Shown piece after piece: positions 1-64,000 of a DNA stretch of 64,000 nucleotides. Numbering within the stretch: position 1 is the stretch's first letter; every line of letters begins with the position of its first letter. The translations under genes and the position numbers were made by a program. Source of the DNA: Gammaproteobacteria bacterium (GTDB taxonomy: Bacteria > Pseudomonadota > Gammaproteobacteria > Arenicellales > UBA868); contig JAKUQS010000012.1 of assembly GCA_022451485.1 (NCBI GenBank), positions 1 through 64,000 of the forward strand. The letters run 5' to 3'. Below the pieces are notes generated by a model. That model worked only from the letters and a program-made list of their open reading frames with translations, did no database searches and was not told the origin of the DNA.

Positions 1-1
1 A

Positions 2-1054
2 GATCGCCCACTGCTGCTGTTGCTTCATGGCTTCCCGGAACTGGCCTACAGTTGGCGAAAAGTCATGCTGCCACTTGCTGCTGCGGGTTTTCATGTGGTC
101 GCACCTGACCAACGCGGATACGGCGAAACGCGCGGCTGGGACAACCGCTACGAAGGGGATCTTGCGTCGTTCCGCTTCCTGAATCTGGTGCAAGACATGC
201 TGGGTTTGGTTTGGGCGCTAGGGTACCCAACGGTGAGGGCCGTCGTTGGACACGACTTTGGCTCATCCGTCGCCGGCTGCTGTGCGCTGATCCGGCCAGA
301 TATTTTCCGTTCAGTCGTCATGATGAGCGCGCCCTTCACAGGCGCTCCTGCGTTTGTGAATGACGAGGGCAATAAGGACCCACGTCTCCCCTCCACCCCT
401 GCAACGAAAGGCAAAGACATTCACGCGGCACTGGCGGAGTTAACCCCGCCGCGCAAGCACTACCAGTGGTATTACTCAACGCCTGACGCCAATCCCAATA
501 TGTGGCGCAGCGCGGACGGTGTCCACGCGTTTCTGCGAGCCTACTATCATCACAAGAGCGCTGACTGGGAACTAAACCAACCCTTTGAACTTAATGCATG
601 GCGAGCGGAAGACCTGGCACAACTGCCGCGCTACTACATTATGGATCTTAACAAGGGAATGGCAGAAACCGTCGCGCCGGAGATGCCATCCGCCCGGCAC
701 ATTGAATCGTGCAGGTGGCTGACAGAAAACGAACTGTCTCACTACAGCCGAATCTACGAAGCGACCGGATTCCAGGGCGGGCTACAGTGGTATCGGTGTG
801 TAACTCGGGGTGACAATGCCCGTGATCTCCGTGTGTTTTCGCGTCAAACCATTAACGTACCCAGCTGCTTCATCTCCGGACGACAGGACTGGGGGGTTTT
901 CCAAAAACCAGGCGACTTCGCAAAAATGCAACACGACACCTGTACCGATCTGCGTGGCTGTCATCTGGTCGAAGAAGCCGGGCACTGGGTACAGCAGGAA
1001 CAGCCTGACGCCGTGGCGGCTCATCTCATCGAGTTTCTGAACTCAACAGCCTGA
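2..1054 (+). CDS. Epoxide hydrolase-like alpha/beta hydrolase, 5'-truncated by the window edge
   Basis: The reading frame is open from base 2, so the true start lies before the window and about 350 residues are visible. The oxyanion-hole motif HGFPE is encoded near base 26. The nucleophile elbow reads GHDFGS, with Asp as nucleophile, as in epoxide hydrolases and haloalkane or fluoroacetate dehalogenases rather than Ser esterases. The catalytic His is probably in EAGHW near the C-terminus. It hydrolyses an epoxide or halo-carbon ester intermediate in the cytoplasm (family knowledge); the substrate is unknown. A second, related hydrolase follows 38 bases downstream on the same strand, so the two may be co-transcribed. 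Confidence 0.85.
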   Translation, partial: DRPLLLLLHGFPELAYSWRKVMLPLAAAGFHVVAPDQRGYGETRGWDNRYEGDLASFRFLNLVQDMLGLVWALGYPTVRAVVGHDFGSSVAGCCALIRPDIFRSVVMMSAPFTGAPAFVNDEGNKDPRLPSTPATKGKDIHAALAELTPPRKHYQWYYSTPDANPNMWRSADGVHAFLRAYYHHKSADWELNQPFELNAWRAEDLAQLPRYYIMDLNKGMAETVAPEMPSARHIESCRWLTENELSHYSRIYEATGFQGGLQWYRCVTRGDNARDLRVFSRQTINVPSCFISGRQDWGVFQKPGDFAKMQHDTCTDLRGCHLVEEAGHWVQQEQPDAVAAHLIEFLNSTA

Positions 1055-1092
1055 GTCCAACACCATCCAGACCGACACCGTAGAACATCACC

Positions 1093-1950
1093 ATGCCCCA
1101 TCAAGCATTCACACACCACTTTGCCAACTTAACCGACCTCAAAATGCATTATGTGACCTGCGGCGAAGGCCCAGCGCTAGTGCTGCTGCACGGGTTTCCC
1201 CAAACCTGGTATGAGTGGCGTCATATCATGCCGGCCCTTTCCGAACACTACCGAGTGATCGCGCCAGATCTCCGAGGATTAGGTGACTCCACACGACCCT
1301 TTGCGGGTTACGACAAACGCACTGTCGCGGGCGACATCTGGCAACTGGTTCATGGACACCTAGGCTACCAACAATTTTTTCTGGTCGGTCATGACTGGGG
1401 CGGCCCAACTGCCTTCTCTCTCGCTGCCCAGCATCGCGACGCAGTCGAAAAACTTTGCATTCTGGACGTGGCTATCCCCGGCGATGGCAATCCTGACATC
1501 AGCCAAGGTGGCAAGCGCTGGCATCACCACTTCCACGGCACACCGGATCTACCCGAGGCCCTGGTCGCGGGGCGAGAACGCCTTTACATCTCCTGGTTCT
1601 TTGCAAATTACGGCCATCGACCTGATGCCATTGCAGAGGATGACATCAACGAATACGCGCGCACCTACTCACAGCCCGGCGCCATGCGCGCGGGTTTCAA
1701 CTATTATCGTGCGATTGCGAGGGATATCGCAGACAACCGGGCCATGATTGACAACGATGGCAAACTGGCCATGCCGGTGCTCGCTCTCGGCGGTGCCGAG
1801 AGTTGGGGGCGTCGGTTGGAAACAATGCAATCACTCGAGCGGGTTGCGCACCAGGTGGAAGGCGGACAGATAGAAAATTCCGGACACTGGATTCCAGAGG
1901 AACAACCTGTGGAGGTCACTCGTCAGTTACTTCAGTTTCTGGCTCAATAA
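1093..1950 (+). CDS. Epoxide hydrolase-like alpha/beta hydrolase
   Basis: This is a complete 285-residue alpha/beta hydrolase. HGFPQ (33-37) is the oxyanion-hole loop, GHDWGG carries the Asp nucleophile (D101) and SGHW supplies His265. Cap-domain tyrosines (Y165, Y204/205) fit the acid pair that polarises an epoxide, and the cap segment PDLPEALVAGRER is typical of soluble epoxide hydrolases. Fluoroacetate dehalogenase is a close alternative because it shares the Asp-His core. It follows the truncated hydrolase at the window start at 38 bases, and a convergent gluconokinase gene lies downstream. The tandem paralogues suggest two substrates or enantiomers (inference). Confidence 0.85.
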   Translation: MPHQAFTHHFANLTDLKMHYVTCGEGPALVLLHGFPQTWYEWRHIMPALSEHYRVIAPDLRGLGDSTRPFAGYDKRTVAGDIWQLVHGHLGYQQFFLVGHDWGGPTAFSLAAQHRDAVEKLCILDVAIPGDGNPDISQGGKRWHHHFHGTPDLPEALVAGRERLYISWFFANYGHRPDAIAEDDINEYARTYSQPGAMRAGFNYYRAIARDIADNRAMIDNDGKLAMPVLALGGAESWGRRLETMQSLERVAHQVEGGQIENSGHWIPEEQPVEVTRQLLQFLAQ

Positions 1951-2034
1951 ATAGTTGACCATCGCCAAAAACACATCCATCCACCTCCACAAGGCAGGCC
2001 GGCGCACCACGGTTTTTGCAAGATCAGTATCGTC

Positions 2035-2559
2035 TTAAAGCTTAAGCTCCCGCCAGATGGTACTTCCAATCTCATTTGGTGATGCCTCGATATTCACAAC
2101 AGTTGCTCGACTCGGTTCCTCAAGCGCCTCGAACTGGCTCTTCAGTAATGACGCTTTCATAAAATGACTTTGGCGCATATGCATTCTTCGTAGGATGGTG
2201 TCGTAATCTCCCTTGAGGTAAACAAAATGCACGCACGCGCTATCTACACGCAGCACCCGCCGGTAGGCCTGCTTTAACGCCGAACAGGCCATGACCATCG
2301 GTTGTTTGTTGTGAATGTGCTCGTGAATCTTTCCAGCCAGAATCTCCAACCACGGCCAGCGATCTTCATCTGTCAACGCTTCTCCAACCGCCATTTTCCT
2401 GACATTGGCCGGGGGATGAAAATCATCGGCATCCAAAAACGAGCAACCCAGCTTAGCGGATAGCCATTCACCAATGGTTGTTTTACCGGAACCACTGACT
2501 CCCATGACAATAAGGATAAATGGCAAGTCCTCTGACGTGCTCGAGTCGATCCGCATCAT
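2035..2559 (-). CDS. gntK: Gluconokinase
   Basis: Phosphorylates D-gluconate to 6-phosphogluconate, feeding the Entner-Doudoroff or pentose phosphate routes. The P-loop GVSGSGKTT lies near residues 20-28, followed by the family-specific DADDFHPPANVRKM segment (substrate site) and EDRWPWL; CSALK is also conserved. About 174 residues matches the usual gluconokinase length. I start it at the ATG ending at 2559; an upstream TTG in frame is weaker, and no strong ribosome site is visible for either. It lies just downstream of the monooxygenase gene on the same strand, with no gluconate transporter or dehydrogenase nearby, so its link to the neighbours is unclear. Confidence 0.9.
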   Translation of the reverse strand: MMRIDSSTSEDLPFILIVMGVSGSGKTTIGEWLSAKLGCSFLDADDFHPPANVRKMAVGEALTDEDRWPWLEILAGKIHEHIHNKQPMVMACSALKQAYRRVLRVDSACVHFVYLKGDYDTILRRMHMRQSHFMKASLLKSQFEALEEPSRATVVNIEASPNEIGSTIWRELKL

Positions 2560-2608
2560 CGAACAGTCTGGCAAAACGTGTTAGTTAAGGCGCCTGTTAA
2601 GCACGCCA

Positions 2609-4297
2609 TCAGGCGGATACAGAACCGAGCGCAAACCCCGTGTAACCGTTGGCCGCAATCTCATTGCATTTTTCCACGTAAATCGGAAAACCACCGACAT
2701 AAGGCATGAAAACCCGCGGCTTGCCTTCAATATTGCCACCGATATACCAGGACGTGCATGAGCTGCGAATATGATCATTCGCAACTTCATTATTGTGGGC
2801 AACCCATGCGGCCTCAGCATCCGGCGTCGCTTCGATCTCAGGAATATCTCTCTCGCGAAGGTACTCGAGACAGACCACCACCCAGTCAACATGCTGTTCA
2901 ATGGACTGCAACATGTTAGTCAGCACTGAGGGGCTGCCCGGTCCCGTGATCGTAAAAAGGTTTGGGAATCCAGCAATACCAAGACCCAAATAACTTGTGG
3001 GACCTTCGGCCCACTTGTCACGCAGACTAACTCCCCTGCGCCCTCGAATATCAATGTTCAACAAAGTACCCGTCATGGCATCAAATCCGGTCGCCGTAAT
3101 TAACGAATCTAACGGGTACTCACAGCCCAGAGCGCGCACACCATTGGGTGTGATGCGCTCGATCGGTGATCGACTAACATCCACCAATGTCACGTTGGTG
3201 CGGTTATAAGTCTCGTAATAGCCCGTGTCGACTGCCAGGCGCTTGCAGCCAAAGGTGTAGGTTGGCATCAATGCTTTGGCGACGACGGGGTCATGCACCG
3301 TTTCACCAATCTTCTGCCGCACAAACTTTGCAGCAGTCTCATTCGCTTGCCGATCGCTAACCAAATCAATGAATGCACCCTGAAATGGCACGCCGCCACT
3401 TTGCCACCTCGCCTCAAATTCCCTCTGGCGCTCGCTCTCACTCACATCCAATGCGCTTTGCCTATTTGGCGTAAAGGCCAGTGCCGCAAACATATTGCGC
3501 GCGCGCTCTCGAAGACCTGCGTAGTCAGCCTTGATCTCGTCGATAGTTAGATCAACATCAAAACCGTAAGCTCTTCGACCGGAATGACGAGTTTTGGGAT
3601 CACTTCGCAGATAACGATTACGCGCAGGCACGGTGTAGTGTGGAGTGCGCTGAAATACATACAGGTGCGCCGCCCGCTCAGCAATCACGGGAATGGACTG
3701 TATGGCAGAAGAACCGGTGCCGATAATTCCCACTTGTTGGCCAGTGAAATCGACCGCCTCGTGTGGCCATTCGCCCGTGTGATAGACATTACCTGTAAAT
3801 GTCCCGAGACCGTCGAAATGAGGCGTGTTGGTCGTCGATAAACAGCCCGTCGCCATGATGCAAAAAATCGCTGAGATGGGTGGGCCATCCTTGGTTTTAA
3901 TCCACCAGCGCTGAGCACTTTCGTCATATGTTGCGGATAAGACATCCGTGTTGAACTGAATATCACAACGAAGGTCAAAACGATCTGTCACGTGATTTGC
4001 ATACCTCAGGATTTCGGGCTGAGTAGCGTATTGTTCGGTCCACACCCACTCCTGCTCGAGTTCCGGGGAAAAACTGTAGGCATACTGCATGCTTTCAACG
4101 TCGCAGCGGGCGCCCGGATACCGATTCCAGTACCAGGTACCACCCACATCGCTGGCCCGTTCCAGTACACGCGCCGTGAATCCTGCACCGCGCAAGCGGT
4201 GCAACATATAGAGCCCAGAAAATCCCGCCCCAACAATGACGACATCGTATTCGGCAGACGGAGTTTTGCCTGGGGTAATAGTGCGTGCGGTCATCAT
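2609..4297 (-). CDS. Baeyer-Villiger-type flavin monooxygenase
   Basis: A 562-residue class B flavoprotein monooxygenase. The first Rossmann motif GAGFSG (23-28) binds FAD; the second GTGSSA (about 193-198) binds NADPH. The Baeyer-Villiger fingerprint FxGxxxHxxxW is present at 167-177, with F167, G169, H173 and W177. These enzymes insert oxygen next to a ketone to give an ester or lactone (cyclohexanone or phenylacetone monooxygenase relatives). The substrate cannot be deduced from sequence; a cyclic ketone would suit the alicyclic acid genes 35 kb away, but that is inference. It starts with tandem ATG codons and lies upstream of gluconokinase, 49 bases apart. Confidence 0.88.
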   Translation of the reverse strand: MMTARTITPGKTPSAEYDVVIVGAGFSGLYMLHRLRGAGFTARVLERASDVGGTWYWNRYPGARCDVESMQYAYSFSPELEQEWVWTEQYATQPEILRYANHVTDRFDLRCDIQFNTDVLSATYDESAQRWWIKTKDGPPISAIFCIMATGCLSTTNTPHFDGLGTFTGNVYHTGEWPHEAVDFTGQQVGIIGTGSSAIQSIPVIAERAAHLYVFQRTPHYTVPARNRYLRSDPKTRHSGRRAYGFDVDLTIDEIKADYAGLRERARNMFAALAFTPNRQSALDVSESERQREFEARWQSGGVPFQGAFIDLVSDRQANETAAKFVRQKIGETVHDPVVAKALMPTYTFGCKRLAVDTGYYETYNRTNVTLVDVSRSPIERITPNGVRALGCEYPLDSLITATGFDAMTGTLLNIDIRGRRGVSLRDKWAEGPTSYLGLGIAGFPNLFTITGPGSPSVLTNMLQSIEQHVDWVVVCLEYLRERDIPEIEATPDAEAAWVAHNNEVANDHIRSSCTSWYIGGNIEGKPRVFMPYVGGFPIYVEKCNEIAANGYTGFALGSVSA

Positions 4298-4390
4298 TTC
4301 GAAACAACGTCAATACTTGATATCAGTATAACCAAAACACTTAGCCGTGCAGGGGTGACTGAAGGTCTTCATTTATTGCATTATCACGCC

Positions 4391-4984
4391 ATGCCACTTT
4401 ACCTAACCCGCCATGGTCAGACCGACTGGAACCTCCAGCGTCGCTGGCAATCGAGAACAGATACACCGCTCAATGACACTGGCTATCGACAAGCAGGCGC
4501 GATGCAGAGTGAACTCCGCCGACGCAACCTTATCTTTAGCCGTGTTATCTGTTCGCCACTCAGTCGCGCACAAGAAACCACTCGAATCATTCTCGATGGC
4601 TCGACCAACACGGTTGAAACTAATGAGGCACTGTTGGAAATCAACCTAGGGGACTACGAAGGCCGTTTTGAAGCCGACCTTCGAGAAGAAATCGGGCCAG
4701 CATATGATGAATGGCGAAAAACCCGGCATCGCGAGGCAGCACCAGGCGGTGAGAGCATTTACGATGTCGCCACTCGAATTGGGCCCGTACTCGACTCTGT
4801 CCGCGACGAAGCCGGGGCAGTTCTCATCGTTGCACACGGCGGTGTCCATATGGCGATCAAAGCGGAACTTTCACAGTGTTTCAGTGTGGATTGCCTCGAT
4901 GAATTTCATCAGGACAACAACCAGATCGATGTCTGGACCACCGATCCGCCAATGCGGCTCGAACGAATCGAGGTCCAAACTTAA
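4391..4984 (+). CDS. Histidine phosphatase (phosphoglycerate mutase-like)
   Basis: A 197-residue histidine phosphatase. The N-terminal LTRHGQTDWN holds the phospho-accepting His, and VAHGGVH near residue 155 carries the second active-site His; NEALLEINLGDYEG fits the acid/base Glu region. Such proteins act as cofactor-dependent mutases, sugar phosphatases or alpha-ribazole phosphatases; which one is not visible. I placed the start at the ATG directly before the RHG motif, because the longer open frame upstream lies antisense to the monooxygenase gene. It is divergent from that gene and convergent with the transferase downstream. Confidence 0.85.
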   Translation: MPLYLTRHGQTDWNLQRRWQSRTDTPLNDTGYRQAGAMQSELRRRNLIFSRVICSPLSRAQETTRIILDGSTNTVETNEALLEINLGDYEGRFEADLREEIGPAYDEWRKTRHREAAPGGESIYDVATRIGPVLDSVRDEAGAVLIVAHGGVHMAIKAELSQCFSVDCLDEFHQDNNQIDVWTTDPPMRLERIEVQT

Positions 4985-5002
4985 ACGCATTAACTCCTGA
5001 CG

Positions 5003-5728
5003 TCAGTCAGTGGCACCGCCTTGGCTGGATTGTGTCTTGCCATACAGGATTTCCCAGGCTTTATCCGAGTGGGCAGCCGATTGACGCGACTGATCTGCCA
5101 GCGTTTCGAGAGCCGCCAACACCTGCGGTCGTTGCCAAATCTGGTCACGCCAGCGCTCAACATTAGGATACCGACTAATATCTACACCCTGTTTATCTGG
5201 GTTGCGTAGCCACGGCATGATCGCCATATCCGCTATGGTGTACTCGCCGGCCGCTATCCACTCAGCCTCTTGCAGCCGTCGATCCATCACCCCGTAAACT
5301 CGATTACTCTCGTTAACATAACGGTCGATACCGTACTGAATCTTTTCTCGTTCGATCCGTTCAGGTGCGTAGGCATTGAAGTGATGCGCCTGGCCCAGCA
5401 TGGGTCCAACGGTCCCCATCTGAAACATTAGCCATTGCCAGACGTCAACCCTCGCATGCGCCTCTTGGGGCATGAAGCGATGGGTCTTCTCTGCCAGATA
5501 GAGCAGAATCGCTGCCGATTCGAATACTGAAATCGATTTACCATCAGGACCGTCTTGGTCAACAATGGCGGGCATTTTGTTGTTCGGACTAATCTTCAGA
5601 AATTCCGGTTTGAACTGATCTCCTGCCTGAATGTTGATCGGGTGGATATTGTGTTCCAATTCGGTTTCATGAAGCATGATGTGGACCTTGTGTCCATTCG
5701 GTGTTGGCCAGGTGTAGACGTCAATCAT
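5003..5728 (-). CDS. Glutathione S-transferase, Nu-class (YfcG/YghU-like)
   Basis: A two-domain glutathione transferase of about 241 residues. The N-terminal thioredoxin-fold half contains the start of strand 1 followed by TPNG at the catalytic turn, the cis-proline motif MPAIVD, and FESAAILLYLAEK, whose Glu-Ser binds the gamma-glutamyl part of glutathione. The C-terminal helical half has the conserved IADMAIMPW capping motif. YfcG/YghU-type enzymes bind two glutathiones and act as disulfide-bond reductases or peroxidases. The ATG ending at 5728 has AGGGG upstream at 11 bases; the frame extends 26 codons further but lacks a good site. Convergent with the phosphatase gene. Confidence 0.88.
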   Translation of the reverse strand: MIDVYTWPTPNGHKVHIMLHETELEHNIHPINIQAGDQFKPEFLKISPNNKMPAIVDQDGPDGKSISVFESAAILLYLAEKTHRFMPQEAHARVDVWQWLMFQMGTVGPMLGQAHHFNAYAPERIEREKIQYGIDRYVNESNRVYGVMDRRLQEAEWIAAGEYTIADMAIMPWLRNPDKQGVDISRYPNVERWRDQIWQRPQVLAALETLADQSRQSAAHSDKAWEILYGKTQSSQGGATD

Positions 5729-5885
5729 GAAATTCAGTTCCCCTGTTAGCATGTCTTTTGAGCCACCACCCGGACCATAAGGGCCGGTCGTCAGAATGGC
5801 GGTCAATATTGTAGGCTCTCATTATGCACCGTTGCCTGGCGCCTCATGAATAATGGACACCACCTGCTCGAAAATGGAGGACTGA

Positions 5886-7199
5886 CCCTCGCCTGACTAT
5901 CCAACAACGCCGCAGGGCTACCACGTCACTGAACAGTTTCAGGAAGTTCTCAATCTCTTAGCCGTCGAATGTCCGCCTGTCGTTTTCGTCACTGGCTCCG
6001 CCGGCACTGGAAAATCGACTTTGATCGATGTGCTACGCCACGAGCTCGACCGCAACCTGGTCGTGCTCGCCCCCACTGGCGTTGCTGCGCTTAATGTGGG
6101 CGGCCAGACCATCCACTCATTCTTCCAGTTACCACCCGGACCACAACCCATAGGCAAAAAACTGCAGGGGGTATCGCGGGATGTCATCGCAAAGATGGAC
6201 ATTTTGATCATTGATGAAGTTTCCATGGTGCGTGCGGATCTTCTGGATGCAATTGATGAATCACTCCGCACAAACACCGGAAAAACCGGCGTGCCGTTCG
6301 GAGGAAAAACGGTATTACTGATTGGTGACATGCACCAGTTGCCTCCTGTCATTAGCGGAGGTGAGGAGGCACGACTCTTTGAAGAGGTTTATGAATCACC
6401 CTATTTCTTCAGCGCCTACTGCTTGCAAAGACTGCCTCTAGTCACTCGCATACTGACTCAATCTTTCCGGCAGGCTGATGAAGAGTTTGTTGGGATTTTG
6501 AATGATCTTCGTGTGGGTGCAAACCTTGAATCGACAGTCAAGGAACTGAATAACTGCGTTAACGAAACGCTCGATGAAGACGAATCGATGCTGATACTCA
6601 CAGCAGTCAATGCCCGTGCGCGGCGATTCAACGAACAACAACTCGATTCGCTGCCCGGAGATGCCTGGTCTTATGTGGGAGAGATTGACGGTGAGTGGAA
6701 AGATACTGCGGCGCAGCTCCCCTCTCCCAGCGACTTACGCCTAAAACAAAATGCACAGGTGATGTTCACTAAAAACGGATTCGACTGGGTCAATGGCACC
6801 ATTGGCAGAATCGTGGATCTTGATGACACGACCATTGAAGTGGAACTGTTGTCCGAGCCTCAGCGTGGCTCGGTCGTCGTCGTCGAACGAGAGTCTTGGG
6901 AACGCTACCGTTATAACTGGGACGCAGACAAGCTTCGCGTTAAGGCAGAAGTTATCGGCACCTATACCCAGTTTCCTTTCATCCTCGCCTGGGCCGTCAC
7001 CGTTCACAAAGCCCAGGGCCTGACCCTCGACCGCATACGGATTGATCTTGGCCGAGGCATGTTCGCCCCAGGCCAAGCTTATGTGGCACTAAGCCGTTGC
7101 CGCACTCTGGATGGCATCAGCTTTAATCGACCTCTTAGCATTGCTGACATCAAATGTGATCCGGTAATCCAAACATTCTACGAGATGCTTACTCACTAG
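5886..7199 (+). CDS. Pif1-family DNA helicase with no visible start codon
   Basis: A bacterial Pif1-type superfamily 1B helicase with all motifs in order: Walker A GSAGTGKST, Ia (APTGVAAL, then TIHSFF), Walker B IIDEVSM, motif III GDMHQLPPV, motif IV LTQSFRQ, motif V VTVHKAQG and motif VI YVALSRCR. It would unwind DNA 5' to 3' (family knowledge). The frame opens after a TGA at 5883, but no ATG, GTG or TTG occurs before Walker A; the first TTG (6021) lies just after it and would delete the ATP site. An ATG at 5853 is in the same frame but blocked by that TGA. So the gene is broken, frameshifted, mis-sequenced or uses an unusual start. The coordinates give the open frame. Confidence 0.8.
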   Translation, partial: PSPDYPTTPQGYHVTEQFQEVLNLLAVECPPVVFVTGSAGTGKSTLIDVLRHELDRNLVVLAPTGVAALNVGGQTIHSFFQLPPGPQPIGKKLQGVSRDVIAKMDILIIDEVSMVRADLLDAIDESLRTNTGKTGVPFGGKTVLLIGDMHQLPPVISGGEEARLFEEVYESPYFFSAYCLQRLPLVTRILTQSFRQADEEFVGILNDLRVGANLESTVKELNNCVNETLDEDESMLILTAVNARARRFNEQQLDSLPGDAWSYVGEIDGEWKDTAAQLPSPSDLRLKQNAQVMFTKNGFDWVNGTIGRIVDLDDTTIEVELLSEPQRGSVVVVERESWERYRYNWDADKLRVKAEVIGTYTQFPFILAWAVTVHKAQGLTLDRIRIDLGRGMFAPGQAYVALSRCRTLDGISFNRPLSIADIKCDPVIQTFYEMLTH

Positions 7200-7996
7200 C
7201 CATTGCCATCAGTAAAATACTTCAGAGCAAACTGCTTGGCATTGGGACGGTATCGCCAAATCCAGCGACTGAAGTCGGGTCGCACTTTGCTGCACAACGC
7301 CTCCCGACTCTCACACGATGCCAACAGCTCCCGAATCTGGCCAGCCGTGTTGACCACTTCCTGTACCCAACGATTCCGCTCCACTACGCGATAAGACTTC
7401 ATTCCCTGCGGCGTAATGTAATCCACAACGGCTTTAGGCCATTCGCCAGTTTCCTGACGAATGGCCATAGCGTAAGCCACAACCTGAAACGCATGATCTT
7501 CGACAATTTCCCAACGGGGTCGAGCCGAACTTTTCAATTCTCTAACCTCCGATGGGTAGTGCAAATCGATAAATCCGATCACCGGGACTTCAATGTCCGT
7601 GAGCATCAATCGAATGGGATGCTGATAGGAAAGCGGACTTTTCCAATCAGAAATCACTGAGTGACAGTGCGTCATGCACTTCACCACAATTTCTCGCTCC
7701 TTGCGAATCGCCGCCTTTGAATAAGACTCCTCGGTCTCTGCAATCAATGCGTCATATTTTTCAGTAGCAAGATTTACCGCACCCTCACAACTCGTCGTCC
7801 CAGACTCCGCAAGTACTTCACCGATCACCTGATCCAACGCCTGGCCGCGATGCATAGCGGGACTACCGGCTTCGCGAATACCGTAAATCAGATAAATCAT
7901 CCCGAGCGCGGGATCGTTTCGAAACTGAAGCATCGACGTCGGCGACAGATGGTCAATATCGAAACGGGCAAAGGGATTATCCACCATGCCAACCAA
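7196..7996 (-). CDS. RecB-like PD-(D/E)XK nuclease family protein
   Basis: A 266-residue protein with the RecB-type nuclease core: GFID (D144), RELK (E153, K155) and QVVAY (Q171, Y175), the QxxxY motif typical of RecB, Cas4 and AddB nucleases. A His in HRGQALD (about 49) fits motif I. No cysteine cluster for an iron-sulfur centre was seen, unlike Cas4. It is convergent with the Pif1 helicase and their stop codons interlock in a shared CTAG. Helicase plus RecB-like nuclease suggests joint DNA repair or end processing, but opposite strands argue against one operon. A possible minus-strand TATAAT lies about 95 bases upstream. Confidence 0.82.
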   Translation of the reverse strand: MVGMVDNPFARFDIDHLSPTSMLQFRNDPALGMIYLIYGIREAGSPAMHRGQALDQVIGEVLAESGTTSCEGAVNLATEKYDALIAETEESYSKAAIRKEREIVVKCMTHCHSVISDWKSPLSYQHPIRLMLTDIEVPVIGFIDLHYPSEVRELKSSARPRWEIVEDHAFQVVAYAMAIRQETGEWPKAVVDYITPQGMKSYRVVERNRWVQEVVNTAGQIRELLASCESREALCSKVRPDFSRWIWRYRPNAKQFALKYFTDGNG

Positions 7997-8282
7997 TCAA
8001 CATATGGGTAGACCTGCCGAAAGCCCGTGTCGATATGGGGCCGGCACTTGGCGGCTGACAGGGGGCAACGCGTTCAGATTCATTCCGCGATTATAGTGGC
8101 CAGAAACCGATCGAGCCTGCCCGACATCCAGATCTACACGCCAGCATCGCCACTCAGCACCCAACGCATGATAAGTTCATCATAACAAAGGATTGATTCC
8201 GCCCACGCGCCCCTTCCACTCCATGACGCCCAATTCGATTACCGCCACCATCAAACACCCAATTAGGGCGATCTTCTAAATC
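7997..8282. promoter_or_regulatory. Divergent intergenic region (nuclease / SnoaL operon)
   Basis: These 286 bases separate two divergent genes and hold no credible coding frame. A perfect TATAAT on the minus strand (plus-strand bases 8090-8095) could be the -10 box of the nuclease gene, but no good -35 hexamer sits 16-18 bases upstream of it. An imperfect inverted repeat, ATGAT and ATCAT around a six-base centre (8168-8183), lies about 100 bases before the SnoaL-like gene and could be an operator. Both are sequence-only guesses. Confidence 0.3.
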
Positions 8283-8690
8283 ATGTCTTATGCGCTTGAA
8301 CGTTGGCACGCGATCTGCGATGAACGCGACCCTGCGGGCCTCAATACTCTGATCGCGGAAAACGCCGTTTTCTTCTCGCCTGTGGTGTATACCCCACAGG
8401 CGGGCAAAGCCAAAGTGATTGGATACCTGAAGGCAGCAGCTGAGATTCTCTTTAATGACAGTTTTCGATATGTGCGCGAGCTGCGTGGAACTAGCGAGGC
8501 TATGCTTGAATTCACAGTCACTATTGAAGGCATCGAAGTCAATGGTATCGACCTGATCCTCTGGAATATGAATCAGGAAATCACCGAATTTCGAGTCTGG
8601 TTACGCCCGCTTAAGGGACTGGAAATAGTCCAGCAACTCATGGCAACCAAACTCAGTGCCCAACGCGATGCAGCACAGAAGACGCAATGA
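8283..8690 (+). CDS. SnoaL-like (NTF2 fold) protein
   Basis: A 135-residue single-domain protein with the pattern of the SnoaL/ketosteroid-isomerase-like NTF2 fold: an N-terminal helix with LERWHAICDERD, then NTLIAENAVFFSPV and a C-terminal strand run ending in EFRVWLRP. Members are isomerases, cyclases, hydratases or non-catalytic binding proteins, and no specific catalytic set can be assigned here. Its stop abuts the start of the racemase-like gene with no gap, and a lyase follows, so these three form a tight operon. It probably acts on the same unknown metabolite (inference). Confidence 0.7.
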   Translation: MSYALERWHAICDERDPAGLNTLIAENAVFFSPVVYTPQAGKAKVIGYLKAAAEILFNDSFRYVRELRGTSEAMLEFTVTIEGIEVNGIDLILWNMNQEITEFRVWLRPLKGLEIVQQLMATKLSAQRDAAQKTQ

Positions 8691-9440
8691 ATGCGAATAT
8701 TACTGATCAATCCGAACACATCCGTTAGCATTACCGATCGATTAATGGCGTCGGCTTCTGCCGCTATATCAAGCGACACCGAGCTCGTGCCCGTTACAGC
8801 GGACCGCGGCGTCCCCTATATTGCCTCCCGTATCGAAGCGGCGATCGCTAGCAACGTGGTGATGGAATTGCTAGCTGAGCATAGCAACGGTATTGACGGC
8901 GCCATCATCGCCGCTTTTGGAGACCCGGGGCTCGGCGCTGCCAGAGAGCTCATGGATTACCCCGTCGTAGGATTGGCTGAGACTGGCATGTTGACCGCTT
9001 GTATGGTGGGAAAACGCTTTTCCATTGTCAGTTTTGCGCGGGCACTGGCTCCTTGGTATCGGGAAACAGTGGAATGGCACCAGCTCGTTGACCGGTTAGC
9101 CAGCATTCGAATGCCTGATACGGACTTTAGTAACATTAACGATGTCCAAACTGAAATGCAGACAACGCTGGTCGCTCTTGCTCAATCTGCCGTAACAGAA
9201 GATCAGGCTGACGTTATTGTTTTTGGCGGGGCCCCGCTGAGCGGGTTGGTAAAAGAAGTAATAAACGAGATTCCTGTGCCTGTGATTGATTGTGCGGCAG
9301 CCGCCGTGATGCAGCTTGAAACACTCATTCGACTTCAGCTGCGTCGCCCTGTCGCAGGCACCTTTCGCCGACCCCCAGCGAAACCCTCGACAGGACTAAC
9401 GTCTGAACTGGCACGACGCATTGGTCACCAGGACAATTAA
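8691..9440 (+). CDS. Hydantoin/Asp-Glu racemase family protein lacking both catalytic cysteines
   Basis: A 249-residue member of the HyuE-like branch of the Asp/Glu racemase superfamily, with the N-terminal ILLINPNTS and a conserved FGDPGLGAARE. In active hydantoin racemases two cysteines (ACF-DPG and LGCAG motifs) swap the alpha proton. Here the first position is Ala75 (IIAAFGDPG) and the second is Gly180 (VFGGAPL). The fold motifs are otherwise kept, so the change looks like functional divergence rather than decay. It lies between a SnoaL-like protein and an argininosuccinate-lyase-superfamily enzyme. It may be a decarboxylase, an isomerase of another type or a binding protein; simple two-base racemisation is unlikely. 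Confidence 0.8.
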   Translation: MRILLINPNTSVSITDRLMASASAAISSDTELVPVTADRGVPYIASRIEAAIASNVVMELLAEHSNGIDGAIIAAFGDPGLGAARELMDYPVVGLAETGMLTACMVGKRFSIVSFARALAPWYRETVEWHQLVDRLASIRMPDTDFSNINDVQTEMQTTLVALAQSAVTEDQADVIVFGGAPLSGLVKEVINEIPVPVIDCAAAAVMQLETLIRLQLRRPVAGTFRRPPAKPSTGLTSELARRIGHQDN

Positions 9441-9458
9441 CCTAACCGGAAACCTGTG

Positions 9459-10820
9459 ATGCCCAGCCATATCACCGAATCGGACCTTTACGGCAGTTCG
9501 TTTTCGACGCCTGAATTCATTGCTATCTTTAATGATCGCAACCGTGTCCAAAAGTGGTTCGATGTCGAAGCGGCGCTTGCAGAAGCCCAGGGAGAGCTGG
9601 GCATGATCCCGACCGATGCAGCGGCTGAGATCAGTGCGCGAGCACGCGTTGAAAACATCGACATCAAGGCCATCGGTCTGGACATTGCGGCCACTGCCCA
9701 TCCCCTCGTACCCGTTGTCCGAGCGCTACAGAACGCGTGTGAAGCCAGTGCAGGTGAATTTGTGCACTACGGTGCCACCACCCAGGACATCATGGACACG
9801 GGCATGGTGCTACAGATCAAAGAAGCCTGGCCACTGCTGCTTCGTGACATCAAAGCGAGTCGCTCTGCCCTAACCGAACTTGCGCAAACCCACCGCGCTA
9901 CCCCAATGGCAGGGCGCACTCATGGCCAACAGGCACTCCCCATCACCTTTGGTTACAAATGTGCCGTTTGGATCGACGAGATAAACCGGCAGCTACAACG
10001 TTGCACTGAAGCCGAGACGCGAATCTTCACCGGCAATATCACCGGTGCCGTCGGCACAATGGCTTCGTTCGGTGCACAGGGGCGGGCCATGCAGGCGCTG
10101 ACGCTGCACAAGCTCGACCTTTTATCGCCAACGATCTGCTGGCACTCTGCACGCGATCGAGTGATGGAACTGGCCAACCTCATTAACCAGATCGCAGGCA
10201 CCTTCGGAAAAATTGCCCGAGAAATCTACGCCCTGCAGCAGGTCGAGTTTGGTGAGGTCGCCGAACCGAACTCCCCTGGCAAAGTCGGCAGTAGCACCAT
10301 GCCACATAAACGAAACCCCGCCATGGTCGAAGTCTCAATCAGCCTGTCGCGACTGATTCGTGCCCAACAGGTGGCCTTGACAGACGCAGCATTTCAGGAA
10401 CATGAGCGGTATTCAGCGCTCTTACGAATCGAACTCGCTGCTATTCCGGAGATGATGATTTACTGCGGTGCCTTGCTGGCCAAGATGCGGACCGTACTTG
10501 AGCAACTGGTTGTGTATCCCGCTCGCATGCGCGCCAATCTCGATTTATTAGGTGGCCTATTGATGTCAGAGCGAGTGATGCTGGCGCTTGGCAAAACTTT
10601 AGGCAAACAGAGCGCACACGAAATTGTTCACGAGCTTGCCATGATGGCTTTTGAAAAAAAACAGCTGTTTCGAGATGTTCTGCTCGGGGACCCGCGTGTA
10701 ACAGAGCATCTGGATGCCGGTATGATTGATGAACTGCTCGACCCCATCGGTTATCTGGGTGAAGCAATGCAACTCGTCGACGATGTGCTAACAAACGCCT
10801 CAGCCATTGGGGACAAATAA
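9459..10820 (+). CDS. Fumarase/aspartase superfamily lyase (PurB/CMLE-like)
   Basis: A 453-residue lyase. The superfamily signature GSSTMPHKRNP is intact, with the catalytic Ser loop. VHYGATTQD and AGRTHGQQA supply the other conserved substrate-binding segments. The family eliminates fumarate or related acids from substituted succinates (adenylosuccinate lyase) or cycloisomerises carboxymuconate. The gene sits in a three-gene operon behind SnoaL-like and racemase-like genes, not among purine genes, so a catabolic role such as 3-carboxymuconate cycloisomerase or aminosuccinate lyase is favoured (inference). The start is the ATG at 9459; a GTG lies one codon upstream. Confidence 0.85.
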   Translation: MPSHITESDLYGSSFSTPEFIAIFNDRNRVQKWFDVEAALAEAQGELGMIPTDAAAEISARARVENIDIKAIGLDIAATAHPLVPVVRALQNACEASAGEFVHYGATTQDIMDTGMVLQIKEAWPLLLRDIKASRSALTELAQTHRATPMAGRTHGQQALPITFGYKCAVWIDEINRQLQRCTEAETRIFTGNITGAVGTMASFGAQGRAMQALTLHKLDLLSPTICWHSARDRVMELANLINQIAGTFGKIAREIYALQQVEFGEVAEPNSPGKVGSSTMPHKRNPAMVEVSISLSRLIRAQQVALTDAAFQEHERYSALLRIELAAIPEMMIYCGALLAKMRTVLEQLVVYPARMRANLDLLGGLLMSERVMLALGKTLGKQSAHEIVHELAMMAFEKKQLFRDVLLGDPRVTEHLDAGMIDELLDPIGYLGEAMQLVDDVLTNASAIGDK

Positions 10821-10874
10821 CTCTATCCGAAACCAAACGCTGTCAATGAATGGTTCTATCTCCGGACACCATTT

Positions 10875-11327
10875 CTATTCACCCGTATGGGTACCTCCGA
10901 CCAGCGCATTCCAGGATTCAACGGCATTACCATCGGGATAGTATTTGATCTCGATTCGAATTGAATCCAGCAACGCCTCATGCTGATGTTTCACACCCAT
11001 GGGATGTCGATAGGTGTCGCCCGCCTCCACGATATAGGTGTCAGCGTCAATCATCATGCGAACTCTCCCCATTTTCTGATAGACAACCGCATGGTGGTCG
11101 GCATGCATATGCATGCGGTCGATCGCCCCTTTCGGGCGAAATGCTTCAAATACAATCAAATTGGGTGTCGCCATTAAAACCTTGACGCTATCGACACCAT
11201 CCTCGTCAAGAGAATAGTTCGGCACCAGCGGCATAGACTCACGCGTGGAACTCGGCACAAATAATTGACCACAATCATCAGGGTGCATAAATGCAATCGC
11301 ATTAGCGATAAAATCGGCGTTGGTCAT
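10875..11327 (-). CDS. Cupin-domain protein
   Basis: A 150-residue single cupin. The first metal-binding motif appears as HMHADHHAVVY (about residues 72-82), with the downstream YRHPMGVKHQHEA segment contributing the second motif's histidine and the barrel strand VRMMIDADTYIVEAGD between them. A bound metal is therefore likely. Cupins of this size include small dioxygenases, isomerases and binding proteins; the reaction cannot be told. It is transcribed toward the lyase gene (convergent, 54 bases) and is followed on the other side by an unrecognised small gene on the same strand. Confidence 0.75.
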   Translation of the reverse strand: MTNADFIANAIAFMHPDDCGQLFVPSSTRESMPLVPNYSLDEDGVDSVKVLMATPNLIVFEAFRPKGAIDRMHMHADHHAVVYQKMGRVRMMIDADTYIVEAGDTYRHPMGVKHQHEALLDSIRIEIKYYPDGNAVESWNALVGGTHTGE

Positions 11328-11484
11328 TTGACTCTCACATGATTAATTAATCGTTTGGCGCACAATGATTCGCGTTAAACGGCAGTTGAATTGTCCGGGA
11401 CACTGGTTTCAGTCCTATTGGATTGACACCGTCCTTATCCCTTAGCCAATGCCTACGAACCGGTTGGGAAATTGTGAGTACGCT

Positions 11485-11868
11485 CTAGTGCAGTTGATCC
11501 CCCGACATTTCATCGAGTTCTTTAAGCTGGCCGACAATTTCCCAATCAACAATCTCCCACAATCCCGGATCATAAAAAACAGCCACCGCATCGCCCGCTG
11601 CATTTTCTACAAACACGTTGGCTTTTCCACGAGGTACCGAGCCGGGCCACATTCCATTGAACTCATCTTGAATCAGACCTTGGACTAAATCTCGCACATC
11701 CCCGGGCAAATCACCGGCCTGCACCGCATTCAATGCAGCACCCCCTGTACCCCTTATATTGTCAGGTAATTCCAGCTCGGTCTCGAAACTTCCAGTGCTT
11801 CCCCAGCCCGGGCCAATCGCCGATCCTGATCGAGTCCGAATCCGGACGTGAATCTGGAATATGGCCAT
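11485..11868 (-). CDS. Conserved-looking small protein of unknown function
   Basis: A 127-residue protein that I do not recognise. It starts at an ATG with a near-perfect GGAGG eight bases upstream, which supports real translation. The sequence is acidic and Gly-rich, with FQIHVRIRTRSG at the N-terminus (a strand-like opening), no signal peptide, no membrane segment and no cysteine. It ends in KELDEMSGDQLH. The frame continues nine codons upstream but lacks a ribosome site there. It stands alone between the cupin gene (same strand, 157 bases away) and the divergent ridA. Confidence 0.6.
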   Translation of the reverse strand: MAIFQIHVRIRTRSGSAIGPGWGSTGSFETELELPDNIRGTGGAALNAVQAGDLPGDVRDLVQGLIQDEFNGMWPGSVPRGKANVFVENAAGDAVAVFYDPGLWEIVDWEIVGQLKELDEMSGDQLH

Positions 11869-11963
11869 TACACTATCCTCCAAAACACGCTTCATTCACA
11901 TGATAGCGTCCCGGCCCTTGTTCCGGCACGCTTCTACTTTAAATCAGTCTCAGGAACATGCCG

Positions 11964-12359
11964 ATGCCCAAGAAAACGTTATGCCCAGCTCATCTTAACT
12001 TCCAGCCCAGGCCCACCTATCCCTACGCACCCGGCACAGCGGGCGGCGGATTCATATTCACAGCAGGCCAGGTGGCTTGGGACGAAACCGGGGAGATCAT
12101 CGGCATTGGCGATGTGGCCGCACAAACCGAGCAAACCCTGCACAACGTGCTGTCCGTGCTGGCCGAAGGTGGAGCCTCGCCTGCAGATGTCCTTAAATGC
12201 ACGGTTTACCTAAAAGATATCGCAGACTTTCAAAAGATGAATGACATCTTTTCGCAGACATTTGGCCCAACACCACCGGCTCGCACCACAGTTCAAGCAC
12301 ATCTTGCCGAACCGACCATGCTGGTTGAGATTGAAGCCATCGCATTTGTCGGTGCATGA
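11964..12359 (+). CDS. ridA: RidA family enamine/imine deaminase
   Basis: A 131-residue Rid/YjgF/UK114 protein. The conserved Arg that anchors the substrate carboxylate is present (PPARTTV, R107), as are GGFIFTAGQV at the start of the fold and VEIEAIAF at the end. RidA hydrolyses reactive enamines and imines released by PLP enzymes, protecting their targets. The start is the second ATG (11964), which has AGGA at eight bases; the ATG at 11958 lies too close to that site. The downstream kinase gene continues in the same reading frame after the single TGA. Compare the second Rid gene at 17 kb, which lacks the Arg. Confidence 0.88.
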   Translation: MPKKTLCPAHLNFQPRPTYPYAPGTAGGGFIFTAGQVAWDETGEIIGIGDVAAQTEQTLHNVLSVLAEGGASPADVLKCTVYLKDIADFQKMNDIFSQTFGPTPPARTTVQAHLAEPTMLVEIEAIAFVGA

Positions 12360-12404
12360 CCGCATCTGTGTGTTTTCAACCTCGATACTGACTGGCACCT
12401 GACA

Positions 12405-13412
12405 TTGGCCACCGAACTGCACGACGAAGAGACTTTAGCCTTTAGGGACCTTAGTCCCGACCGCGTGCTAAACGCTGTGGAGAACCAGGGCTATCGTTGC
12501 GATGGTCGACTGTTGCCACTCAACAGTTACGAAAATCGTGTCTACCGAATCGGGTTAGAGGATGGCTCTTTCATTATCAGTAAATTCTATCGCCCTCATC
12601 GATGGAGCGACGAAGCTATCGGCGAAGAACATGACTTCAGTTGGCAGCTGGCGGACGCGGAAATTCCGGTCGTGCCACCCATCAGAAATGATGGCGGCGA
12701 CACGCTGCTCCGACTAGGCGCCCATCGATTTGCCCTCTTTCCTTACCATGGTGGGCGCGCACCTGATTTCGACAATCTCGAACAGATAGAGCAACTCGGG
12801 CGCTTTCTGGGACGATTGCATGCCGTAGGCGGCACGGAAAATTTCCAGCATCGACCAGCACTAAACATCGACACTTTTGGCGAATCAGCCTACCGCTTTG
12901 TCCTTGATACGCACTTCATACCAAACGAACTCCAATTACCCTACCGGTCGCTAGTTGAAGACCTACTGAAACAAATTCAGTGGTGTTATGAACGCGCTGG
13001 AGAAGTCGAACTGATCCGTCTTCACGGTGACTGCCATGGTGGCAACATCCTATGGACGGACGAAGGTCCTCATATTGTCGATCTGGATGACACTCGCCAC
13101 GCTCCGGCTGTCCAAGATATGTGGATGTTCCTTTCGGGAGAACGCGTTGATCAGACTCAGTGCCTCGATGCGCTGCTTGAGGGTTACAGCGTATTCCGCC
13201 AATTTGACGCCCGCGAATTACATCTCATTGAGGCACTACGAACTTTGCGCTTAATTCATTATTACGCCTGGATCGCGCAACGTTGGGACGACCCCGCTTT
13301 TCCCAGAGTATATCCCTGGTTCAATACACAACGATGCTGGGAACAACATATTCTCGATCTTCGAGAACAGGCAGCGCTGATGAATGAAGCCCCCCTTGAA
13401 TGGCACGGGTGA
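12405..13412 (+). CDS. srkA: SrkA/RdoA (YihE)-type stress response kinase
   Basis: A 335-residue aminoglycoside-phosphotransferase-fold kinase closely matching the SrkA pattern: PLNSYENRVY at the N-lobe, SKFYRPHRW (the Lys region), the catalytic LHGDCHGGNILW (Brenner motif, Asp and Asn) and the metal-binding VDLDDTRHAPAVQDMWM. In enterobacteria SrkA is a cytoplasmic Ser/Thr kinase linked to envelope stress and survival. No ATG or GTG precedes the conserved region, so TTG at 12405 is the best start, with no clear ribosome site. It is in the same frame as ridA, separated from that gene's TGA by 45 open bases; translational coupling is likely. Confidence 0.88.
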   Translation: MATELHDEETLAFRDLSPDRVLNAVENQGYRCDGRLLPLNSYENRVYRIGLEDGSFIISKFYRPHRWSDEAIGEEHDFSWQLADAEIPVVPPIRNDGGDTLLRLGAHRFALFPYHGGRAPDFDNLEQIEQLGRFLGRLHAVGGTENFQHRPALNIDTFGESAYRFVLDTHFIPNELQLPYRSLVEDLLKQIQWCYERAGEVELIRLHGDCHGGNILWTDEGPHIVDLDDTRHAPAVQDMWMFLSGERVDQTQCLDALLEGYSVFRQFDARELHLIEALRTLRLIHYYAWIAQRWDDPAFPRVYPWFNTQRCWEQHILDLREQAALMNEAPLEWHG

Positions 13413-13451
13413 ATCGATTGGAATGTGGATGTATTCGATCGACCACTGCTA

Positions 13452-14333
13452 TTACACTCGATCGGCCCATTGCACATGAAGAACCCCCGGTGAGAGCTGT
13501 AGGTAAAAACTCTCGTCGATCTTGACCAAACCACTGTCGAGCGTTCCATCCGGTTCAAAAGACAACGCTCGACTAATCAGCCAAACGGTATGATCGATTT
13601 CAATTCGATAGGGCACTCCGAGCGCGGCGGTGCCTGACATGAATCGGTATGCTCTTTCTGCCGACCAGTCAGAACAAATACTGAAGTCTTCCCTGACAGG
13701 CCACGAAAAATAACTGCCATGATCAGCCCCACTGCTAACAGCATGTGCCGGCATTGTCTGCGAAGTGCGTGCTAACTCATCAATCATGCGAGCACCGATC
13801 TGGGCTAAATCAGCAAGTACCGCCGCTTCACTTAGACCCGCGGCCACGGCAATAGACTGCTGAGCCAAGATGGGTCCTTGGTCAATGGCCTGGGTCATGC
13901 GGTGTAATGTGATGCCCATACGCTGCTCACCAGCATGGAATTGCCAGAAAAGTGGCATCGGCCCTCGGTAAGCCGGCAACAGGGAGGGGTGCAAGTTGTA
14001 TGCGCCCAATCTGGGGATTCGTAATTCGTCTGGAGTCAAAATTTTTGGAAAACACACACTAACGAGAAGCTCTGCGTGCAGAAAAGATAAAAGCACACAC
14101 AAACTGTCTGGGTTTGTTGGGTCAATGGTCTCAACGGGCACTCCATGGGAATGGCAGATCGCTGCCAAACCATGGGGTTGGCGCTGGGCAACAGGAAACC
14201 CAACCTCAACATGAAGGGGTATCGACGGAATAATCACCCGCATGATCGAGGCCCTAGTCTGCAGCAGGTGTCGCAGAACGGCTTGGGAGAAAAGCGTATC
14301 GCTACCCAGGAAAATCAACTTGCGTTGGCGCAT
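13452..14333 (-). CDS. Methionyl-tRNA formyltransferase-like formyltransferase
   Basis: A 293-residue protein with the formyltransferase catalytic set: Asn113 and His115 in YNLHPSLLPAYRG and Asp151 in AIDQGPIL. It has a C-terminal region, but it is not an obvious Fmt housekeeping copy, since no def, rsmB or trkA neighbours are present. Formyl transfer from 10-formyltetrahydrofolate to an amine is the family reaction; the acceptor is unknown and might be a sugar amine or amino compound. I start it at the ATG ending at 14333 just before KLIFLGSDT; the frame runs 43 codons further upstream without a recognisable domain. Convergent with srkA and divergent from the HNH gene. Confidence 0.78.
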   Translation of the reverse strand: MRQRKLIFLGSDTLFSQAVLRHLLQTRASIMRVIIPSIPLHVEVGFPVAQRQPHGLAAICHSHGVPVETIDPTNPDSLCVLLSFLHAELLVSVCFPKILTPDELRIPRLGAYNLHPSLLPAYRGPMPLFWQFHAGEQRMGITLHRMTQAIDQGPILAQQSIAVAAGLSEAAVLADLAQIGARMIDELARTSQTMPAHAVSSGADHGSYFSWPVREDFSICSDWSAERAYRFMSGTAALGVPYRIEIDHTVWLISRALSFEPDGTLDSGLVKIDESFYLQLSPGVLHVQWADRV

Positions 14334-14478
14334 GGAGTCATGGCCATGGTTGACCTTGTTAACCCAGCAGTCTAACCACCTAACACCCTCATGGTGTAAC
14401 TCAAGGTGTGGCAGACTCTGGTTTCTGAGATTAACCCAAGACGTTATTAACACCTCGTGCAAGGAGTCCTAGCCTGTC

Positions 14479-14844
14479 GTGACCGATGACCCGATAGATC
14501 GTGTCGTGGCCGAAGCTATCCGATCGCGTGAGATCCGCGAACGGGGCTACCGCGCCCAGTCACTCAAACTTCATCCCTGGGTGTGTGGCCGATGCGGTCG
14601 CGGATTTGACCAAAGCAACCTTCATGAACTTACAGTCCACCACAAGGACCATGACCATGATAACAACCCACCTGACGGCAGTAACTGGGAAAATCTATGC
14701 CTTTACTGCCACGACAACGAACACGGACGCTTCGTTGGCGATACCAATAAGGGAACCGTCAATCACCGCACCTCAAGCAATGCCAGTCACCGACCCTTGG
14801 CTGATCTTGCACAGCGCTTGAAACAAGCCCAGGATAAATCGTAA
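14479..14844 (+). CDS. YajD-like HNH nuclease family protein
   Basis: A 121-residue HNH protein. A zinc ribbon is formed by CGRCG and the later CLYCHD. The HNH core is TVHHKDHDHDNNPPDGSNWENL, with the two His and the central Asn visible. YajD-type proteins are small, widespread HNH proteins whose cellular role is not settled. The start is GTG at 14479 with AAGGAG 12 bases upstream. Its TAA overlaps the ATG of the downstream SDR by one base, so the two are translationally coupled although their functions look unrelated. Confidence 0.83.
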   Translation: MTDDPIDRVVAEAIRSREIRERGYRAQSLKLHPWVCGRCGRGFDQSNLHELTVHHKDHDHDNNPPDGSNWENLCLYCHDNEHGRFVGDTNKGTVNHRTSSNASHRPLADLAQRLKQAQDKS

Positions 14845-15620
14845 TGTCTCAAGCAGCCAATCATGCAGACAAACTTTCTGGCAAGGTCGCGTTGATCACC
14901 GGAGCCGCCAATGGCATCGGACGCGCAATTGCCGAACGATTTGCGCACGAAGGTGCGTCAGTCGTGATTGCGGATCTTGATAAACAAACGTCTCAATCTG
15001 TTGTCACCCATATACGTGAGAACGGTGGACGCGCTGACGCGATTGCCTGCGACGTCAGCCAAGCACGTGATGCCGAACGCGCTGTTGAGCATGCGGTCAC
15101 ATCATTCGGATGTCTGACTACTTTGGTTGGCAGTGCAGCGGTCCTGTCACCGGTCGTGCCTATCGGTGAATTGAGCGAGGCCGACTGGCAGCGCGCTATT
15201 GACGTTAACCTGACCGGTTGTTTCCTGATCAGCAAGTACGCCATACCTCACCTGAAAACCACGCGCGGCACTATTACGCTGATTGCCTCACAGATGGCTC
15301 AGGTCGCTAATGCGGGCCAAAGTGCTTATTGTGCGACTAAAGGTGCGCTTGTCCAATTAGCTAAAGGAATGGCGCTCGACTATGCCGATGCTGGGATTCG
15401 AGTCAATACACTCTCACCGGGAGGTATTGCGACCGATCGACTGGCACAGCGATTTGGTGACTTGGAACAGGCGCAGCGTATCTGGGGACCCAAGCACCCG
15501 CTTGGGCGACTTGGAGAGCCTGACGAAATCGCGCGCGGCGCCGTTTTCCTGGCAAGCGACGACTCCACTTTCATGACTGGTGCGGATCTCCTGATTGATG
15601 GCGGCTATACCGCCTGGTAG
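14844..15620 (+). CDS. Short-chain dehydrogenase/reductase (SDR)
   Basis: A 258-residue classical SDR. TGAANGIG (19-26) binds the cofactor, and ADLD after strand 2 favours NAD(H). The catalytic set is Ser149, Tyr162 and Lys166 (AYCATK). The usual NNAG motif is replaced by VGSAAV, an unusual variant. The C-terminus ends in the common LLIDGGYTAW. It oxidises or reduces an alcohol/ketone of unknown identity. It starts on the last base of the HNH stop codon. The MFS exporter gene lies 132 bases downstream on the same strand. Confidence 0.85.
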   Translation: MSQAANHADKLSGKVALITGAANGIGRAIAERFAHEGASVVIADLDKQTSQSVVTHIRENGGRADAIACDVSQARDAERAVEHAVTSFGCLTTLVGSAAVLSPVVPIGELSEADWQRAIDVNLTGCFLISKYAIPHLKTTRGTITLIASQMAQVANAGQSAYCATKGALVQLAKGMALDYADAGIRVNTLSPGGIATDRLAQRFGDLEQAQRIWGPKHPLGRLGEPDEIARGAVFLASDDSTFMTGADLLIDGGYTAW

Positions 15621-15752
15621 GTCAGTGTTGGTCGCCTGTTATCACTTGTGATCGATCTGAAAGCATTCTCTCGACGTTACGCGCCTTAAGCGAGTATGTC
15701 GGCACACGATGTTCCACGATTTCACCTAACTGCTGTGCCCGAATAACTGTCA

Positions 15753-16955
15753 ATGTCCTCTTCCTACCCAGTGATCCGCCTTGTTGCAGCGCTGACCCTG
15801 ATGACAATCGGGGGGTCGGCGATGTACTCCGCCATTATGGTGCTGGAGCCTGCGGCCCTCGAGTTTAGTAGTGGCCGTGGCGGCGCATCCCTCCCTTATG
15901 CCAGTTTCATGGCAGGTTTTGCTGTCGGTGGCGTCGTCATGGGTCGAGTCGCTGACCGCTATGGGATACTGGTTCCAGCTCTGCTTGGCAGTCTTGCCTT
16001 GCCCGCTGGTTTTCTCCTGTGCGTACAGGCTACGTCCATCCTTCACCTATGTGTCGTGCTCGCAGTGTTGTGTGGATTTTTAGGTGCTGCGTTTAGTTTC
16101 GGGCCGCTGGTCGCCGATACCTCGCTGTGGTTCACCGCGCGACGAGGATTGGCTGTGGGTATCGTCATCAGTGGCAACTATTTAGCCGGCGCCGTTTGGC
16201 CTCCCATCTTGCAGCATTACTTCGATCAACAGGGATGGCGAGCAACCTTTAACGATCTCTCGTGGTTTACGCTGTGCACGATGTTGCCACTGTCGTTGCT
16301 GCTGACACGACAGCCACCTAAGGAAAAAATTCAAGATGCAGCAGTGCATCCGGCAGATGACCATCGCCCACTTGCCATGACACCGCTGAACCTGCAGTGC
16401 CTCATCTGTGCCGCTGGCGTGGGTTGCTGCATTGCCATGGCCATGCCGCAGGTGCATATCGTTCCTTATGTGTTGGACCTTGGTCATCCCGCCGCGCGTG
16501 GTGCAGAGATGCTGGGCCTGATGCTTGGGTTTGGCGTCATCAGCCGCGTTGGGTCCGGCTGGTTGTCTGATCGCATTGGTGGCTTGAAAACACTGCTCAT
16601 CGGATCAGGATTACAAACGGTGGTACTGATTGCCTTCCTCGGCTCAGAGAGCCTGGCCTGGTTGTATGGCGTATCGATCGCCTTCGGCCTATCCCAAGGC
16701 GGAATCGTGCCTTCTTATGCCATCATCTTACGCACTTTCTTCCCCGTCGCTGAAGCCGGCTGGCGAATTGGTCTAGCATTGTTTTTTACCATTGGCGGCA
16801 TGGCAGTCGGTGGATGGATAGCCGGAGCCTTATATGATTTGACCGGCTCCTACACTGCTTCTTTTATCAACGCGATCGCTTTCAATATCTTCAATCTCAT
16901 CATTGCACAGGCACTGCTTCGCCGAGCAAAGCGACCACAACCCATAAGAGCGTAA
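15753..16955 (+). CDS. MFS transporter
   Basis: A 400-residue integral membrane protein with about 12 hydrophobic segments. The loop 2-3 signature appears as GRVADRYG (about residue 68), and its repeat in the second half as GWLSDRIGG. The overall pattern resembles monocarboxylate or oxalate/formate-type porters of the major facilitator superfamily. Substrate and direction are unknown. It begins a same-strand run with a Rid-like protein, amidase, dioxygenase and ABM protein, so it probably carries the substrate or product of that set (inference). Confidence 0.85.
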   Translation: MSSSYPVIRLVAALTLMTIGGSAMYSAIMVLEPAALEFSSGRGGASLPYASFMAGFAVGGVVMGRVADRYGILVPALLGSLALPAGFLLCVQATSILHLCVVLAVLCGFLGAAFSFGPLVADTSLWFTARRGLAVGIVISGNYLAGAVWPPILQHYFDQQGWRATFNDLSWFTLCTMLPLSLLLTRQPPKEKIQDAAVHPADDHRPLAMTPLNLQCLICAAGVGCCIAMAMPQVHIVPYVLDLGHPAARGAEMLGLMLGFGVISRVGSGWLSDRIGGLKTLLIGSGLQTVVLIAFLGSESLAWLYGVSIAFGLSQGGIVPSYAIILRTFFPVAEAGWRIGLALFFTIGGMAVGGWIAGALYDLTGSYTASFINAIAFNIFNLIIAQALLRRAKRPQPIRA

Positions 16956-16996
16956 AGTTGCCTGATCCAATACGTCACTCATCCTGGAGAAAAATA

Positions 16997-17401
16997 ATGA
17001 ACATCACATCCAATCCCTCAACCGTCCATCCACCGCTTGGGCAATACGCCCACGTTGTCGAAGTACCGGACAACGCCCGGTGGCTGGTTATTTCAGGCCA
17101 AGTCGGCATTGACGAAAAAGGCAAATTGGCAGCCAACGCGCGAAAACAATCAGAACAAGCTTTACGCAATATCCTGGCGTGCCTGCGTGATCACGGCATG
17201 AGCAAGCGAGATCTTGTGAAGACCACGGTTTATCTCACGGATTCTCGTTTTATTGATGACTTTCGAGCGGCGCGCAAGAAAGTCATGGGAAATGCGCTCT
17301 ACACCAACACGATGGTCATTATTGACGGCTTGGCCACACCCGATATCGTGGTTGAAATTGAAGCATGGGCCGCCGGGCGCCAAGGAAGTCGATCGAAATG
17401 A
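16997..17401 (+). CDS. Rid-family protein lacking the RidA arginine
   Basis: A 134-residue Rid-superfamily protein: WLVISGQVGID near the N-terminus, KTTVYLTD in the middle and VVEIEAWA at the end match the fold. The position of the RidA substrate Arg is occupied by a Tyr-Thr-Asn-Thr stretch (102-105), so ordinary imine deaminase activity is doubtful and another Rid subfamily role (often fused to degradation operons) is likely. The start at 16997 has GGAG seven bases upstream. Its TGA overlaps the ATG of the amidase (ATGA), giving tight coupling in a degradative operon. Confidence 0.83.
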   Translation: MNITSNPSTVHPPLGQYAHVVEVPDNARWLVISGQVGIDEKGKLAANARKQSEQALRNILACLRDHGMSKRDLVKTTVYLTDSRFIDDFRAARKKVMGNALYTNTMVIIDGLATPDIVVEIEAWAAGRQGSRSK

Positions 17402-18819
17402 CACGGCCCTTGTGGCAACTCAGTGCCTGTGAAATGCGCGAGGGACTGCGGGCGCGACGCTTTCTTGCGACAGAGATTATCGAATCCGTCGCCGGTCGCA
17501 TCAGTACTCGTAACGGGCATATCAATGCGATCGTCGATGACTACACGGATCAGGCCCTTAGAGAGGCTGAGGCCGCTGACGCTGCGTCGGCTAACGGTCG
17601 TGCAATGGGACCATTACATGGGATACCGGTCACAATCAAAACCAACATCGATGTCTCTGGCACGCCGACGCCTAATGGATTACCTATCTTCAAAGATCTC
17701 ATCGCACCCGACGACGCTCCCGTGGTCCGTAATCTTCGCCAGGCGGGCGCCATCGTCATCGGCCGCACCAACACACCAGAGTTATCGATGCGCGCCACAA
17801 CAGACAATCCGCTACACGGTAAAACCTGCAACCCGTGGGATGAGGCCGCGAGTCCCGGTGGGTCCTCCGGTGGAGCGAGCGCCGCAGCAGCCGCCGGCTT
17901 TGGTCCCATTCACCACGGCAATGATATCGGCGGATCGCTCCGGTTTCCGGCGTTTACCTGCGGGCTGGCTACCGTCAAACCAACATTTGGACGAATTCCC
18001 GCGTTTAACCCCTCAGCGCTTGCAGAGCGCGGGCTGATGAGTCAATTGATGTCAGTCCAGGGTGCCATATGCCGGGAAGTGCGTGATGTACGACTGGCCA
18101 CTCGAGTCATGGCCGAGGGCGATGCCCGCGATCCCTGGTGGGTACCCGTTCCTTTTGATGGGAGTCGGATTGAGGCCCCGATTACCATTGCCGTCACTCG
18201 GGAGTCCTACGATTACCCCATCCATGCGGATATTCTGGCTGGCATTGAGCGCGCTGCCGGCTATCTCAGTGACGCCGGTTATAACGTGGTCGAGGTCAAG
18301 ACACCCTCTATCCTATCGGCCGCTCAAAGTTGGTTCCGCGTGTTAGGTCACGAACTGCAAACTCTGCTCTTACCAATAGCTCAAGAACACGGCAGTCAGA
18401 CCATCCAAGACATCTTTGCCCACTACAGCACAATTGGTGATGTGATTGAGGCTAAAGATTATCGTGCCGGCATTGCCGAACGCACAGCAATGACTCGCGA
18501 ATGGAATGTGTTTCTCGATCAATACCCCTTGGTGCTCAGTCCATTCCTGATGCGACCGACCTATCCCTGGGATTATGATGCAAGAGGATTCGAGGCCTGC
18601 GCGGATCTCTTTCGCTCTGCGATCTACAGCACGGGGGTCAACTATCTCAGCCTGCCGGCGGGAGTCGTACCCATCGGACTTGTCGATGACCTGCCCGCGG
18701 GTGTCCAATTGATTGGCCGTCGTTATCGTGAAGACCTAATTCTTGACGCGATGGAATGCATTGAGCAGCGAGTGGGTGTATTGGTTCACCACCTGTGGGA
18801 ACGCGAAAAGCTAGACTGA
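17398..18819 (+). CDS. Amidase signature family hydrolase
   Basis: A 473-residue amidase with the Ser-cisSer-Lys triad: Lys81 (TIKTN), Ser156/157 (PGGSSGG) and nucleophile Ser180 (DIGGSLRFPA). The N-terminal helices and the C-terminal GVQLIGRRY end are typical. It hydrolyses a carboxamide or releases ammonia from an acyl amide in the cytoplasm; the specific substrate is unknown. The start ATG overlaps the stop of the Rid-like gene. Together with the TauD-type dioxygenase downstream it suggests breakdown of a nitrogenous acid (inference). A second amidase at 61 kb shares the triad but is in the hydantoin cluster. Confidence 0.88.
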   Translation: MTRPLWQLSACEMREGLRARRFLATEIIESVAGRISTRNGHINAIVDDYTDQALREAEAADAASANGRAMGPLHGIPVTIKTNIDVSGTPTPNGLPIFKDLIAPDDAPVVRNLRQAGAIVIGRTNTPELSMRATTDNPLHGKTCNPWDEAASPGGSSGGASAAAAAGFGPIHHGNDIGGSLRFPAFTCGLATVKPTFGRIPAFNPSALAERGLMSQLMSVQGAICREVRDVRLATRVMAEGDARDPWWVPVPFDGSRIEAPITIAVTRESYDYPIHADILAGIERAAGYLSDAGYNVVEVKTPSILSAAQSWFRVLGHELQTLLLPIAQEHGSQTIQDIFAHYSTIGDVIEAKDYRAGIAERTAMTREWNVFLDQYPLVLSPFLMRPTYPWDYDARGFEACADLFRSAIYSTGVNYLSLPAGVVPIGLVDDLPAGVQLIGRRYREDLILDAMECIEQRVGVLVHHLWEREKLD

Positions 18820-18842
18820 ATATCTATCCTTGGACATTACTG

Positions 18843-19718
18843 ATGCGATTGACTGCCCTTCAAGACACTTTTGCTCATGAGGTCCTCGACCTTAACCTAT
18901 GGAAAGATCTGGACGAAAGAACGCTTAACAGACTTCGAATAGCTTGGCGTCGGCACGGCGTCCTGTTATTTCGTCGCCAATCTTTGTCAGAGAGTGAATT
19001 AGTACGTTTTTTTTCACACTTCGGAAAATCTGAAGTTATTGTCCGCACTGATTGGCAATCCCGAAATCGAGACGAGGTCATTCATATCTCCAATATGAAA
19101 GATGCATCAGGACGCTCGATTGGCGGGCTGGGCTCGGGGGAACTTGACTGGCATTCAGACCAGTCCTATATGACTCACCCCGCCACTGGTGCTCTCCTTT
19201 ACATGGTGGAAATGCCCAATGAAGGGGGCGCAACCTATTGGGCTAACCTGCAGCAGGCCTATGACGCACTAAACGAAGAAACTCGATCGCAGATTGCCGA
19301 TCTGGAAGCGATCTACGATTATGCCAAGCGGCAAAGCAGTTACGATGACGAAGCCCCTTTATCGGCGTCGCTACGGAGAAAAACCCCACCTGTACTGCAT
19401 CCACTCGTTTGCGTTAATCCTCAAACCCGCCGGCAGTCTCTTTACATCGATCCTAGTACCATGGTGGGCATCAGCGGTGTATCGGCTAAAAAGGGGGCTG
19501 CGTTGCTTGCGCAACTAAGCGCTCATGCCACCCAACCGCGTTTCGTTTATACCCATCACTGGCAGATTGGAGACGTCGTCATGTGGGATAACGGACAAGT
19601 CCTTCATCGTCGAGACCACTTTGGCGAGGCTACGCCCCGATGGCTAAAACGCCTCACCTGCCAATTATCTCCCGAACACCATCTAATACCGGCTTCTAGA
19701 CTGTATCTAGGCAACTGA
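18843..19718 (+). CDS. TauD/TfdA-family Fe(II)/2-oxoglutarate dioxygenase
   Basis: A 291-residue 2-oxoglutarate-dependent oxygenase. The iron triad is His104-x-Asp106 (WHSDQSY) and His255 (VLHRRDH), with Arg266 or Arg270 after it for 2-oxoglutarate. Length and motif spacing match TauD, TfdA and related hydroxylases that cleave or hydroxylate sulfonates, phenoxyacids or amino compounds. The start is the ATG at 18843, 24 bases after the amidase stop; an earlier frame extension overlaps that gene and is not preferred. It is the fourth gene of the MFS-Rid-amidase run. Confidence 0.85.
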   Translation: MRLTALQDTFAHEVLDLNLWKDLDERTLNRLRIAWRRHGVLLFRRQSLSESELVRFFSHFGKSEVIVRTDWQSRNRDEVIHISNMKDASGRSIGGLGSGELDWHSDQSYMTHPATGALLYMVEMPNEGGATYWANLQQAYDALNEETRSQIADLEAIYDYAKRQSSYDDEAPLSASLRRKTPPVLHPLVCVNPQTRRQSLYIDPSTMVGISGVSAKKGAALLAQLSAHATQPRFVYTHHWQIGDVVMWDNGQVLHRRDHFGEATPRWLKRLTCQLSPEHHLIPASRLYLGN

Positions 19719-19815
19719 TCCACACAATGCAGTAGTTGATAAACAGCGATATGGCACCGTTTATTACACCCAATCGGTAGACTACTCACTTTGAGCAATC
19801 ACGGAGAACGTTATC

Positions 19816-20121
19816 ATGATCCATGTTTTAGCATCGATCCATGTCAAAGAAGGAAAACGAGCACAGGCCTTGGCCGCTATTCACGGTAACCTGGCAGCCG
19901 TACGGGCGGAAGCCGGCTGCATTCAATACACACCAGCCGTTGATATTGATGCGGATATGCCAGCACAGGAAACTGACGATTCAATTATCACTATGATCGA
20001 AACCTGGCAAGATTTGTCTGCGCTAAAAGCACACAGCACCGCACCCCATATGTTGACGTACCGCGAGTCGGTCAAAAATATTGTAGAGAAGGTGACACTA
20101 AAAGTGCTCGAGGATGCGTAA
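19816..20121 (+). CDS. Antibiotic biosynthesis monooxygenase (ABM) domain protein
   Basis: A 101-residue ferredoxin-like-fold protein of the ABM family: the N-terminal IHVLASIHVKEGKRAQAL strand-helix, AGCIQYTPAVD in the middle and MIETWQDLSALKAHSTAPH, whose W and H are conserved. Family members are cofactor-free monooxygenases, quinol-handling enzymes or heme-degrading relatives. Possible GGAG ten bases upstream. It is the last gene of the MFS-Rid-amidase-dioxygenase run, 97 bases beyond the dioxygenase, where an ATAAAC/GTTTAT inverted repeat is present. Confidence 0.8.
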   Translation: MIHVLASIHVKEGKRAQALAAIHGNLAAVRAEAGCIQYTPAVDIDADMPAQETDDSIITMIETWQDLSALKAHSTAPHMLTYRESVKNIVEKVTLKVLEDA

Positions 20122-20136
20122 CCTAACAACAGCACG

Positions 20137-21138
20137 CTAGAACCAACGTGCTTTTTCGACTTTATTGATTAATTCTTTGCCAGCGGAAAACCGGCGCACA
20201 TTCTCGAGTAGGGTCGCAAGGTGGCGTTCGGCGATATGAACTGACGCCGCCGCTACGTGTGGCGTAATCAGTACGTTATCGAACTGCCATAGTGGATGTT
20301 CGGTCGGAAGCGGCTCCTCCTCAAACACATCAAGTGCCGCACCCGCAATATGTTTCGCATTAAGCGCACTAACGAGTGCGGACAGATCAACGATCACTCC
20401 CCGGCCGATATTAATCAGGTAAGCCGACGGTTTCATCTGCAGGAACTGCGAAGCTCCAAACATGCGTTCTGTATCTGGAGTGTGGGGCGCCGCGATCACC
20501 ACAAAATCGCTCTCATTCAGTAACCGGGGGAGTTCCTCTAGGGGCAACAGTACGCTGACGTTCGGGGCCTGCTCCATTTGGACCGGGTCGACCGCGATCA
20601 CTCTCATATCAAAGGCGCAGGCCCGGCGAGCAATTTCTCGGCCGATACTGCCCAACCCCACCACACCCAATGTGCAGTCAGCAATATCCAGGTGTGCACG
20701 GTCGATCGCGCTGATGTGGTCCGGACCTGTGGCAAACGCGGTTCGTGCGGCCTCACCCCCGATCGGCTCGTACACGCTTCGCATCTGCTGGCGAAGATAG
20801 AGATGCAGATTGCGTGCGAAACAAAGAATATAGGCAAAGACATGATCGGCAATTACATCAGAGTAAAGGCCACGCATATTCGTTAACACACAAGGATGCT
20901 CAATCAACTCTGGAAAGACGAAGTGCTCAAGGCTTGCGGTCGGACATTGCACCCATTCGAGATTCTGCGCAACAGCCAACATAGACGGCGTAAGTTTCCC
21001 AAAAAATGCGTTTGCGTCCGACAATGCTAAGACCGCACTCGGTTCATCTGTCGCATTGACGATCGTCATCGTGCCAGCAGCTTTTGTTATTTCAGTCAGG
21101 CGTGCCTGGTCAACAGCTGGATGAATAACGAGTTTCAT
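20137..21138 (-). CDS. D-2-hydroxyacid dehydrogenase
   Basis: A 333-residue NAD(P)-dependent D-2-hydroxyacid dehydrogenase. The Rossmann motif GLGSIG follows LGVV near residue 150. The catalytic Arg lies in NIGRG, the Glu in the DVFEEEPLP stretch and the His in TPHVA. It interconverts a 2-keto acid and its D-hydroxy acid. The start is the ATG ending at 21138; a GTG three codons upstream sits too close to the AGG. It is convergent with the ABM gene and lies 44 bases downstream of the amidohydrolase on the same strand. Confidence 0.86.
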   Translation of the reverse strand: MKLVIHPAVDQARLTEITKAAGTMTIVNATDEPSAVLALSDANAFFGKLTPSMLAVAQNLEWVQCPTASLEHFVFPELIEHPCVLTNMRGLYSDVIADHVFAYILCFARNLHLYLRQQMRSVYEPIGGEAARTAFATGPDHISAIDRAHLDIADCTLGVVGLGSIGREIARRACAFDMRVIAVDPVQMEQAPNVSVLLPLEELPRLLNESDFVVIAAPHTPDTERMFGASQFLQMKPSAYLINIGRGVIVDLSALVSALNAKHIAGAALDVFEEEPLPTEHPLWQFDNVLITPHVAAASVHIAERHLATLLENVRRFSAGKELINKVEKARWF

Positions 21139-21182
21139 GGATATCACTACCTGTCAGGGAATAACGGTTTAACACAACCCAT

Positions 21183-22199
21183 TTACGTTATGCGATAAAT
21201 GCGCTGCGCGTTGTCGTGGAACAGCTTTGCTTTTTCAGCAGCAGAGTAATCCTTTGTCAAGATCTTGAAGGCATTCCACAAGGTGTTGTAACTGCAACTT
21301 AACTTCTCTACGGGAAAATTTGACTCAAACAAGCACCGGTCAACGCCGAAAAGTTCAATGGCTCGTTCGTAATAATGAGCACAGCCGTTAAGAAGGTCGA
21401 TACTGGTCGGTGGTGTCGGCAACTGATGCCATTTAAATCCATTCACTTCCTGCGCGAGTCCCCCCAGCTTGGTCACCACATTATCGCAAGCTGCGATTTC
21501 GGTCATAGCCCGATCCCACGCACGAAAGACGGCTGTGGCCTGGTCACTGTATGGACCAACGCCCAGCGGGCAACCCAAATGATCCAGCACGATTAGCGTT
21601 TCAGGAAACTGACGCGCTAGCTTTGTGACTTCATGCAGCTGCGTGTGATAACACCACGCCTCGAAAGTTAGGCCGAACCCCGCAAGGTGGGCGAAGCCCG
21701 ACCGAAATTCTTCGCTCATCAAAAGTCCCGCGGGCGGATCAGTTCGATGATTCGGTATCCTTGTATCCTCATGCCATGTAACACCCTGTCGAATCCCACG
21801 AAACCGGCCACCGCCCGCGGAGATTTGTGCTTCCAACACTCGGGGGACACTATCACCCAAAGTCAGATCCGCCGTACCAACGATCGCAGCTGCGACACGG
21901 GTCTTTCCATACTGACCTGAAGCACTCATTGCGGCCATGCCGTTTGCAAATTCGGTCTCACCAATAGGACGCATCGAGGTAGGGCCATCCGCCTTAAACA
22001 TAGCCCCACATTCGATAAACACACTAGACACAACATTATGTCCGGAAGATGTGTCGCGAAGGAAATCATCGAGCAGATAGGTTTTTTCGACACTATCGAC
22101 ACGAAAATCCCATAAATGGTGGTGCGCATCACAAATGGGCAGCTCCGGGTCCAGTGTCACCTCTGTCGTTCCCGTGAGCCAGTCATCATTCGTCGCCAT
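21183..22199 (-). CDS. Amidohydrolase-2 family (COG3618-type) lactonase/hydrolase
   Basis: A 338-residue TIM-barrel hydrolase. The N-terminal metal-binding motif is DAHHHLWD (about 24-31). Further ligands are likely His in VLDHLG and Asp in the family's ESNFPV segment near residue 300. Relatives hydrolyse lactones such as 2-pyrone-4,6-dicarboxylate or L-fuconolactone. The start ATG has GAGGT at eight bases. It is transcribed with the hydroxyacid dehydrogenase, so a lactone-to-hydroxyacid sequence is possible (inference). The divergent Cys-less maleate-isomerase relative begins 114 bases away. Confidence 0.82.
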   Translation of the reverse strand: MATNDDWLTGTTEVTLDPELPICDAHHHLWDFRVDSVEKTYLLDDFLRDTSSGHNVVSSVFIECGAMFKADGPTSMRPIGETEFANGMAAMSASGQYGKTRVAAAIVGTADLTLGDSVPRVLEAQISAGGGRFRGIRQGVTWHEDTRIPNHRTDPPAGLLMSEEFRSGFAHLAGFGLTFEAWCYHTQLHEVTKLARQFPETLIVLDHLGCPLGVGPYSDQATAVFRAWDRAMTEIAACDNVVTKLGGLAQEVNGFKWHQLPTPPTSIDLLNGCAHYYERAIELFGVDRCLFESNFPVEKLSCSYNTLWNAFKILTKDYSAAEKAKLFHDNAQRIYRIT

Positions 22200-22313
22200 T
22201 CAGAGTGACCTCATGGTCGTCGGTATGATTGAATATCGAACTCAATCGAATCACCATACGATGAATCCCTGCCTTACTCAACTGTTTCGTAGAAACTGAC
22301 TGGACCGCATCGA

Positions 22314-23072
22314 ATGTCACAATCTTTACACGCAGATGTTCTTGGCTGGCGCCGAAAAATCGGTGTCGTAGTTCCTGCAACCAATACCATCGTGGAACCC
22401 GAATTTCACCAAATGGCACCAGAGGGAATCACCAACCATACCAACCGATTTCAACTCAGTAATATGAGCCTAAACAGCGATGCCGACTTCCTTCGTATGG
22501 TCAGGGAGATAGAAGCAAATTTAGACGTTGCTATCGATGGTTTAGTTCCAGCAGCTCCAGACCATATTATTATTGGGATTTCAGCCGAGTCATTCTGGGA
22601 TGGCGCCGACGGTGCCGCAGCCCTCAAAGAGCGGCTAAGCCAACGTGCTGGTGTGCCGATCACACTTGGCTCGGATGCTGTCCGCCTAGCCATCACGGCG
22701 GTTAACGCCCAACGTATCGCTGTGCTTACCCCTTACTGGCCGATTGCTGATGAGCGTGTATGTCAGTATTTTGGCCAGTGTGGACTTGATGTTCGACGAA
22801 TAATCGGCCTGAAGGCGACCAGCCCAATCAATATTGCTGAGCAGAGCGCCGACACGTTGGAACAAACATTGGATGATCTTAATGGCGACGATGTCGATGC
22901 TATCGTCCAAGTTGGGACGAATCTTGGAATGGCCAAAATCGCTGCAACCACTGAACAATTACTTGGAAAGCCAGTCATTGCCATCAATACTGCGTTGTAC
23001 TGGCACGCACTGAGATCGATGGGGATTGATGACACGATCTACAACTTTGGCCAGTTGTTGGAGCGACATTAA
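22314..23072 (+). CDS. Maleate isomerase/arylmalonate decarboxylase family protein lacking both cysteines
   Basis: A 252-residue protein with the family opening IGVVVPATNT and the VLTPYWP segment of the Asp/Glu racemase-like fold. The two active-site cysteine positions (GCTTGS and CSCTAW in the relative at 32.4-33.2 kb) read GISAES (Ile89) and VGTNLG (Gly201) here. Arylmalonate decarboxylase needs only the second Cys, so loss of both points to a different chemistry. The rest aligns closely, including SFWDG. A TauE, MFS and DUF4864 run follows on the same strand. Function unknown. Confidence 0.8.
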   Translation: MSQSLHADVLGWRRKIGVVVPATNTIVEPEFHQMAPEGITNHTNRFQLSNMSLNSDADFLRMVREIEANLDVAIDGLVPAAPDHIIIGISAESFWDGADGAAALKERLSQRAGVPITLGSDAVRLAITAVNAQRIAVLTPYWPIADERVCQYFGQCGLDVRRIIGLKATSPINIAEQSADTLEQTLDDLNGDDVDAIVQVGTNLGMAKIAATTEQLLGKPVIAINTALYWHALRSMGIDDTIYNFGQLLERH

Positions 23073-23112
23073 GTCACATCAATCTTTCTGAGCCGGCCCT
23101 TAGCTATATCTT

Positions 23113-24327
23113 TTGGGATTGCTCAACAATACAGCTTCTTATTTAAACCATACTCATCGGCAGCAACACATCAAATCTCCTAGACCTCCGCTAATCCTCT
23201 TCGCTTCGCTGTTTACTGTAGCTGTATTGCCCAGATCGTTGCTGGTATCAGTTATACCCATCGAAGCGTTGGTTCTATTAAGCAATGTTCAAGCCGTTAG
23301 CTTGGTTTATTTCATATCCGGCATCGCTTCTATCCTATTCAGTTTAGTTATCCCAATACTTGCATCGCGATTTCGCGCCCGGGGTCTGTTAATTCTGGGG
23401 GCAATAGCCGCCATTGCGACTGCGTTTTTGTTAAACAGTCACCAAATTTATTTATTTGTCATTGGCATGATGCTGTATACCGCCAGCGCAAACATGGTGG
23501 AAATCGCACTTACTTTATTTATTATGCAGGTGGTCCCGCGGCGAGAAATTCAGCGCTTTGAACCGATGCGGGTTTTCTTTATGGTCATAGGGTTCCTGAT
23601 TGGACCGTGGCTGGGGATCGTGCTGCGTGAACAAATATCGGCCTCTTCTCCCTACCTCCTATCTGGAATAGTTGCCGTGTTGACAATTGTTTTCATGTTA
23701 CTGCTTCAGTTACACCGCCTTCCCCAAGACACGTCTCGAGCGATTCCATCGAACCCCGTTAGATATGTTCAGCGGTTTTCGGCTCAGCCTAGGCTACGAC
23801 TTGCCTGGGCTTTAGCTGTCGGCCGGGCAAGCTGGTGGAGCATGTTCTTTATTTATGCACCACTTTATGCCGTGACCTCAGGCTTGGGGGAAATAATCGG
23901 GGGGGCCATCGTATCGGCTGGCGTGGGAACGGTACTCACTGTTCATTTCTGGGGTTGGATCGGACGGCGATACGGGCTGCGACGCATGATGTTCTGGAGT
24001 GCAATGATGACCGCGCTAGCGATGCTCGTTCTGACTGCGGCGGCGGGTGTAGCGTGGCTTGGCGTGGCCTTATGGTTAGTTGCAGCAGCCGCAGTCGCAC
24101 CACTGGATGCAGCAGGAAATGGTCCATTTCTTCGGGCCGTCCGGTCGAGAGAACGACCTGAGATGGCAGGTGTTTACAATACCTATCGCGATGTGGCGCA
24201 GCTGATGCCTCCTGGTATTTTTTCCGTTGTGCTGAGAGTTTTTGAGCTACCAGCCGTCTTCGCTACCACTGCATTAGGCATGCTAGGAATAGCAGGCCTC
24301 GCTCGCTACTTACCACGCCGGTTCTAA
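23113..24327 (+). CDS. MFS transporter
   Basis: A 404-residue multi-pass membrane protein with roughly 12 hydrophobic helices and an RRYGLRRM loop (A-motif-like) near residue 290. The 5' end is uncertain: an in-frame stop lies at 23101, and only TTG codons (23113, 23119) precede the first membrane segment; no ATG is available, so I use 23113. Substrate unknown. It lies 40 bases after the Cys-less maleate-isomerase relative and upstream of a small secreted protein gene. Confidence 0.78.
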   Translation: MGLLNNTASYLNHTHRQQHIKSPRPPLILFASLFTVAVLPRSLLVSVIPIEALVLLSNVQAVSLVYFISGIASILFSLVIPILASRFRARGLLILGAIAAIATAFLLNSHQIYLFVIGMMLYTASANMVEIALTLFIMQVVPRREIQRFEPMRVFFMVIGFLIGPWLGIVLREQISASSPYLLSGIVAVLTIVFMLLLQLHRLPQDTSRAIPSNPVRYVQRFSAQPRLRLAWALAVGRASWWSMFFIYAPLYAVTSGLGEIIGGAIVSAGVGTVLTVHFWGWIGRRYGLRRMMFWSAMMTALAMLVLTAAAGVAWLGVALWLVAAAAVAPLDAAGNGPFLRAVRSRERPEMAGVYNTYRDVAQLMPPGIFSVVLRVFELPAVFATTALGMLGIAGLARYLPRRF

Positions 24328-24355
24328 CTCAACTCTACGGAAATTAAATCAATCA

Positions 24356-24805
24356 ATGAAACTTTCCTTAGCCAAAACAGTGTTGATCGCAACCCTGTCG
24401 CTGCATTTGGCGCCCAGTATCGCCGATCAAACCCCAAAACAACAGCATGTGACGACGATGTCAGAACACGCCATAGCAAGAACTATTCGCGCCCAACTGA
24501 ATGCGTTTAAAGCACGTCGATTTGACCTTGCCTATATACATGCATCGGAAAGCATCCAGTCACGCTTTCCCGACAAACATTCCTTTAGAAGGATGATAGA
24601 AAATGGCTACGAGGTGCTGCTAGACCCTATCAGTATTCGGTTTGATGGCCTCGACTCGCGATTTCAATCTGCCGTTTATCGAATCAAGTTGATATCACAT
24701 GATGGACAACACTGGCTTGCACTCTATCCAATGATCGTCACTAAACAAGGCACGTGGAAGATCAATGGCTGTCGTTTGCGACCACTAACAGGGAAACTGA
24801 TCTAA
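24356..24805 (+). CDS. DUF4864 family periplasmic protein
   Basis: A 149-residue protein. Residues 1-23 form a signal peptide (Lys-containing start, hydrophobic core, cleavage near SIAD), so it is exported. The mature part resembles DUF4864, with IRAQLNAFKARRFDLAYIHAS and RMIENGYEV, then a beta-rich end WKINGCRL. Its function is unknown; such proteins often adopt an NTF2-like fold. It lies in a transporter neighbourhood (MFS before, TauE after), which may be incidental. Confidence 0.72.
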   Translation: MKLSLAKTVLIATLSLHLAPSIADQTPKQQHVTTMSEHAIARTIRAQLNAFKARRFDLAYIHASESIQSRFPDKHSFRRMIENGYEVLLDPISIRFDGLDSRFQSAVYRIKLISHDGQHWLALYPMIVTKQGTWKINGCRLRPLTGKLI

Positions 24806-24856
24806 CGACTAATAGTCAATCATCGCTCCGATGTACCATTGCTAAATAGGCAGGCT

Positions 24857-25600
24857 ATGTTCGAACCCAATATGTTGCTCTCTGTCGCCGCTGTGTTTTT
24901 CCTGGCGGCCTTTGTAAAAGGAGTAACTGGCCTTGGGTTTTCAACAACCGCGCTACCGTTTCTGGTCTTGACCATCGGTTTGAAGGAAACATTACCCCTT
25001 CTCATCATTCCTTCAATCCTGAGCAACTTGCTCGTCATGCGCAGCGCCGGGTACTTTCGAGTCAGCTGCTCCCAGTTCTGGCCTCTCTACATTGCAACAT
25101 TGCCTGGAATTGTCGTGGGGTTGATACTGCTCAACAGTTTTGATTCACACACCTGTGCCGCCGTGTTGGGCGGAGTACTCGTCATCTATAGTGCTATGGC
25201 GCTCAGGAATCCAACTTTTCGCCTGACGAATGCGAAGGTGCGATGGTTACAAACACCCGTCGGATGCGTCACAGGCGTCCTGAATGGCATGACAGGTTCC
25301 CAAGTGGTCCCCGTTGTGCCTTATCTGTTGTCTTTGCCCATAGAACGAGATCACTTCGTCCAGGCATCAAATATCTCATTCACACTATCCAGCCTAGTCA
25401 TGTCACTCGGGCTCACACAACTGGGTCTAATGACACTGGAAACCAATGCCATTTCATCGTTCGGTATCATCCTAGTCTTCGCTGGCGTTCAACTTGGCAC
25501 GCGTTTCCGGCGCTGGCTCTCGCCGTCAATGTTTCGTCGAACGGTTCTGATTGTACTGATCTGCCTCGGATCGAGTCTCGTGTTCCGATTGATGATTTAA
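24857..25600 (+). CDS. TauE/SafE family permease
   Basis: A 247-residue membrane protein with about seven to eight hydrophobic segments. The paired family repeats show as FVKGVTGLGFS in the first half and VTGVLNGMTGSQ in the second. TauE/SafE proteins export sulfite or sulfo-organic anions. The start is the ATG at 24857, with AGG about five bases upstream; a TTG at 24839 is the alternative. A second TauE-like gene is at 55.1 kb. A hairpin-like repeat lies just past its stop. Confidence 0.82.
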   Translation: MFEPNMLLSVAAVFFLAAFVKGVTGLGFSTTALPFLVLTIGLKETLPLLIIPSILSNLLVMRSAGYFRVSCSQFWPLYIATLPGIVVGLILLNSFDSHTCAAVLGGVLVIYSAMALRNPTFRLTNAKVRWLQTPVGCVTGVLNGMTGSQVVPVVPYLLSLPIERDHFVQASNISFTLSSLVMSLGLTQLGLMTLETNAISSFGIILVFAGVQLGTRFRRWLSPSMFRRTVLIVLICLGSSLVFRLMI

Positions 25601-25606
25601 CACCAG

Positions 25607-25628
25607 AAATAAAATAGTGTGAACACTA
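25607..25628 (-). terminator. Possible weak terminator of the dienelactone hydrolase gene
   Basis: On the minus strand, downstream of the hydrolase stop, an inverted repeat TAGTGT...ACACTA (two-base centre, plus-strand 25615-25628) is followed by TTTTATTT. The stem is only six, AT-rich base pairs and the loop is tight, so strength is doubtful. On the plus strand there is no T-run after the repeat. A further ATAG/CACTATAG similarity lies just beside it. Confidence 0.3.
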
Positions 25629-25644
25629 GTCGCCACTATAGAAA

Positions 25645-26373
25645 TCAAAACACATGATCAAATAAAGCCTCCATCGCCTGCCACGATTCTCGGTCGGCAG
25701 TTTCATCATAAGCCAAGGGCAGTCCGAACTGCGCGCCATTAGCATCAGCCTCTCGACTAGTAAACCCGTGTAAGGCACCTTCATAAGCAATAAACTCCAT
25801 GTCTGCTTGTGCTTCTTTCATCTCTGACTTGAAGTTCTCGATATCCTCAGTAGGCACTAAGCTATCATCAGCGCCATGACATACTAGGATCTTGGCTTTA
25901 ACCTCACCAGGCGCTGGCTTGTGAAAGGAGCCTAACGAACCGTGAAAACTCACGACTGCCTGCAACGGCATACCAATACGCGCCATATGTAATACCATGG
26001 CACCACCGAAGCAATAACCCATTGCGCCGACACGTGCCTTATCGACTAGCGAATGACCGGCTAAGGCATCAAAACCGGCCTGTAAACGCGCCGTGCCAGT
26101 ATCCATGTCATTCAGCACTGTCGTCATCAGCGCGCCCGCTTCATCGGCACTGCTGCCAACCTTCCCTTCACCGTACATGTCGAGTGCGAGGGCGGCATAA
26201 CCCAAGCCCGCAATCTGTGCAGCGCGCTCACGCATGTAATCGTTCAAGCCCCACCATTCATGAATAATGAGAACACCGGGTCGTTCGCCAGAGATGGCAT
26301 CATCGTAAGCCAAATGACCGTGCAATTCGTCGCCGGCCGCCGAATACTTCAACGCTTCAGTAATTATGGTCAT
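25645..26373 (-). CDS. Dienelactone hydrolase family protein
   Basis: A 242-residue dienelactone hydrolase-type alpha/beta hydrolase. The Cys nucleophile is C121 in GYCFGG, the acid is D169/D170 (HGADDSLVP) and the base is H202 (ALHGFTS); Glu39 in HEWWG matches the carboxylate that tunes the Cys. It hydrolyses dienelactones or other cyclic esters and short acyl esters. The start ATG has GGGGGAG at seven bases. It is the last gene of a minus-strand run with an enolase-superfamily enzyme and a PPOX protein, so the three probably handle a ring-derived acid (inference). Confidence 0.87.
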   Translation of the reverse strand: MTIITEALKYSAAGDELHGHLAYDDAISGERPGVLIIHEWWGLNDYMRERAAQIAGLGYAALALDMYGEGKVGSSADEAGALMTTVLNDMDTGTARLQAGFDALAGHSLVDKARVGAMGYCFGGAMVLHMARIGMPLQAVVSFHGSLGSFHKPAPGEVKAKILVCHGADDSLVPTEDIENFKSEMKEAQADMEFIAYEGALHGFTSREADANGAQFGLPLAYDETADRESWQAMEALFDHVF

Positions 26374-26479
26374 TCTATTTCTCCCCCTGAATTGTGTCTT
26401 AGGTACTGCGAATTATGAGAACTAATTTAACCGAGTCAGCAATTAAGAAAAAGTAGCGTGCCGCGCTGTGAGCAACGTC

Positions 26480-27601
26480 CTAGTCCAGCGACGTGCGGTC
26501 ACAATGCACCCTATGGATCGTCGCACTCTCCATGGCAGGCCAGTCGATACTAAGGCCCAGACCGGGCCCTTTAGGTGCATAAACATAACCATCGGCTTGC
26601 GTTCGAATCGTCTCATGCATGCCATATTCAAACGTCTCGTACGGTAGCGGTTGCTCATAAAACGAGCAATTACCGCAACCCAACATGACATGAAGATTCG
26701 CCGCCGAAGGCAAGGTATAGCCCCATGACATCAACTCACATTTCATATTGGCTGCCGACGACACAGCGACAGCGTCACGTGTCGGCGTGATCCCGCCCAG
26801 TATGGTCACGTCGGTCCGGGTGGTCGTCCATACACCGGTTCGCACGGTCTCAGAAAACAACGACAGATCCTGAACCCAATTGCCTGATGGGATGACTGGT
26901 ATCTCAACCTGATCGATCAACGCCCGATACCCCTCCAAATCCCAGTCAGGAAGCGGTGCTTCAAACCAAGTAAAGCCAAGCGCTTCGAGCTCCTGCGCTA
27001 CCCGCAATGCGCTAGCATGGTCGTAATTGTTTTCTGCGTCCAACATTAGCGTCAGATCAGGATACTGGCGACGCGCTTCGCGAGCCAAAGCAAGATCCTG
27101 CTCCGGCACACACCACGTATGAAACTTAATCGCGCGGAATCCCTTGTTGAGAAGTTCCTCAATAAGGTCCATATAAGCCGACACAGTCTCGAACATTGGC
27201 GTACTCGCATAAGATGGAATACGATCACATGCGCCCCCGAGCAATTGATAAATTGGCTGATTCTTAGTTTTTCCCATGATGTCCCAAAGGGCGATGTCGA
27301 TCAGTGACAACGCGCCTGGCGGTTGAGGAAATACACGCGGACGCAAATCATAGAGAATAGCGTCACGATCCAATGGATCTCTATTGATAAGAATAGGTAT
27401 GAGGTGACGAAGAGCCTCCGCCGTATAACGATCATAGCCATAGGATGTAGCATTCCAGACGCCGCCCACCCCCTCAATACCCTCGTCGGTAAAAATTCGA
27501 ATCAGCGTGTTGCTCTGATACTGTTCGGGTAAATCTTCTGACCAGGTATAACGTCGTGTTTCCGGCCCAACCACAGTCACTTCGACACGTTCGATCTTCA
27601 T
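26480..27601 (-). CDS. Enolase superfamily (mandelate racemase/MLE) protein with an unusual third metal ligand
   Basis: A 373-residue enolase-superfamily protein. The capping domain is followed by KFH (K159, H161) and metal ligands D188 (MLDAEN) and E214 (WFEAPL). The third ligand, usually Glu in a GE motif, is Asn241 in PSGNWVQD. Histidine or tryptophan-containing SWGY (about 292-295) is in the place of the usual base region. The protein could be a sugar-acid dehydratase, racemase or cycloisomerase. It lies 106 bases upstream of the dienelactone hydrolase gene and 70 bases downstream of the PPOX gene, all on the minus strand. Confidence 0.8.
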   Translation of the reverse strand: MKIERVEVTVVGPETRRYTWSEDLPEQYQSNTLIRIFTDEGIEGVGGVWNATSYGYDRYTAEALRHLIPILINRDPLDRDAILYDLRPRVFPQPPGALSLIDIALWDIMGKTKNQPIYQLLGGACDRIPSYASTPMFETVSAYMDLIEELLNKGFRAIKFHTWCVPEQDLALAREARRQYPDLTLMLDAENNYDHASALRVAQELEALGFTWFEAPLPDWDLEGYRALIDQVEIPVIPSGNWVQDLSLFSETVRTGVWTTTRTDVTILGGITPTRDAVAVSSAANMKCELMSWGYTLPSAANLHVMLGCGNCSFYEQPLPYETFEYGMHETIRTQADGYVYAPKGPGLGLSIDWPAMESATIHRVHCDRTSLD

Positions 27602-27671
27602 CGTTTCACACCGCCAGGAGAATCATTACAAATAGCAACTTCCGTCACCAAAATTAAACGCCTTACACTCT

Positions 27672-28196
27672 CTAAGGCTTACCGAATGTCGCTATTCGAT
27701 CAACACGACAGACAAACAACACTCGCTTCTCATCAATGCTGGGATCACGAAGCCCATAGGGCGGTTCGTTACCCGTATATTTCTGCCATATTTTGTCGAC
27801 CTGCTGAGTCACCTTGGCACCTGTCTCACCTTCTTCAAGTTCTTCCCGCTCCACTGTACATTTGATCTGTACCCAATGATATGGATTGTCCGGATTCACA
27901 ACTAAGATAGTAAGTTCCGGGTTATTACGTATCCAACCACACTTTGATCGATGTGCGGCCGTATTAACCAACACGTGATCCCCATCATAGTCAAACCACA
28001 TCGGTGTCAGACTCACTCGACCGTCCGGACCGATAAGACCAAGGGTGATAGTGATTGGCCGATCCAGCAACTCCTTGTAGATGGGATCAAGTGAATCTAA
28101 GCTGCTGACGACCTCACGATCGCCAATGGCGAATTGCCCCGGCTGTAATCCTTCGGAAACATCTCTGAATTTAGCAATTGTGATGGTCTGTGACAT
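27672..28196 (-). CDS. PPOX-class (pyridoxamine-phosphate-oxidase-like) F420/FMN-binding protein
   Basis: A 174-residue split-barrel flavoprotein. Residues around ITLGLIGPDGRVSLTPMWFDYDG form the cofactor-binding strand pair typical of F420-dependent PPOX proteins, followed by the VNTAAHRSKCGWIRNNPE segment with its conserved Arg/Lys. It may reduce an enone or imine in the small-molecule set; whether it uses FMN or F420 is not decided. The ribosome site is near ideal (AAAGGAGG, six bases from the ATG). It is the first gene of the minus-strand enolase/hydrolase run and is divergent from the acyl-CoA dehydrogenase. Confidence 0.78.
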   Translation of the reverse strand: MSQTITIAKFRDVSEGLQPGQFAIGDREVVSSLDSLDPIYKELLDRPITITLGLIGPDGRVSLTPMWFDYDGDHVLVNTAAHRSKCGWIRNNPELTILVVNPDNPYHWVQIKCTVEREELEEGETGAKVTQQVDKIWQKYTGNEPPYGLRDPSIDEKRVLFVCRVDRIATFGKP

Positions 28197-28378
28197 AACC
28201 GTCCTCCTTTAAAGCGTGAAATTTTGCGGCGACAGGTGCGCGAGCCACTGTGTCGGAAGCATTTTGCCGATACTATTAGAATAGCGTCAATATTCGTATG
28301 ATCTATGCTTCCTTTCTTTACCGATAAATCACTGTGAAAAAACGTGGCTATTGACCCCTGCTCAAAGAGTGATACCTG

Positions 28379-29569
28379 ATGGCTGTGGTTGCAGAACTCC
28401 TGCGATCTCATATGCCAGCCGATCAAAGCGACTGGCTTGATCTGGCGCAAACGCTAGGCCAAGGGAAACTGCGGGAACGCGCTGCCCGCATGGATGAAGA
28501 AAATCGCTTCCCCTTTGAAAATTATGATGATCTAAGACAAAGCGGACTGCTAGGTCTCACCGTGCCGAAAGAATTCGGTGGGGGCGGTGTGGATTCGGTC
28601 ACCTATGTTGGCGTATTAACGGAAATCGCTCAGGGATGCGCATCAACCGGACTGACCTTCAACATGCACTGCGCCATTATCGACTTTCTAACTCAGATCG
28701 CATCACCGGACCAGAAAAAAAAATACTTTAACGAGGTTGTAAACGATGGCGCCGTGTTGGCCTCTATTACCAGCGAACCAGCGAGTTCTTTTCGTGATGT
28801 TTTTCGAGTAAAAACACAGATTGTCCAAGACGATGACGGTTACCGTCTTAATGGCACAAAAGCATGGTGTTCATTATCAACTGCAGCGCGCTATTACTTT
28901 ACCTGGAGTCGACTAAAGCATTCAGAAACACTCGCCGATGGCCTGTTAAATGTAATGGTTCCCTCGGACCGACCCGGCATCGAGATAATGGATGACTGGG
29001 ACACACTCGGCATGCGGGCAACCGCCTCCAACTCAATCAAGTTCGACAACGTCCGCCTCGAACACGACGAGGTTATTGGTTCCCCGGGGGTAATCTTAAC
29101 TAAAGACCTCAGTTTCTGGTCGCTTGGTTACACTGCAGTGTACGTCGGCATTGCGGAAGCCGCTTATGCGTATTGCTTAGAACACGCACGGACACAACTC
29201 GAGTATTTTGAGGAAGACTCCGCCCAGGCAACCCGCATTCATCGTCAAATCGGGGAACTTTCGATAACCATTGAAAGCGCAAGGCGCGCAACCCAAACAT
29301 TAGTGCTCTTACGAAGTTCGCTGTCGAAGGCAGATCTCACCTATATGCTCAACCAAGCTAAGTATCTTGCGACAGAAGCAGCTTACGACATAGCGCAGAA
29401 AGGTTTGCGTATGATGGGCGGGACTGGCATCAGTCGGAATCTGCCCATGCAACAATACTTGCGGGATGCGATACCCGGTCTAGTAATGCCACCTGCCAAC
29501 GACCGAATCATAGAAACCGTGGGAAAACTGGCGCTTGGCCTGAGCGGAAAAACGCTCGAATTCCGATAG
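28379..29569 (+). CDS. Acyl-CoA dehydrogenase-like flavoprotein without the catalytic glutamate
   Basis: A 396-residue ACAD-fold protein with FAD-binding motifs around ASITSEPAS and LNGTKAW, and the C-terminal GLRMMGGTGISR. The usual YEG(T/A)N catalytic Glu is absent: the aligned segment in RDAIPGLVMPPANDRI has Pro where AliB at 41.7 kb has Glu (KIYEGANDI). Such ACAD-fold proteins often act as flavin-dependent monooxygenases or oxidases (DszC-like) instead of dehydrogenases. The start is the ATG at 28379. A VOC gene follows 20 bases later. Confidence 0.8.
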   Translation: MAVVAELLRSHMPADQSDWLDLAQTLGQGKLRERAARMDEENRFPFENYDDLRQSGLLGLTVPKEFGGGGVDSVTYVGVLTEIAQGCASTGLTFNMHCAIIDFLTQIASPDQKKKYFNEVVNDGAVLASITSEPASSFRDVFRVKTQIVQDDDGYRLNGTKAWCSLSTAARYYFTWSRLKHSETLADGLLNVMVPSDRPGIEIMDDWDTLGMRATASNSIKFDNVRLEHDEVIGSPGVILTKDLSFWSLGYTAVYVGIAEAAYAYCLEHARTQLEYFEEDSAQATRIHRQIGELSITIESARRATQTLVLLRSSLSKADLTYMLNQAKYLATEAAYDIAQKGLRMMGGTGISRNLPMQQYLRDAIPGLVMPPANDRIIETVGKLALGLSGKTLEFR

Positions 29570-29589
29570 CAGCGCGGGGAGAAAAGAAT

Positions 29590-30006
29590 ATGGGCTTAGA
29601 AGTTAAGGGTCTAATGCACGTCGGTTACCGAATTGGTGCACAGGCCGACCAAGTGCCCGCCATTGTAAACTTCTATAAATCAGTTTTTAATCTTGATATC
29701 GATCCTAGCCGCCCCACTATTCCAACGATTCCAGGCGCCTGGGTTCAACTACCCCACTCAACCGTCAAACCCCAGTTCCATCTAATGGTCGCAGACGGAG
29801 TATCACCCGCCGCGCGCAGTGCGCGCCAGGATCCAACACGCACCCATATTGCACTTGTGGTGAAAGATCTTGTCGAGGCAAAAAAACACCTCGAAGCGGT
29901 AGGGGTCGATTATTGGGTTTACAGTGGCTTGGTTGGCATGAATTCTGACCAGGTCTTTTTTGAAGACCCCACCGGCAATCTCTTCGAGCTTCAACAGACC
30001 GGTTAA
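29590..30006 (+). CDS. VOC (glyoxalase/dioxygenase fold) protein
   Basis: A 138-residue vicinal-oxygen-chelate domain protein. The pattern HVGYRIG...VNFYKSVFNLD at the N-terminus, HIALVVKDL in the middle and FFEDPTGNLFELQQ at the end is the standard repeat. Metal ligands are likely the two His and the final Glu. Function ranges from glyoxalase and ring-cleaving dioxygenase to resistance binding. GGGGAG lies about nine bases before the ATG. It is the immediate downstream partner of the atypical acyl-CoA dehydrogenase and convergent with the quinone reductase gene. Confidence 0.83.
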   Translation: MGLEVKGLMHVGYRIGAQADQVPAIVNFYKSVFNLDIDPSRPTIPTIPGAWVQLPHSTVKPQFHLMVADGVSPAARSARQDPTRTHIALVVKDLVEAKKHLEAVGVDYWVYSGLVGMNSDQVFFEDPTGNLFELQQTG

Positions 30007-30039
30007 TTAAAAGTAATGCCCAATGGCTGGCAGCGCCCT

Positions 30040-31020
30040 CTAGACAATAAAAATGCTTGAGCCTGTCGTGCGTCGTTGCGCCAGCTCGGTGTGAGCAACC
30101 ACTGCTTCGGACAGCGGATAACGTTGATTGATTTCTAATCGCAAAGTACCGTCCTCGATTAAACGAAAAAGTACCGCAGCATTGCGGTCACGCTCGATTG
30201 AGTCTTGAACAAAGGTACCAAGTCCGCCACAAGCGACTGAGGCCGAACGCGCTCGGAGCCCGGCCAATGAGACCGAGCTCACGGCACCAGAAGACTGTCC
30301 GTAACTGACCATGCGTCCCCGTTCTGCCAGGCACCCGATGCCTTTTTCAAACGTATCGTGACCAACTGCGTCATAGATCACATCTGCACCCCGTTGGTCA
30401 GTCAGTTCGAGCACTTTCTTCGCAAAATCTTTGTTCGTATACACAACTGGGTAATCACAGCCGTAATTCGCTACATAGGCGGCTTTTTCATCGCTACCCA
30501 CGGTACCGATCACCGTAGCCCCTTTCGCTTTCGCCCATTGGCACAGTAATAAACCAACACCACCCGCCGCCGCATGCACCAAGACCGTGTCGCCGTCACG
30601 CACTGCCCAAGACTCGTGCACTAAATAATGGGCGGTCAGTCCCTGCAAAGTGGCCGCCGCGGCCACTTCATCCGTTGTCTCGAGCCCAATCGGAATCAAT
30701 CGATCTGCGGCAATGATGCGGCGCTCAGCATAAGCACCAAGGACCATGCAATATGCCACGCGATCTCCCTCAACAAAGTCCACCACACCATCACCCACTG
30801 TCTCGATTATCCCGGCGCCTTCCATACCAATGACCGCTGGCAATGATTTAAGGGGATAAGCACCGGAGCGGTGATTAATATCGATGAAATTCAATCCAAC
30901 AGCTGTGTGCCGAAGCTGTACCTCGCCAGGCCCCGGCTCAGAAAGGGAAACCTCTTCCCAGCGCATCACTTCAGGTGCGCCCGTCTCATGAATGCGAATA
31001 GCTCTCGTCGTGTTACTCAT
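30040..31020 (-). CDS. Quinone oxidoreductase (MDR family, zinc-free)
   Basis: A 326-residue medium-chain reductase of the quinone reductase/enoyl reductase type. HAAAGGVG near residue 155 is the NADPH-binding motif and KAKGATVIGT follows; no structural or catalytic zinc cysteine set is present. It reduces quinones, enones or enoyl thioesters with NADPH. The start is the ATG ending at 31020, with CAGGAG about ten bases upstream; an upstream extension overlaps the thioesterase gene. It is the last of a minus-strand run starting with the maleate isomerase relative. Confidence 0.86.
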   Translation of the reverse strand: MSNTTRAIRIHETGAPEVMRWEEVSLSEPGPGEVQLRHTAVGLNFIDINHRSGAYPLKSLPAVIGMEGAGIIETVGDGVVDFVEGDRVAYCMVLGAYAERRIIAADRLIPIGLETTDEVAAAATLQGLTAHYLVHESWAVRDGDTVLVHAAAGGVGLLLCQWAKAKGATVIGTVGSDEKAAYVANYGCDYPVVYTNKDFAKKVLELTDQRGADVIYDAVGHDTFEKGIGCLAERGRMVSYGQSSGAVSSVSLAGLRARSASVACGGLGTFVQDSIERDRNAAVLFRLIEDGTLRLEINQRYPLSEAVVAHTELAQRRTTGSSIFIV

Positions 31021-31069
31021 ATCGTCATTTGCTCCTGACCCAGCACATCCAAAATTAGCCAAACCCCGC

Positions 31070-31552
31070 CTATTTTCTTCGGATATGAAATCGTTTCCAG
31101 CGCACCTCAGCATGCGCGGCTAATTTACCCCTGGAGTGAAGCTCCGAACGATACAGTCCCTCCACTTCATTAAATCGAAGACATTCAGCAACCAGCAGCG
31201 CGGGCTCTTCCAGTGGAGCTGGCCGATGAAAAGTCACTGTAATCTGATGCGTCAGATATACCGGATGTTTAATACCAAAGTGTTCGTTATCCTCTATCGA
31301 GAAATCACCGTAACGATCAATCGTCTCTTTCATCATGCAAGCAGCCGAGTGACAATCAAGCAGCGCTGAAATAATTCCCCCGTTGAGAAAACCAAAACCA
31401 TTGTCATAACGGGCCCCGCCCTGCCAAGTGGCCTTTGTCTGATGGTCAACCACGAATGACTTAAGTTGCAGGCCTTCGGCGTTTCTTGGTCCGCAGCCAA
31501 AACACGTTCCATTGGCATAATAACTATCCTGCAGGGAAGAAGCCTTGGTCAT
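31070..31552 (-). CDS. PaaI-like hotdog-fold thioesterase
   Basis: A 160-residue hotdog-fold protein. CFGCGPRNAEGLQL at the N-terminus and NGFGFLNGGIISALLDCHSA (with the HGGxxxxLxD-like core) identify a PaaI/4HBT-type thioesterase. It probably hydrolyses an acyl-CoA thioester. AGAGGAG lies six or seven bases before the ATG. It is between the quinone reductase and the nitroreductase-family gene, all minus strand. Two cysteines near the N-terminus look like a small metal or structural site, which is unusual for PaaI but common in this subgroup. Confidence 0.82.
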   Translation of the reverse strand: MTKASSLQDSYYANGTCFGCGPRNAEGLQLKSFVVDHQTKATWQGGARYDNGFGFLNGGIISALLDCHSAACMMKETIDRYGDFSIEDNEHFGIKHPVYLTHQITVTFHRPAPLEEPALLVAECLRFNEVEGLYRSELHSRGKLAAHAEVRWKRFHIRRK

Positions 31553-31598
31553 CTACGGTCTCCTCTTGCGGTAGATGACCAGACGGTCACGCCAACCA

Positions 31599-32270
31599 TC
31601 AGCCATCAATGAAAGACGCGATTTCCTCGAGAGGAAGCCGCGCTATATCAGGTACTGTTGCATCTTCTGACGGCAGACCGGCAACCAAGACCATCACCGC
31701 CCGCTCACTGTTGGGGCGATCAAGAATCTCATTGAGAAACCGCATAGGGCTGGGTGTGTGGGTTAGTGTTGCAACACCCGCATCGTGTAATGCTGCAATC
31801 AGGAAACCACTCGCAATACCTACGGATTCCATCGTGTAGTAGTTCTTGAACTGTTTTCCTGAGGCATTAAAGGAAAACTTCTTTAGAAAAATAACAATCA
31901 GACAAGAAGCGGTCTCAAGAAACGGTTTGCTCTCATCTGTGCCTAGCGGCGCTAACGCCTCCAGCCACTCGGCTGATGCCCGATGGTTATAAAACTCATG
32001 CTCCTCCTGTTCCGCCGCGTCGCGGATACGGGCCCGAACAGCAGGATCAGTGACGACAACAAAGTGCCAGGGCTGCATGTTTGCACCACTGGGTGCACTG
32101 CCGGCGGCGCGAATCGCATTCTCAATCACCTGCCGGGGGATCTCGCGAGCACTGTAATCACGGACTGAGCGTCGCTGCTGAATCAACTGCAGAAACTCTG
32201 TTGACCGAGTAATCATCTCATCGTCTGTGCGCTCGACAAAATCAAGCGAAATGAAGGAGTTCTGTTTCAC
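31599..32270 (-). CDS. Nitroreductase-fold flavoprotein resembling iodotyrosine deiodinase
   Basis: A 223-residue FMN-dependent nitroreductase-fold protein. RRSVRDYS and APSGANMQPWHF bind FMN, and KNYYTMESVGIASGFLI gives the dimer helix. The segment around EQEEHEFYNHR to SKPFLE keeps the Glu, Tyr and Lys that hold the halotyrosine zwitterion in mammalian iodotyrosine deiodinase, with the same spacing by recall (Y+21 to K); the C-terminal SEDATVPD motif also matches. Reductive dehalogenation of halotyrosines is therefore likely, though a generic nitroreductase remains possible. GTG start at 32270 has AAGGA 11 bases upstream. Confidence 0.78.
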   Translation of the reverse strand: MKQNSFISLDFVERTDDEMITRSTEFLQLIQQRRSVRDYSAREIPRQVIENAIRAAGSAPSGANMQPWHFVVVTDPAVRARIRDAAEQEEHEFYNHRASAEWLEALAPLGTDESKPFLETASCLIVIFLKKFSFNASGKQFKNYYTMESVGIASGFLIAALHDAGVATLTHTPSPMRFLNEILDRPNSERAVMVLVAGLPSEDATVPDIARLPLEEIASFIDG

Positions 32271-32437
32271 GTTGGCTGATATCCTTGGCCAAACCTTCTT
32301 GCATCACCGTAAGCCATCCTCGTTAACCCATCAAATGATTTACGACGCCGCGCATTGATCGATTGTTAATGTCGAGGTTGTGTTCCAGTCCATTAACGGC
32401 GATTGCGCCCATCGATCCAGGTACTCGCCAATGCGAT

Positions 32438-33166
32438 TCAATGCATCAAGCCCGACAGCAAACTACCGAATCCACTGACTGCAGGTTGAATGCCCAGCCG
32501 ATCGAAGGCAGCCCACACCGTGGCCTGATTGGAGGTGACCACTGGTCGACCCGTTTCGTTCTCAAGTGCCTCTGCAGCTTCCATCGAACGCCAAGCGGTG
32601 CACGAGCAAAAAAGCACATCTGCCTCTGGTGAACAAACGCTCGAGGCAAATTCGACTACTCGGTCAGGATGCTGATCGTTGTAACCCTGATTACCCGCAT
32701 CGCTCGCCACCGGATCCCCGTCCACGTTCAAGACGTCGAACCCCATGTTTTCAAAATAAGAACGCAGGCGAACATTAGCCCATTCGGGATAAGGGCTGGC
32801 AACAGAAATCTTTTTTGCATTGAAATGCTGCAACGCCTGTACTACTGCCGGACTGGTACCTATCGCTGGTACACCCGCCTCTCGCTCGACAAGCGTAATC
32901 ATCTCTTGATCCCAACCCGGACCCTTGTAGAAACTACCGGTGGTGCATCCATAAACGATCAAGTTGACACCTGCCGTCGCAAGATAACGTGCACTGTTCT
33001 CAATCTCCGCGTTCATCCGTTCCATGCCAGATTCATCTGTCGCGTCATTCGTTAACCACATTCTCTGTCCGTGAATCGTCACATTTGTGGGCGCAACGGA
33101 TTGAAAATCGGCTTCACAAGTGGTGTTAGTTGATGGCACCACCACGCCAATTCGAGTTCTGGTCAT
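32438..33166 (-). CDS. Maleate isomerase family protein with both cysteines
   Basis: A 242-residue Asp/Glu racemase-like protein of the maleate isomerase family. The opening RIGVVVPSTNT and central ASPYPEWA are shared with the gene at 22.3 kb. Both active-site cysteines are present: C74 in YGCTTGS and C189 in CSCTAW. These form the thiol pair that adds to the double bond of maleate or racemises substrates. Maleate isomerase or a related racemase is the best call. It is transcribed away from the Gfo/Idh/MocA gene (89-base gap) and lies 167 bases before the deiodinase-like gene. Confidence 0.8.
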   Translation of the reverse strand: MTRTRIGVVVPSTNTTCEADFQSVAPTNVTIHGQRMWLTNDATDESGMERMNAEIENSARYLATAGVNLIVYGCTTGSFYKGPGWDQEMITLVEREAGVPAIGTSPAVVQALQHFNAKKISVASPYPEWANVRLRSYFENMGFDVLNVDGDPVASDAGNQGYNDQHPDRVVEFASSVCSPEADVLFCSCTAWRSMEAAEALENETGRPVVTSNQATVWAAFDRLGIQPAVSGFGSLLSGLMH

Positions 33167-33255
33167 GCGCCCTCCATCAGATATTTTGCTAATCAGCTAT
33201 CTACGATAAGCAGATTGTAGATCCCGCGCAACGGTTTCATCGTTACAATCGAACT

Positions 33256-34230
33256 ATGGCACAGCGTTACGGTATCGGCTTTATCGGCCTCGGCAGCATC
33301 GGGCAACGCATGCTGGTGCCGGCCCAGCAACATCAACGAGTCAAGCCGACCATGGCGTGGGACCCCCAAGCTGACCGATTGTCGCAGACCGTAGCGAACA
33401 CACCTGGCCTGCGGGCAGCTAAAGACGTTAATCATTTGATCACGGACAGTGCCGTTGACATTGTCTACATTGCCTCACCACCCCTGACTCACGCTGAACA
33501 CGCGAACGCGGCGCTAGCCGCCGGCAAACCGGTGCTGTGCGAGAAACCACTCGGGATTGACATCGCAACCAGCGAGGCTCTGGCAGTGCGCGCCACCAAC
33601 AGCGGAATCCCCCACGCTGTCAACTTCATCTATGGCTCGGCGTATCCGGCCGAGCAAATGGCGGAAGCACTGGCACAATGCAAATTCGGCGCGCTAACGA
33701 GCGCACAAGTACAACTGCACCTACCGAACTGGGCAGCGCGGCGCTATGCCGAGGCGCCTTGGCTAATGGCATCAGATCAGGGAGGCTTCGTTCGCGAAGT
33801 ACTGTCTCACTTTGTATATCTTACCGAGCGCCTGTTCGGTCCCACTAAAGTCAATTATTCGTATTGCCGGAAAGGCTCGTCACCTGGAAGCGCCATCACA
33901 GGACTCGTAGCAGAACTTTCCTGCGGCGATCTTACCGTCAACATTCAAGGCAGCACCCTCGGGACAGGCCCCGATGTCTGCAACTACACCCTGTGGGGAG
34001 AGCACTGTTCCTATCGTGTACATGACCTGCATGGATTACAGATCACCACTGGAAAGGACTGGGAAAACGCGAATGCCCCTGGCACAGACCCAGTGAGCAG
34101 CTGGTACCAACGGCAATATGATCAAATCGCCGCAATGCTCGATGGGCGACCACATACACTGCCTGACTTCGCAGCCGGACTGTCGGTGCAACGCGTCATA
34201 GAAGCGCTATTACAAGGCGAATCCACCTGA
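33256..34230 (+). CDS. Gfo/Idh/MocA family oxidoreductase
   Basis: A 324-residue NAD(P)-dependent oxidoreductase. The Rossmann motif GLGSIG (about 10-15), VYIASPP and CEKPLGID with the catalytic Lys are classic. Family members oxidise sugars, inositols, biliverdin or other cyclic hydroxy compounds. The following MFS exporter begins four bases after its stop, so the two form an operon, suggesting a transported substrate. Start ATG at 33256; no strong ribosome site is visible. Confidence 0.87.
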   Translation: MAQRYGIGFIGLGSIGQRMLVPAQQHQRVKPTMAWDPQADRLSQTVANTPGLRAAKDVNHLITDSAVDIVYIASPPLTHAEHANAALAAGKPVLCEKPLGIDIATSEALAVRATNSGIPHAVNFIYGSAYPAEQMAEALAQCKFGALTSAQVQLHLPNWAARRYAEAPWLMASDQGGFVREVLSHFVYLTERLFGPTKVNYSYCRKGSSPGSAITGLVAELSCGDLTVNIQGSTLGTGPDVCNYTLWGEHCSYRVHDLHGLQITTGKDWENANAPGTDPVSSWYQRQYDQIAAMLDGRPHTLPDFAAGLSVQRVIEALLQGEST

Positions 34231-34234
34231 ATCG

Positions 34235-35473
34235 ATGACCAACGCATCACTCGCCCGAGACGTTAAAGTAATGGGGCTGGTTGGCTTGGCCCACGCCGCA
34301 AGCCACTATTTTCACTTGGTGTTGCCACCGCTTTTCCCGATACTCAAAGATGAGTTTGGGGTGAGCTACGCCGCACTCGGCGCCCTGCCCAGCTTGTTCT
34401 TCGCCGCGTCTGGTGTAATGCAAATTGTCTCAGGGTTTCTGGTTGATCGATTTGGTGCCCGCCGTCTGCTACTGCTGGGCTTAACCCTATTGTCTATCAG
34501 CGTGCTGGGATTTGGTTTAGTCTCCGAATTCTGGATGCTTTACCCCCTGGCAGCCCTGGCAGGTGTTGGAAACAGTGTTTTTCATCCTGCCGATCTCGCG
34601 ATCCTAACCGCCAAGGTCAGTCCATCGCGACTGGGCCGCGCCTATGCTAGCCATGCGCTCGCTGGAAATCTGGGTTGGGCGGCTGCACCAATCTGCATCA
34701 TCGGTATCAGCCAATTAACTAATTGGCAAACTGCACTGGTTGTTTCCGGACTGGCCGGTCTCCTCGTCGTCATCCTCTTTGTCATCCTGGGGCGCGATCT
34801 GTCCGATCGAGACCCTGCCGCAGATACGGTCGCCTTTACCGCAGTACCGGTAGGCACGGTACAGGAAAACATTCGTCTCATCTTTAACGCGACAATCATC
34901 TCCTGCCTGTTGTATTTTACTTTTCTCGCCATGGCATTAATTGGCGTGCAAACTTTCGGTGTAGCAGGGCTAATGCAACTGTATATCCTTCCGCTCAACA
35001 CAGCTACGACTGGCCTTGCGGCTTTTCTCGTCGGCTCAGTCATCGGTGTTATTAGCGGGGGATTCGCGGCGGATCGCACTGAGCGACATGACCTGATCGC
35101 GATGCTTGGTATGGGGCTTGCCGCTGGCGCCTTTCTCTCGATTGGTACCGGTTACATTGGTACCAGCCTTTTGCTCCCTTGCCTGATAGTGGCGGGATTC
35201 GTTGCGGGAATGACCACGCCATCGCGGGATATGATGGTTCGCAAAGTGACGCCACCGGGTGCATCGGGACGAATTTTTGGATTCGTTTATTCAGGCCTGG
35301 ACATTGGTTCTGCCGTGATGCCTCTGACACTTGGTATCATTCTTGACTACGCTGAGGCTGACCTGATGTTCTATGCTATCGCTTTGATGTTTGCTTTCAC
35401 GGCTCTCACCGTTCGTTTCGTTAGCACACAGATTGGTCACAAATCTATGACTAATGCTACCCACGACACTTAG
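34235..35473 (+). CDS. MFS transporter (fosmidomycin-resistance-like)
   Basis: A 412-residue MFS protein with about 12 hydrophobic segments. VDRFGARR at the loop 2-3 position and HAASHYFHLVLPPLFP at the N-terminus resemble the Fsr-type efflux family. It follows the Gfo/Idh/MocA dehydrogenase after four bases. Export or import of the dehydrogenase's substrate is likely. Transport direction is not visible in the sequence. Confidence 0.84.
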   Translation: MTNASLARDVKVMGLVGLAHAASHYFHLVLPPLFPILKDEFGVSYAALGALPSLFFAASGVMQIVSGFLVDRFGARRLLLLGLTLLSISVLGFGLVSEFWMLYPLAALAGVGNSVFHPADLAILTAKVSPSRLGRAYASHALAGNLGWAAAPICIIGISQLTNWQTALVVSGLAGLLVVILFVILGRDLSDRDPAADTVAFTAVPVGTVQENIRLIFNATIISCLLYFTFLAMALIGVQTFGVAGLMQLYILPLNTATTGLAAFLVGSVIGVISGGFAADRTERHDLIAMLGMGLAAGAFLSIGTGYIGTSLLLPCLIVAGFVAGMTTPSRDMMVRKVTPPGASGRIFGFVYSGLDIGSAVMPLTLGIILDYAEADLMFYAIALMFAFTALTVRFVSTQIGHKSMTNATHDT

Positions 35474-35600
35474 CCCCATTGACAGTGAACACCAGTTTTC
35501 CCGATACGATGTAAAATCCGGATTCTGTAACAATAGAATACTAGACTCCCCAATTGCCCCTGATAGGGGATTGACTCGACAGCTCTCAGAGGACTCTTCG

Positions 35601-36398
35601 ATGGCAAACCGTACCGCTCTGGAAACATTTGGCCGCTCTGGCAATCCCATGTTTCGATCAAAAGCTTTCGCCGCTGACGCAACCTTCCGTGATGGCCCGG
35701 ACGCTGGCGTCCAACCAATCAGTGATCGTATGTCACTCGCTGGAGCAGTTAACAAAACAGGCATCCTGCTTCTGCTTTGTCTTGTCACTGCCTCATATAC
35801 CTGGAATAGATTTTTCGAAACCGGTGACCCTTCCTCGATCATGGGACTGATGCTCGTTGGAGGCATCGGAGGCTTTATCGCCGCCATCATAGCGGTCTTT
35901 AAAGCGCCGGCCGCCGGCGTCTTGGCACCCATCTATGCTTTGCTCCAAGGTCTCTTTCTTGGCGGCATTTCAGCCATCTTTGAGATGCAATATCCCGGCA
36001 TTGTGATTCAAGCGATTGGTCTTACCTTTGGGACACTCGCGATGTTGTTGGTTGCCTACAAAAGTGGACTGATCAAACCGACCGAAAACTTCCGACTAAT
36101 GATCTTTGCTGCCACCGGTGGCATTGCCTTGCTGTATCTCGTTTCCTTTGTGATGAATATGTTCGGGTCGGGTATCGGCTTTATTCATAGCAATGGACTA
36201 TTCGGCATTGGCTTCAGTTTGTTTGTAGTGGGCATCGCAGCACTAAACCTCGTACTAGATTTCGATTTTATTGAACAAAGTGCGGAACAAGGTGCTCCAA
36301 AATACATGGAGTGGTACGGCGCTTTGTGTCTGATGATCACTCTGGTCTGGCTTTATTTAGAGATACTGCGGCTTCTAGCCAAACTGCGATCCCGCTGA
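35601..36398 (+). CDS. Bax inhibitor-1/YccA-like family membrane protein
   Basis: A 265-residue membrane protein with seven or so hydrophobic segments and a soluble N-terminus of about 45 residues that starts ANRTALETFGRSGNPMF. The repeated VGGIGGFIA, LGGISAIFE and FDFIEQSAE patterns match the Bax-inhibitor-1-like COG4760 group. Function in bacteria is not settled; relatives modulate membrane stress or calcium leak. AGAGGA sits before the ATG at 35601; an earlier frame extends 49 codons but has no domain. It follows the MFS exporter at 127 bases. Confidence 0.82.
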   Translation: MANRTALETFGRSGNPMFRSKAFAADATFRDGPDAGVQPISDRMSLAGAVNKTGILLLLCLVTASYTWNRFFETGDPSSIMGLMLVGGIGGFIAAIIAVFKAPAAGVLAPIYALLQGLFLGGISAIFEMQYPGIVIQAIGLTFGTLAMLLVAYKSGLIKPTENFRLMIFAATGGIALLYLVSFVMNMFGSGIGFIHSNGLFGIGFSLFVVGIAALNLVLDFDFIEQSAEQGAPKYMEWYGALCLMITLVWLYLEILRLLAKLRSR

Positions 36399-36400
36399 CC

Positions 36401-36562
36401 GTGGGGCTCAATGAATTAATTTTTGGTGGAATGGCGGTGATCAGTATCGCCGCCTTTCTGTTCATCGGTCGCTACCGCGCTAACGCCGACCAACGTGACC
36501 GGGACAATCGAATCGATTGGTCCCATAGGATCTGGCGTTCCTTTAAGAAGTTCCGAAGATAA
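36401..36562 (+). CDS. Possible small single-pass membrane protein
   Basis: A 53-residue frame starting with GTG, two bases after the Bax-inhibitor-like stop. It has one hydrophobic segment, roughly ELIFGGMAVISIAAFLFIG, and a strongly basic C-terminus ending SFKKFRR, which would sit in the cytoplasm. No ribosome site is visible, but coupling to the upstream gene could supply initiation. It is not a recognised family and could be a chance frame. Confidence 0.35.
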   Translation: MGLNELIFGGMAVISIAAFLFIGRYRANADQRDRDNRIDWSHRIWRSFKKFRR

Positions 36563-36581
36563 AAATCAAGGGCATCCCCAA

Positions 36582-37076
36582 TCAGACTTTGCTCGGATTC
36601 CCCTGAACACGCTCCAACAGTGTTTTCGTCTCTCGGTCCACAAATCGTGCTAAGCGTTCGGGCGAAAATCCCAGCAAATGGAGTCCTGTCACCGCGTTAG
36701 CCACCTCGCGATATTCCCTGATGCGCCCGGATTCTAGCCGGCAGATCGCTACCCCTTCGAAAGTCGCCCGTCGATCCTGAGCTTCCTCCAATTTCGATGC
36801 GTAACTGAAGACATATCTTGCGTAACCAATGCCATTCTGTTCAATCGCATCGTACAGATCCCACTGGAAGTCTTTGCCGTCACGATGGAAGTGGCCTTCA
36901 ATTAAGTTAATAATGGCACTGCCCCTGAACTCACCGTAAAAAACATCGTGGTAAATACCGTTTTCGCAAAAGCAGGCAACCACACCCGGACCGTCACCTC
37001 GCACTGCCGCTTGCGTCATCTGTTGAATCAGTGTCTTAAATTCCATAATCGATTCCATTGGGTCATCGGCCAACAT
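36582..37076 (-). CDS. SnoaL-like (NTF2 fold) protein
   Basis: A 164-residue NTF2-fold protein. The N-terminal helix TLIQQMTQAAVRGD, the ENGIYHDVFYGEFRG segment and ICRLESGRIREYREV are typical of SnoaL/limonene-epoxide-hydrolase relatives. Function not assignable. An AGGAGG ribosome site lies eight bases before the ATG. It is divergent from the first LLM oxidoreductase across 83 bases, and these two may handle the same compound (inference). Differs clearly from the 8.3 kb SnoaL-like gene. Confidence 0.68.
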   Translation of the reverse strand: MLADDPMESIMEFKTLIQQMTQAAVRGDGPGVVACFCENGIYHDVFYGEFRGSAIINLIEGHFHRDGKDFQWDLYDAIEQNGIGYARYVFSYASKLEEAQDRRATFEGVAICRLESGRIREYREVANAVTGLHLLGFSPERLARFVDRETKTLLERVQGNPSKV

Positions 37077-37124
37077 TTTAACAACCTCCTACTCCAGCCC
37101 GGACATCAACAGACCACCCAAATA

Positions 37125-37137
37125 ACATTGACAATGT
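37125..37137. promoter_or_regulatory. Operator-like inverted repeat ACATTG-A-CAATGT
   Basis: A perfect 13-base inverted repeat with six-base arms around one central base lies in the 83-base gap between the divergent SnoaL-like and LLM genes. It contains a TTGACA hexamer (37128-37133), so a regulator binding here would cover a -35 box. A matching -10 at 17 bases is not present, and the start codon follows at 37160, so promoter identity is unsure. Confidence 0.3.
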
Positions 37138-37159
37138 CGCATGACGGTATTTTTCAATA

Positions 37160-38101
37160 ATGGACCTTCCCCTCGCAAATAAAACTACCTTCGGTTTTCA
37201 CTCACAATTCACGGAACCTGAACGGTCCCGTCAGGCCATTGCGCTTGCCGAAGCCTGCGGTTTTGATGCGGTCGCGGTTGGCGACCATTTGTCCTTTCCG
37301 CTACCGATTTCTGATCCATTGCTGCAGCTCGCACAAGTCGCCGCGCTCAGCGAAAATTTAGCGATTCATACCTCTGTCTTCCTGTTAGCGCTCCGCCACC
37401 CACTGGCAGTAGCGAAACAAGTGGCAACGCTTGACCGAATCAGTAGCGGTCGCCTGATCTTCGGGGTCGGCGTGGGTGGAGAATTTCCAAACGAGTTTGC
37501 CGCCGCGGGCGTGCCTGTGCGGGAGCGTGGCAGCAGACTCGATGAAAGCGTCGAGGTCATGCGCAAACTCTGGACCGGTGAAGCCATCACTCATCAGGGA
37601 CGACACTTTCAAATGACAAACCTGCAAATGCTGCCAACCCCTGCTCGAGCAGATGGCCCGCCCATCTGGTGTGGAGGTCGCTCCGAGGCCGCGCTCAAAA
37701 GGGCGGGTACCCGACTCGATGGCTGGGTCTCGTACGTCGTGACCCCAACGATGTATGCCCAAGGTCTTGAGACTATCGAAAAACACTACACGTTGGCCAA
37801 ACGCAATCTTGATTCATTTGGCACAGCCCATCTGGTTTACATGCGCCTTGCGAAGAGCTGGGACAGCGCGTTTGAGATCGCCTCGCAGCGACTGTCAGAA
37901 CGCTACGCCATGGATTTTGGCCCGGCAACCAAAAAATATGTTGCATTGGGACGCCCAGAGGACATCGCAGAAACGTTACATGCATTTCATGTCGCCGGTG
38001 TGCGCCACATCGAGATTGACTTCATTGGCAGCGAAGCAGAGAAAGATACCCAAATACGATGGTTTAGCGAAGAAGTCCGACCGCTGCTCGACTTCCGATA
38101 G
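37160..38101 (+). CDS. LLM-class flavin/F420-dependent oxidoreductase
   Basis: A 313-residue luciferase-like monooxygenase. ALAEACGFDAVAVGDH at the N-terminus, SSGRLIFGVGVGGEFPNEF in the middle and IWCGGRSEAALKRA (phosphate of the flavin) near the end are characteristic. It oxidises or reduces substrates with FMN or F420 in the cytoplasm. It is divergent from the SnoaL-like gene and followed after 62 bases by a second LLM gene. The substrate is unknown. Confidence 0.84.
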   Translation: MDLPLANKTTFGFHSQFTEPERSRQAIALAEACGFDAVAVGDHLSFPLPISDPLLQLAQVAALSENLAIHTSVFLLALRHPLAVAKQVATLDRISSGRLIFGVGVGGEFPNEFAAAGVPVRERGSRLDESVEVMRKLWTGEAITHQGRHFQMTNLQMLPTPARADGPPIWCGGRSEAALKRAGTRLDGWVSYVVTPTMYAQGLETIEKHYTLAKRNLDSFGTAHLVYMRLAKSWDSAFEIASQRLSERYAMDFGPATKKYVALGRPEDIAETLHAFHVAGVRHIEIDFIGSEAEKDTQIRWFSEEVRPLLDFR

Positions 38102-38163
38102 CGAGCCATCGATATACCATTTGAACAATACAACAACGATGAACATTCGAAAGGAACTGCATT

Positions 38164-39024
38164 ATGGATCTTGGTCGATTGGGCGTCTGGTACGCCGCCG
38201 ATAAACTCACGCCTGCTGAATGGTCAGGCTTTATCAAAAAAGTAGAGACCCTCGGCTACGGGACGCTGTGGTATTCAGAATCACGTGGGTTTGAATCGAT
38301 GGCGCTAGGCAGTTTCCTGTTGTCACAATCGGCAACCATTTGCATCGGTAGTTCAATTGCCAATATCTATGCACGCGATGCCTACGCCTCGAGGCAGGGA
38401 TTACACACGCTATCGCAGATCTCTGGTGACCGGTTTATTCTTGGCCTCGGTGTATCGCATATCCCCTTGGTGGAGAAAGTCCGCGGTCATACCTACACCA
38501 AACCCTTAAGCACGATGCGCAATTATCTTGAACGGATATATGAAGATGGCAACGACAGCGACAGCTGGCCTATCGTACTCGCTGCCCTCGGCCCTCGCAT
38601 GCTCGCTCTATCAGCTGAACTGACTCGGGGTGCGGTGCCTTACAACGTCACACCAGAACACACAGCCAGGGCAAAAGAAATCCTCGGTCCGAATAAATGG
38701 CTGGCCGTTGAGCAGAAAGTTTGCCTTGAAGCCTCACCGACCACAGCCCGCGCATTGGGTCGGGGAGAACTCGAGCGTTACCTCGGCCTACCCAATTACC
38801 GTCGCTGCTGGCTCAGTCTGGGTTTCAGTGAGGACGACCTCGACCACGGCGGCAGTGATCGATTTATCGATGCCATGGTGGTGTCGGGAAGCGTTGATGT
38901 CATACAACGCCGACTGGATGAACACTTTGACGCGGGTGCTACCCATGTCTGTATCCAACCAGTGCATGTGCCGGGCGACCTCGCTGCAGCTGAGCGAACC
39001 CTGGAGGCCTTTGCCCCCCATTAG
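38164..39024 (+). CDS. LLM-class F420-dependent oxidoreductase (TIGR03620-like)
   Basis: A 286-residue luciferase-like protein with FIKKVETLGYGTLWYSESRGFES and SGDRFILGLGVSHIP, resembling the F420-dependent TIGR03620 group. AAGGA lies eight bases before the ATG. Its TAG overlaps the TAA of the AliA-like ligase on the other strand by three bases. F420 biosynthesis genes were not seen, so FMN use is also possible. It lies just before the cyclohexanecarboxylate cluster and may serve it (inference). Confidence 0.82.
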   Translation: MDLGRLGVWYAADKLTPAEWSGFIKKVETLGYGTLWYSESRGFESMALGSFLLSQSATICIGSSIANIYARDAYASRQGLHTLSQISGDRFILGLGVSHIPLVEKVRGHTYTKPLSTMRNYLERIYEDGNDSDSWPIVLAALGPRMLALSAELTRGAVPYNVTPEHTARAKEILGPNKWLAVEQKVCLEASPTTARALGRGELERYLGLPNYRRCWLSLGFSEDDLDHGGSDRFIDAMVVSGSVDVIQRRLDEHFDAGATHVCIQPVHVPGDLAAAERTLEAFAPH

Positions 39025-40664
39025 CGCTGCAAAGTCTCCCGTAGGTGAAATTTCTGTATCTTTCCACTAGGCGTTCGCGGCATCTCGGACACGATCTCTA
39101 GGCGCTCGGGGAGGTACGTCTTTGTCAAGCCCTTAGAAAGAAGATACTCAATCATCTCCTCAAACGACAGGGTCGCACCTGCCGATAAAATCAGAAAACA
39201 ACATGCCCGTTCACCCAGGCGTTCATCCGGCATGCCAACGATAGCCGCCGCACTCACGTCCGGATGCTGGTAGAGCAATTCTTCAACTTCGACGACCGGG
39301 ATATTCTCACCACCGCGGATGATGACGTCCTTAGTCCGCCCAGTAATACGGATGTAACCATCAGCGTCCATCGTGGCCAAGTCTCCAGTTTCAAACCAAC
39401 CCTCGACATCAAAACCCGCCAGATCTGGCTTCTTCAGATAGCCCACAAATTGCGCGGCGCCCCGTGACTCAAGCCACCCCTCAACACCAACACCCGCTAA
39501 TCCCCCTGTGGCATCGCGAATTCTCACCTCCATCCCCTCATGTGCCAGACCGTCTGTTTCAAATACTTTTTCTTCCGGATCCTCGCGCCGTGTAGTGGTC
39601 ACCAGACTGTTTTCTGTCATCCCCCAACCAGAGGCGATGTGTGCCCCCAGTCGATCCGCAGCCTGGCGTGCAATGACTCGGGGGATGGGCGCACCGGCAG
39701 AGACAAACGTTCGAAAAGAAGAAAAATTAAAACCCTCGAGTTCAGAACTCTGCGCCATATCGGCAAGAAACGGAGTCGCCGCCATGGTAAAACTAACCGA
39801 CTCGTCCTCGATCCATTGCGCCGCGATGCGTGGCGACCAGATCTCCTGCAACACTGAGCGTGCGCCCAATACCAACGGCAGCACTAAACCATAAACAAAT
39901 CCCGTTTGGTGGGCCAACGGCGACGCCATCAGGATGACCTCTTCTGCTGTCAGGTTCAAATGTGTGATACAGGAACGTGCGGCGGCCAGTAACGTATTGC
40001 CCGTATGCAACACACCCTTGGGCTGTCCGGTCGTCCCCGATGTGTAAAGCAACTGAGTCACCTGATCAGCATTGGGTCGACGAGATGCATAGACACCAGC
40101 CTGAAGGGTCGCGTCTTCCGATGAGGGAATTAGGCAATGGGATTCAAAACTGTTCTCGTCCTTCCCATCGATGACCAACACCTGCTCTAGTTGTGGCAAA
40201 TCACTACGAATGTCAGCAACCATCGATGGGTAATCAAAGTCACGAAACCGATCTGGGACCACCAGAATTTTCGCCTCACCAAACTCCAACATGAAACGAA
40301 GTTCGCGCTGGCGGAAAATCGGCATCAGTGGATTACTGATCGCACCAATGCGTACGCAGGCGAGATGAAGGACGCCAAATTGCCAGCAATTGGGTAACTG
40401 ATAGGCAACCACATCGCCTGCTGCCACACCAAGCCGCATTAGTCCGGCAGCAACGCGGCGAACGCACTCCGCCAATTCAAGATAAGTCAGGCGAGTCTCA
40501 GCACCCGTTGAAGAACTTCGGTGGGTAATCGCAACCCGTTTGGGAGATGCCGCCACCGCCACATCAAGATAGTCCGTCAGAATTCGCTCTTGCCATAGAC
40601 CGGCTCCATACATGGCGGCCCTTCGGTCAGCATCTATTCGCGCACCTTCCATCATTAGAGTCAC
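39021..40664 (-). CDS. aliA: Acyl-CoA synthetase, AliA-like cyclohexanecarboxylate-CoA ligase
   Basis: A 547-residue AMP-forming ligase. Core motifs: YTSGTTGQPKGVLHT (A3), GWGMTE (A5), FETGDLATMD (A7), TGRTKDVIIRGGENI (A8) and the Lys of TPSGKIQKF (A10). FRQRELRFMLE and VPDRFRDFDY are typical of the cyclohexanecarboxylate-CoA ligase group. With BadI-, AliB- and BadH-like neighbours it should activate cyclohexanecarboxylate or a close alicyclic acid. The annotated start is GTG; ATG codons three and four codons later are equally likely. Divergent from badI across a 209-base gap. Confidence 0.83.
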   Translation of the reverse strand: MTLMMEGARIDADRRAAMYGAGLWQERILTDYLDVAVAASPKRVAITHRSSSTGAETRLTYLELAECVRRVAAGLMRLGVAAGDVVAYQLPNCWQFGVLHLACVRIGAISNPLMPIFRQRELRFMLEFGEAKILVVPDRFRDFDYPSMVADIRSDLPQLEQVLVIDGKDENSFESHCLIPSSEDATLQAGVYASRRPNADQVTQLLYTSGTTGQPKGVLHTGNTLLAAARSCITHLNLTAEEVILMASPLAHQTGFVYGLVLPLVLGARSVLQEIWSPRIAAQWIEDESVSFTMAATPFLADMAQSSELEGFNFSSFRTFVSAGAPIPRVIARQAADRLGAHIASGWGMTENSLVTTTRREDPEEKVFETDGLAHEGMEVRIRDATGGLAGVGVEGWLESRGAAQFVGYLKKPDLAGFDVEGWFETGDLATMDADGYIRITGRTKDVIIRGGENIPVVEVEELLYQHPDVSAAAIVGMPDERLGERACCFLILSAGATLSFEEMIEYLLSKGLTKTYLPERLEIVSEMPRTPSGKIQKFHLRETLQR

Positions 40665-40873
40665 TTGTGGTTGATCTGTGCTGTGAATACCCAGATAGTC
40701 GTGTCGTCACCGTCGGGCGTACACTATACCGTAGCACTCATCCATCGATGATCCGAAACAGACCAGCGCACCCCGTTTGCACCACTCCAAACATCAAATA
40801 AAGTAAGCCGACTATTGGCGAAACCAGCTGGCCACTACGATTACCATTTAAAGTTAAAAGGACACATAACACA
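40665..40873. promoter_or_regulatory. Divergent intergenic region aliA / badI
   Basis: The 209 bases between the divergent AliA-like and BadI-like genes should hold both promoters. A minus-strand TATAGT (within CACTATACC) is a possible -10 for aliA without a good -35. An eight-base palindrome CATCGATG is near the middle. AAGGA sits 11 bases before the badI ATG. No convincing coding frame is present. Confidence 0.4.
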
Positions 40874-41668
40874 ATGTCAGACACCCCTTACGAGCACCTT
40901 ATTGTCGAGATTAAAAATGGCGTCGCAACGATCACGATTAATCGACCAGAAGTTCTGAATTCATTTAATGGACAGACCTGCGAAGAACTGATCATGGCCT
41001 TTACCCGCACTGGTTGGGATCAAGAGGTAGGGGTTATCGTCCTGACGGGCGCCGGCGACCGTGCCTTCTGTGCCGGCGGTGACCAGTCAGACAAGGCCGG
41101 TGCCTATGCTGGCGCCCGCGGTACCGTCGGCATGCCGGTTGAAGAAGTTCAGTCACTCATTCGCGATGTTCCAAAACCTGTCATCGCCCGCGTCCGCGGC
41201 TATGCTATCGGCGGTGGCAATGTCCTAGCAGCGCTATGTGACCTGACCATTGCCTCTGAGAATGCGATCTTCGGTCAGGTGGGACCTCGCATGGGCTCAG
41301 TCGACCCAGGGTTTGGCACCGCCTACCTCGCCAGAATTATTGGCGAAAAGAAGGCCCGGGAATTCTGGTACCTGTGCCGCCGCTACACCGCGCAGGAAGC
41401 GTTGGAGATGGGATTGGTCAACACGGTTGTTCCTGACGAACAACTCGATGACGAAGTGGATCACTGGACTTCGGAAATTGTCGAACGCAGCCCGACGGCT
41501 ATCGCCATTGCAAAACGTTCCTTTAATGCCGACAGTGAAAACATACGCGGAATCGGCGGTCTTGGCATGCAGGCACTTGCTCTTTACTATGGGACCGAAG
41601 AGTCGAAAGAAGGTGGCAGGGCACAAAAAGAAAAACGCCGACCTGAGTTCAGAAAAATGCTGAAGTAA
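40874..41668 (+). CDS. badI: BadI-like 2-ketocyclohexanecarboxyl-CoA hydrolase
   Basis: A 264-residue crotonase-fold hydrolase closely matching BadI. FCAGGDQS and GTVGMPVEEVQSLIRDVPKPVIARVRGYAIGGGNVL lie around the oxyanion hole, with GQVGPRMGSVDPGFG after it. As in BadI and MenB, the two hydratase glutamates are missing (GGGNVLA and GQVGP in place of GGxxE and PE), fitting C-C bond cleavage rather than hydration. It opens the 2-keto ring to pimeloyl-CoA. AAGGA is 11 bases before the ATG. The C-terminus KRRPEFRKMLK is also BadI-like. Confidence is high. Confidence 0.92.
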   Translation: MSDTPYEHLIVEIKNGVATITINRPEVLNSFNGQTCEELIMAFTRTGWDQEVGVIVLTGAGDRAFCAGGDQSDKAGAYAGARGTVGMPVEEVQSLIRDVPKPVIARVRGYAIGGGNVLAALCDLTIASENAIFGQVGPRMGSVDPGFGTAYLARIIGEKKAREFWYLCRRYTAQEALEMGLVNTVVPDEQLDDEVDHWTSEIVERSPTAIAIAKRSFNADSENIRGIGGLGMQALALYYGTEESKEGGRAQKEKRRPEFRKMLK

Positions 41669-41731
41669 TCAGTAATCGTTTCACTCGTATTATATTCACA
41701 CGGCACAGAAAGCCCCTTATCGGAAGCCCCA

Positions 41732-42877
41732 ATGAACACCGTCGAAAATGATGTTCATAACCAAGTCAGAGACGTCGCACGGCGTTTCACCCGCGAGAAA
41801 GTACTGCCTAACGCTGTCACTTGGGATGAGCAAGGAGGTTACCCGCGTGAGCTCATTGCCGAGATGGGGAGTCTCGGATTCATGGGCATCACCGTGCCGG
41901 AAGAATGGGGCGGCGCAGGCCTGGACAACGTTGCCAGCGCGATCATGCTCGAGGAAATCTCTGCTGGCTGTGGTTCTATGGGCATCATTGTCAGCGGTCA
42001 TAATGCCGTTGGCTGCATGCCCATTCTTGAATTTGGCACCGATGATCAAAAAGAACGTTACCTGAAACCTTTTGCCCGAGGAGAACAACTGACCGCCTTT
42101 GCCCTCACCGAACCGGCCGGTGGTTCGGATGTCGCTCAGCTGAAAACGCGCGCAGAACGGCGTAACGACCGTTATGTCCTCAATGGCACCAAACAGTTCA
42201 TTACCTCTGGTTCAACCGCTGACGTTGCGCTTATTTTTGCGACAACCGATGCCAATGCACCAAGAGGAAAAGGGATCACCGGCTTTATCGTTCCAACCGA
42301 CAGCCCTGGCTATATTGTCGATCGAGTGGAAAACAAGATGGGCCTCAAAGCATCAGACACCTGTGTGATTTCTCTAGATGGCCTCGAGGTGCCTTTCGAA
42401 AATCGCCTGGGCGAAGAGGGCCAGGGCTACAAAATTGCCCTGTCGAATCTTGAGGGTGGGCGTATCGGCATCGGCGCACAGGCAGTTGGCATCGCTCGTG
42501 CAGCGCTCGAGGCGGCAATTGACTACGCAAGCCAACGTGAATCTTTTGGTGTCCCGATCAGTGAGCATCAGGCGGTAGCGTTCCGCCTGGCTGATATGGC
42601 CACCGAACTCGAAGCAGCGCGACAGCTGGTTCTCTATGCAGCCCGCCTCAAAGACAGTAGTCAACCAAGCTTGCAACAAGCATCAATGGCCAAACTAAAA
42701 GCCAGCGAAATGGCAGAGCAGATCTGCTCAGATGCTATTCAGATCTTTGGTGGCTACGGCTACATGGAAGATTACCCGGTCGCACGACTCGCACGGGACG
42801 CTCGTGGCACCAAAATCTACGAAGGTGCCAACGATATTCAACGCCTAGTGATCAGTCGAGCGCTTCTAGCCAGTTAA
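41732..42877 (+). CDS. aliB: Acyl-CoA dehydrogenase, AliB-like (cyclohexanecarboxyl-CoA dehydrogenase)
   Basis: A 381-residue ACAD. FAD-binding FALTEPAGGSDV, QFITSGSTADV and the C-terminal QIFGGYGYMEDYPVARLARD are canonical. The catalytic Glu is present in KIYEGANDIQ, unlike the ACAD-fold protein at 28.4 kb. Adjacent to BadI- and BadH-like genes it most likely oxidises cyclohexanecarboxyl-CoA to cyclohex-1-ene-1-carboxyl-CoA. A generic acyl-CoA dehydrogenase is the alternative. It follows badI by 63 bases on the same strand and is convergent with badH. Confidence 0.85.
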   Translation: MNTVENDVHNQVRDVARRFTREKVLPNAVTWDEQGGYPRELIAEMGSLGFMGITVPEEWGGAGLDNVASAIMLEEISAGCGSMGIIVSGHNAVGCMPILEFGTDDQKERYLKPFARGEQLTAFALTEPAGGSDVAQLKTRAERRNDRYVLNGTKQFITSGSTADVALIFATTDANAPRGKGITGFIVPTDSPGYIVDRVENKMGLKASDTCVISLDGLEVPFENRLGEEGQGYKIALSNLEGGRIGIGAQAVGIARAALEAAIDYASQRESFGVPISEHQAVAFRLADMATELEAARQLVLYAARLKDSSQPSLQQASMAKLKASEMAEQICSDAIQIFGGYGYMEDYPVARLARDARGTKIYEGANDIQRLVISRALLAS

Positions 42878-42891
42878 TTCAAGCACCCACC

Positions 42892-43632
42892 TCACCCGGA
42901 CATCGTGAGTCCACCACTCACGCTCAAAACCTGGCCCGTGACATAACCTGCAAGATCACTCGAGAAAAATAGCACGGCATCAGCGATTTCTTGTGGCTGC
43001 GCCACCCGCCGAAACGGAACAGCGCGGGCAAGTTTCTCCTGAATACTCTGTGGCTGCATGCGCAGCAATGGCGTATCAGTCGGCCCGGGACACACACAGT
43101 TCACACAGATACCGGCACGTGCGGTTTCCCGGGCAAGTGATTTGGTAAACGCGATGACTCCCCCTTTGGCGCCCGCATAGATCGTCTCACCCAGGCTGCC
43201 GACTCTGCCGGCATCACTTGAGATATTGACGATCTTTCCTTGCTGTTGTGCCTCCATCATCGCCGGCAAGAATGCCTTCACGACATTCATCGGTCCTTTC
43301 AGATTAATCTCCAAAATCTGGTCCATGAACTCAGGCGTAGCATCGAGAAACGGCTGCACTCGATCCCACCCCGCCACGTTGACGATGATATCGACCGCTG
43401 GACTTGCCGCCACTTCAGTTGCAAACCGCTCGATCTGGTCTCGATCAGTCACATCAAGCGGGTGAAAGGTGGCCGAACCAGTCGCCGCTAAAGACACTGT
43501 CTCAGCGCCACCCACTTCATCAATGTCGCCAAAGTGGACGGTCGCGCCAGCCTCGACCATACGTAGCACACACGCCCGTCCAATCCCTGATGCACCACCT
43601 GTGACTATTGCTACTTTTCCCTTTAGGTTGAT
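42892..43632 (-). CDS. badH: BadH-like 2-hydroxycyclohexanecarboxyl-CoA dehydrogenase
   Basis: A 246-residue SDR. TGGASGIG near the N-terminus binds NAD; NVAGWDRVQPF, NISSDAGRVGSLGETIY with the catalytic Tyr and Lys (YAGAK), VCPGPTDTPLL and LSVSGGLTM are the segments shared with BadH from memory of that protein. It oxidises 2-hydroxy- to 2-ketocyclohexanecarboxyl-CoA. GTG at 43632 is seven bases from AGGAG, better than the upstream ATG that precedes that site. It is convergent with aliB, 14 bases apart. Confidence 0.88.
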   Translation of the reverse strand: MNLKGKVAIVTGGASGIGRACVLRMVEAGATVHFGDIDEVGGAETVSLAATGSATFHPLDVTDRDQIERFATEVAASPAVDIIVNVAGWDRVQPFLDATPEFMDQILEINLKGPMNVVKAFLPAMMEAQQQGKIVNISSDAGRVGSLGETIYAGAKGGVIAFTKSLARETARAGICVNCVCPGPTDTPLLRMQPQSIQEKLARAVPFRRVAQPQEIADAVLFFSSDLAGYVTGQVLSVSGGLTMSG

Positions 43633-43707
43633 CACTTCGTATCTCCTCTGCATTCAACATTCCATCGACGAATCAAAAGGTCCCTCGGACAGCCGCTATA
43701 TTCGAGA

Positions 43708-44481
43708 CTACTCACCTTCACGGCGCGCAATATCAATATCGCGATCGACATTTCGATTGGTCGTTGGCTTAAGCACGATTTCCTCTACCACCGTGCGTTG
43801 CGGCATCACCGCGCATAACAGGATTGCATCAGCAATATCTCGAGGATGCATCATAGTAGCCCGACTTTCCTCATCTGGTATCAGCGGTCGATTATCAAGA
43901 ATCGGGGTATCTACTTCTGCCGGAACAATTGTGCAGGCACGAATGCCAAGGTCATTGAGTTCCGCATTGATATCTCCCATTAGATTACGTGACGCCGCCT
44001 TGGCAGCACTGTACGGTGCACCACCCAGCAACCCAGGTTTAAGCGCAGCCATCGAGGATACGGTGATAACCGTGCCTTCTCCTTTCGCAATCATCGATTC
44101 GATGAGGGACTGAGTCAGTCGGTAAACTCCTTCAACGTTAACTGCAAAGACACTCTGCCAATCGTCAGTTCCGACATAACGGATGGAGCGCGTCTTTGAC
44201 GAGTGACCCGCATTGTTAACCAACACATCCACCCTACCGAATTGCTCGAGTGTCCAGCGACCCAGGCCCGCCGCCGCCTCGCCGTCTTCCAGGTCTACCG
44301 ACCGCACCCGCACCTGCCCACCGAGTTCCCGGACCTCCTCGGCTACCGCCTCGAGCGGTTCTATTCGACGCCCGGCCAGCACTAAAGTAGCGCCATGCTG
44401 CGCCATCAACAATGCGGTTTCTCGACCAATCCCGCTACCCGCACCGGTAATAAGTACTATTTTTTCAGTAAGCTGCTTCAT
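43708..44481 (-). CDS. Short-chain dehydrogenase/reductase
   Basis: A 257-residue SDR with TGAGSGIG (about 14-21), NNAG in VLVNNAGHS and YSAAKAA carrying the catalytic Tyr and Lys after VSSMAAL. The C-terminal extension ending in RDIDIARREGE is longer than in typical oxidoreductases. Arg in LAGRR after strand 2 favours NADP(H). It lies between badH and another SDR on the minus strand, so it may act on a pathway side product, but substrate is unknown. Confidence 0.82.
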   Translation of the reverse strand: MKQLTEKIVLITGAGSGIGRETALLMAQHGATLVLAGRRIEPLEAVAEEVRELGGQVRVRSVDLEDGEAAAGLGRWTLEQFGRVDVLVNNAGHSSKTRSIRYVGTDDWQSVFAVNVEGVYRLTQSLIESMIAKGEGTVITVSSMAALKPGLLGGAPYSAAKAASRNLMGDINAELNDLGIRACTIVPAEVDTPILDNRPLIPDEESRATMMHPRDIADAILLCAVMPQRTVVEEIVLKPTTNRNVDRDIDIARREGE

Positions 44482-44563
44482 GATATTGCCGAGTTCACTC
44501 CATTGAGTCCTAAGAAAAAGTAGCGTCGCAAGCGACTATGTTCTATCCATCCCGCGTCAATCA

Positions 44564-45319
44564 TCAAATAGACGCCGAAAATCCTCCATCGATTGGAATA
44601 GCCGTACCAGTAACGAAATCAGACGCGGCACTCGCCAGAAATACCGCAATTCCACTCATATCGTTAATTTCACCCCAACGATCGGCCGGCGTTCGCGTGA
44701 GCACTTGCTGGTGTAAATCAGGATTTTGCTCACGAGCACGCCTCGTCAGATCAGTATCAATCCATCCAGGCAAAAAACAATTGGCCTGAATATTGTCCTC
44801 CGCCCATGCTGTCGCCAGCCCGCGAGTAAACTGCACCATGCCACCTTTACTCGATCCGTAAGCGGTCAACCACGGTGAGGAAAAAAGTGACGTCATCGAA
44901 CCATTGTTAAGGATTTTTCCACCACCCCGACGCTTCATTTCGGGATAACATGCCTTGCTACATAGAAACGCGCTCGTCAGGTTCGTATCAAGCACATGGT
45001 GCCATTCTGACTCGGACAAGTCCTCGGGCCGTTTTCTGATATTCGTTCCTGCGTTGTTAATCAGAATATCAATTCCACCAAAACTCTTGACGACTTCTGA
45101 GACCATCTCATCAACTTCCGCAGCGTTTGTAACATCAGCGACAAAAGCGCGCGCGTTTGCCCCCAGTTCGTCTACGGCTATCTGATTCTTTTCAGCATTA
45201 CGACCAACGACCGCCAGTGTTGCGCCTGCCGCCGCAAGACCGCGAGCCATACCCAAACCAATACCTCCATTACCACCAGTCACAATCGCTACCTTGTTAG
45301 ACAAATCAAATAAGTCCAT
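44564..45319 (-). CDS. Short-chain dehydrogenase/reductase (KduD/gluconate-dehydrogenase-like)
   Basis: A 251-residue SDR with TGGNGGIG, NNAG and YGSSK after NNGSMTSL. The N-terminal MDLFDLSNKVAIVTGG and IDTDLTRRARE segment resemble 2-deoxy-D-gluconate 3-dehydrogenase or gluconate 5-dehydrogenase. VVGRN after strand 2 suggests NADP(H). AAGGGAGG lies five or six bases before the ATG. It is the third SDR in a row on this strand and its substrate cannot be fixed. Confidence 0.84.
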   Translation of the reverse strand: MDLFDLSNKVAIVTGGNGGIGLGMARGLAAAGATLAVVGRNAEKNQIAVDELGANARAFVADVTNAAEVDEMVSEVVKSFGGIDILINNAGTNIRKRPEDLSESEWHHVLDTNLTSAFLCSKACYPEMKRRGGGKILNNGSMTSLFSSPWLTAYGSSKGGMVQFTRGLATAWAEDNIQANCFLPGWIDTDLTRRAREQNPDLHQQVLTRTPADRWGEINDMSGIAVFLASAASDFVTGTAIPIDGGFSASI

Positions 45320-45679
45320 CTCCGCCTCCCTTTACATTGTGCGAATCAACACCGTTTCAGCAACCACGAGGCCAGGTTCTTGCCCTCCCGTTTAGCTGAC
45401 CTAGTTTATCTCTGATTTCAGCCTGTCGTACTCAACCCATTTGCGGTCGCCCACAGGTGACGATCAAGATCGATGATGACGACGAATGAAGTGAACATAG
45501 GTGCGTTCATGCGTTACCAGTCGGTTTGAGTATTTTCCCAAAACCCAACAAGTATCTGAGCACGGAGAACCGATCGAGGCCGCTTACCTTTGCCGCCACA
45601 TCCTGCAGGGCCCTTGATATATGACCAGTGAGACTGAGTATTATTCTTCACAAACTTCGGTTCTCTATGCAAGCTAACA
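45320..45679. other. 360-base intergenic stretch
   Basis: This gap lies between the CoA-transferase stop and the SDR start on the minus strand. It holds the SDR's ribosome site at its left edge. I saw no coding frame with a ribosome site, no repeat, no convincing promoter and no terminator with a T-run; short similar strings GATCAAGATCGATGATGACGACG are repeated weakly inside it. Confidence 0.5.
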
Positions 45680-46879
45680 CTAAACCACACGGCGTGATCG
45701 CAAATCGTCAATCGCTTCCGCATCGTAACCGAGTTCTGCCAAGATCTGATCGGTGTGTTCCCCCAACATTGGTGCCCGTTGCCGAATCTCGGCCCGGGAT
45801 GCGGACATACTGACCGGAAAATCCGCTGTCGGGATCGACTGTGCCGCCGTTGGATAATCAACCGCTTTCAGAAAATCGAGCGCTTGTACATGCTCGTCAT
45901 CGAGCGTCTGCTGTGGTGAATAAATTGGACCCGCAGGTATCTTGGCATCGTCCATTGCCGACAGCACCTCCTCTTGAGTCCGTGACTCACACCAAGCCAT
46001 CATGATATCGGAGAGAATTTCACCATGATCACCACGAGCCAAGTCATCAACAAAACGCGGGTCATCTATCAATTCAGGCTGTCCAACCATTTCACACCAA
46101 CGGGAAAACTGCTGCGCACCGATAGCAAGGCACATTACCCAACCATCTTGGGTACGAAACACATCAGATGGACCATTCCATTGCCCGCGATTCATCGTGG
46201 CAACTCGATCGACTTCTTTTAGTTTCTGTTCGATCAACACAGAGTTCATCATCGTTAACGCCGTTTTCAACAATGCGCCTTCCAATACCTGTCCTTCACC
46301 GGTCTGGTCTCGGTGCCGCAACGCGGCAAGGGTGGAAAATGCGGACAATGCAGCAGTGCCAAAATCTACATAGGGAACAAAAGCCCGAGTCGGCTCTTCG
46401 GCCTGCCCCGTCAGATGAAGATTGCCGGACATTGACTGTGCCAATGCATCGAAACCCACCCGGTCACTATAGGGCCCCCCGGAAGCGAACGCGTTAACCG
46501 TAGTGAGAATAATATCGGGCTTTACTGACTTAAGGCTCGCATAATCCAACCCCATCGCGGTCAGCGTCTTTGGCGGTAAATTGGCCACCACGACATCAGC
46601 AGTCGCTACCAAGCGCTTGAGTACTTTGGCACCGTCCGGCTTAAGGGGGTTAAGTGTCAGGCAACGCTTGTTTCGACCCACTTGCAAGAACATCGCACCT
46701 TGACCATCATCAGTAACCGGCGTGAACCATCGATCCTCACCCCCATCTATCCGCTCAACACGAATGACTTCGGCGCCGAGATCACCCAACAGCGTTGCAC
46801 AAAATGGTCCTGCGATAAAACGTCCAAAATCCAGCACTCTGATTCCACTCAGCGGCCCGACTACCGCAGTATCACTCAT
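45680..46879 (-). CDS. Class III CoA-transferase (CaiB/BaiF family)
   Basis: A 399-residue family III CoA-transferase. LSGIRVLDFGRFIAGPFC opens the protein, GRNKRCLTLNPL follows, and the nucleophile Asp is in RVGFDALAQSMSG. The C-terminal GEHTDQILAELGYD is also typical. It moves CoA between acids without ATP, which could activate or release a ring acid or dicarboxylate in this cluster (inference). The start ATG at 46879 overlaps the stop of the upstream hydratase by eight bases, so they are coupled. An earlier in-frame extension of 84 codons is antisense-like and ignored. Confidence 0.88.
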   Translation of the reverse strand: MSDTAVVGPLSGIRVLDFGRFIAGPFCATLLGDLGAEVIRVERIDGGEDRWFTPVTDDGQGAMFLQVGRNKRCLTLNPLKPDGAKVLKRLVATADVVVANLPPKTLTAMGLDYASLKSVKPDIILTTVNAFASGGPYSDRVGFDALAQSMSGNLHLTGQAEEPTRAFVPYVDFGTAALSAFSTLAALRHRDQTGEGQVLEGALLKTALTMMNSVLIEQKLKEVDRVATMNRGQWNGPSDVFRTQDGWVMCLAIGAQQFSRWCEMVGQPELIDDPRFVDDLARGDHGEILSDIMMAWCESRTQEEVLSAMDDAKIPAGPIYSPQQTLDDEHVQALDFLKAVDYPTAAQSIPTADFPVSMSASRAEIRQRAPMLGEHTDQILAELGYDAEAIDDLRSRRVV

Positions 46880-47693
46880 CTTCCTTATCCTCATTTTCAG
46901 TAATAGTATCGCCTGCGTTTTCTCTTGCCTTTGCAAAAAATGCATCCATATACTTACGGGGTTCATCCGTCGCGTAAGCTTGAACAAAAGCATCAACCCC
47001 TTCAGCCACTGCGTCGTCAATCGACAGTTGCTCCCAACGGTTAACCAGGAGTTTCTGAATCTTGCTAGCGCGCGGTCCTGCTGCCAGGACTCCATCGACA
47101 CATTCCTTGAGCACTGCGTCCAGCTCACCAACGCTAGCTAACCTTTGGACCAACCCCCAGGAGAGCGCTTCGCACCCATCAATCCAACGTCCAGTCATCA
47201 CCAGATCTTTCGTGTGACCAACGCCGATGAGTCCAGGCAAACGGGCGGCATCGATGACCGAAGGAATCCCGACATGGACTTCTGGCATCGCAAATTGTGC
47301 AGTCTCAACCGCAATACGAAGATCACAGCATGCGGCTATTTCGAGACCCGCCCCAAGACACAGACCGTTGATGCGGGCAATAACGGGAACAGGAAAGTCA
47401 TGCAGAACAGCGCAACATCGCTGCAAAGTTGAAATAAAAGTGTGTGCCGATGCCTGGTTCAACTCCCGCATCTCACGAATATCCGCTCCACCGACGAACG
47501 CGCGTGACCCCATTCCAGTCACCACAAGAGCACGGATCGATTCATCGTTCGCTAATGCCTCGACTGATCGTACCAACGCATTAGCCGCCTCAGTGTCTAT
47601 TACGTGGAGACCGTTATCGGAATCCAGCGTCAGCCAAGCAACTGATTGTTCGCGAACAATTTTCGTTTCTGTTTCGACCCGCGTCGCTGCCAT
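46872..47693 (-). CDS. Enoyl-CoA hydratase/isomerase family protein (possible BadK role)
   Basis: A 273-residue crotonase. Both catalytic glutamates of hydratases are present: LGAGLEIA (oxyanion hole and first Glu) and MPEVHVG (second Glu). It is therefore a hydratase, complementing the BadI-like protein which lacks both. In the cluster it is the best candidate to hydrate cyclohexene-1-carboxyl-CoA (the BadK step), but overall similarity to BadK is modest. The acidic C-terminal tail (ENEDKEDE) is unusual. It overlaps the CoA-transferase start by eight bases. Confidence 0.85.
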   Translation of the reverse strand: MAATRVETETKIVREQSVAWLTLDSDNGLHVIDTEAANALVRSVEALANDESIRALVVTGMGSRAFVGGADIREMRELNQASAHTFISTLQRCCAVLHDFPVPVIARINGLCLGAGLEIAACCDLRIAVETAQFAMPEVHVGIPSVIDAARLPGLIGVGHTKDLVMTGRWIDGCEALSWGLVQRLASVGELDAVLKECVDGVLAAGPRASKIQKLLVNRWEQLSIDDAVAEGVDAFVQAYATDEPRKYMDAFFAKARENAGDTITENEDKEDE

Positions 47694-47707
47694 AGTCGTC
47701 TCAACCG

Positions 47708-48925
47708 CTAGCGCGTCAAGAATTCACCAATCGCAGCAAAAGCCCGATAGGTTGCGCTGTTTAATTGATGGTCTAGCGCCCGTGGCTGGGCCGAAAACTT
47801 TGCAATCACTACACCCGTATTGGGGTCAACATATAAATACTGACCGAACACACCTAGGCCACCATAAGCCCCATTAGGTGACACGTACCACGCGTCACGA
47901 TACCGCCAACCCGGCATAAAATCGGCAAAGCTACTCCCATCCCACGTGTTGCCATGATCCAACGCGACTGGGTCGTGATCTTCTCGCATCCCTTGTAACC
48001 ACCGGCCCGGAACAATAATAGGACTTGTGTCTGTACCCACAGGCAGATGCAGTCGGCCAAATCTAATCAAATCTTGTAGTGTCATACATAGACCACCGGC
48101 GGCCCGCGGTGCGCAAACACGATCGACATTGATATAAGCGTCGTGGCCCGCACCCATCGGTTTCCATAGCGCGTCACTTAGCACGTTGGCATAGGGAGTG
48201 CCGGTGACACGCTCGATCAACCAGCCCAGCAGATCTGTGTTTGGTGAAACATAATGGAAAACTTCGCCATGCTCACCATCCTTTTTTAACGTTAGAAGAA
48301 AGTCGCGGAGATTGTCGATCACTGCTGGATCCGACGGCGGTAACCAGCCAGTCGCCAAACGATAACGTGCAAAGTCCCCCGTTTCGTTTTCATAGTCCTC
48401 GTTGAAATGGACCCCGACCGTCATATCGAGTAGATGCCTTACGCGCGCATCAGCATAAACGGACCCCTCTACTTCGGGAAGATACTGGCAAACCAGTGAG
48501 TCGGGATCAAGAAAACCCTGTTCGGTAAGAACGCCAATTAGTGTCGCAGTCACCGACTTAGTGACTGAAAAAAGAATATGCGCACTATCTCGGGCCAATC
48601 CGTGCGCATAGTGTTCAAAAACCAGACAATCGTCGTACAACACCGCGAAACCATTCGTATGGCTGTCCTGCAGGAAATCCATCAGGCAGGTTTCCTTACC
48701 GTCCACCCCCTCAAAAGGGAGATGTTCAAGATCGATTTGCTGCGAAACGATGTCTTTACGTACCGCTTCACCTCGACTGACCTGTGCGGTCGGCAGTAGC
48801 TGGCGGATATTGCGAAATGCCCAATGACTGTAAGGCACCGTTCGCCAATTCTCCAACGTGACCCGCCGGACCAACGGGGGAGGAAACCCTCGCATTACAA
48901 CAGAACTATCAAAATGGTCGGTCAC
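47708..48925 (-). CDS. Class C beta-lactamase/NylB-like serine hydrolase
   Basis: A 405-residue penicillin-recognising hydrolase. The catalytic SVTK (SxxK) follows ILF, and YVSPNT gives the YxN-type second motif. MRGFPPPLVRRVTLENW and WAFRNIRQLLPTA match the 6-aminohexanoate-dimer hydrolase (NylB) group, so hydrolysis of an amide or ester of a linear acid is plausible. The GTG at 48925 has AGGA about nine bases upstream and avoids overlapping the nitroreductase; a TTG at 48991 would overlap it. No signal peptide, so cytoplasmic. It is 14 bases upstream of the hydratase gene. Confidence 0.8.
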   Translation of the reverse strand: MTDHFDSSVVMRGFPPPLVRRVTLENWRTVPYSHWAFRNIRQLLPTAQVSRGEAVRKDIVSQQIDLEHLPFEGVDGKETCLMDFLQDSHTNGFAVLYDDCLVFEHYAHGLARDSAHILFSVTKSVTATLIGVLTEQGFLDPDSLVCQYLPEVEGSVYADARVRHLLDMTVGVHFNEDYENETGDFARYRLATGWLPPSDPAVIDNLRDFLLTLKKDGEHGEVFHYVSPNTDLLGWLIERVTGTPYANVLSDALWKPMGAGHDAYINVDRVCAPRAAGGLCMTLQDLIRFGRLHLPVGTDTSPIIVPGRWLQGMREDHDPVALDHGNTWDGSSFADFMPGWRYRDAWYVSPNGAYGGLGVFGQYLYVDPNTGVVIAKFSAQPRALDHQLNSATYRAFAAIGEFLTR

Positions 48926-48959
48926 CTTTATTGTTCCTGTTATCGGGTTGGCGATGAGT

Positions 48960-49631
48960 TCATTCAGCCGGATCAAAGGGGCTGCCGCCAAAGCGCTCCG
49001 TAAACGTAAAGTCCTCCACTGCCAGTCGTCGGAGCCGTGTTAACTGTTTCACCGGCTTACCAAGTGGCACAACCGCCGCAATCGCAAAGGGCGTGGGAAT
49101 ATCCAATAATGCTTTTACTTGTGGCTCACTCGCCACACTGATAGTGGTTAATGTGCCACCAAAGCCTGCGCTACGGGCAGCCAACAGTGTATTCCAAACC
49201 AACGGATAAATCGACGCGCCACCGACAATTCCTACCCGGTCAAGTGACTGATCAGTAGCCGCCACAACGCGTAAGTCGACGACAAAGATAAGGAGCAGAT
49301 CGGCCCGGCGCAGCGGTTCGGTCAATAAGGCCGGAACCGGCGTTCTTTCAATGGTTTCATCACTAACGCCACTTGGTATCACCGAATTCCATGGCCCCTC
49401 GCCCGCAGAAAGCTGAGCCGCATAGCGTTTAGATGCCGGCTCCGCCAAGCGAGCTATTTCGTTTTTAGTTATTTGATTGCGAACGACAATCACCCGCCCA
49501 CCCTGTCGATTACCGCCACTCGGCGCAAATCGAGCGTGATCAAGAATCTCGTAAAGTGCATCATCTGATAGCGCCTCCCCGGTGAACTCCCGTGCAGAGA
49601 ACGTTGTTCTCATTACCTCATAGCAATCCAT
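48960..49631 (-). CDS. Nitroreductase family protein
   Basis: A 223-residue nitroreductase-fold FMN protein. TTFSAREFTGE and FAPSGGNRQGGRVIVV carry the flavin-binding Arg and Ser/Gly loop; GVPVGKP-like LGKPVKQL and GFGGTLTT are near the C-terminus. It differs from the deiodinase-like protein at 31.6 kb and lacks its Glu-Tyr-Lys lid. NAD(P)H-dependent reduction of a nitro or quinone compound is the family role. First gene of the minus-strand run with the serine hydrolase. Confidence 0.8.
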   Translation of the reverse strand: MDCYEVMRTTFSAREFTGEALSDDALYEILDHARFAPSGGNRQGGRVIVVRNQITKNEIARLAEPASKRYAAQLSAGEGPWNSVIPSGVSDETIERTPVPALLTEPLRRADLLLIFVVDLRVVAATDQSLDRVGIVGGASIYPLVWNTLLAARSAGFGGTLTTISVASEPQVKALLDIPTPFAIAAVVPLGKPVKQLTRLRRLAVEDFTFTERFGGSPFDPAE

Positions 49632-49804
49632 ACCAGTTTCCTTTCATTGCGCCGAAACCACACTTTACCGCACATCAGTCAGCGATTTTATACGTGGCCA
49701 GATACAGACAGCATGCGATACTGGGCCAACCACATTATGTAATTTATTCATTGGGCCTCATTTTTCGACTGAATGGATTCGAACTCCTCTTAAGTGACAA
49801 CAGA

Positions 49805-50668
49805 TTGAATCACGGTCTTTCCAGCACTACACGCAGCATCGGTTACATGATCCTCGGCAGCGCGGTGTTAACTGCCAATGATGCCGTTACCAAGTGGTTA
49901 ACACAGGATTACCCCGTTTCACAGGTATGGTGCCTGCGAACGCTGTTTGTCCTCTTACCCATCGCACTGCTCGCGCCATACTACGGAGGTTATCGAACAT
50001 TATTACCCTCCCGAATAGCACCTCAACTCCTACGTGCCGTATTTTTCTTCACTACCACCCTTCTACTCACCATCGGTCTATCACTACTCCCACTTGCTCA
50101 GATGGTTTCCATCGTGTTCGCAAGTCCCGTTTTTGTGGCTGCGCTGGCACCACTGCTTCTTGGCGAACGAGTGAGTACTCGACGCTGGCTGACCATCATC
50201 ATTGGTTTTCTCGGTGTATTAATCATCGTGCAACCCAATCCAGCTACCATGAGCATCGCCTCCGTGATAGCGATTGCGGCTGCGTTTTCAAGCGCGCTAA
50301 GAGATATTGTTACTCGACGGATATCAACCACTGAGAGTTCGTTATCGATACTGTTTTGCTCCAGTGTATTTGTAATCATCATTGCTCTTCCTGCGGCGCC
50401 GTGGCTTGGGTGGATTGCCGTGCAACCTATCGGTTGGGCATTGTTATTGATCAACGGGATTTTGAATGGAGGCGCCCACTTTCTGATTATCGAAGCCCTG
50501 CGGCTTGGCGAAGCATCCGTAGTTGCTCCGTACAAATACACTGCACTAATCTGGGGCGTGCTGCTGGGTCTTATTGTTTGGGGTGATGTGCCGAGCCCGT
50601 GGGTGATCAGTGGTGCCATCCTAATTGCAATCAGCGGCCTGTCACTGGCTCGAAACACACAACGTTGA
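49805..50668 (+). CDS. DMT superfamily (EamA-like) transporter
   Basis: A roughly 287-residue membrane protein with ten hydrophobic segments in two EamA repeats (TANDAVTKWL in the first; ALRLGEASVVAPYKYTALIW in the second is the typical loop and helix). Such proteins export metabolites or amino acids. The start is uncertain: TTG at 49805 precedes IGYM; ATG at 49847 is inside the first segment and would delete it. No clear ribosome site. It is divergent from the nitroreductase and convergent with the methyltransferase. Confidence 0.78.
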   Translation: MNHGLSSTTRSIGYMILGSAVLTANDAVTKWLTQDYPVSQVWCLRTLFVLLPIALLAPYYGGYRTLLPSRIAPQLLRAVFFFTTTLLLTIGLSLLPLAQMVSIVFASPVFVAALAPLLLGERVSTRRWLTIIIGFLGVLIIVQPNPATMSIASVIAIAAAFSSALRDIVTRRISTTESSLSILFCSSVFVIIIALPAAPWLGWIAVQPIGWALLLINGILNGGAHFLIIEALRLGEASVVAPYKYTALIWGVLLGLIVWGDVPSPWVISGAILIAISGLSLARNTQR

Positions 50669-50688
50669 TCCCTTGCGAACCTTTTTAC

Positions 50689-51570
50689 TTAATAATCCTC
50701 AGCCTGCTTAGTGCAAAAAATCTCATGCGGTGAAGTTCGTTTTTCATCGACATTTCTCGCGGAATTTTCTGTCATAGCAGGTGCATCGTCACCGATGAGC
50801 AGATGTACCCCTAACGATGGGAGTCGATCTTCCTCGATCAATTGCGTGACCTTCTGATACGCAACGCGATATTCGGCCGAACGATCATCGATCTTGATAT
50901 TTTCAAAACCTGTCATCGACAAATATCTGTGGGTTTCATCGGCTGGCAATAGATAACTTCCCGTTCCATCAGATGACCAAGGTACCGGATAATGGATGTC
51001 ACCTCCATATCCCGCGCCATGCTCTGTTATTGCGAAGAACCCCCGAGGTTTGAGGACCCGGTGAACCTCTTGGAAAAAACTCTGTCGATCTGCGATGTTC
51101 ATGGTGACATGCAACGCGATCGCCCCATCAAACGATGCATCGCCGTAAGGTAAATCTGTCCCGTCACCCTGCTGGATACGTACGACGTCACTGAGCCCAA
51201 GGTCATCAGTCAGACGAATCGCAGCATCCACAAATGCAGGCGTAATATCAATGCCATCAACGTCACAGCCAAAACGTTTAGCGAAGTAGCGTGCCGGCCC
51301 ACCCACTCCGCAACCTATGTCGAGAATTCGTTGACCAGGGGCAATATTCAGACGGTCTGCTAGTTCCCGAGTCGCACGAAAACCACGCGCATGGAAATGA
51401 TCTACCGGTGCAAGATCTTCCACTGTAAGGTGATCAGTTGATTTACCACTGGCCTGCAGTGCGTCAACAATACGCTGATACACATCTCCATCATCCCAGT
51501 AGCGTGGTTTTTTCACCAGTTTGTCTCCCGCTTCCGCATTTACCGCTGGTGTCTTATTATGTCCCATCAT
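50689..51570 (-). CDS. SAM-dependent methyltransferase (class I)
   Basis: A 293-residue class I methyltransferase. ILDIGCGVGGPARYF is motif I, DGIDITP motif II and ALHVTMNIADR includes the post-motif II loop. The N-terminal helical part and GSDGTGSYLL end resemble sarcosine/dimethylglycine or other small-molecule methyltransferases. Substrate unknown. It starts with tandem ATG codons and is divergent from the PPOX gene, with only about 24 bases between their starts. Confidence 0.83.
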   Translation of the reverse strand: MMGHNKTPAVNAEAGDKLVKKPRYWDDGDVYQRIVDALQASGKSTDHLTVEDLAPVDHFHARGFRATRELADRLNIAPGQRILDIGCGVGGPARYFAKRFGCDVDGIDITPAFVDAAIRLTDDLGLSDVVRIQQGDGTDLPYGDASFDGAIALHVTMNIADRQSFFQEVHRVLKPRGFFAITEHGAGYGGDIHYPVPWSSDGTGSYLLPADETHRYLSMTGFENIKIDDRSAEYRVAYQKVTQLIEEDRLPSLGVHLLIGDDAPAMTENSARNVDEKRTSPHEIFCTKQAEDY

Positions 51571-51594
51571 TCTGGAACATCATGGACCACACTC

Positions 51595-52224
51595 ATGAGT
51601 AAGGACTCGACGGAACATGTCATTAGCAGTGTTGAGTCACTGCGAGCACATTACGGCACACCCAGCAACATCGCACAAGACAAGGTCATAACACAGCTTG
51701 ATGAACACTGTTGCCGTTTTATTGACCACTCCCCATTCCTAATTCTGTCAAGCGTCGGTCCGTCTGGGAACATGGATGCGTCTCCGCGGGGAGATCGAGC
51801 AGGATTCGTTCAGGTACGTGATTCGCGCACCATCATGATTCCTGATCGAGTCGGAAACAAGCGCGTAGATTCCTTGCAGAATATCGTTACCAACCCCGGG
51901 GTAGGTCTACTATTCCTAGTGCCTGGGGTTAATGAGACGCTACGAGTCAATGGCACCGCTCAAATATCGATTGATCCAGACCTGCTGGACCGATTCAAAG
52001 TCAGAGAGCGTCTACCTATCAGTGTAATTGTTGTCACGATCAGCGAAGCCTTTCTCCACTGCGCCAAAGCGTTGGTTCGTTCATCACTATGGGATAGTTC
52101 GATGCACCTCGACCGATCCGACTTTCCCACGATGGGCCAAATGCTGGCTGACCAGATCGCTGGCCTAGATGCGCTTGAAACGGAGCGGCACGTTCAAGAC
52201 TCTTACCGTAACCGCCTGTACTAA
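51595..52224 (+). CDS. PPOX-family protein (MSMEG_1061-like)
   Basis: A 209-residue pyridoxamine-phosphate-oxidase-like split barrel. ILSSVGPSGNMDASPRGDRAGFV and the DRVGNKRVDSLQNIVTNPGVGLLF segment are the MSMEG_1061-type cofactor strands. FMN or F420 may bind. The start is ATG at 51595; the earlier ATG at 51559 would overlap the divergent methyltransferase. A 211-base convergent gap follows. Confidence 0.8.
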   Translation: MSKDSTEHVISSVESLRAHYGTPSNIAQDKVITQLDEHCCRFIDHSPFLILSSVGPSGNMDASPRGDRAGFVQVRDSRTIMIPDRVGNKRVDSLQNIVTNPGVGLLFLVPGVNETLRVNGTAQISIDPDLLDRFKVRERLPISVIVVTISEAFLHCAKALVRSSLWDSSMHLDRSDFPTMGQMLADQIAGLDALETERHVQDSYRNRLY

Positions 52225-52350
52225 ACACGGTTGCATCGCGCCCGGTCCTTAGACGCCTGAGTATCCTAAGCGTGCTATGAATTTAATCAGTAGGGGCATG
52301 CGTTAGCTCCGCCGACTTCCATTGAGTCGCATCATTCCGGCAATGCGCGC

Positions 52351-52365
52351 ATGCGGAAACCGCAT
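52351..52365. other. Short perfect hairpin ATGCGG-AAA-CCGCAT
   Basis: A six-base-pair GC-rich stem with a three-base loop lies in the 211-base tail-to-tail gap between the PPOX and DMT genes. It could be a bidirectional transcript 3' end, but neither strand has a proper T-run after it. Another weak CTTAG/CTAAG repeat lies nearby. No coding frame is seen in the gap. Confidence 0.3.
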
Positions 52366-52435
52366 AATAACGGCCAACGGTGCTCCGGTAGACTTGGAAT
52401 TCGCCTGTTGCGGACGCAATCAAGCGGCGTAGACA

Positions 52436-53314
52436 TCAGGGATTAACAGGGCTTGGTACTGGCCGTTGCATGACAAATATAGCCGCTAAAATCATGCCAG
52501 CCCCGAAAATTTGCCAAAGTCCCATCACCTCGCCAAAAATCGCATAAGCTGCCACGATACTAATGACGGGCTGTAGATTAGTCATCATCCCCGCGTGCAA
52601 CGCACCGATACGCAGAAGGGCGACATACCACAATGGCAATGAAATAGACTGCAGAATTGCAACCGCACTGAGTCCGAACCATCCGCTAGGACTTACGGGA
52701 AATCGAAGACTTCCAGTCAAAAACAACAATACTGACAACATAACTGCAGCGATAACCGCCGTGTGAAATAACAAGACAAACGGCTCCAGATGGTGCACCC
52801 GGCGTTGAATCCATACCACGTTCCACGCCATAGCAATACCAGCGCCCAGACTTAAAGACACCCCTCGCAAATCCGGTGCACTCGATGGGACTCCAATCAT
52901 GATCACAACACCGACAAACGCTACCAAAATAGCCATCGCACGAATCCACCCAGGAGGCTCTCGCAAGAAAACAATGTAAATTACGCAAATCATAGGCGAG
53001 AAAGAAAAAAACAAAATTGCTGCAAGACCAATCTCGATATATTCGACCGCACCTACATTGCCAAAAAATCCTATTCCCATTAACACACCGAGTCCGATCA
53101 TATGCAGTTGATCCCTTGGTGAAATGGTCAACACTCGGTGCGTCAGCCGACAAAATATTGCAAGCGCGGCAACAAGTAGAATGCTACGAGAAGTTGCAAC
53201 GGTTAAACCATTACTGCCACCCTCGTAAGCAAAACGTGAAACAGTAATAGCAACACCAAGTCCCAATGTCGAAACGGCTGCCAACAACAAACCAATGCGA
53301 TATTTCGTCAACAT
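52436..53314 (-). CDS. DMT superfamily (EamA-like) transporter
   Basis: A 292-residue membrane protein with ten hydrophobic segments in two EamA repeats; ILQSISLPLWYVALLRIGALHAGM and ILAAIFVMQRP are near the end of the second. The start ATG ending at 53314 has GAGGGG nine bases upstream. It resembles small-molecule exporters; substrate unknown. It is tail to tail with the PPOX gene and divergent from the HAD-family gene. Confidence 0.83.
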   Translation of the reverse strand: MLTKYRIGLLLAAVSTLGLGVAITVSRFAYEGGSNGLTVATSRSILLVAALAIFCRLTHRVLTISPRDQLHMIGLGVLMGIGFFGNVGAVEYIEIGLAAILFFSFSPMICVIYIVFLREPPGWIRAMAILVAFVGVVIMIGVPSSAPDLRGVSLSLGAGIAMAWNVVWIQRRVHHLEPFVLLFHTAVIAAVMLSVLLFLTGSLRFPVSPSGWFGLSAVAILQSISLPLWYVALLRIGALHAGMMTNLQPVISIVAAYAIFGEVMGLWQIFGAGMILAAIFVMQRPVPSPVNP

Positions 53315-53514
53315 AATCGGCGACCCCTCAAACACATAGGACTTCTTGCAATCGTAAACGAACGCAAATCATCAACTACAGTGGAAGATAGACTAAATAC
53401 TGAGTCAGTATGCTACCTTAAAAGCCGCAATCAAATTGATCATTTAAGATTTGGTCTAATCAAACCATTGGAAATACAACGAACACAATATTTTGATTAT
53501 TGGAATCATTTTCT

Positions 53515-54234
53515 ATGACACTTACCACGGTAAAAGCTCTGACTTTCGACACAGGCGGCACAATTCTTGACTGGCACACGGGTTTTTCTCGTGCGCTGAA
53601 AAACACCGGCACAAAGTATGGTATGGACAAAGATTGGGGACACCTTGCTAACGAGTTACGCCGCCGATCCCTGAAAATAGTGCTTAATCAAGGAAAGCAC
53701 GAGATCCCCGAACACACTTTTGATGACGCTCATCGAATTGCCTTAGATCAAATACTTACAGAACAGGGGCTTTCACACACGACGGACGAGGAGCGTCGAG
53801 AAATTTGGTGGGATGCAGCCCATCATTTCAAAGCATGGCCGGATTTCCCACCTATCCTGCCCAAGCTTCGACGACGCTTCATCTGCGCCTCTTTTACAAT
53901 CCTGAGTTATCGAATCATCATTGATACCGCTCGCGAAAACGGTCTCAGTTGGGATGCCGTCATTTCTTGCGAGGGAATCGGCAAATACAAGGTGTTACCA
54001 GAAGCTTATCAAACTGCCGCTGACTATCTCCAATTGGAACCGGATGAATGCTGCATGATTGCCTGCCATAACTTTGACCTCGACGCGGCGAAGGCGGTGG
54101 GTTTCAAAACTGCTTTCGTCCGCCGTCCAAAAGAATGGGGCATCGAATCACCACCTGATCCTACTCCCAACCCACATCACGACATCATTGTCGATGATTT
54201 TACAGACCTTGCCAGTGCATTGGGCGTTTCTTAG
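53515..54234 (+). CDS. Haloacid dehalogenase type II-like HAD hydrolase
   Basis: A 239-residue HAD-family protein. Motif I is FDTGGTILDW (first Asp is the nucleophile), motif II Thr/Ser lies in the FTILSYRI stretch, motif III Lys in GKYKVLPEAY and motif IV in ACHNFDLDAA. Overall this resembles 2-haloacid dehalogenases of type II, which hydrolyse C-halogen bonds. The Arg and Asn that fix the substrate in the classical enzyme cannot be confirmed by eye, so a phosphatase role is possible. ATG at 53515 is preferred. An SDR follows 64 bases downstream. Confidence 0.8.
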   Translation: MTLTTVKALTFDTGGTILDWHTGFSRALKNTGTKYGMDKDWGHLANELRRRSLKIVLNQGKHEIPEHTFDDAHRIALDQILTEQGLSHTTDEERREIWWDAAHHFKAWPDFPPILPKLRRRFICASFTILSYRIIIDTARENGLSWDAVISCEGIGKYKVLPEAYQTAADYLQLEPDECCMIACHNFDLDAAKAVGFKTAFVRRPKEWGIESPPDPTPNPHHDIIVDDFTDLASALGVS

Positions 54235-54298
54235 GCTAAGAGCGGCACTTCAACATTTTCCATGATTTAAATGTCAAACATCCCGGAGTCACTGTGAC

Positions 54299-55048
54299 AT
54301 GCAACTAAATCTAAACGGCAAAGGCGTGATTGTTACCGGCGGTAGTCGGGGCATCGGTCTTTCGATTGCAAAAGGCTTCGCTGCTGAAGGAGCAAACGTT
54401 TCAATTTGTGCGCGGGACCCATCAGCACTCAAAGCTGCTGAAAAAGAATTAGGTGTTCACGGATCAATCGTACACGCCCAAAGCTGCGACGTCTCTGATT
54501 CGCATGCACTGGAACATTATCTATCGGCTGCCTGTGACGCGCTGGGCACACTGAATGTACTGGTGAACAATCCTTCCGGATTTGGTCGCGGTGATGATGA
54601 AGAAGGATGGCAAAAATCGATTGACGTCGACCTCATGGCATCGGTTCGGGGTTCCTGGCACGCAGCACCACAGATTGAGAAGGCCGGCGGTGGCGCGATC
54701 ATTCATGTGTCGTCAATTTCTGGACTTACCCACAGCCAACGCACACCACCTTACGGTGCCATCAAGGCTGCCCTAAATCAGTACACCAAGACACAGGCAA
54801 TTGACCTGGCCTCTCGAGGGATTCGTGTCAACGCGATCGCACCTGGATCAATCTATTTCCAAGGCGGACTGTGGGCTCAGGCCAAACAAGACAATCGTCC
54901 CCTGTATGACAGTATCTTGGCGAGTATTCCCTCTGGCCGATTCGGGATGCCGGAGGAAGTAGCTGACCTTGCCGTATTTCTTGGTTCCGATGCTGGCCGC
55001 TGGGTCACCGGCCAAACCATTGCTGTTGATGGGGGACAAATGCTTTAA
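54299..55048 (+). CDS. Short-chain dehydrogenase/reductase
   Basis: A 249-residue SDR with TGGSRGIG, then VLVNNPSGFGR (an altered NNAG), VSSISGL and YGAIK carrying the catalytic Tyr and Lys. CARDPSAL after strand 2 suggests NADP(H). GGAG lies about ten bases before the ATG. It follows the HAD gene and precedes a TauE permease, possibly one operon. Substrate unknown. Confidence 0.82.
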   Translation: MQLNLNGKGVIVTGGSRGIGLSIAKGFAAEGANVSICARDPSALKAAEKELGVHGSIVHAQSCDVSDSHALEHYLSAACDALGTLNVLVNNPSGFGRGDDEEGWQKSIDVDLMASVRGSWHAAPQIEKAGGGAIIHVSSISGLTHSQRTPPYGAIKAALNQYTKTQAIDLASRGIRVNAIAPGSIYFQGGLWAQAKQDNRPLYDSILASIPSGRFGMPEEVADLAVFLGSDAGRWVTGQTIAVDGGQML

Positions 55049-55102
55049 AGCGCCCCACGATCACATCGACTACACGATCCTGACTCAACCTAAAACCGTG
55101 CT

Positions 55103-55888
55103 ATGTGGGATCAACTAACCCAAACCTTAGGCTTGCTCGTCCAAGGGACGGATCTTTCTCTGTTTGCTTATGGGGGCCTTTGCGCGGCCGCGCTTACCGG
55201 CAGCTTTGTATCTGCATCAATCGGGCTTGGCGGAGGCGTACTCACCATCGCCGTGATGGCATTGGTGCTCCCACCCAGCGTGCTGTTGCCAATTCATGGC
55301 ATGGTCCAGGCAAGCTCCAACGGTTTTCGCGCTTTATTGTTACGACCCCACATTCGTTTTCAGGTTTTCGTACCGTTCGCCGTTGGCACGAGTTTAGGAG
55401 TCTGGGCCGGCGGCAGTCTCGCTATTTCGCTTGAAGTCTGGCTCCTACAACTGATTCTTGCACTGTTTGTTCTCTATACAACTTGGATTCCCGGTTTTCG
55501 CAGCAACCGCACCGGACACTGGAAATTTTTCGGCTGTGGTACCGGCACTGGGTTCGCCACAATGTTTATTGGTGGAAGTGGGACATTGGTAGCACCTTTT
55601 GTGAATGCCGCCTTTGACAAGCGCCAAGAAGTGGTAGCCACCCACGCCACATTGATGACTTTTCAGCACCTTCTGAAAATCATTTTCTTCGGCCTGACTG
55701 GGTTCAGTGGTGCGGCCTATATACCGCTTCTCGTCGGCCTCCTAGTCAGCGGAGTAATTGGCACCTGGATTGGTCGCCGTCTTCTTAACACACTCAATGA
55801 GGCCTTATTCCGCAATATTATTCGCTGGGTATTAACCGCTCTTGCTGCACGCATGGTTTATAGTGCGATCAGTGGAATGTCGATATGA
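55103..55888 (+). CDS. TauE/SafE family permease
   Basis: A 261-residue membrane protein with about eight hydrophobic segments; SASIGLGGGVLTI is the first TauE repeat loop and GGSGTLVAPFVNA is the second. It likely exports sulfite or a sulfo-organic anion. It follows the SDR by 54 bases and is convergent with the next SDR (four-base gap). It is not closely similar to the TauE protein at 24.9 kb. Confidence 0.83.
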   Translation: MWDQLTQTLGLLVQGTDLSLFAYGGLCAAALTGSFVSASIGLGGGVLTIAVMALVLPPSVLLPIHGMVQASSNGFRALLLRPHIRFQVFVPFAVGTSLGVWAGGSLAISLEVWLLQLILALFVLYTTWIPGFRSNRTGHWKFFGCGTGTGFATMFIGGSGTLVAPFVNAAFDKRQEVVATHATLMTFQHLLKIIFFGLTGFSGAAYIPLLVGLLVSGVIGTWIGRRLLNTLNEALFRNIIRWVLTALAARMVYSAISGMSI

Positions 55889-55892
55889 CGTA

Positions 55893-56675
55893 TCACAGTT
55901 TCCAACCCCCATCGACAATCAGATCCTGGCCGGTGATATTACGGCTCTCATCACTTGCAAGAAATAACGCTGCGTCAGCAATATCCTGGGGTTGATTAAT
56001 TCGGCCCAATGACATTTCCTGAACGTATTCTTGGTAGATTTCTTCTTCACTCCACCCACGTGCGGCCGCCTTACCAGACAACAATTTTTGCATTCGTGGA
56101 GTAGCAGTCAGGCCTGGGCAGATATTATTTATGTTGATATTGTGCGCACCAACCTCCAGCGCAACAGTACGTACCAAACCACGCACCCCCCATTTCGAGG
56201 CACTATAACCTGTACGCATACGGTAGCCTCGAACTCCAGCAACCCCGCCGATAGTGACGATCTTTCCGCCACATTGCTTAATCATATATGGCAGTACATG
56301 TTTAATCGGGAGAAACATCCCTCCAAGATTCACGGCAAGTATTTCGTCGAAATCATCGATCCCAAGTTCCCACACAGGCGTCTCCAACGGCCCAGTGATT
56401 CCTGCCGCCAATACAAGAATATCGATACGTTCTTCGAAAAAACTACTGGCCTTTCTAACTAGGCTTGCTACCGCGGCTTCACTAGAAATATCCGTCGGGA
56501 TAACCAACGTCCGCCTTCCGAGATGATGAATTTCATCGGCGAGATGCTTAAGTGGATCCTTTTGACGTCCAACCAACGCGAGGTCTGCTCCCTCTTTAGC
56601 AAAACGGAGGCTAATATCTCGCCCCATCCCTTTGCCTGCCCCTGTAATAACAGCGTTCTTGCCTTTCAATCGCAT
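55893..56675 (-). CDS. Short-chain dehydrogenase/reductase
   Basis: A 260-residue SDR. TGAGKGMG binds the cofactor, LVLAAGIT replaces NNAG, and YSASK after IGGVAGVRGYRMRTG carries Tyr and Lys. The segment PRMQKLLSGKAAARGWSEE is a longer substrate loop typical of 3-oxoacyl or cyclohexanediol-type SDRs. AGAGGA lies eight bases before the ATG. It is transcribed with the NIPSNAP gene upstream (37 bases). Confidence 0.82.
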   Translation of the reverse strand: MRLKGKNAVITGAGKGMGRDISLRFAKEGADLALVGRQKDPLKHLADEIHHLGRRTLVIPTDISSEAAVASLVRKASSFFEERIDILVLAAGITGPLETPVWELGIDDFDEILAVNLGGMFLPIKHVLPYMIKQCGGKIVTIGGVAGVRGYRMRTGYSASKWGVRGLVRTVALEVGAHNININNICPGLTATPRMQKLLSGKAAARGWSEEEIYQEYVQEMSLGRINQPQDIADAALFLASDESRNITGQDLIVDGGWKL

Positions 56676-56712
56676 GCATTTTTCCTCTCGCTACCAAGAA
56701 TTTTTCATCCCG

Positions 56713-57030
56713 TCACGGGGCAGGTCCCCACGGGGCGCTAGTCAACAATCGATTCTCCTGACTAACCTCAAGTGCACGCAACTGACCTGCAAACTCCATG
56801 AAATCTCTATCAGCGAAAAGAGTGTCCCAGTGCGAGCGCCGGTCTTCGTCGTTCGCAAAACGCCATAGGTGAACTAACTGATTAAGCGGCCCGACATCAG
56901 ATACAAGATAACCAACCAACTTATCCTGATATTTCTCTAGCGCTGGCCATCCCTTTTCTATGTAAAGCGTTTTGGCCTGATCTAGTTTGCCAACCTGAAA
57001 GGTATATGTTCTTAATTCATAAATTGCCAT
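56713..57030 (-). CDS. NIPSNAP family protein
   Basis: A 105-residue NIPSNAP-type dimeric alpha-beta barrel protein: the start IYELRTYTFQVGK and the LVHLWRFANDEDRRSHWDTLF segment are signature parts. It belongs to the same superfamily fold as ABM proteins; function not assigned. The ATG ending at 57030 has AAGGA about ten bases upstream. Co-directional with the SDR downstream and divergent from another SDR. Confidence 0.85.
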   Translation of the reverse strand: MAIYELRTYTFQVGKLDQAKTLYIEKGWPALEKYQDKLVGYLVSDVGPLNQLVHLWRFANDEDRRSHWDTLFADRDFMEFAGQLRALEVSQENRLLTSAPWGPAP

Positions 57031-57144
57031 ACTCAATTAATCCTTGTAATCAATGTTTTTTCTGAGTTGATTGGGAACCCATAACGATTATGCGTGCATG
57101 TACTGCCTATAATCGACTGATTACTTCATCGGAGCATTAGAATC

Positions 57145-57903
57145 ATGACTGACGGAATAGACCTGAACGATTTTGACATGACCGATCGCCGGGTTCTGAT
57201 CACCGGTGCCGCAGGCGGCATCGGCAGCGCGATGGCTCGTAGTTTTTCTGCCCACGGTGCGACTTTGGTTCTCGCTGACCGACACGAAACCAGCCTAGAT
57301 GAACTGGCAATATCCGTCGGCGGGAATCCTCCGTGCCTCGGTTATGACCAGTCTATTCCCGCAGAAGTGGAGAAACTGGCAGCGGAGTCGGGACCGATCG
57401 ATATTCTTCTGAATAACGCAGGCATTCTAGCCATGAGCCCACTCCAAGAACAAAGCACCGAGGAAATCACCCAACTGATCGCCATTAACCTAACCGGCCC
57501 AATCCTGCTGGCAAAGGCTCTCGCAAAAGGCATGATTGCCCGTGGCCGTGGTGTCATTATCAACACCGCCTCGCAATTAGCCTTCACCGGCGCCATGAAC
57601 CGTAGTGTGTACTCAACCACCAAAGCGGGCCTAGTCCAATTCACCCGTGCGGCGGCCACGGAGTGGGCGCAGTATGGGGTGCGCGTGGTCGCCCTTGCGC
57701 CAGGCCCTACGGAAACACCCATGATCAACGACATTATTGCGACACCGGAAGGACGAGCCCAACGCTTAGACAAGATTCCCTGGCAACGTTTCGGAATTGC
57801 TGAAGAAATGGCCCGGCTCGCACTCGTACTCGCATCTAATCTCAGCGACAACGTCACTGGCCACACGCTGGTTGCCGATGGGGGTTATGTTGCGGCTAGC
57901 TAG
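57145..57903 (+). CDS. Short-chain dehydrogenase/reductase
   Basis: A 252-residue SDR. TGAAGGIG, NNAG and YSTTK after NTASQLAF form the coenzyme and catalytic motifs. ADRHE after strand 2 suggests NAD(H). GGAG is 11 bases before the ATG. It is convergent with the hydantoin racemase gene, so it may belong to neither cluster. Substrate unknown. Confidence 0.83.
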   Translation: MTDGIDLNDFDMTDRRVLITGAAGGIGSAMARSFSAHGATLVLADRHETSLDELAISVGGNPPCLGYDQSIPAEVEKLAAESGPIDILLNNAGILAMSPLQEQSTEEITQLIAINLTGPILLAKALAKGMIARGRGVIINTASQLAFTGAMNRSVYSTTKAGLVQFTRAAATEWAQYGVRVVALAPGPTETPMINDIIATPEGRAQRLDKIPWQRFGIAEEMARLALVLASNLSDNVTGHTLVADGGYVAAS

Positions 57904-57934
57904 GCTGGCATCTCAGCAAAGCCGTGCAACGCAA

Positions 57935-58630
57935 TCAAGCCGCTAGGACCGTCGTTTGCCTCAATCGCACGGCTGCGATTGCCTGCACGACCGCCGCCTG
58001 AGCAGGATCAATGACTGGGACACCCAGCCCGCGCTCGATGCTCTCACGGTGGCGTGCCATTCCTGCACAACCCAGAATCAACACATCGGCACCCTTCGTT
58101 TCAATCAGTTCACGTCCCGTCGCCTCCAGGAGCTCACCGGTAGAGGGACCTTCTAGTTCAGTAACCCCAAGTCCCACCGCCTGACTTGCCGCATAGCGTT
58201 GCACAAGACCCAGTTCAGTGACGTAACGCTCCTGACGTGTCACGGATGCCGGTAGGATGGCAATCACGCCAAAACTCTGGCCATAATTTAATGCCATTGA
58301 AAACGCACTCTCAGCAATACCAAATACGGGCACGTCAGTAAGTTCGCGTGCTGACCGTAATCCCGGATCACTAAAACAGGCAATGACAAAGGCATCAACA
58401 CCCACGGCTTCATCTTTCACCAATTGACAGATTCGTCCCACGGCATCATCAACATGCTCCTGCGTCTCAATACCCGGTGGCCCTTCCGACATCGTCACAC
58501 AATCAATATGCGGACCACCGTCGAGCCTCAACGGGTCAAGTGCAATATTCATTGCGTCCGTCACAGCGTCCGATGAATTTGGATTAATCACAACAATCCG
58601 GCCATTGCCGCTGTCTTGATTACCAGTCAT
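57935..58630 (-). CDS. hyuE: Hydantoin racemase
   Basis: A 231-residue hydantoin racemase. The two catalytic cysteines are present: C85 in IACFSDPG and C188 in LGCAGMARH, the exact motif pair of HyuE, and the VINPNSS opening is typical. It interconverts D- and L-5-substituted hydantoins. It is 24 bases downstream of the hydantoinase gene on the same strand and completes a hydantoin-processing unit. The cysteine-free relative at 8.7 kb is the useful contrast. Confidence 0.9.
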   Translation of the reverse strand: MTGNQDSGNGRIVVINPNSSDAVTDAMNIALDPLRLDGGPHIDCVTMSEGPPGIETQEHVDDAVGRICQLVKDEAVGVDAFVIACFSDPGLRSARELTDVPVFGIAESAFSMALNYGQSFGVIAILPASVTRQERYVTELGLVQRYAASQAVGLGVTELEGPSTGELLEATGRELIETKGADVLILGCAGMARHRESIERGLGVPVIDPAQAAVVQAIAAVRLRQTTVLAA

Positions 58631-58654
58631 GGCTCCGCTTGTTGGGGGTTCCGT

Positions 58655-60124
58655 TTATGGCAAGAGGTCCGCGCCAAAATTTCTGGCAGGATCCATTTCG
58701 GGCACCAGTCTACCCAGCGGCTGTGCAGCTTGGGAAAGACTACGACTAACAAACTGGCCACTACCGCGATCGACCTTGAGATCGCCATCTTCAACAACAA
58801 CATTGCCTCGACTTAAGACCATCACGGGCCAACCTTTAACCTGACGACCTTCGTAAGGGGTATACCCTACATTATCGTGCAGCAGGTCCCACGTCACCGT
58901 AAGTTCCTTGTCTGGATCCCAAATCGCGATATCGGCGTCCGAACCCACTGCAATCGTCCCTTTACGTGGATGAAGTCCATAAATTTTCGCGACATTGGTC
59001 GAAGTCAACGCGACAAACCGGTGAATGTCGATACGACCTTTACCAACTCCCTCCGAAAACAGTAACGGTAGCCGCAATTCGATACCGGGAACGCCATTGG
59101 CAATTTGCGGAAACGTCGGGTTGGGACCAGCAGCCAACTTCCCAGTATGATCAAAACGATAGGGTGCATGATCAGACGAAAAAACCTGAAAAGTCCCATT
59201 AGAAATTCCGCGCCAAATAACCTGGTGATTGGCTTCATCTCTCGGCGGCGGGCTACAGCAAAACTTGGCGCCCTCTGCCCCGTCACGATCAAGATCAGAC
59301 TGCGTCAAAAACAAATATTGTGGGCAAGTCTCTCCATAGATCTTCAAGCCTGACGTCTGTGCTCGCCGAATCTCTTCCATTGCGTCTTCGGCTGACACGT
59401 GCACCAACAAGATGGGCACATCCATTAACTGCGACAACCGAATGGCGCGGTGCGTTGCCTCACCTTCAGCGATATCAGCATGACTAATGGCATGAAACTT
59501 TGGCGCGACATAACCGCCACTCAGCAGCCGATCGGTTAGCCATTTGATCATGTCATGATTCTCGGCGTGAATCATAACCATCGCGCCACAACGCCTGGCA
59601 GTCGACAACACCTCAAGCATCTGGCGATCATCCAACTTTAGACTGTCGTAGGTCATGTAAACCTTGAAAGACGGCATCCCGTCAGCAACCAACGCCGGAA
59701 GATCCTGGCCCAAGACCTGCTCAGTGGGGTCAGAAATGATTAAATGAAATCCATAATCGATAACAGCTTTTGGGCGAGCACATTCATGATAATCCTGAAC
59801 CGTTTTACGCAAGGGTTCTCCAGGAATCTGCTGCGCAAAAGACAGAGTAGTTGTCGTGCCCCCAAAGACTGCCGAACGCGTACCAGTATAAAAATCATCC
59901 GCACTCATCACGCCGCCAACAGACGACTGCTGTTCAATGTGACAGTGCCCTTCAATGCCGCCTGGTAATACGAGTTTCCCAGTTGCATCGATGACCCGGT
60001 CGGCATCACTGAAATCACGCCCCAAGGCAGCAACACGGCCGTCGATAATGCCGACGTCGCACTCGGCCGAATCTGCCGCCGTTACCACTGTACCGCCTCT
60101 TATCACTGTGTCGAAATGCTTCAT
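58655..60124 (-). CDS. hyuA: D-hydantoinase/dihydropyrimidinase
   Basis: A 489-residue cyclic amidohydrolase. Metal ligands are His60 and His62 (EGHCH), carboxylated Lys154 (SFKVYMTY), His186 (IHAEN), His242 (LVHVSAE) and Asp318 (SSDHAP). It opens hydantoins or dihydropyrimidines to N-carbamoyl amino acids. The EGHCHIEQQ variant differs from the common PHTH form. The start ATG is at 60124. It is divergent from the carbamoylase gene with only 62 bases between them, and a palindrome is just upstream of its start. Confidence 0.9.
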   Translation of the reverse strand: MKHFDTVIRGGTVVTAADSAECDVGIIDGRVAALGRDFSDADRVIDATGKLVLPGGIEGHCHIEQQSSVGGVMSADDFYTGTRSAVFGGTTTTLSFAQQIPGEPLRKTVQDYHECARPKAVIDYGFHLIISDPTEQVLGQDLPALVADGMPSFKVYMTYDSLKLDDRQMLEVLSTARRCGAMVMIHAENHDMIKWLTDRLLSGGYVAPKFHAISHADIAEGEATHRAIRLSQLMDVPILLVHVSAEDAMEEIRRAQTSGLKIYGETCPQYLFLTQSDLDRDGAEGAKFCCSPPPRDEANHQVIWRGISNGTFQVFSSDHAPYRFDHTGKLAAGPNPTFPQIANGVPGIELRLPLLFSEGVGKGRIDIHRFVALTSTNVAKIYGLHPRKGTIAVGSDADIAIWDPDKELTVTWDLLHDNVGYTPYEGRQVKGWPVMVLSRGNVVVEDGDLKVDRGSGQFVSRSLSQAAQPLGRLVPEMDPARNFGADLLP

Positions 60125-60127
60125 ATC

Positions 60128-60138
60128 ATTACTGTAAT
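60128..60138. promoter_or_regulatory. Operator-like repeat ATTAC-T-GTAAT before the hydantoinase gene
   Basis: A perfect 11-base inverted repeat sits three bases upstream of the hydantoinase start, within the 62-base divergent gap that must also hold the carbamoylase promoter. Such short palindromes occur by chance, and no regulator gene is nearby, so this is weak evidence. Confidence 0.2.
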
Positions 60139-60186
60139 AAACTGTGGAAAAACATCCCTAGATCATAACCTGAATCGAGCATACTA

Positions 60187-61131
60187 ATGACAAGAACCAT
60201 TACCGTAGGAGCAGCCCAGTTAGGACCCATCCAACGAGACGAGGACCGAGTCGCCGTTGTGCGCCGTCTGGTGGCGCTGATGGAGAAAGGCCAGACCCGA
60301 GGCTGTCAATTCATCGTATTTCCAGAGCTGGCGCTAACCACATTTTTTCCGCGTTATTACATGGAGGACCAAACAGAAATCGATGAATGGTTCGAAACTT
60401 CAATCCCTAGCAACAGCACTCAACCATTGTTTGATGCCGCAAAACGCTATGGTATGGGGTTTCATTTGGGTTATGCCGAAAAGGTTGAAGAACAAGGAGT
60501 GGTTCATCGCTATAACACTGCCATTTTGGTCGAATCATCCGGTAACGTCATCGGAAAATATCGAAAAATTCATCTCCCCGGTCATGCTGAATTTGACCCA
60601 GACCGAGCTTTCCAACACCTTGAGAAACGCTACTTTGAAATCGGCAACCTGGGTTTCCCAGTATGGAAAATGTTCGATGGTTTAATGGGAATGTGTATTT
60701 GTAATGACCGGCGCTGGCCTGAGACTTTTCGTGTGATGGGCTTACAAGGGGTTGAGATGGTTGCCTTAGGTTACAACACGCCTACGGTCAATTCGCAATC
60801 AGATGAAGCACCGCACGTCCGTTCATTTCATAACCTGCTCTCGATGCAGGCGGGTGCTTATCAGAACAGCACCTGGGTGATTGGAGTAGCTAAAGCGGGT
60901 GACGAAGATGGCCACGAGTTAATGGGCGGGAGCGCGATCATTGCACCCAGCGGTGAAGTGGTGGCGCAGTGCATCACCCTTGAAGACGAACTCGTAGTGG
61001 CCGACTGTGACCTTGATCTATGTCACTTCGGAAAACAGACTGTGTTTGACTTCGCCCGCCATCGCAGAATCGAACATTACGGACTGATCACAGAACAAAC
61101 CGGTGTCGTGTTGCCGGACATGGAGCATTAA
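60187..61131 (+). CDS. N-carbamoyl-D-amino-acid hydrolase
   Basis: A 314-residue nitrilase-superfamily amidohydrolase. Catalytic Glu47 (FPELALTTFFPRYY), Lys127 (GKYRKIHLPG) and Cys172 (CICNDRRWPE) fall at the same residue numbers as in the well-studied Agrobacterium enzyme, and HAEFDPDR is shared. It releases a D-amino acid, CO2 and ammonia from N-carbamoyl-D-amino acids, following hydantoinase. Divergent from hydantoinase and followed after two bases by an amidase. Confidence 0.92.
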   Translation: MTRTITVGAAQLGPIQRDEDRVAVVRRLVALMEKGQTRGCQFIVFPELALTTFFPRYYMEDQTEIDEWFETSIPSNSTQPLFDAAKRYGMGFHLGYAEKVEEQGVVHRYNTAILVESSGNVIGKYRKIHLPGHAEFDPDRAFQHLEKRYFEIGNLGFPVWKMFDGLMGMCICNDRRWPETFRVMGLQGVEMVALGYNTPTVNSQSDEAPHVRSFHNLLSMQAGAYQNSTWVIGVAKAGDEDGHELMGGSAIIAPSGEVVAQCITLEDELVVADCDLDLCHFGKQTVFDFARHRRIEHYGLITEQTGVVLPDMEH

Positions 61132-61133
61132 CA

Positions 61134-62540
61134 ATGACGAACACTGATCTCTGTTATACCGCGGCTAGTGATCTCGCCGTGCTGATTGCCAATGGTGATC
61201 TATCTCCCGTCGAACTCATGCAAGAAACTATCGATCGCGTGGAAAGTCTTAACCCAGAACTGAACGCTATCTGCACGCCAACCCTGGACCAGGCAATGGA
61301 TGAAGCGCGACAAGCTGAAGCAGCCATTGCCGCTAAGGAGCCGCTGGGTCCGCTGCACGGCATTCCCACGACCATCAAAGACCTTGTCTGTACCCGTGGA
61401 GTTCGAACGATGATGGGCTCAAATATTTTTGCCGACCAAGTCCCTGATTTTGACGCCGTTGTTGTCAAACGCCTTAACGCGGCCGGTGCAATCAGTCTAG
61501 GCAAAACCACAGTGCCCGAATTCGGCTGGAAAGGCTGCAGCGACAGCCCGCTGACCGGTGTGTCGCATAACCCCTGGCAACACGGTATGAATGCCGGTGG
61601 CTCGAGCACTGGAGCTGCTATTTGCGCAGCAGCCGGTATCGGCCCATTACACCAAGGATCCGACGGCGCGGGGTCTATTCGAATGCCTGCTGCTTTCTGC
61701 GGAGTCTATGGCCTTAAACCCTCATTCGGTCGTGTGCCTTATTACCCCATCGGCAATAATGACCAGGTTTCTCACATCGGACCCATCACACGGACGGTAG
61801 CGGATGCCGCCTTGATGATGAACGTGATGGCGGGACCTGACGATCACGATCCGAGCAGCGCCGATGATCGGAATGTTGATTATCTGGCCAATCTCAATGA
61901 CGGAGTTGCCGGGTGGCGCGTCGCTTACAGTCCCGACCTTGGCTACTTACCGGTTGACCAGGAAGTAGCAGAATCAGTAGCAAAAGCGGTGAAAACCTTT
62001 GAAGGGTTAGGCGCCGATGTTCACGAAGTTGATCCTGGTTGGGGAGACCCTATCGAGATGGAGCATTTCTTTTGGACAGCTAACTTCGCCGGTAATCTGG
62101 GTCCTCATCTTGATCAGTGGGAAGAACAAATGGATCCCGGCTTAGTATCGTGCATCCGCGATGGCACACATCATCTCGCAACCGATTATGTCAGGATGAA
62201 ACAACGCCGGCTTGATTACCATGCGCGCGTGCTTGAGTTTTTTGAGAATTATGACCTGCTGCTGACACCGAGCCTGTCCGTCGCCGCCTTCCCTGTCGAG
62301 CGCCTAATTCCTGAACACTGGGAGCAACACCCCTGGGACTGGTTACGCTGGGCTGGATTTTCCTATCCCTTTAATCTGACCTGGCTACCCGCCGCCACCT
62401 GTCCCTCGGGTTTCACCCGCGGTGGCTTACCTGTGGGGCTGCAAATCGTTGGCGGGCACCGCCAAGATAAAAAGGTGCTGCAGGCTTCCCGCGCATTTGA
62501 GACGGCACAGCCGTGGGCTCAGCGCCGGCCGATTGAGTAA
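61134..62540 (+). CDS. Amidase signature family hydrolase
   Basis: A 468-residue amidase with Lys82 (TIKDLVC), Ser157/158 (AGGSSTG) and nucleophile Ser181 (DGAGSIRMPA). The start is two bases after the carbamoylase stop, so it is part of the hydantoin operon and may act on an amide or carbamoyl product (inference). A second amidase occurs at 17.4 kb with the same triad but different surroundings. The C-terminal GLPVGLQIVGG is typical. Confidence 0.88.
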   Translation: MTNTDLCYTAASDLAVLIANGDLSPVELMQETIDRVESLNPELNAICTPTLDQAMDEARQAEAAIAAKEPLGPLHGIPTTIKDLVCTRGVRTMMGSNIFADQVPDFDAVVVKRLNAAGAISLGKTTVPEFGWKGCSDSPLTGVSHNPWQHGMNAGGSSTGAAICAAAGIGPLHQGSDGAGSIRMPAAFCGVYGLKPSFGRVPYYPIGNNDQVSHIGPITRTVADAALMMNVMAGPDDHDPSSADDRNVDYLANLNDGVAGWRVAYSPDLGYLPVDQEVAESVAKAVKTFEGLGADVHEVDPGWGDPIEMEHFFWTANFAGNLGPHLDQWEEQMDPGLVSCIRDGTHHLATDYVRMKQRRLDYHARVLEFFENYDLLLTPSLSVAAFPVERLIPEHWEQHPWDWLRWAGFSYPFNLTWLPAATCPSGFTRGGLPVGLQIVGGHRQDKKVLQASRAFETAQPWAQRRPIE

Positions 62541-62545
62541 CAAGG

Positions 62546-63337
62546 ATGTCCTCATCAACACCCATCCACGGAGCCGTTGCGCTGATTACCGGCGGGGCTC
62601 ATGGCCTTGGCCGAGCAACATGCATGGCCTTAGCTCAGCGCAATGTCAATCTTGTTATTGCTGATATAGATGCCGCGGCCACTAAGGAGACGGCAGTCGC
62701 CTGCCGTCAGTCAGGTGTTGTCGTACACTGTTTACAGACCGATCTGGCCAATGCCGAAGGTCCCTCAGACATGATTAACCAGACACTGGCCGTTTGCGAG
62801 CGCCTGGACATACTCGTCAACAATGCCGCCTATGCAATAGCCGAACCCTTCCTCGATATGACCGCTACCGAATGGGACCGAGTCTATGCTCTTAATATTC
62901 GTGCCGTCGCGCTCGCCACCGCGGCAGGCGGCCGAGTGATGTGCCAACAAGGCGGCGGGCGGATCATCAACATTACCTCACCTGCTTCCCGCATGGCGCT
63001 GCCGAACTACACGGCCTACGCGGCGAGTAAGGCGGCAGTCGATGCTATCACTCGAGCCGGAGCGCTGGCCATGGCAGCTAAAGGCGTGCGGGTCAACTCA
63101 GTCGCGCCAGGCATGATGGACACCGCATTGCAAAACAAAAGTGAACGCGAACTACTGGCAATCGATGGACGCGATGATCTCGATACGTATCTTGATGAGC
63201 GAACAGCCCGAATTCCTGTGGGTCACCGAATCAGCACCGCCGACGTTGCCGCTGCCGTGGTCTACCTGGCGTTGGACGCACCCGAGTACGTAACGGCCGA
63301 GCGGATGAATATTTCGGGCGGGCTGGACCGTGACTAG
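62546..63337 (+). CDS. Short-chain dehydrogenase/reductase
   Basis: A 263-residue SDR. TGGAHGLG, NNAA (from VNNAAYA) and YAASK after NITSPASRMALPNYTA hold the coenzyme and catalytic motifs. ADIDA after strand 2 suggests NAD(H). The start is five bases after the amidase stop, extending the hydantoin operon. Substrate unknown; it might oxidise a hydroxy acid side product. It is convergent with the final enolase-superfamily gene. Confidence 0.83.
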   Translation: MSSSTPIHGAVALITGGAHGLGRATCMALAQRNVNLVIADIDAAATKETAVACRQSGVVVHCLQTDLANAEGPSDMINQTLAVCERLDILVNNAAYAIAEPFLDMTATEWDRVYALNIRAVALATAAGGRVMCQQGGGRIINITSPASRMALPNYTAYAASKAAVDAITRAGALAMAAKGVRVNSVAPGMMDTALQNKSERELLAIDGRDDLDTYLDERTARIPVGHRISTADVAAAVVYLALDAPEYVTAERMNISGGLDRD

Positions 63338-63349
63338 TCCCGAGCGCTT

Positions 63350-64000
63350 TTAGATCTCACCCACACCATAGTCTGCGATGACGTTCACATCGGGTGCGAC
63401 ACCGAGACCCGGTCCCGTTGGTACCTGAAAGACACCCGCTTCAGGGTGAGACCACTCGTCGTAGAGTAGTGCTTCAGGCTGCACATAAAAACGCTCGGCC
63501 AAGCTATCAGGGGCACGGGCGGCAATCACATGCAGCGTAGCTAGCAGACCCGGACCGAAATACGGTGAATGTGGCATGACGGAAACACCGGCCAACTCGG
63601 CTGCGTCGATGACCTTTAATAACTCGGTAATACCACCCACTTTCGTCACGCTCGGTTGCGCATAGGTCACCGCGCCAGCGGCAAACATTTTTTCAAACTC
63701 AAAGACCGTGCAAGCATTTTCCCCAGCAGCAATTGGAATACCCGCTCCTACCTGAAGCTTGGCTAATGCGGAAAAGTCTTCGGGAGGGAAAATGGGCTCT
63801 TCCAACCACAGGAGATCATACGGTTTCAACGCTTCGGCTTTCTCGCGAGCCTCCTCCGGCAACCACGGGCAGTTGGTATCCACCATGATAGGCACAGCGC
63901 TACCTAATGCCTCTCGTGCAGCGCTGACCTCGGACACTTCGGTTTCGTGCAACTTAATCCAGCCATAGCCGTCCCCAACTGCAGCACGACACTGGTCGGC
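63350..64000 (-). CDS. Enolase superfamily (mandelate racemase/MLE) protein, truncated by the window edge
   Basis: The N-terminus is missing because the frame continues past base 64000. Visible are KLHETE (Lys and His, as in KxH of MR-type enzymes), Asp in MVDTN, Glu in LWLEEP and Glu in AAGEN, the three metal ligands, and PHSPYFG with the base His. This copy therefore has all three canonical ligands, unlike the one at 26.5 kb. Likely a sugar-acid or hydroxy-acid dehydratase or racemase; substrate unknown. Confidence 0.8.
   Translation of the reverse strand, partial: ADQCRAAVGDGYGWIKLHETEVSEVSAAREALGSAVPIMVDTNCPWLPEEAREKAEALKPYDLLWLEEPIFPPEDFSALAKLQVGAGIPIAAGENACTVFEFEKMFAAGAVTYAQPSVTKVGGITELLKVIDAAELAGVSVMPHSPYFGPGLLATLHVIAARAPDSLAERFYVQPEALLYDEWSHPEAGVFQVPTGPGLGVAPDVNVIADYGVGEI

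Follow-up and report, generated by a model that had tools for sequence, protein, structure and literature searches.

The gene at 8691–9440 of the window, by which the whole analysed stretch of 64,000 nucleotides from a marine bacterium is meant, encodes an Asp/Glu/hydantoin-racemase-family protein with neither of the two catalytic cysteines. This Cys-less form of a known enzyme family is genuine and conserved. Because the former active site is highly conserved, the protein likely keeps a function, one changed from the racemase norm, as far as comparison of sequences can indicate. The relevant features are as follows.

8283–8690, forward strand: SnoaL/NTF2-like protein, first gene of the operon (SnoaL_2 match of 8.7e-6, just under the gathering cut-off; same place in four genomes)
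8691–9440, forward strand: Cys-less Asp/Glu/hydantoin-racemase-family protein of 249 amino acids (PF01177, alignments, AlphaFold model and fold search)
8907–8930, forward strand: codons 73–80, first catalytic-cysteine site, with Ala75 replacing the cysteine and the invariant Asp78
9222–9242, forward strand: codons 178–184 (FGGAPLS), second catalytic-cysteine site, with Gly180 replacing the cysteine
9459–10820, forward strand: fumarase/aspartase-superfamily lyase, third gene of the operon (Lyase_1 and ADSL_C matches, solved relatives)
57935–58630, reverse strand: two-Cys racemase homologue serving as the comparison copy (Cys85 and Cys188), with a D-hydantoinase homologue adjoining at 58655–60124

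The protein shows the Pfam family and the fold of the racemases and lacks their catalytic cysteine pair. Its match to Asp_Glu_race (PF01177) is 2e-40 and 139 bits, with a cut-off of 31. The AlphaFold model (pLDDT 96) superposes on allantoin racemases with a TM-score of 0.90, and by both sequence and fold its nearest solved structures are two allantoin racemases, that of Klebsiella (3qvj, 3qvk) and that of Pseudomonas (5lfd, 5lg5), at TM 0.87–0.90. The resemblance to Klebsiella pneumoniae KpAllR is considerable: the TM-score is 0.90, the identity is 35%, and both the NPN motif and the FGDPGL loop with its Asp are shared. Asn12, which binds the substrate in KpAllR, corresponds to Asn9 and is kept. 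The catalytic pair of KpAllR is Cys79 and Cys184 (PMC12661438). Opposite these are Ala75 (IIAAFGD) and Gly180 (VFGGAPL), and the alignment to 3qvj is ungapped at both active-site loops. The preliminary description had reported both replacements relative to the canonical copy in the window, and the alignments agree, with Cys85 and Cys188 of that copy at the matching sites. Another difference is seen in a loop that reads SIEGHFDE in KpAllR and YIASRIEA here. Besides the two replaced positions, Tyr43, Arg47 and Asp78 are residues of note in the protein.

Pseudomonas fluorescens AllR (5lfd, 5lg5; TM 0.87–0.89) also lacks the first cysteine, having Gly75, and carries an acid three residues further on, Glu78 instead of Asp78. 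This Glu78 reportedly takes the role of the missing cysteine. However, Pseudomonas AllR retains Cys180 and groups with the two-Cys racemases in the tree. The window protein, with Ala75, Asp78 and Gly180, is not of this type.

The only cysteines of the window protein are Cys104 and Cys201. Either would be an unlikely substitute in the active site, judging from the model and the conservation. An ordinary racemase relying on one of them is very improbable. Cys104 is present in 46 of 54 clade members, which speaks for such a role, but it is Ala or Ile in the other eight, and Cys201 is found in just nine of the 54. Moreover, in the AlphaFold model Cys104 lies about ten residues into the helix 95–106, at the far end from the strand ends which form the active site. 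Cysteines elsewhere in the active site, an outcome that would contradict the preliminary description, are thus unlikely.

A scan of one genome per species yielded 80 loci with 35 Ala75/Gly180 genes. With plasmid and further genome hits added, the clade comprises 54 distinct Ala75/Gly180/Arg47 sequences from alpha-, beta- and gammaproteobacteria and an Arthrobacter plasmid. The pairwise identity goes down to 25%, and Ala and Gly are kept in all 54 members, so that orthologues with a cysteine at position 75 or 180 are not found. Asn7-Pro8-Asn9, Tyr43, Arg47, Glu49, Asp78, Trp122, Tyr123 and Pro182 are nearly invariant, and the window protein carries the signature of the clade (Tyr43, Arg47, Glu49, Ala75, Asp78, Gly180-Ala-Pro). 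The two former cysteine loops and a loop next to them rank with the best conserved parts of the protein: the mean entropy is 0.63–0.66 bits at positions 40–50, 72–82 and 176–186 against 1.42 for the whole protein, to which the selection on positions 47, 75 and 180 contributes by construction. When the window is compared with two further genomes of its genus, dN/dS of the gene is 0.07–0.08, and the values for the other genes of the operon are higher (0.11–0.14 for the SnoaL-like gene and 0.095 for the lyase). Decay or sequencing error is ruled out by the presence in four genomes, the dN/dS of about 0.07 and the 54 distinct conserved homologues.

Columns 75, 179 and 180 were left out for a quick maximum-likelihood tree, which has several long branches. 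A branch with SH-aLRT support of 96 separates the two-Cys racemases, together with the one-Cys Pseudomonas AllR, from the Cys-less clade (35 rows, SH-aLRT 91), a one-Cys clade (Cys75/Gly180, 24 rows), a Val75/Cys179 group and small groups. One further Ala/Gly row is placed elsewhere on a long branch. Tyr43 and Arg47 mark most of the side with the Cys-less clade: 92 sequences have both, none of them with Cys180, and none of the 34 sequences with Cys180 has Arg47. As read from these sequences, the Tyr43/Arg47 pair is essentially the marker of one split with no independent replicates, and is not proof that Arg47 replaces Cys180.

The Val75 group has a cysteine at position 179 rather than 180. It is represented by L021:4109-4855 and its equivalents in L023, L024, L025, L030 and L031, and these genes are located near Cys-less and AMDase-like genes.

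The genomic context differs between the types. Of 39 Cys-less loci, 28 have a D-hydantoinase/dihydropyrimidinase homologue within 6 kb, against two of 21 two-Cys and three of 24 one-Cys loci. An AMDase-like gene is nearby in 25 of 39, none of 21 and one of 24 cases, respectively. Fisher's test gives p < 1e-5 in each comparison, though related loci do not count as independent. A matching context is seen on annotated plasmids, with amidases, TRAP or MFS transporters and GntR regulators in addition. Two of three hydantoinase neighbours taken as examples score above the curated D-hydantoinase cut-off. The AMDase-like neighbour matches PF17645, and the examples that were read have the GTS motif and a cysteine at the AMDase positions. 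A hydantoin-5-propionate pathway of the ergothioneine type was also considered and rejected; the scores of the hydantoinases fall far short of the ErtD cut-offs, and a literature search on this pathway yielded nothing of use. At two loci, L144:6923-8498 and L138:764-2253, an amidase and a hydantoinase gene flank a tandem of two different Cys-less racemase-family genes.

The one-Cys sister clade, found in Methylobacterium, Bradyrhizobium and others, shares Asp78, Gly180 and mostly Tyr43/Arg47 with the Cys-less clade, but keeps Cys75. Three of its four annotated examples are in urate/allantoin clusters (with uraH and uraD, or ureidoglycolate lyase). This context, too, points to ureide metabolism. 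The one-Cys proteins in such catabolic clusters, L147:7001-7738, L148:7001-7750 and L150:6995-7720, are possibly allantoin racemases whose cysteine loss is opposite to that of Pseudomonas AllR.

The window genus departs from the usual context of the clade, having a SnoaL-like gene and a lyase instead of a hydantoinase or AMDase-like gene. The SnoaL-like gene is followed by the racemase-like gene with no gap, and the lyase starts after 18 bp, or after 15 bp with the GTG at 9456 as the start codon. The operon is flanked by genes on the opposite strand, and scans for promoters and terminators gave nothing beyond chance. The order of the three genes is kept in the window and three other genomes of the genus. 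The tight operon noticed at the outset is confirmed in four genomes, and among the loci compared it is found only in this one genus.

The three conserved regions of the lyase are intact: GATTQD, GRTHGQ and GSSTMPHKRNP (GSSxMPxKxNP in the superfamily). It is not the housekeeping PurB, as a separate PurB (703 bits) is encoded on another contig. Against the XcbD profile it reaches 468 bits, with a cut-off of 600. Its identity to a Pantoea lyase is 46%, and the locus of the latter contains an acetyltransferase, an amino-acid ABC transporter and an amidohydrolase. Loci that break down S-(2-succino)cysteine by means of a succino lyase are reported to have such a layout (PMC9706529). On an E. coli plasmid (L122:5872-7303), a broken relative of the lyase adjoins an MmgE/PrpD gene, resembling an epimerase–lyase pair.

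The racemase–lyase pair is not a general module: no lyase is found within 6 kb at the 37 Cys-less loci outside the genus, and in a phylum sample the 29 loci with a relative of the lyase have no racemase within about 1.5 kb. The preliminary description had suggested new chemistry on a substrate also used by the lyase. The first part, a changed and retained function, agrees with the Ala/Gly pair in 54 of 54 members and with the conserved pocket. The tie to the substrate of the lyase is weakly supported, given the absence of the pair at the 37 and 29 loci and its restriction to one genus. Because Ala75 and Gly180 are common to the whole clade, these changes are older than the lyase operon. Outside the genus they accompany hydantoinase and AMDase-like genes, so the substrate is to be sought first among hydantoinase substrates.

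Judging from its conserved clade, whose genes usually lie beside ring-opening hydantoinases, the window protein probably performs chemistry related to that of the racemases by a different mechanism. We tentatively prefer a functional enzyme of the allantoin/hydantoin racemase family that transfers protons without thiols on a cyclic ureide or its ring-opened carboxylate, with Asp78 as the base. The reaction would be a cofactor-free racemisation, tautomerisation or other enolate-type isomerisation, and the substrate could be, for example, a 5-substituted hydantoin or the carboxylate derived from it. Exchange without thiols is plausible for a hydantoin because its C5 proton is acidic. Asp78 might serve as the general base in place of Cys75, by analogy with what is reported for Glu78 of Pseudomonas AllR. 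The clade-specific loop with Tyr43 and Arg47 may bind a carboxylate or help protonation in a pocket without Cys180. In the window genus, the gene would have been recruited into the three-gene operon beside the fumarase-superfamily lyase. Against this reading, Asp78 is equally invariant in the two-Cys racemases and hence need not be the base, no acid/base for the second face can be named with confidence, and the gene in the window genus is not beside a hydantoinase.

The lack of an obvious second base with Gly180 would fit another reaction in the same active site, which is somewhat unlikely: in a pocket with one base or none, where Arg47 would hold the carboxylate, a ureide-derived acid would be decarboxylated, hydrolysed or cleaved instead of exchanging a proton at a stereocentre. 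The newly invariant Arg47, Glu49, Trp122, Tyr123 and Pro182 suggest a re-made pocket, and AMDase, a member of the same superfamily with Gly74/Cys188, is a precedent in which the reaction changed once when a cysteine was lost (PMC4996985). However, the window protein has no PF17645 match, no dioxyanion-hole motif (Gly74-Thr75-Ser76) and no Cys188 of AMDase. The AMDase-like gene that often adjoins can be read both ways, as it could itself supply any decarboxylase needed. Loss of both catalytic residues is also what a non-catalytic protein would show, either a ligand-binding protein or a partner subunit of the hydantoinase, the lyase or the second racemase-family protein encoded nearby, and some loci have further superfamily genes arranged in tandem with it, among them another Cys-less gene (L138, L144). 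We regard this as unlikely; the partners vary between lineages, and the pocket loops are among the most conserved stretches and have gained new polar invariants, yet binding-only proteins can keep pockets too.

The tight operon in four genomes raises the idea of an epimerase that gives the lyase the right stereoisomer of a substituted succinate, as in the pair of iminodisuccinate epimerase and a C–N lyase. The similarity of the lyase to the Pantoea enzyme, whose locus resembles S-(2-succino)cysteine breakdown loci in layout, fits this idea, as does the lyase relative beside an MmgE/PrpD gene, which belongs to the family of iminodisuccinate epimerase. This role is nevertheless doubtful and improbable, since abstraction of an unactivated alpha-proton requires a strong base pair, which seems absent here. 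In addition, the pairing is confined to one genus, and no residue change sets the window lineage apart from hydantoinase-linked members.

To our knowledge, no activity has been described for any member of the clade, and a search of the open-access literature found no account of a Cys-less hydantoin-racemase clade. With its conserved alternative pocket and its hydantoinase/AMDase-like surroundings, this clade offers a definite starting point for learning how the fold works without thiols. Such genes should not be annotated as hydantoin racemases.

The comparison copy is part of a cluster at 57935–62540, in which genes for the two-Cys racemase, a dihydropyrimidinase, a carbon-nitrogen hydrolase and an amidase are gathered, likely a catabolic cluster for hydantoins or ureides. 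AMDase/maleate-isomerase-like genes (PF17645) are present at 22314–23072 and 32438–33166. The window contains four superfamily members in total, these two and the two PF01177 homologues.
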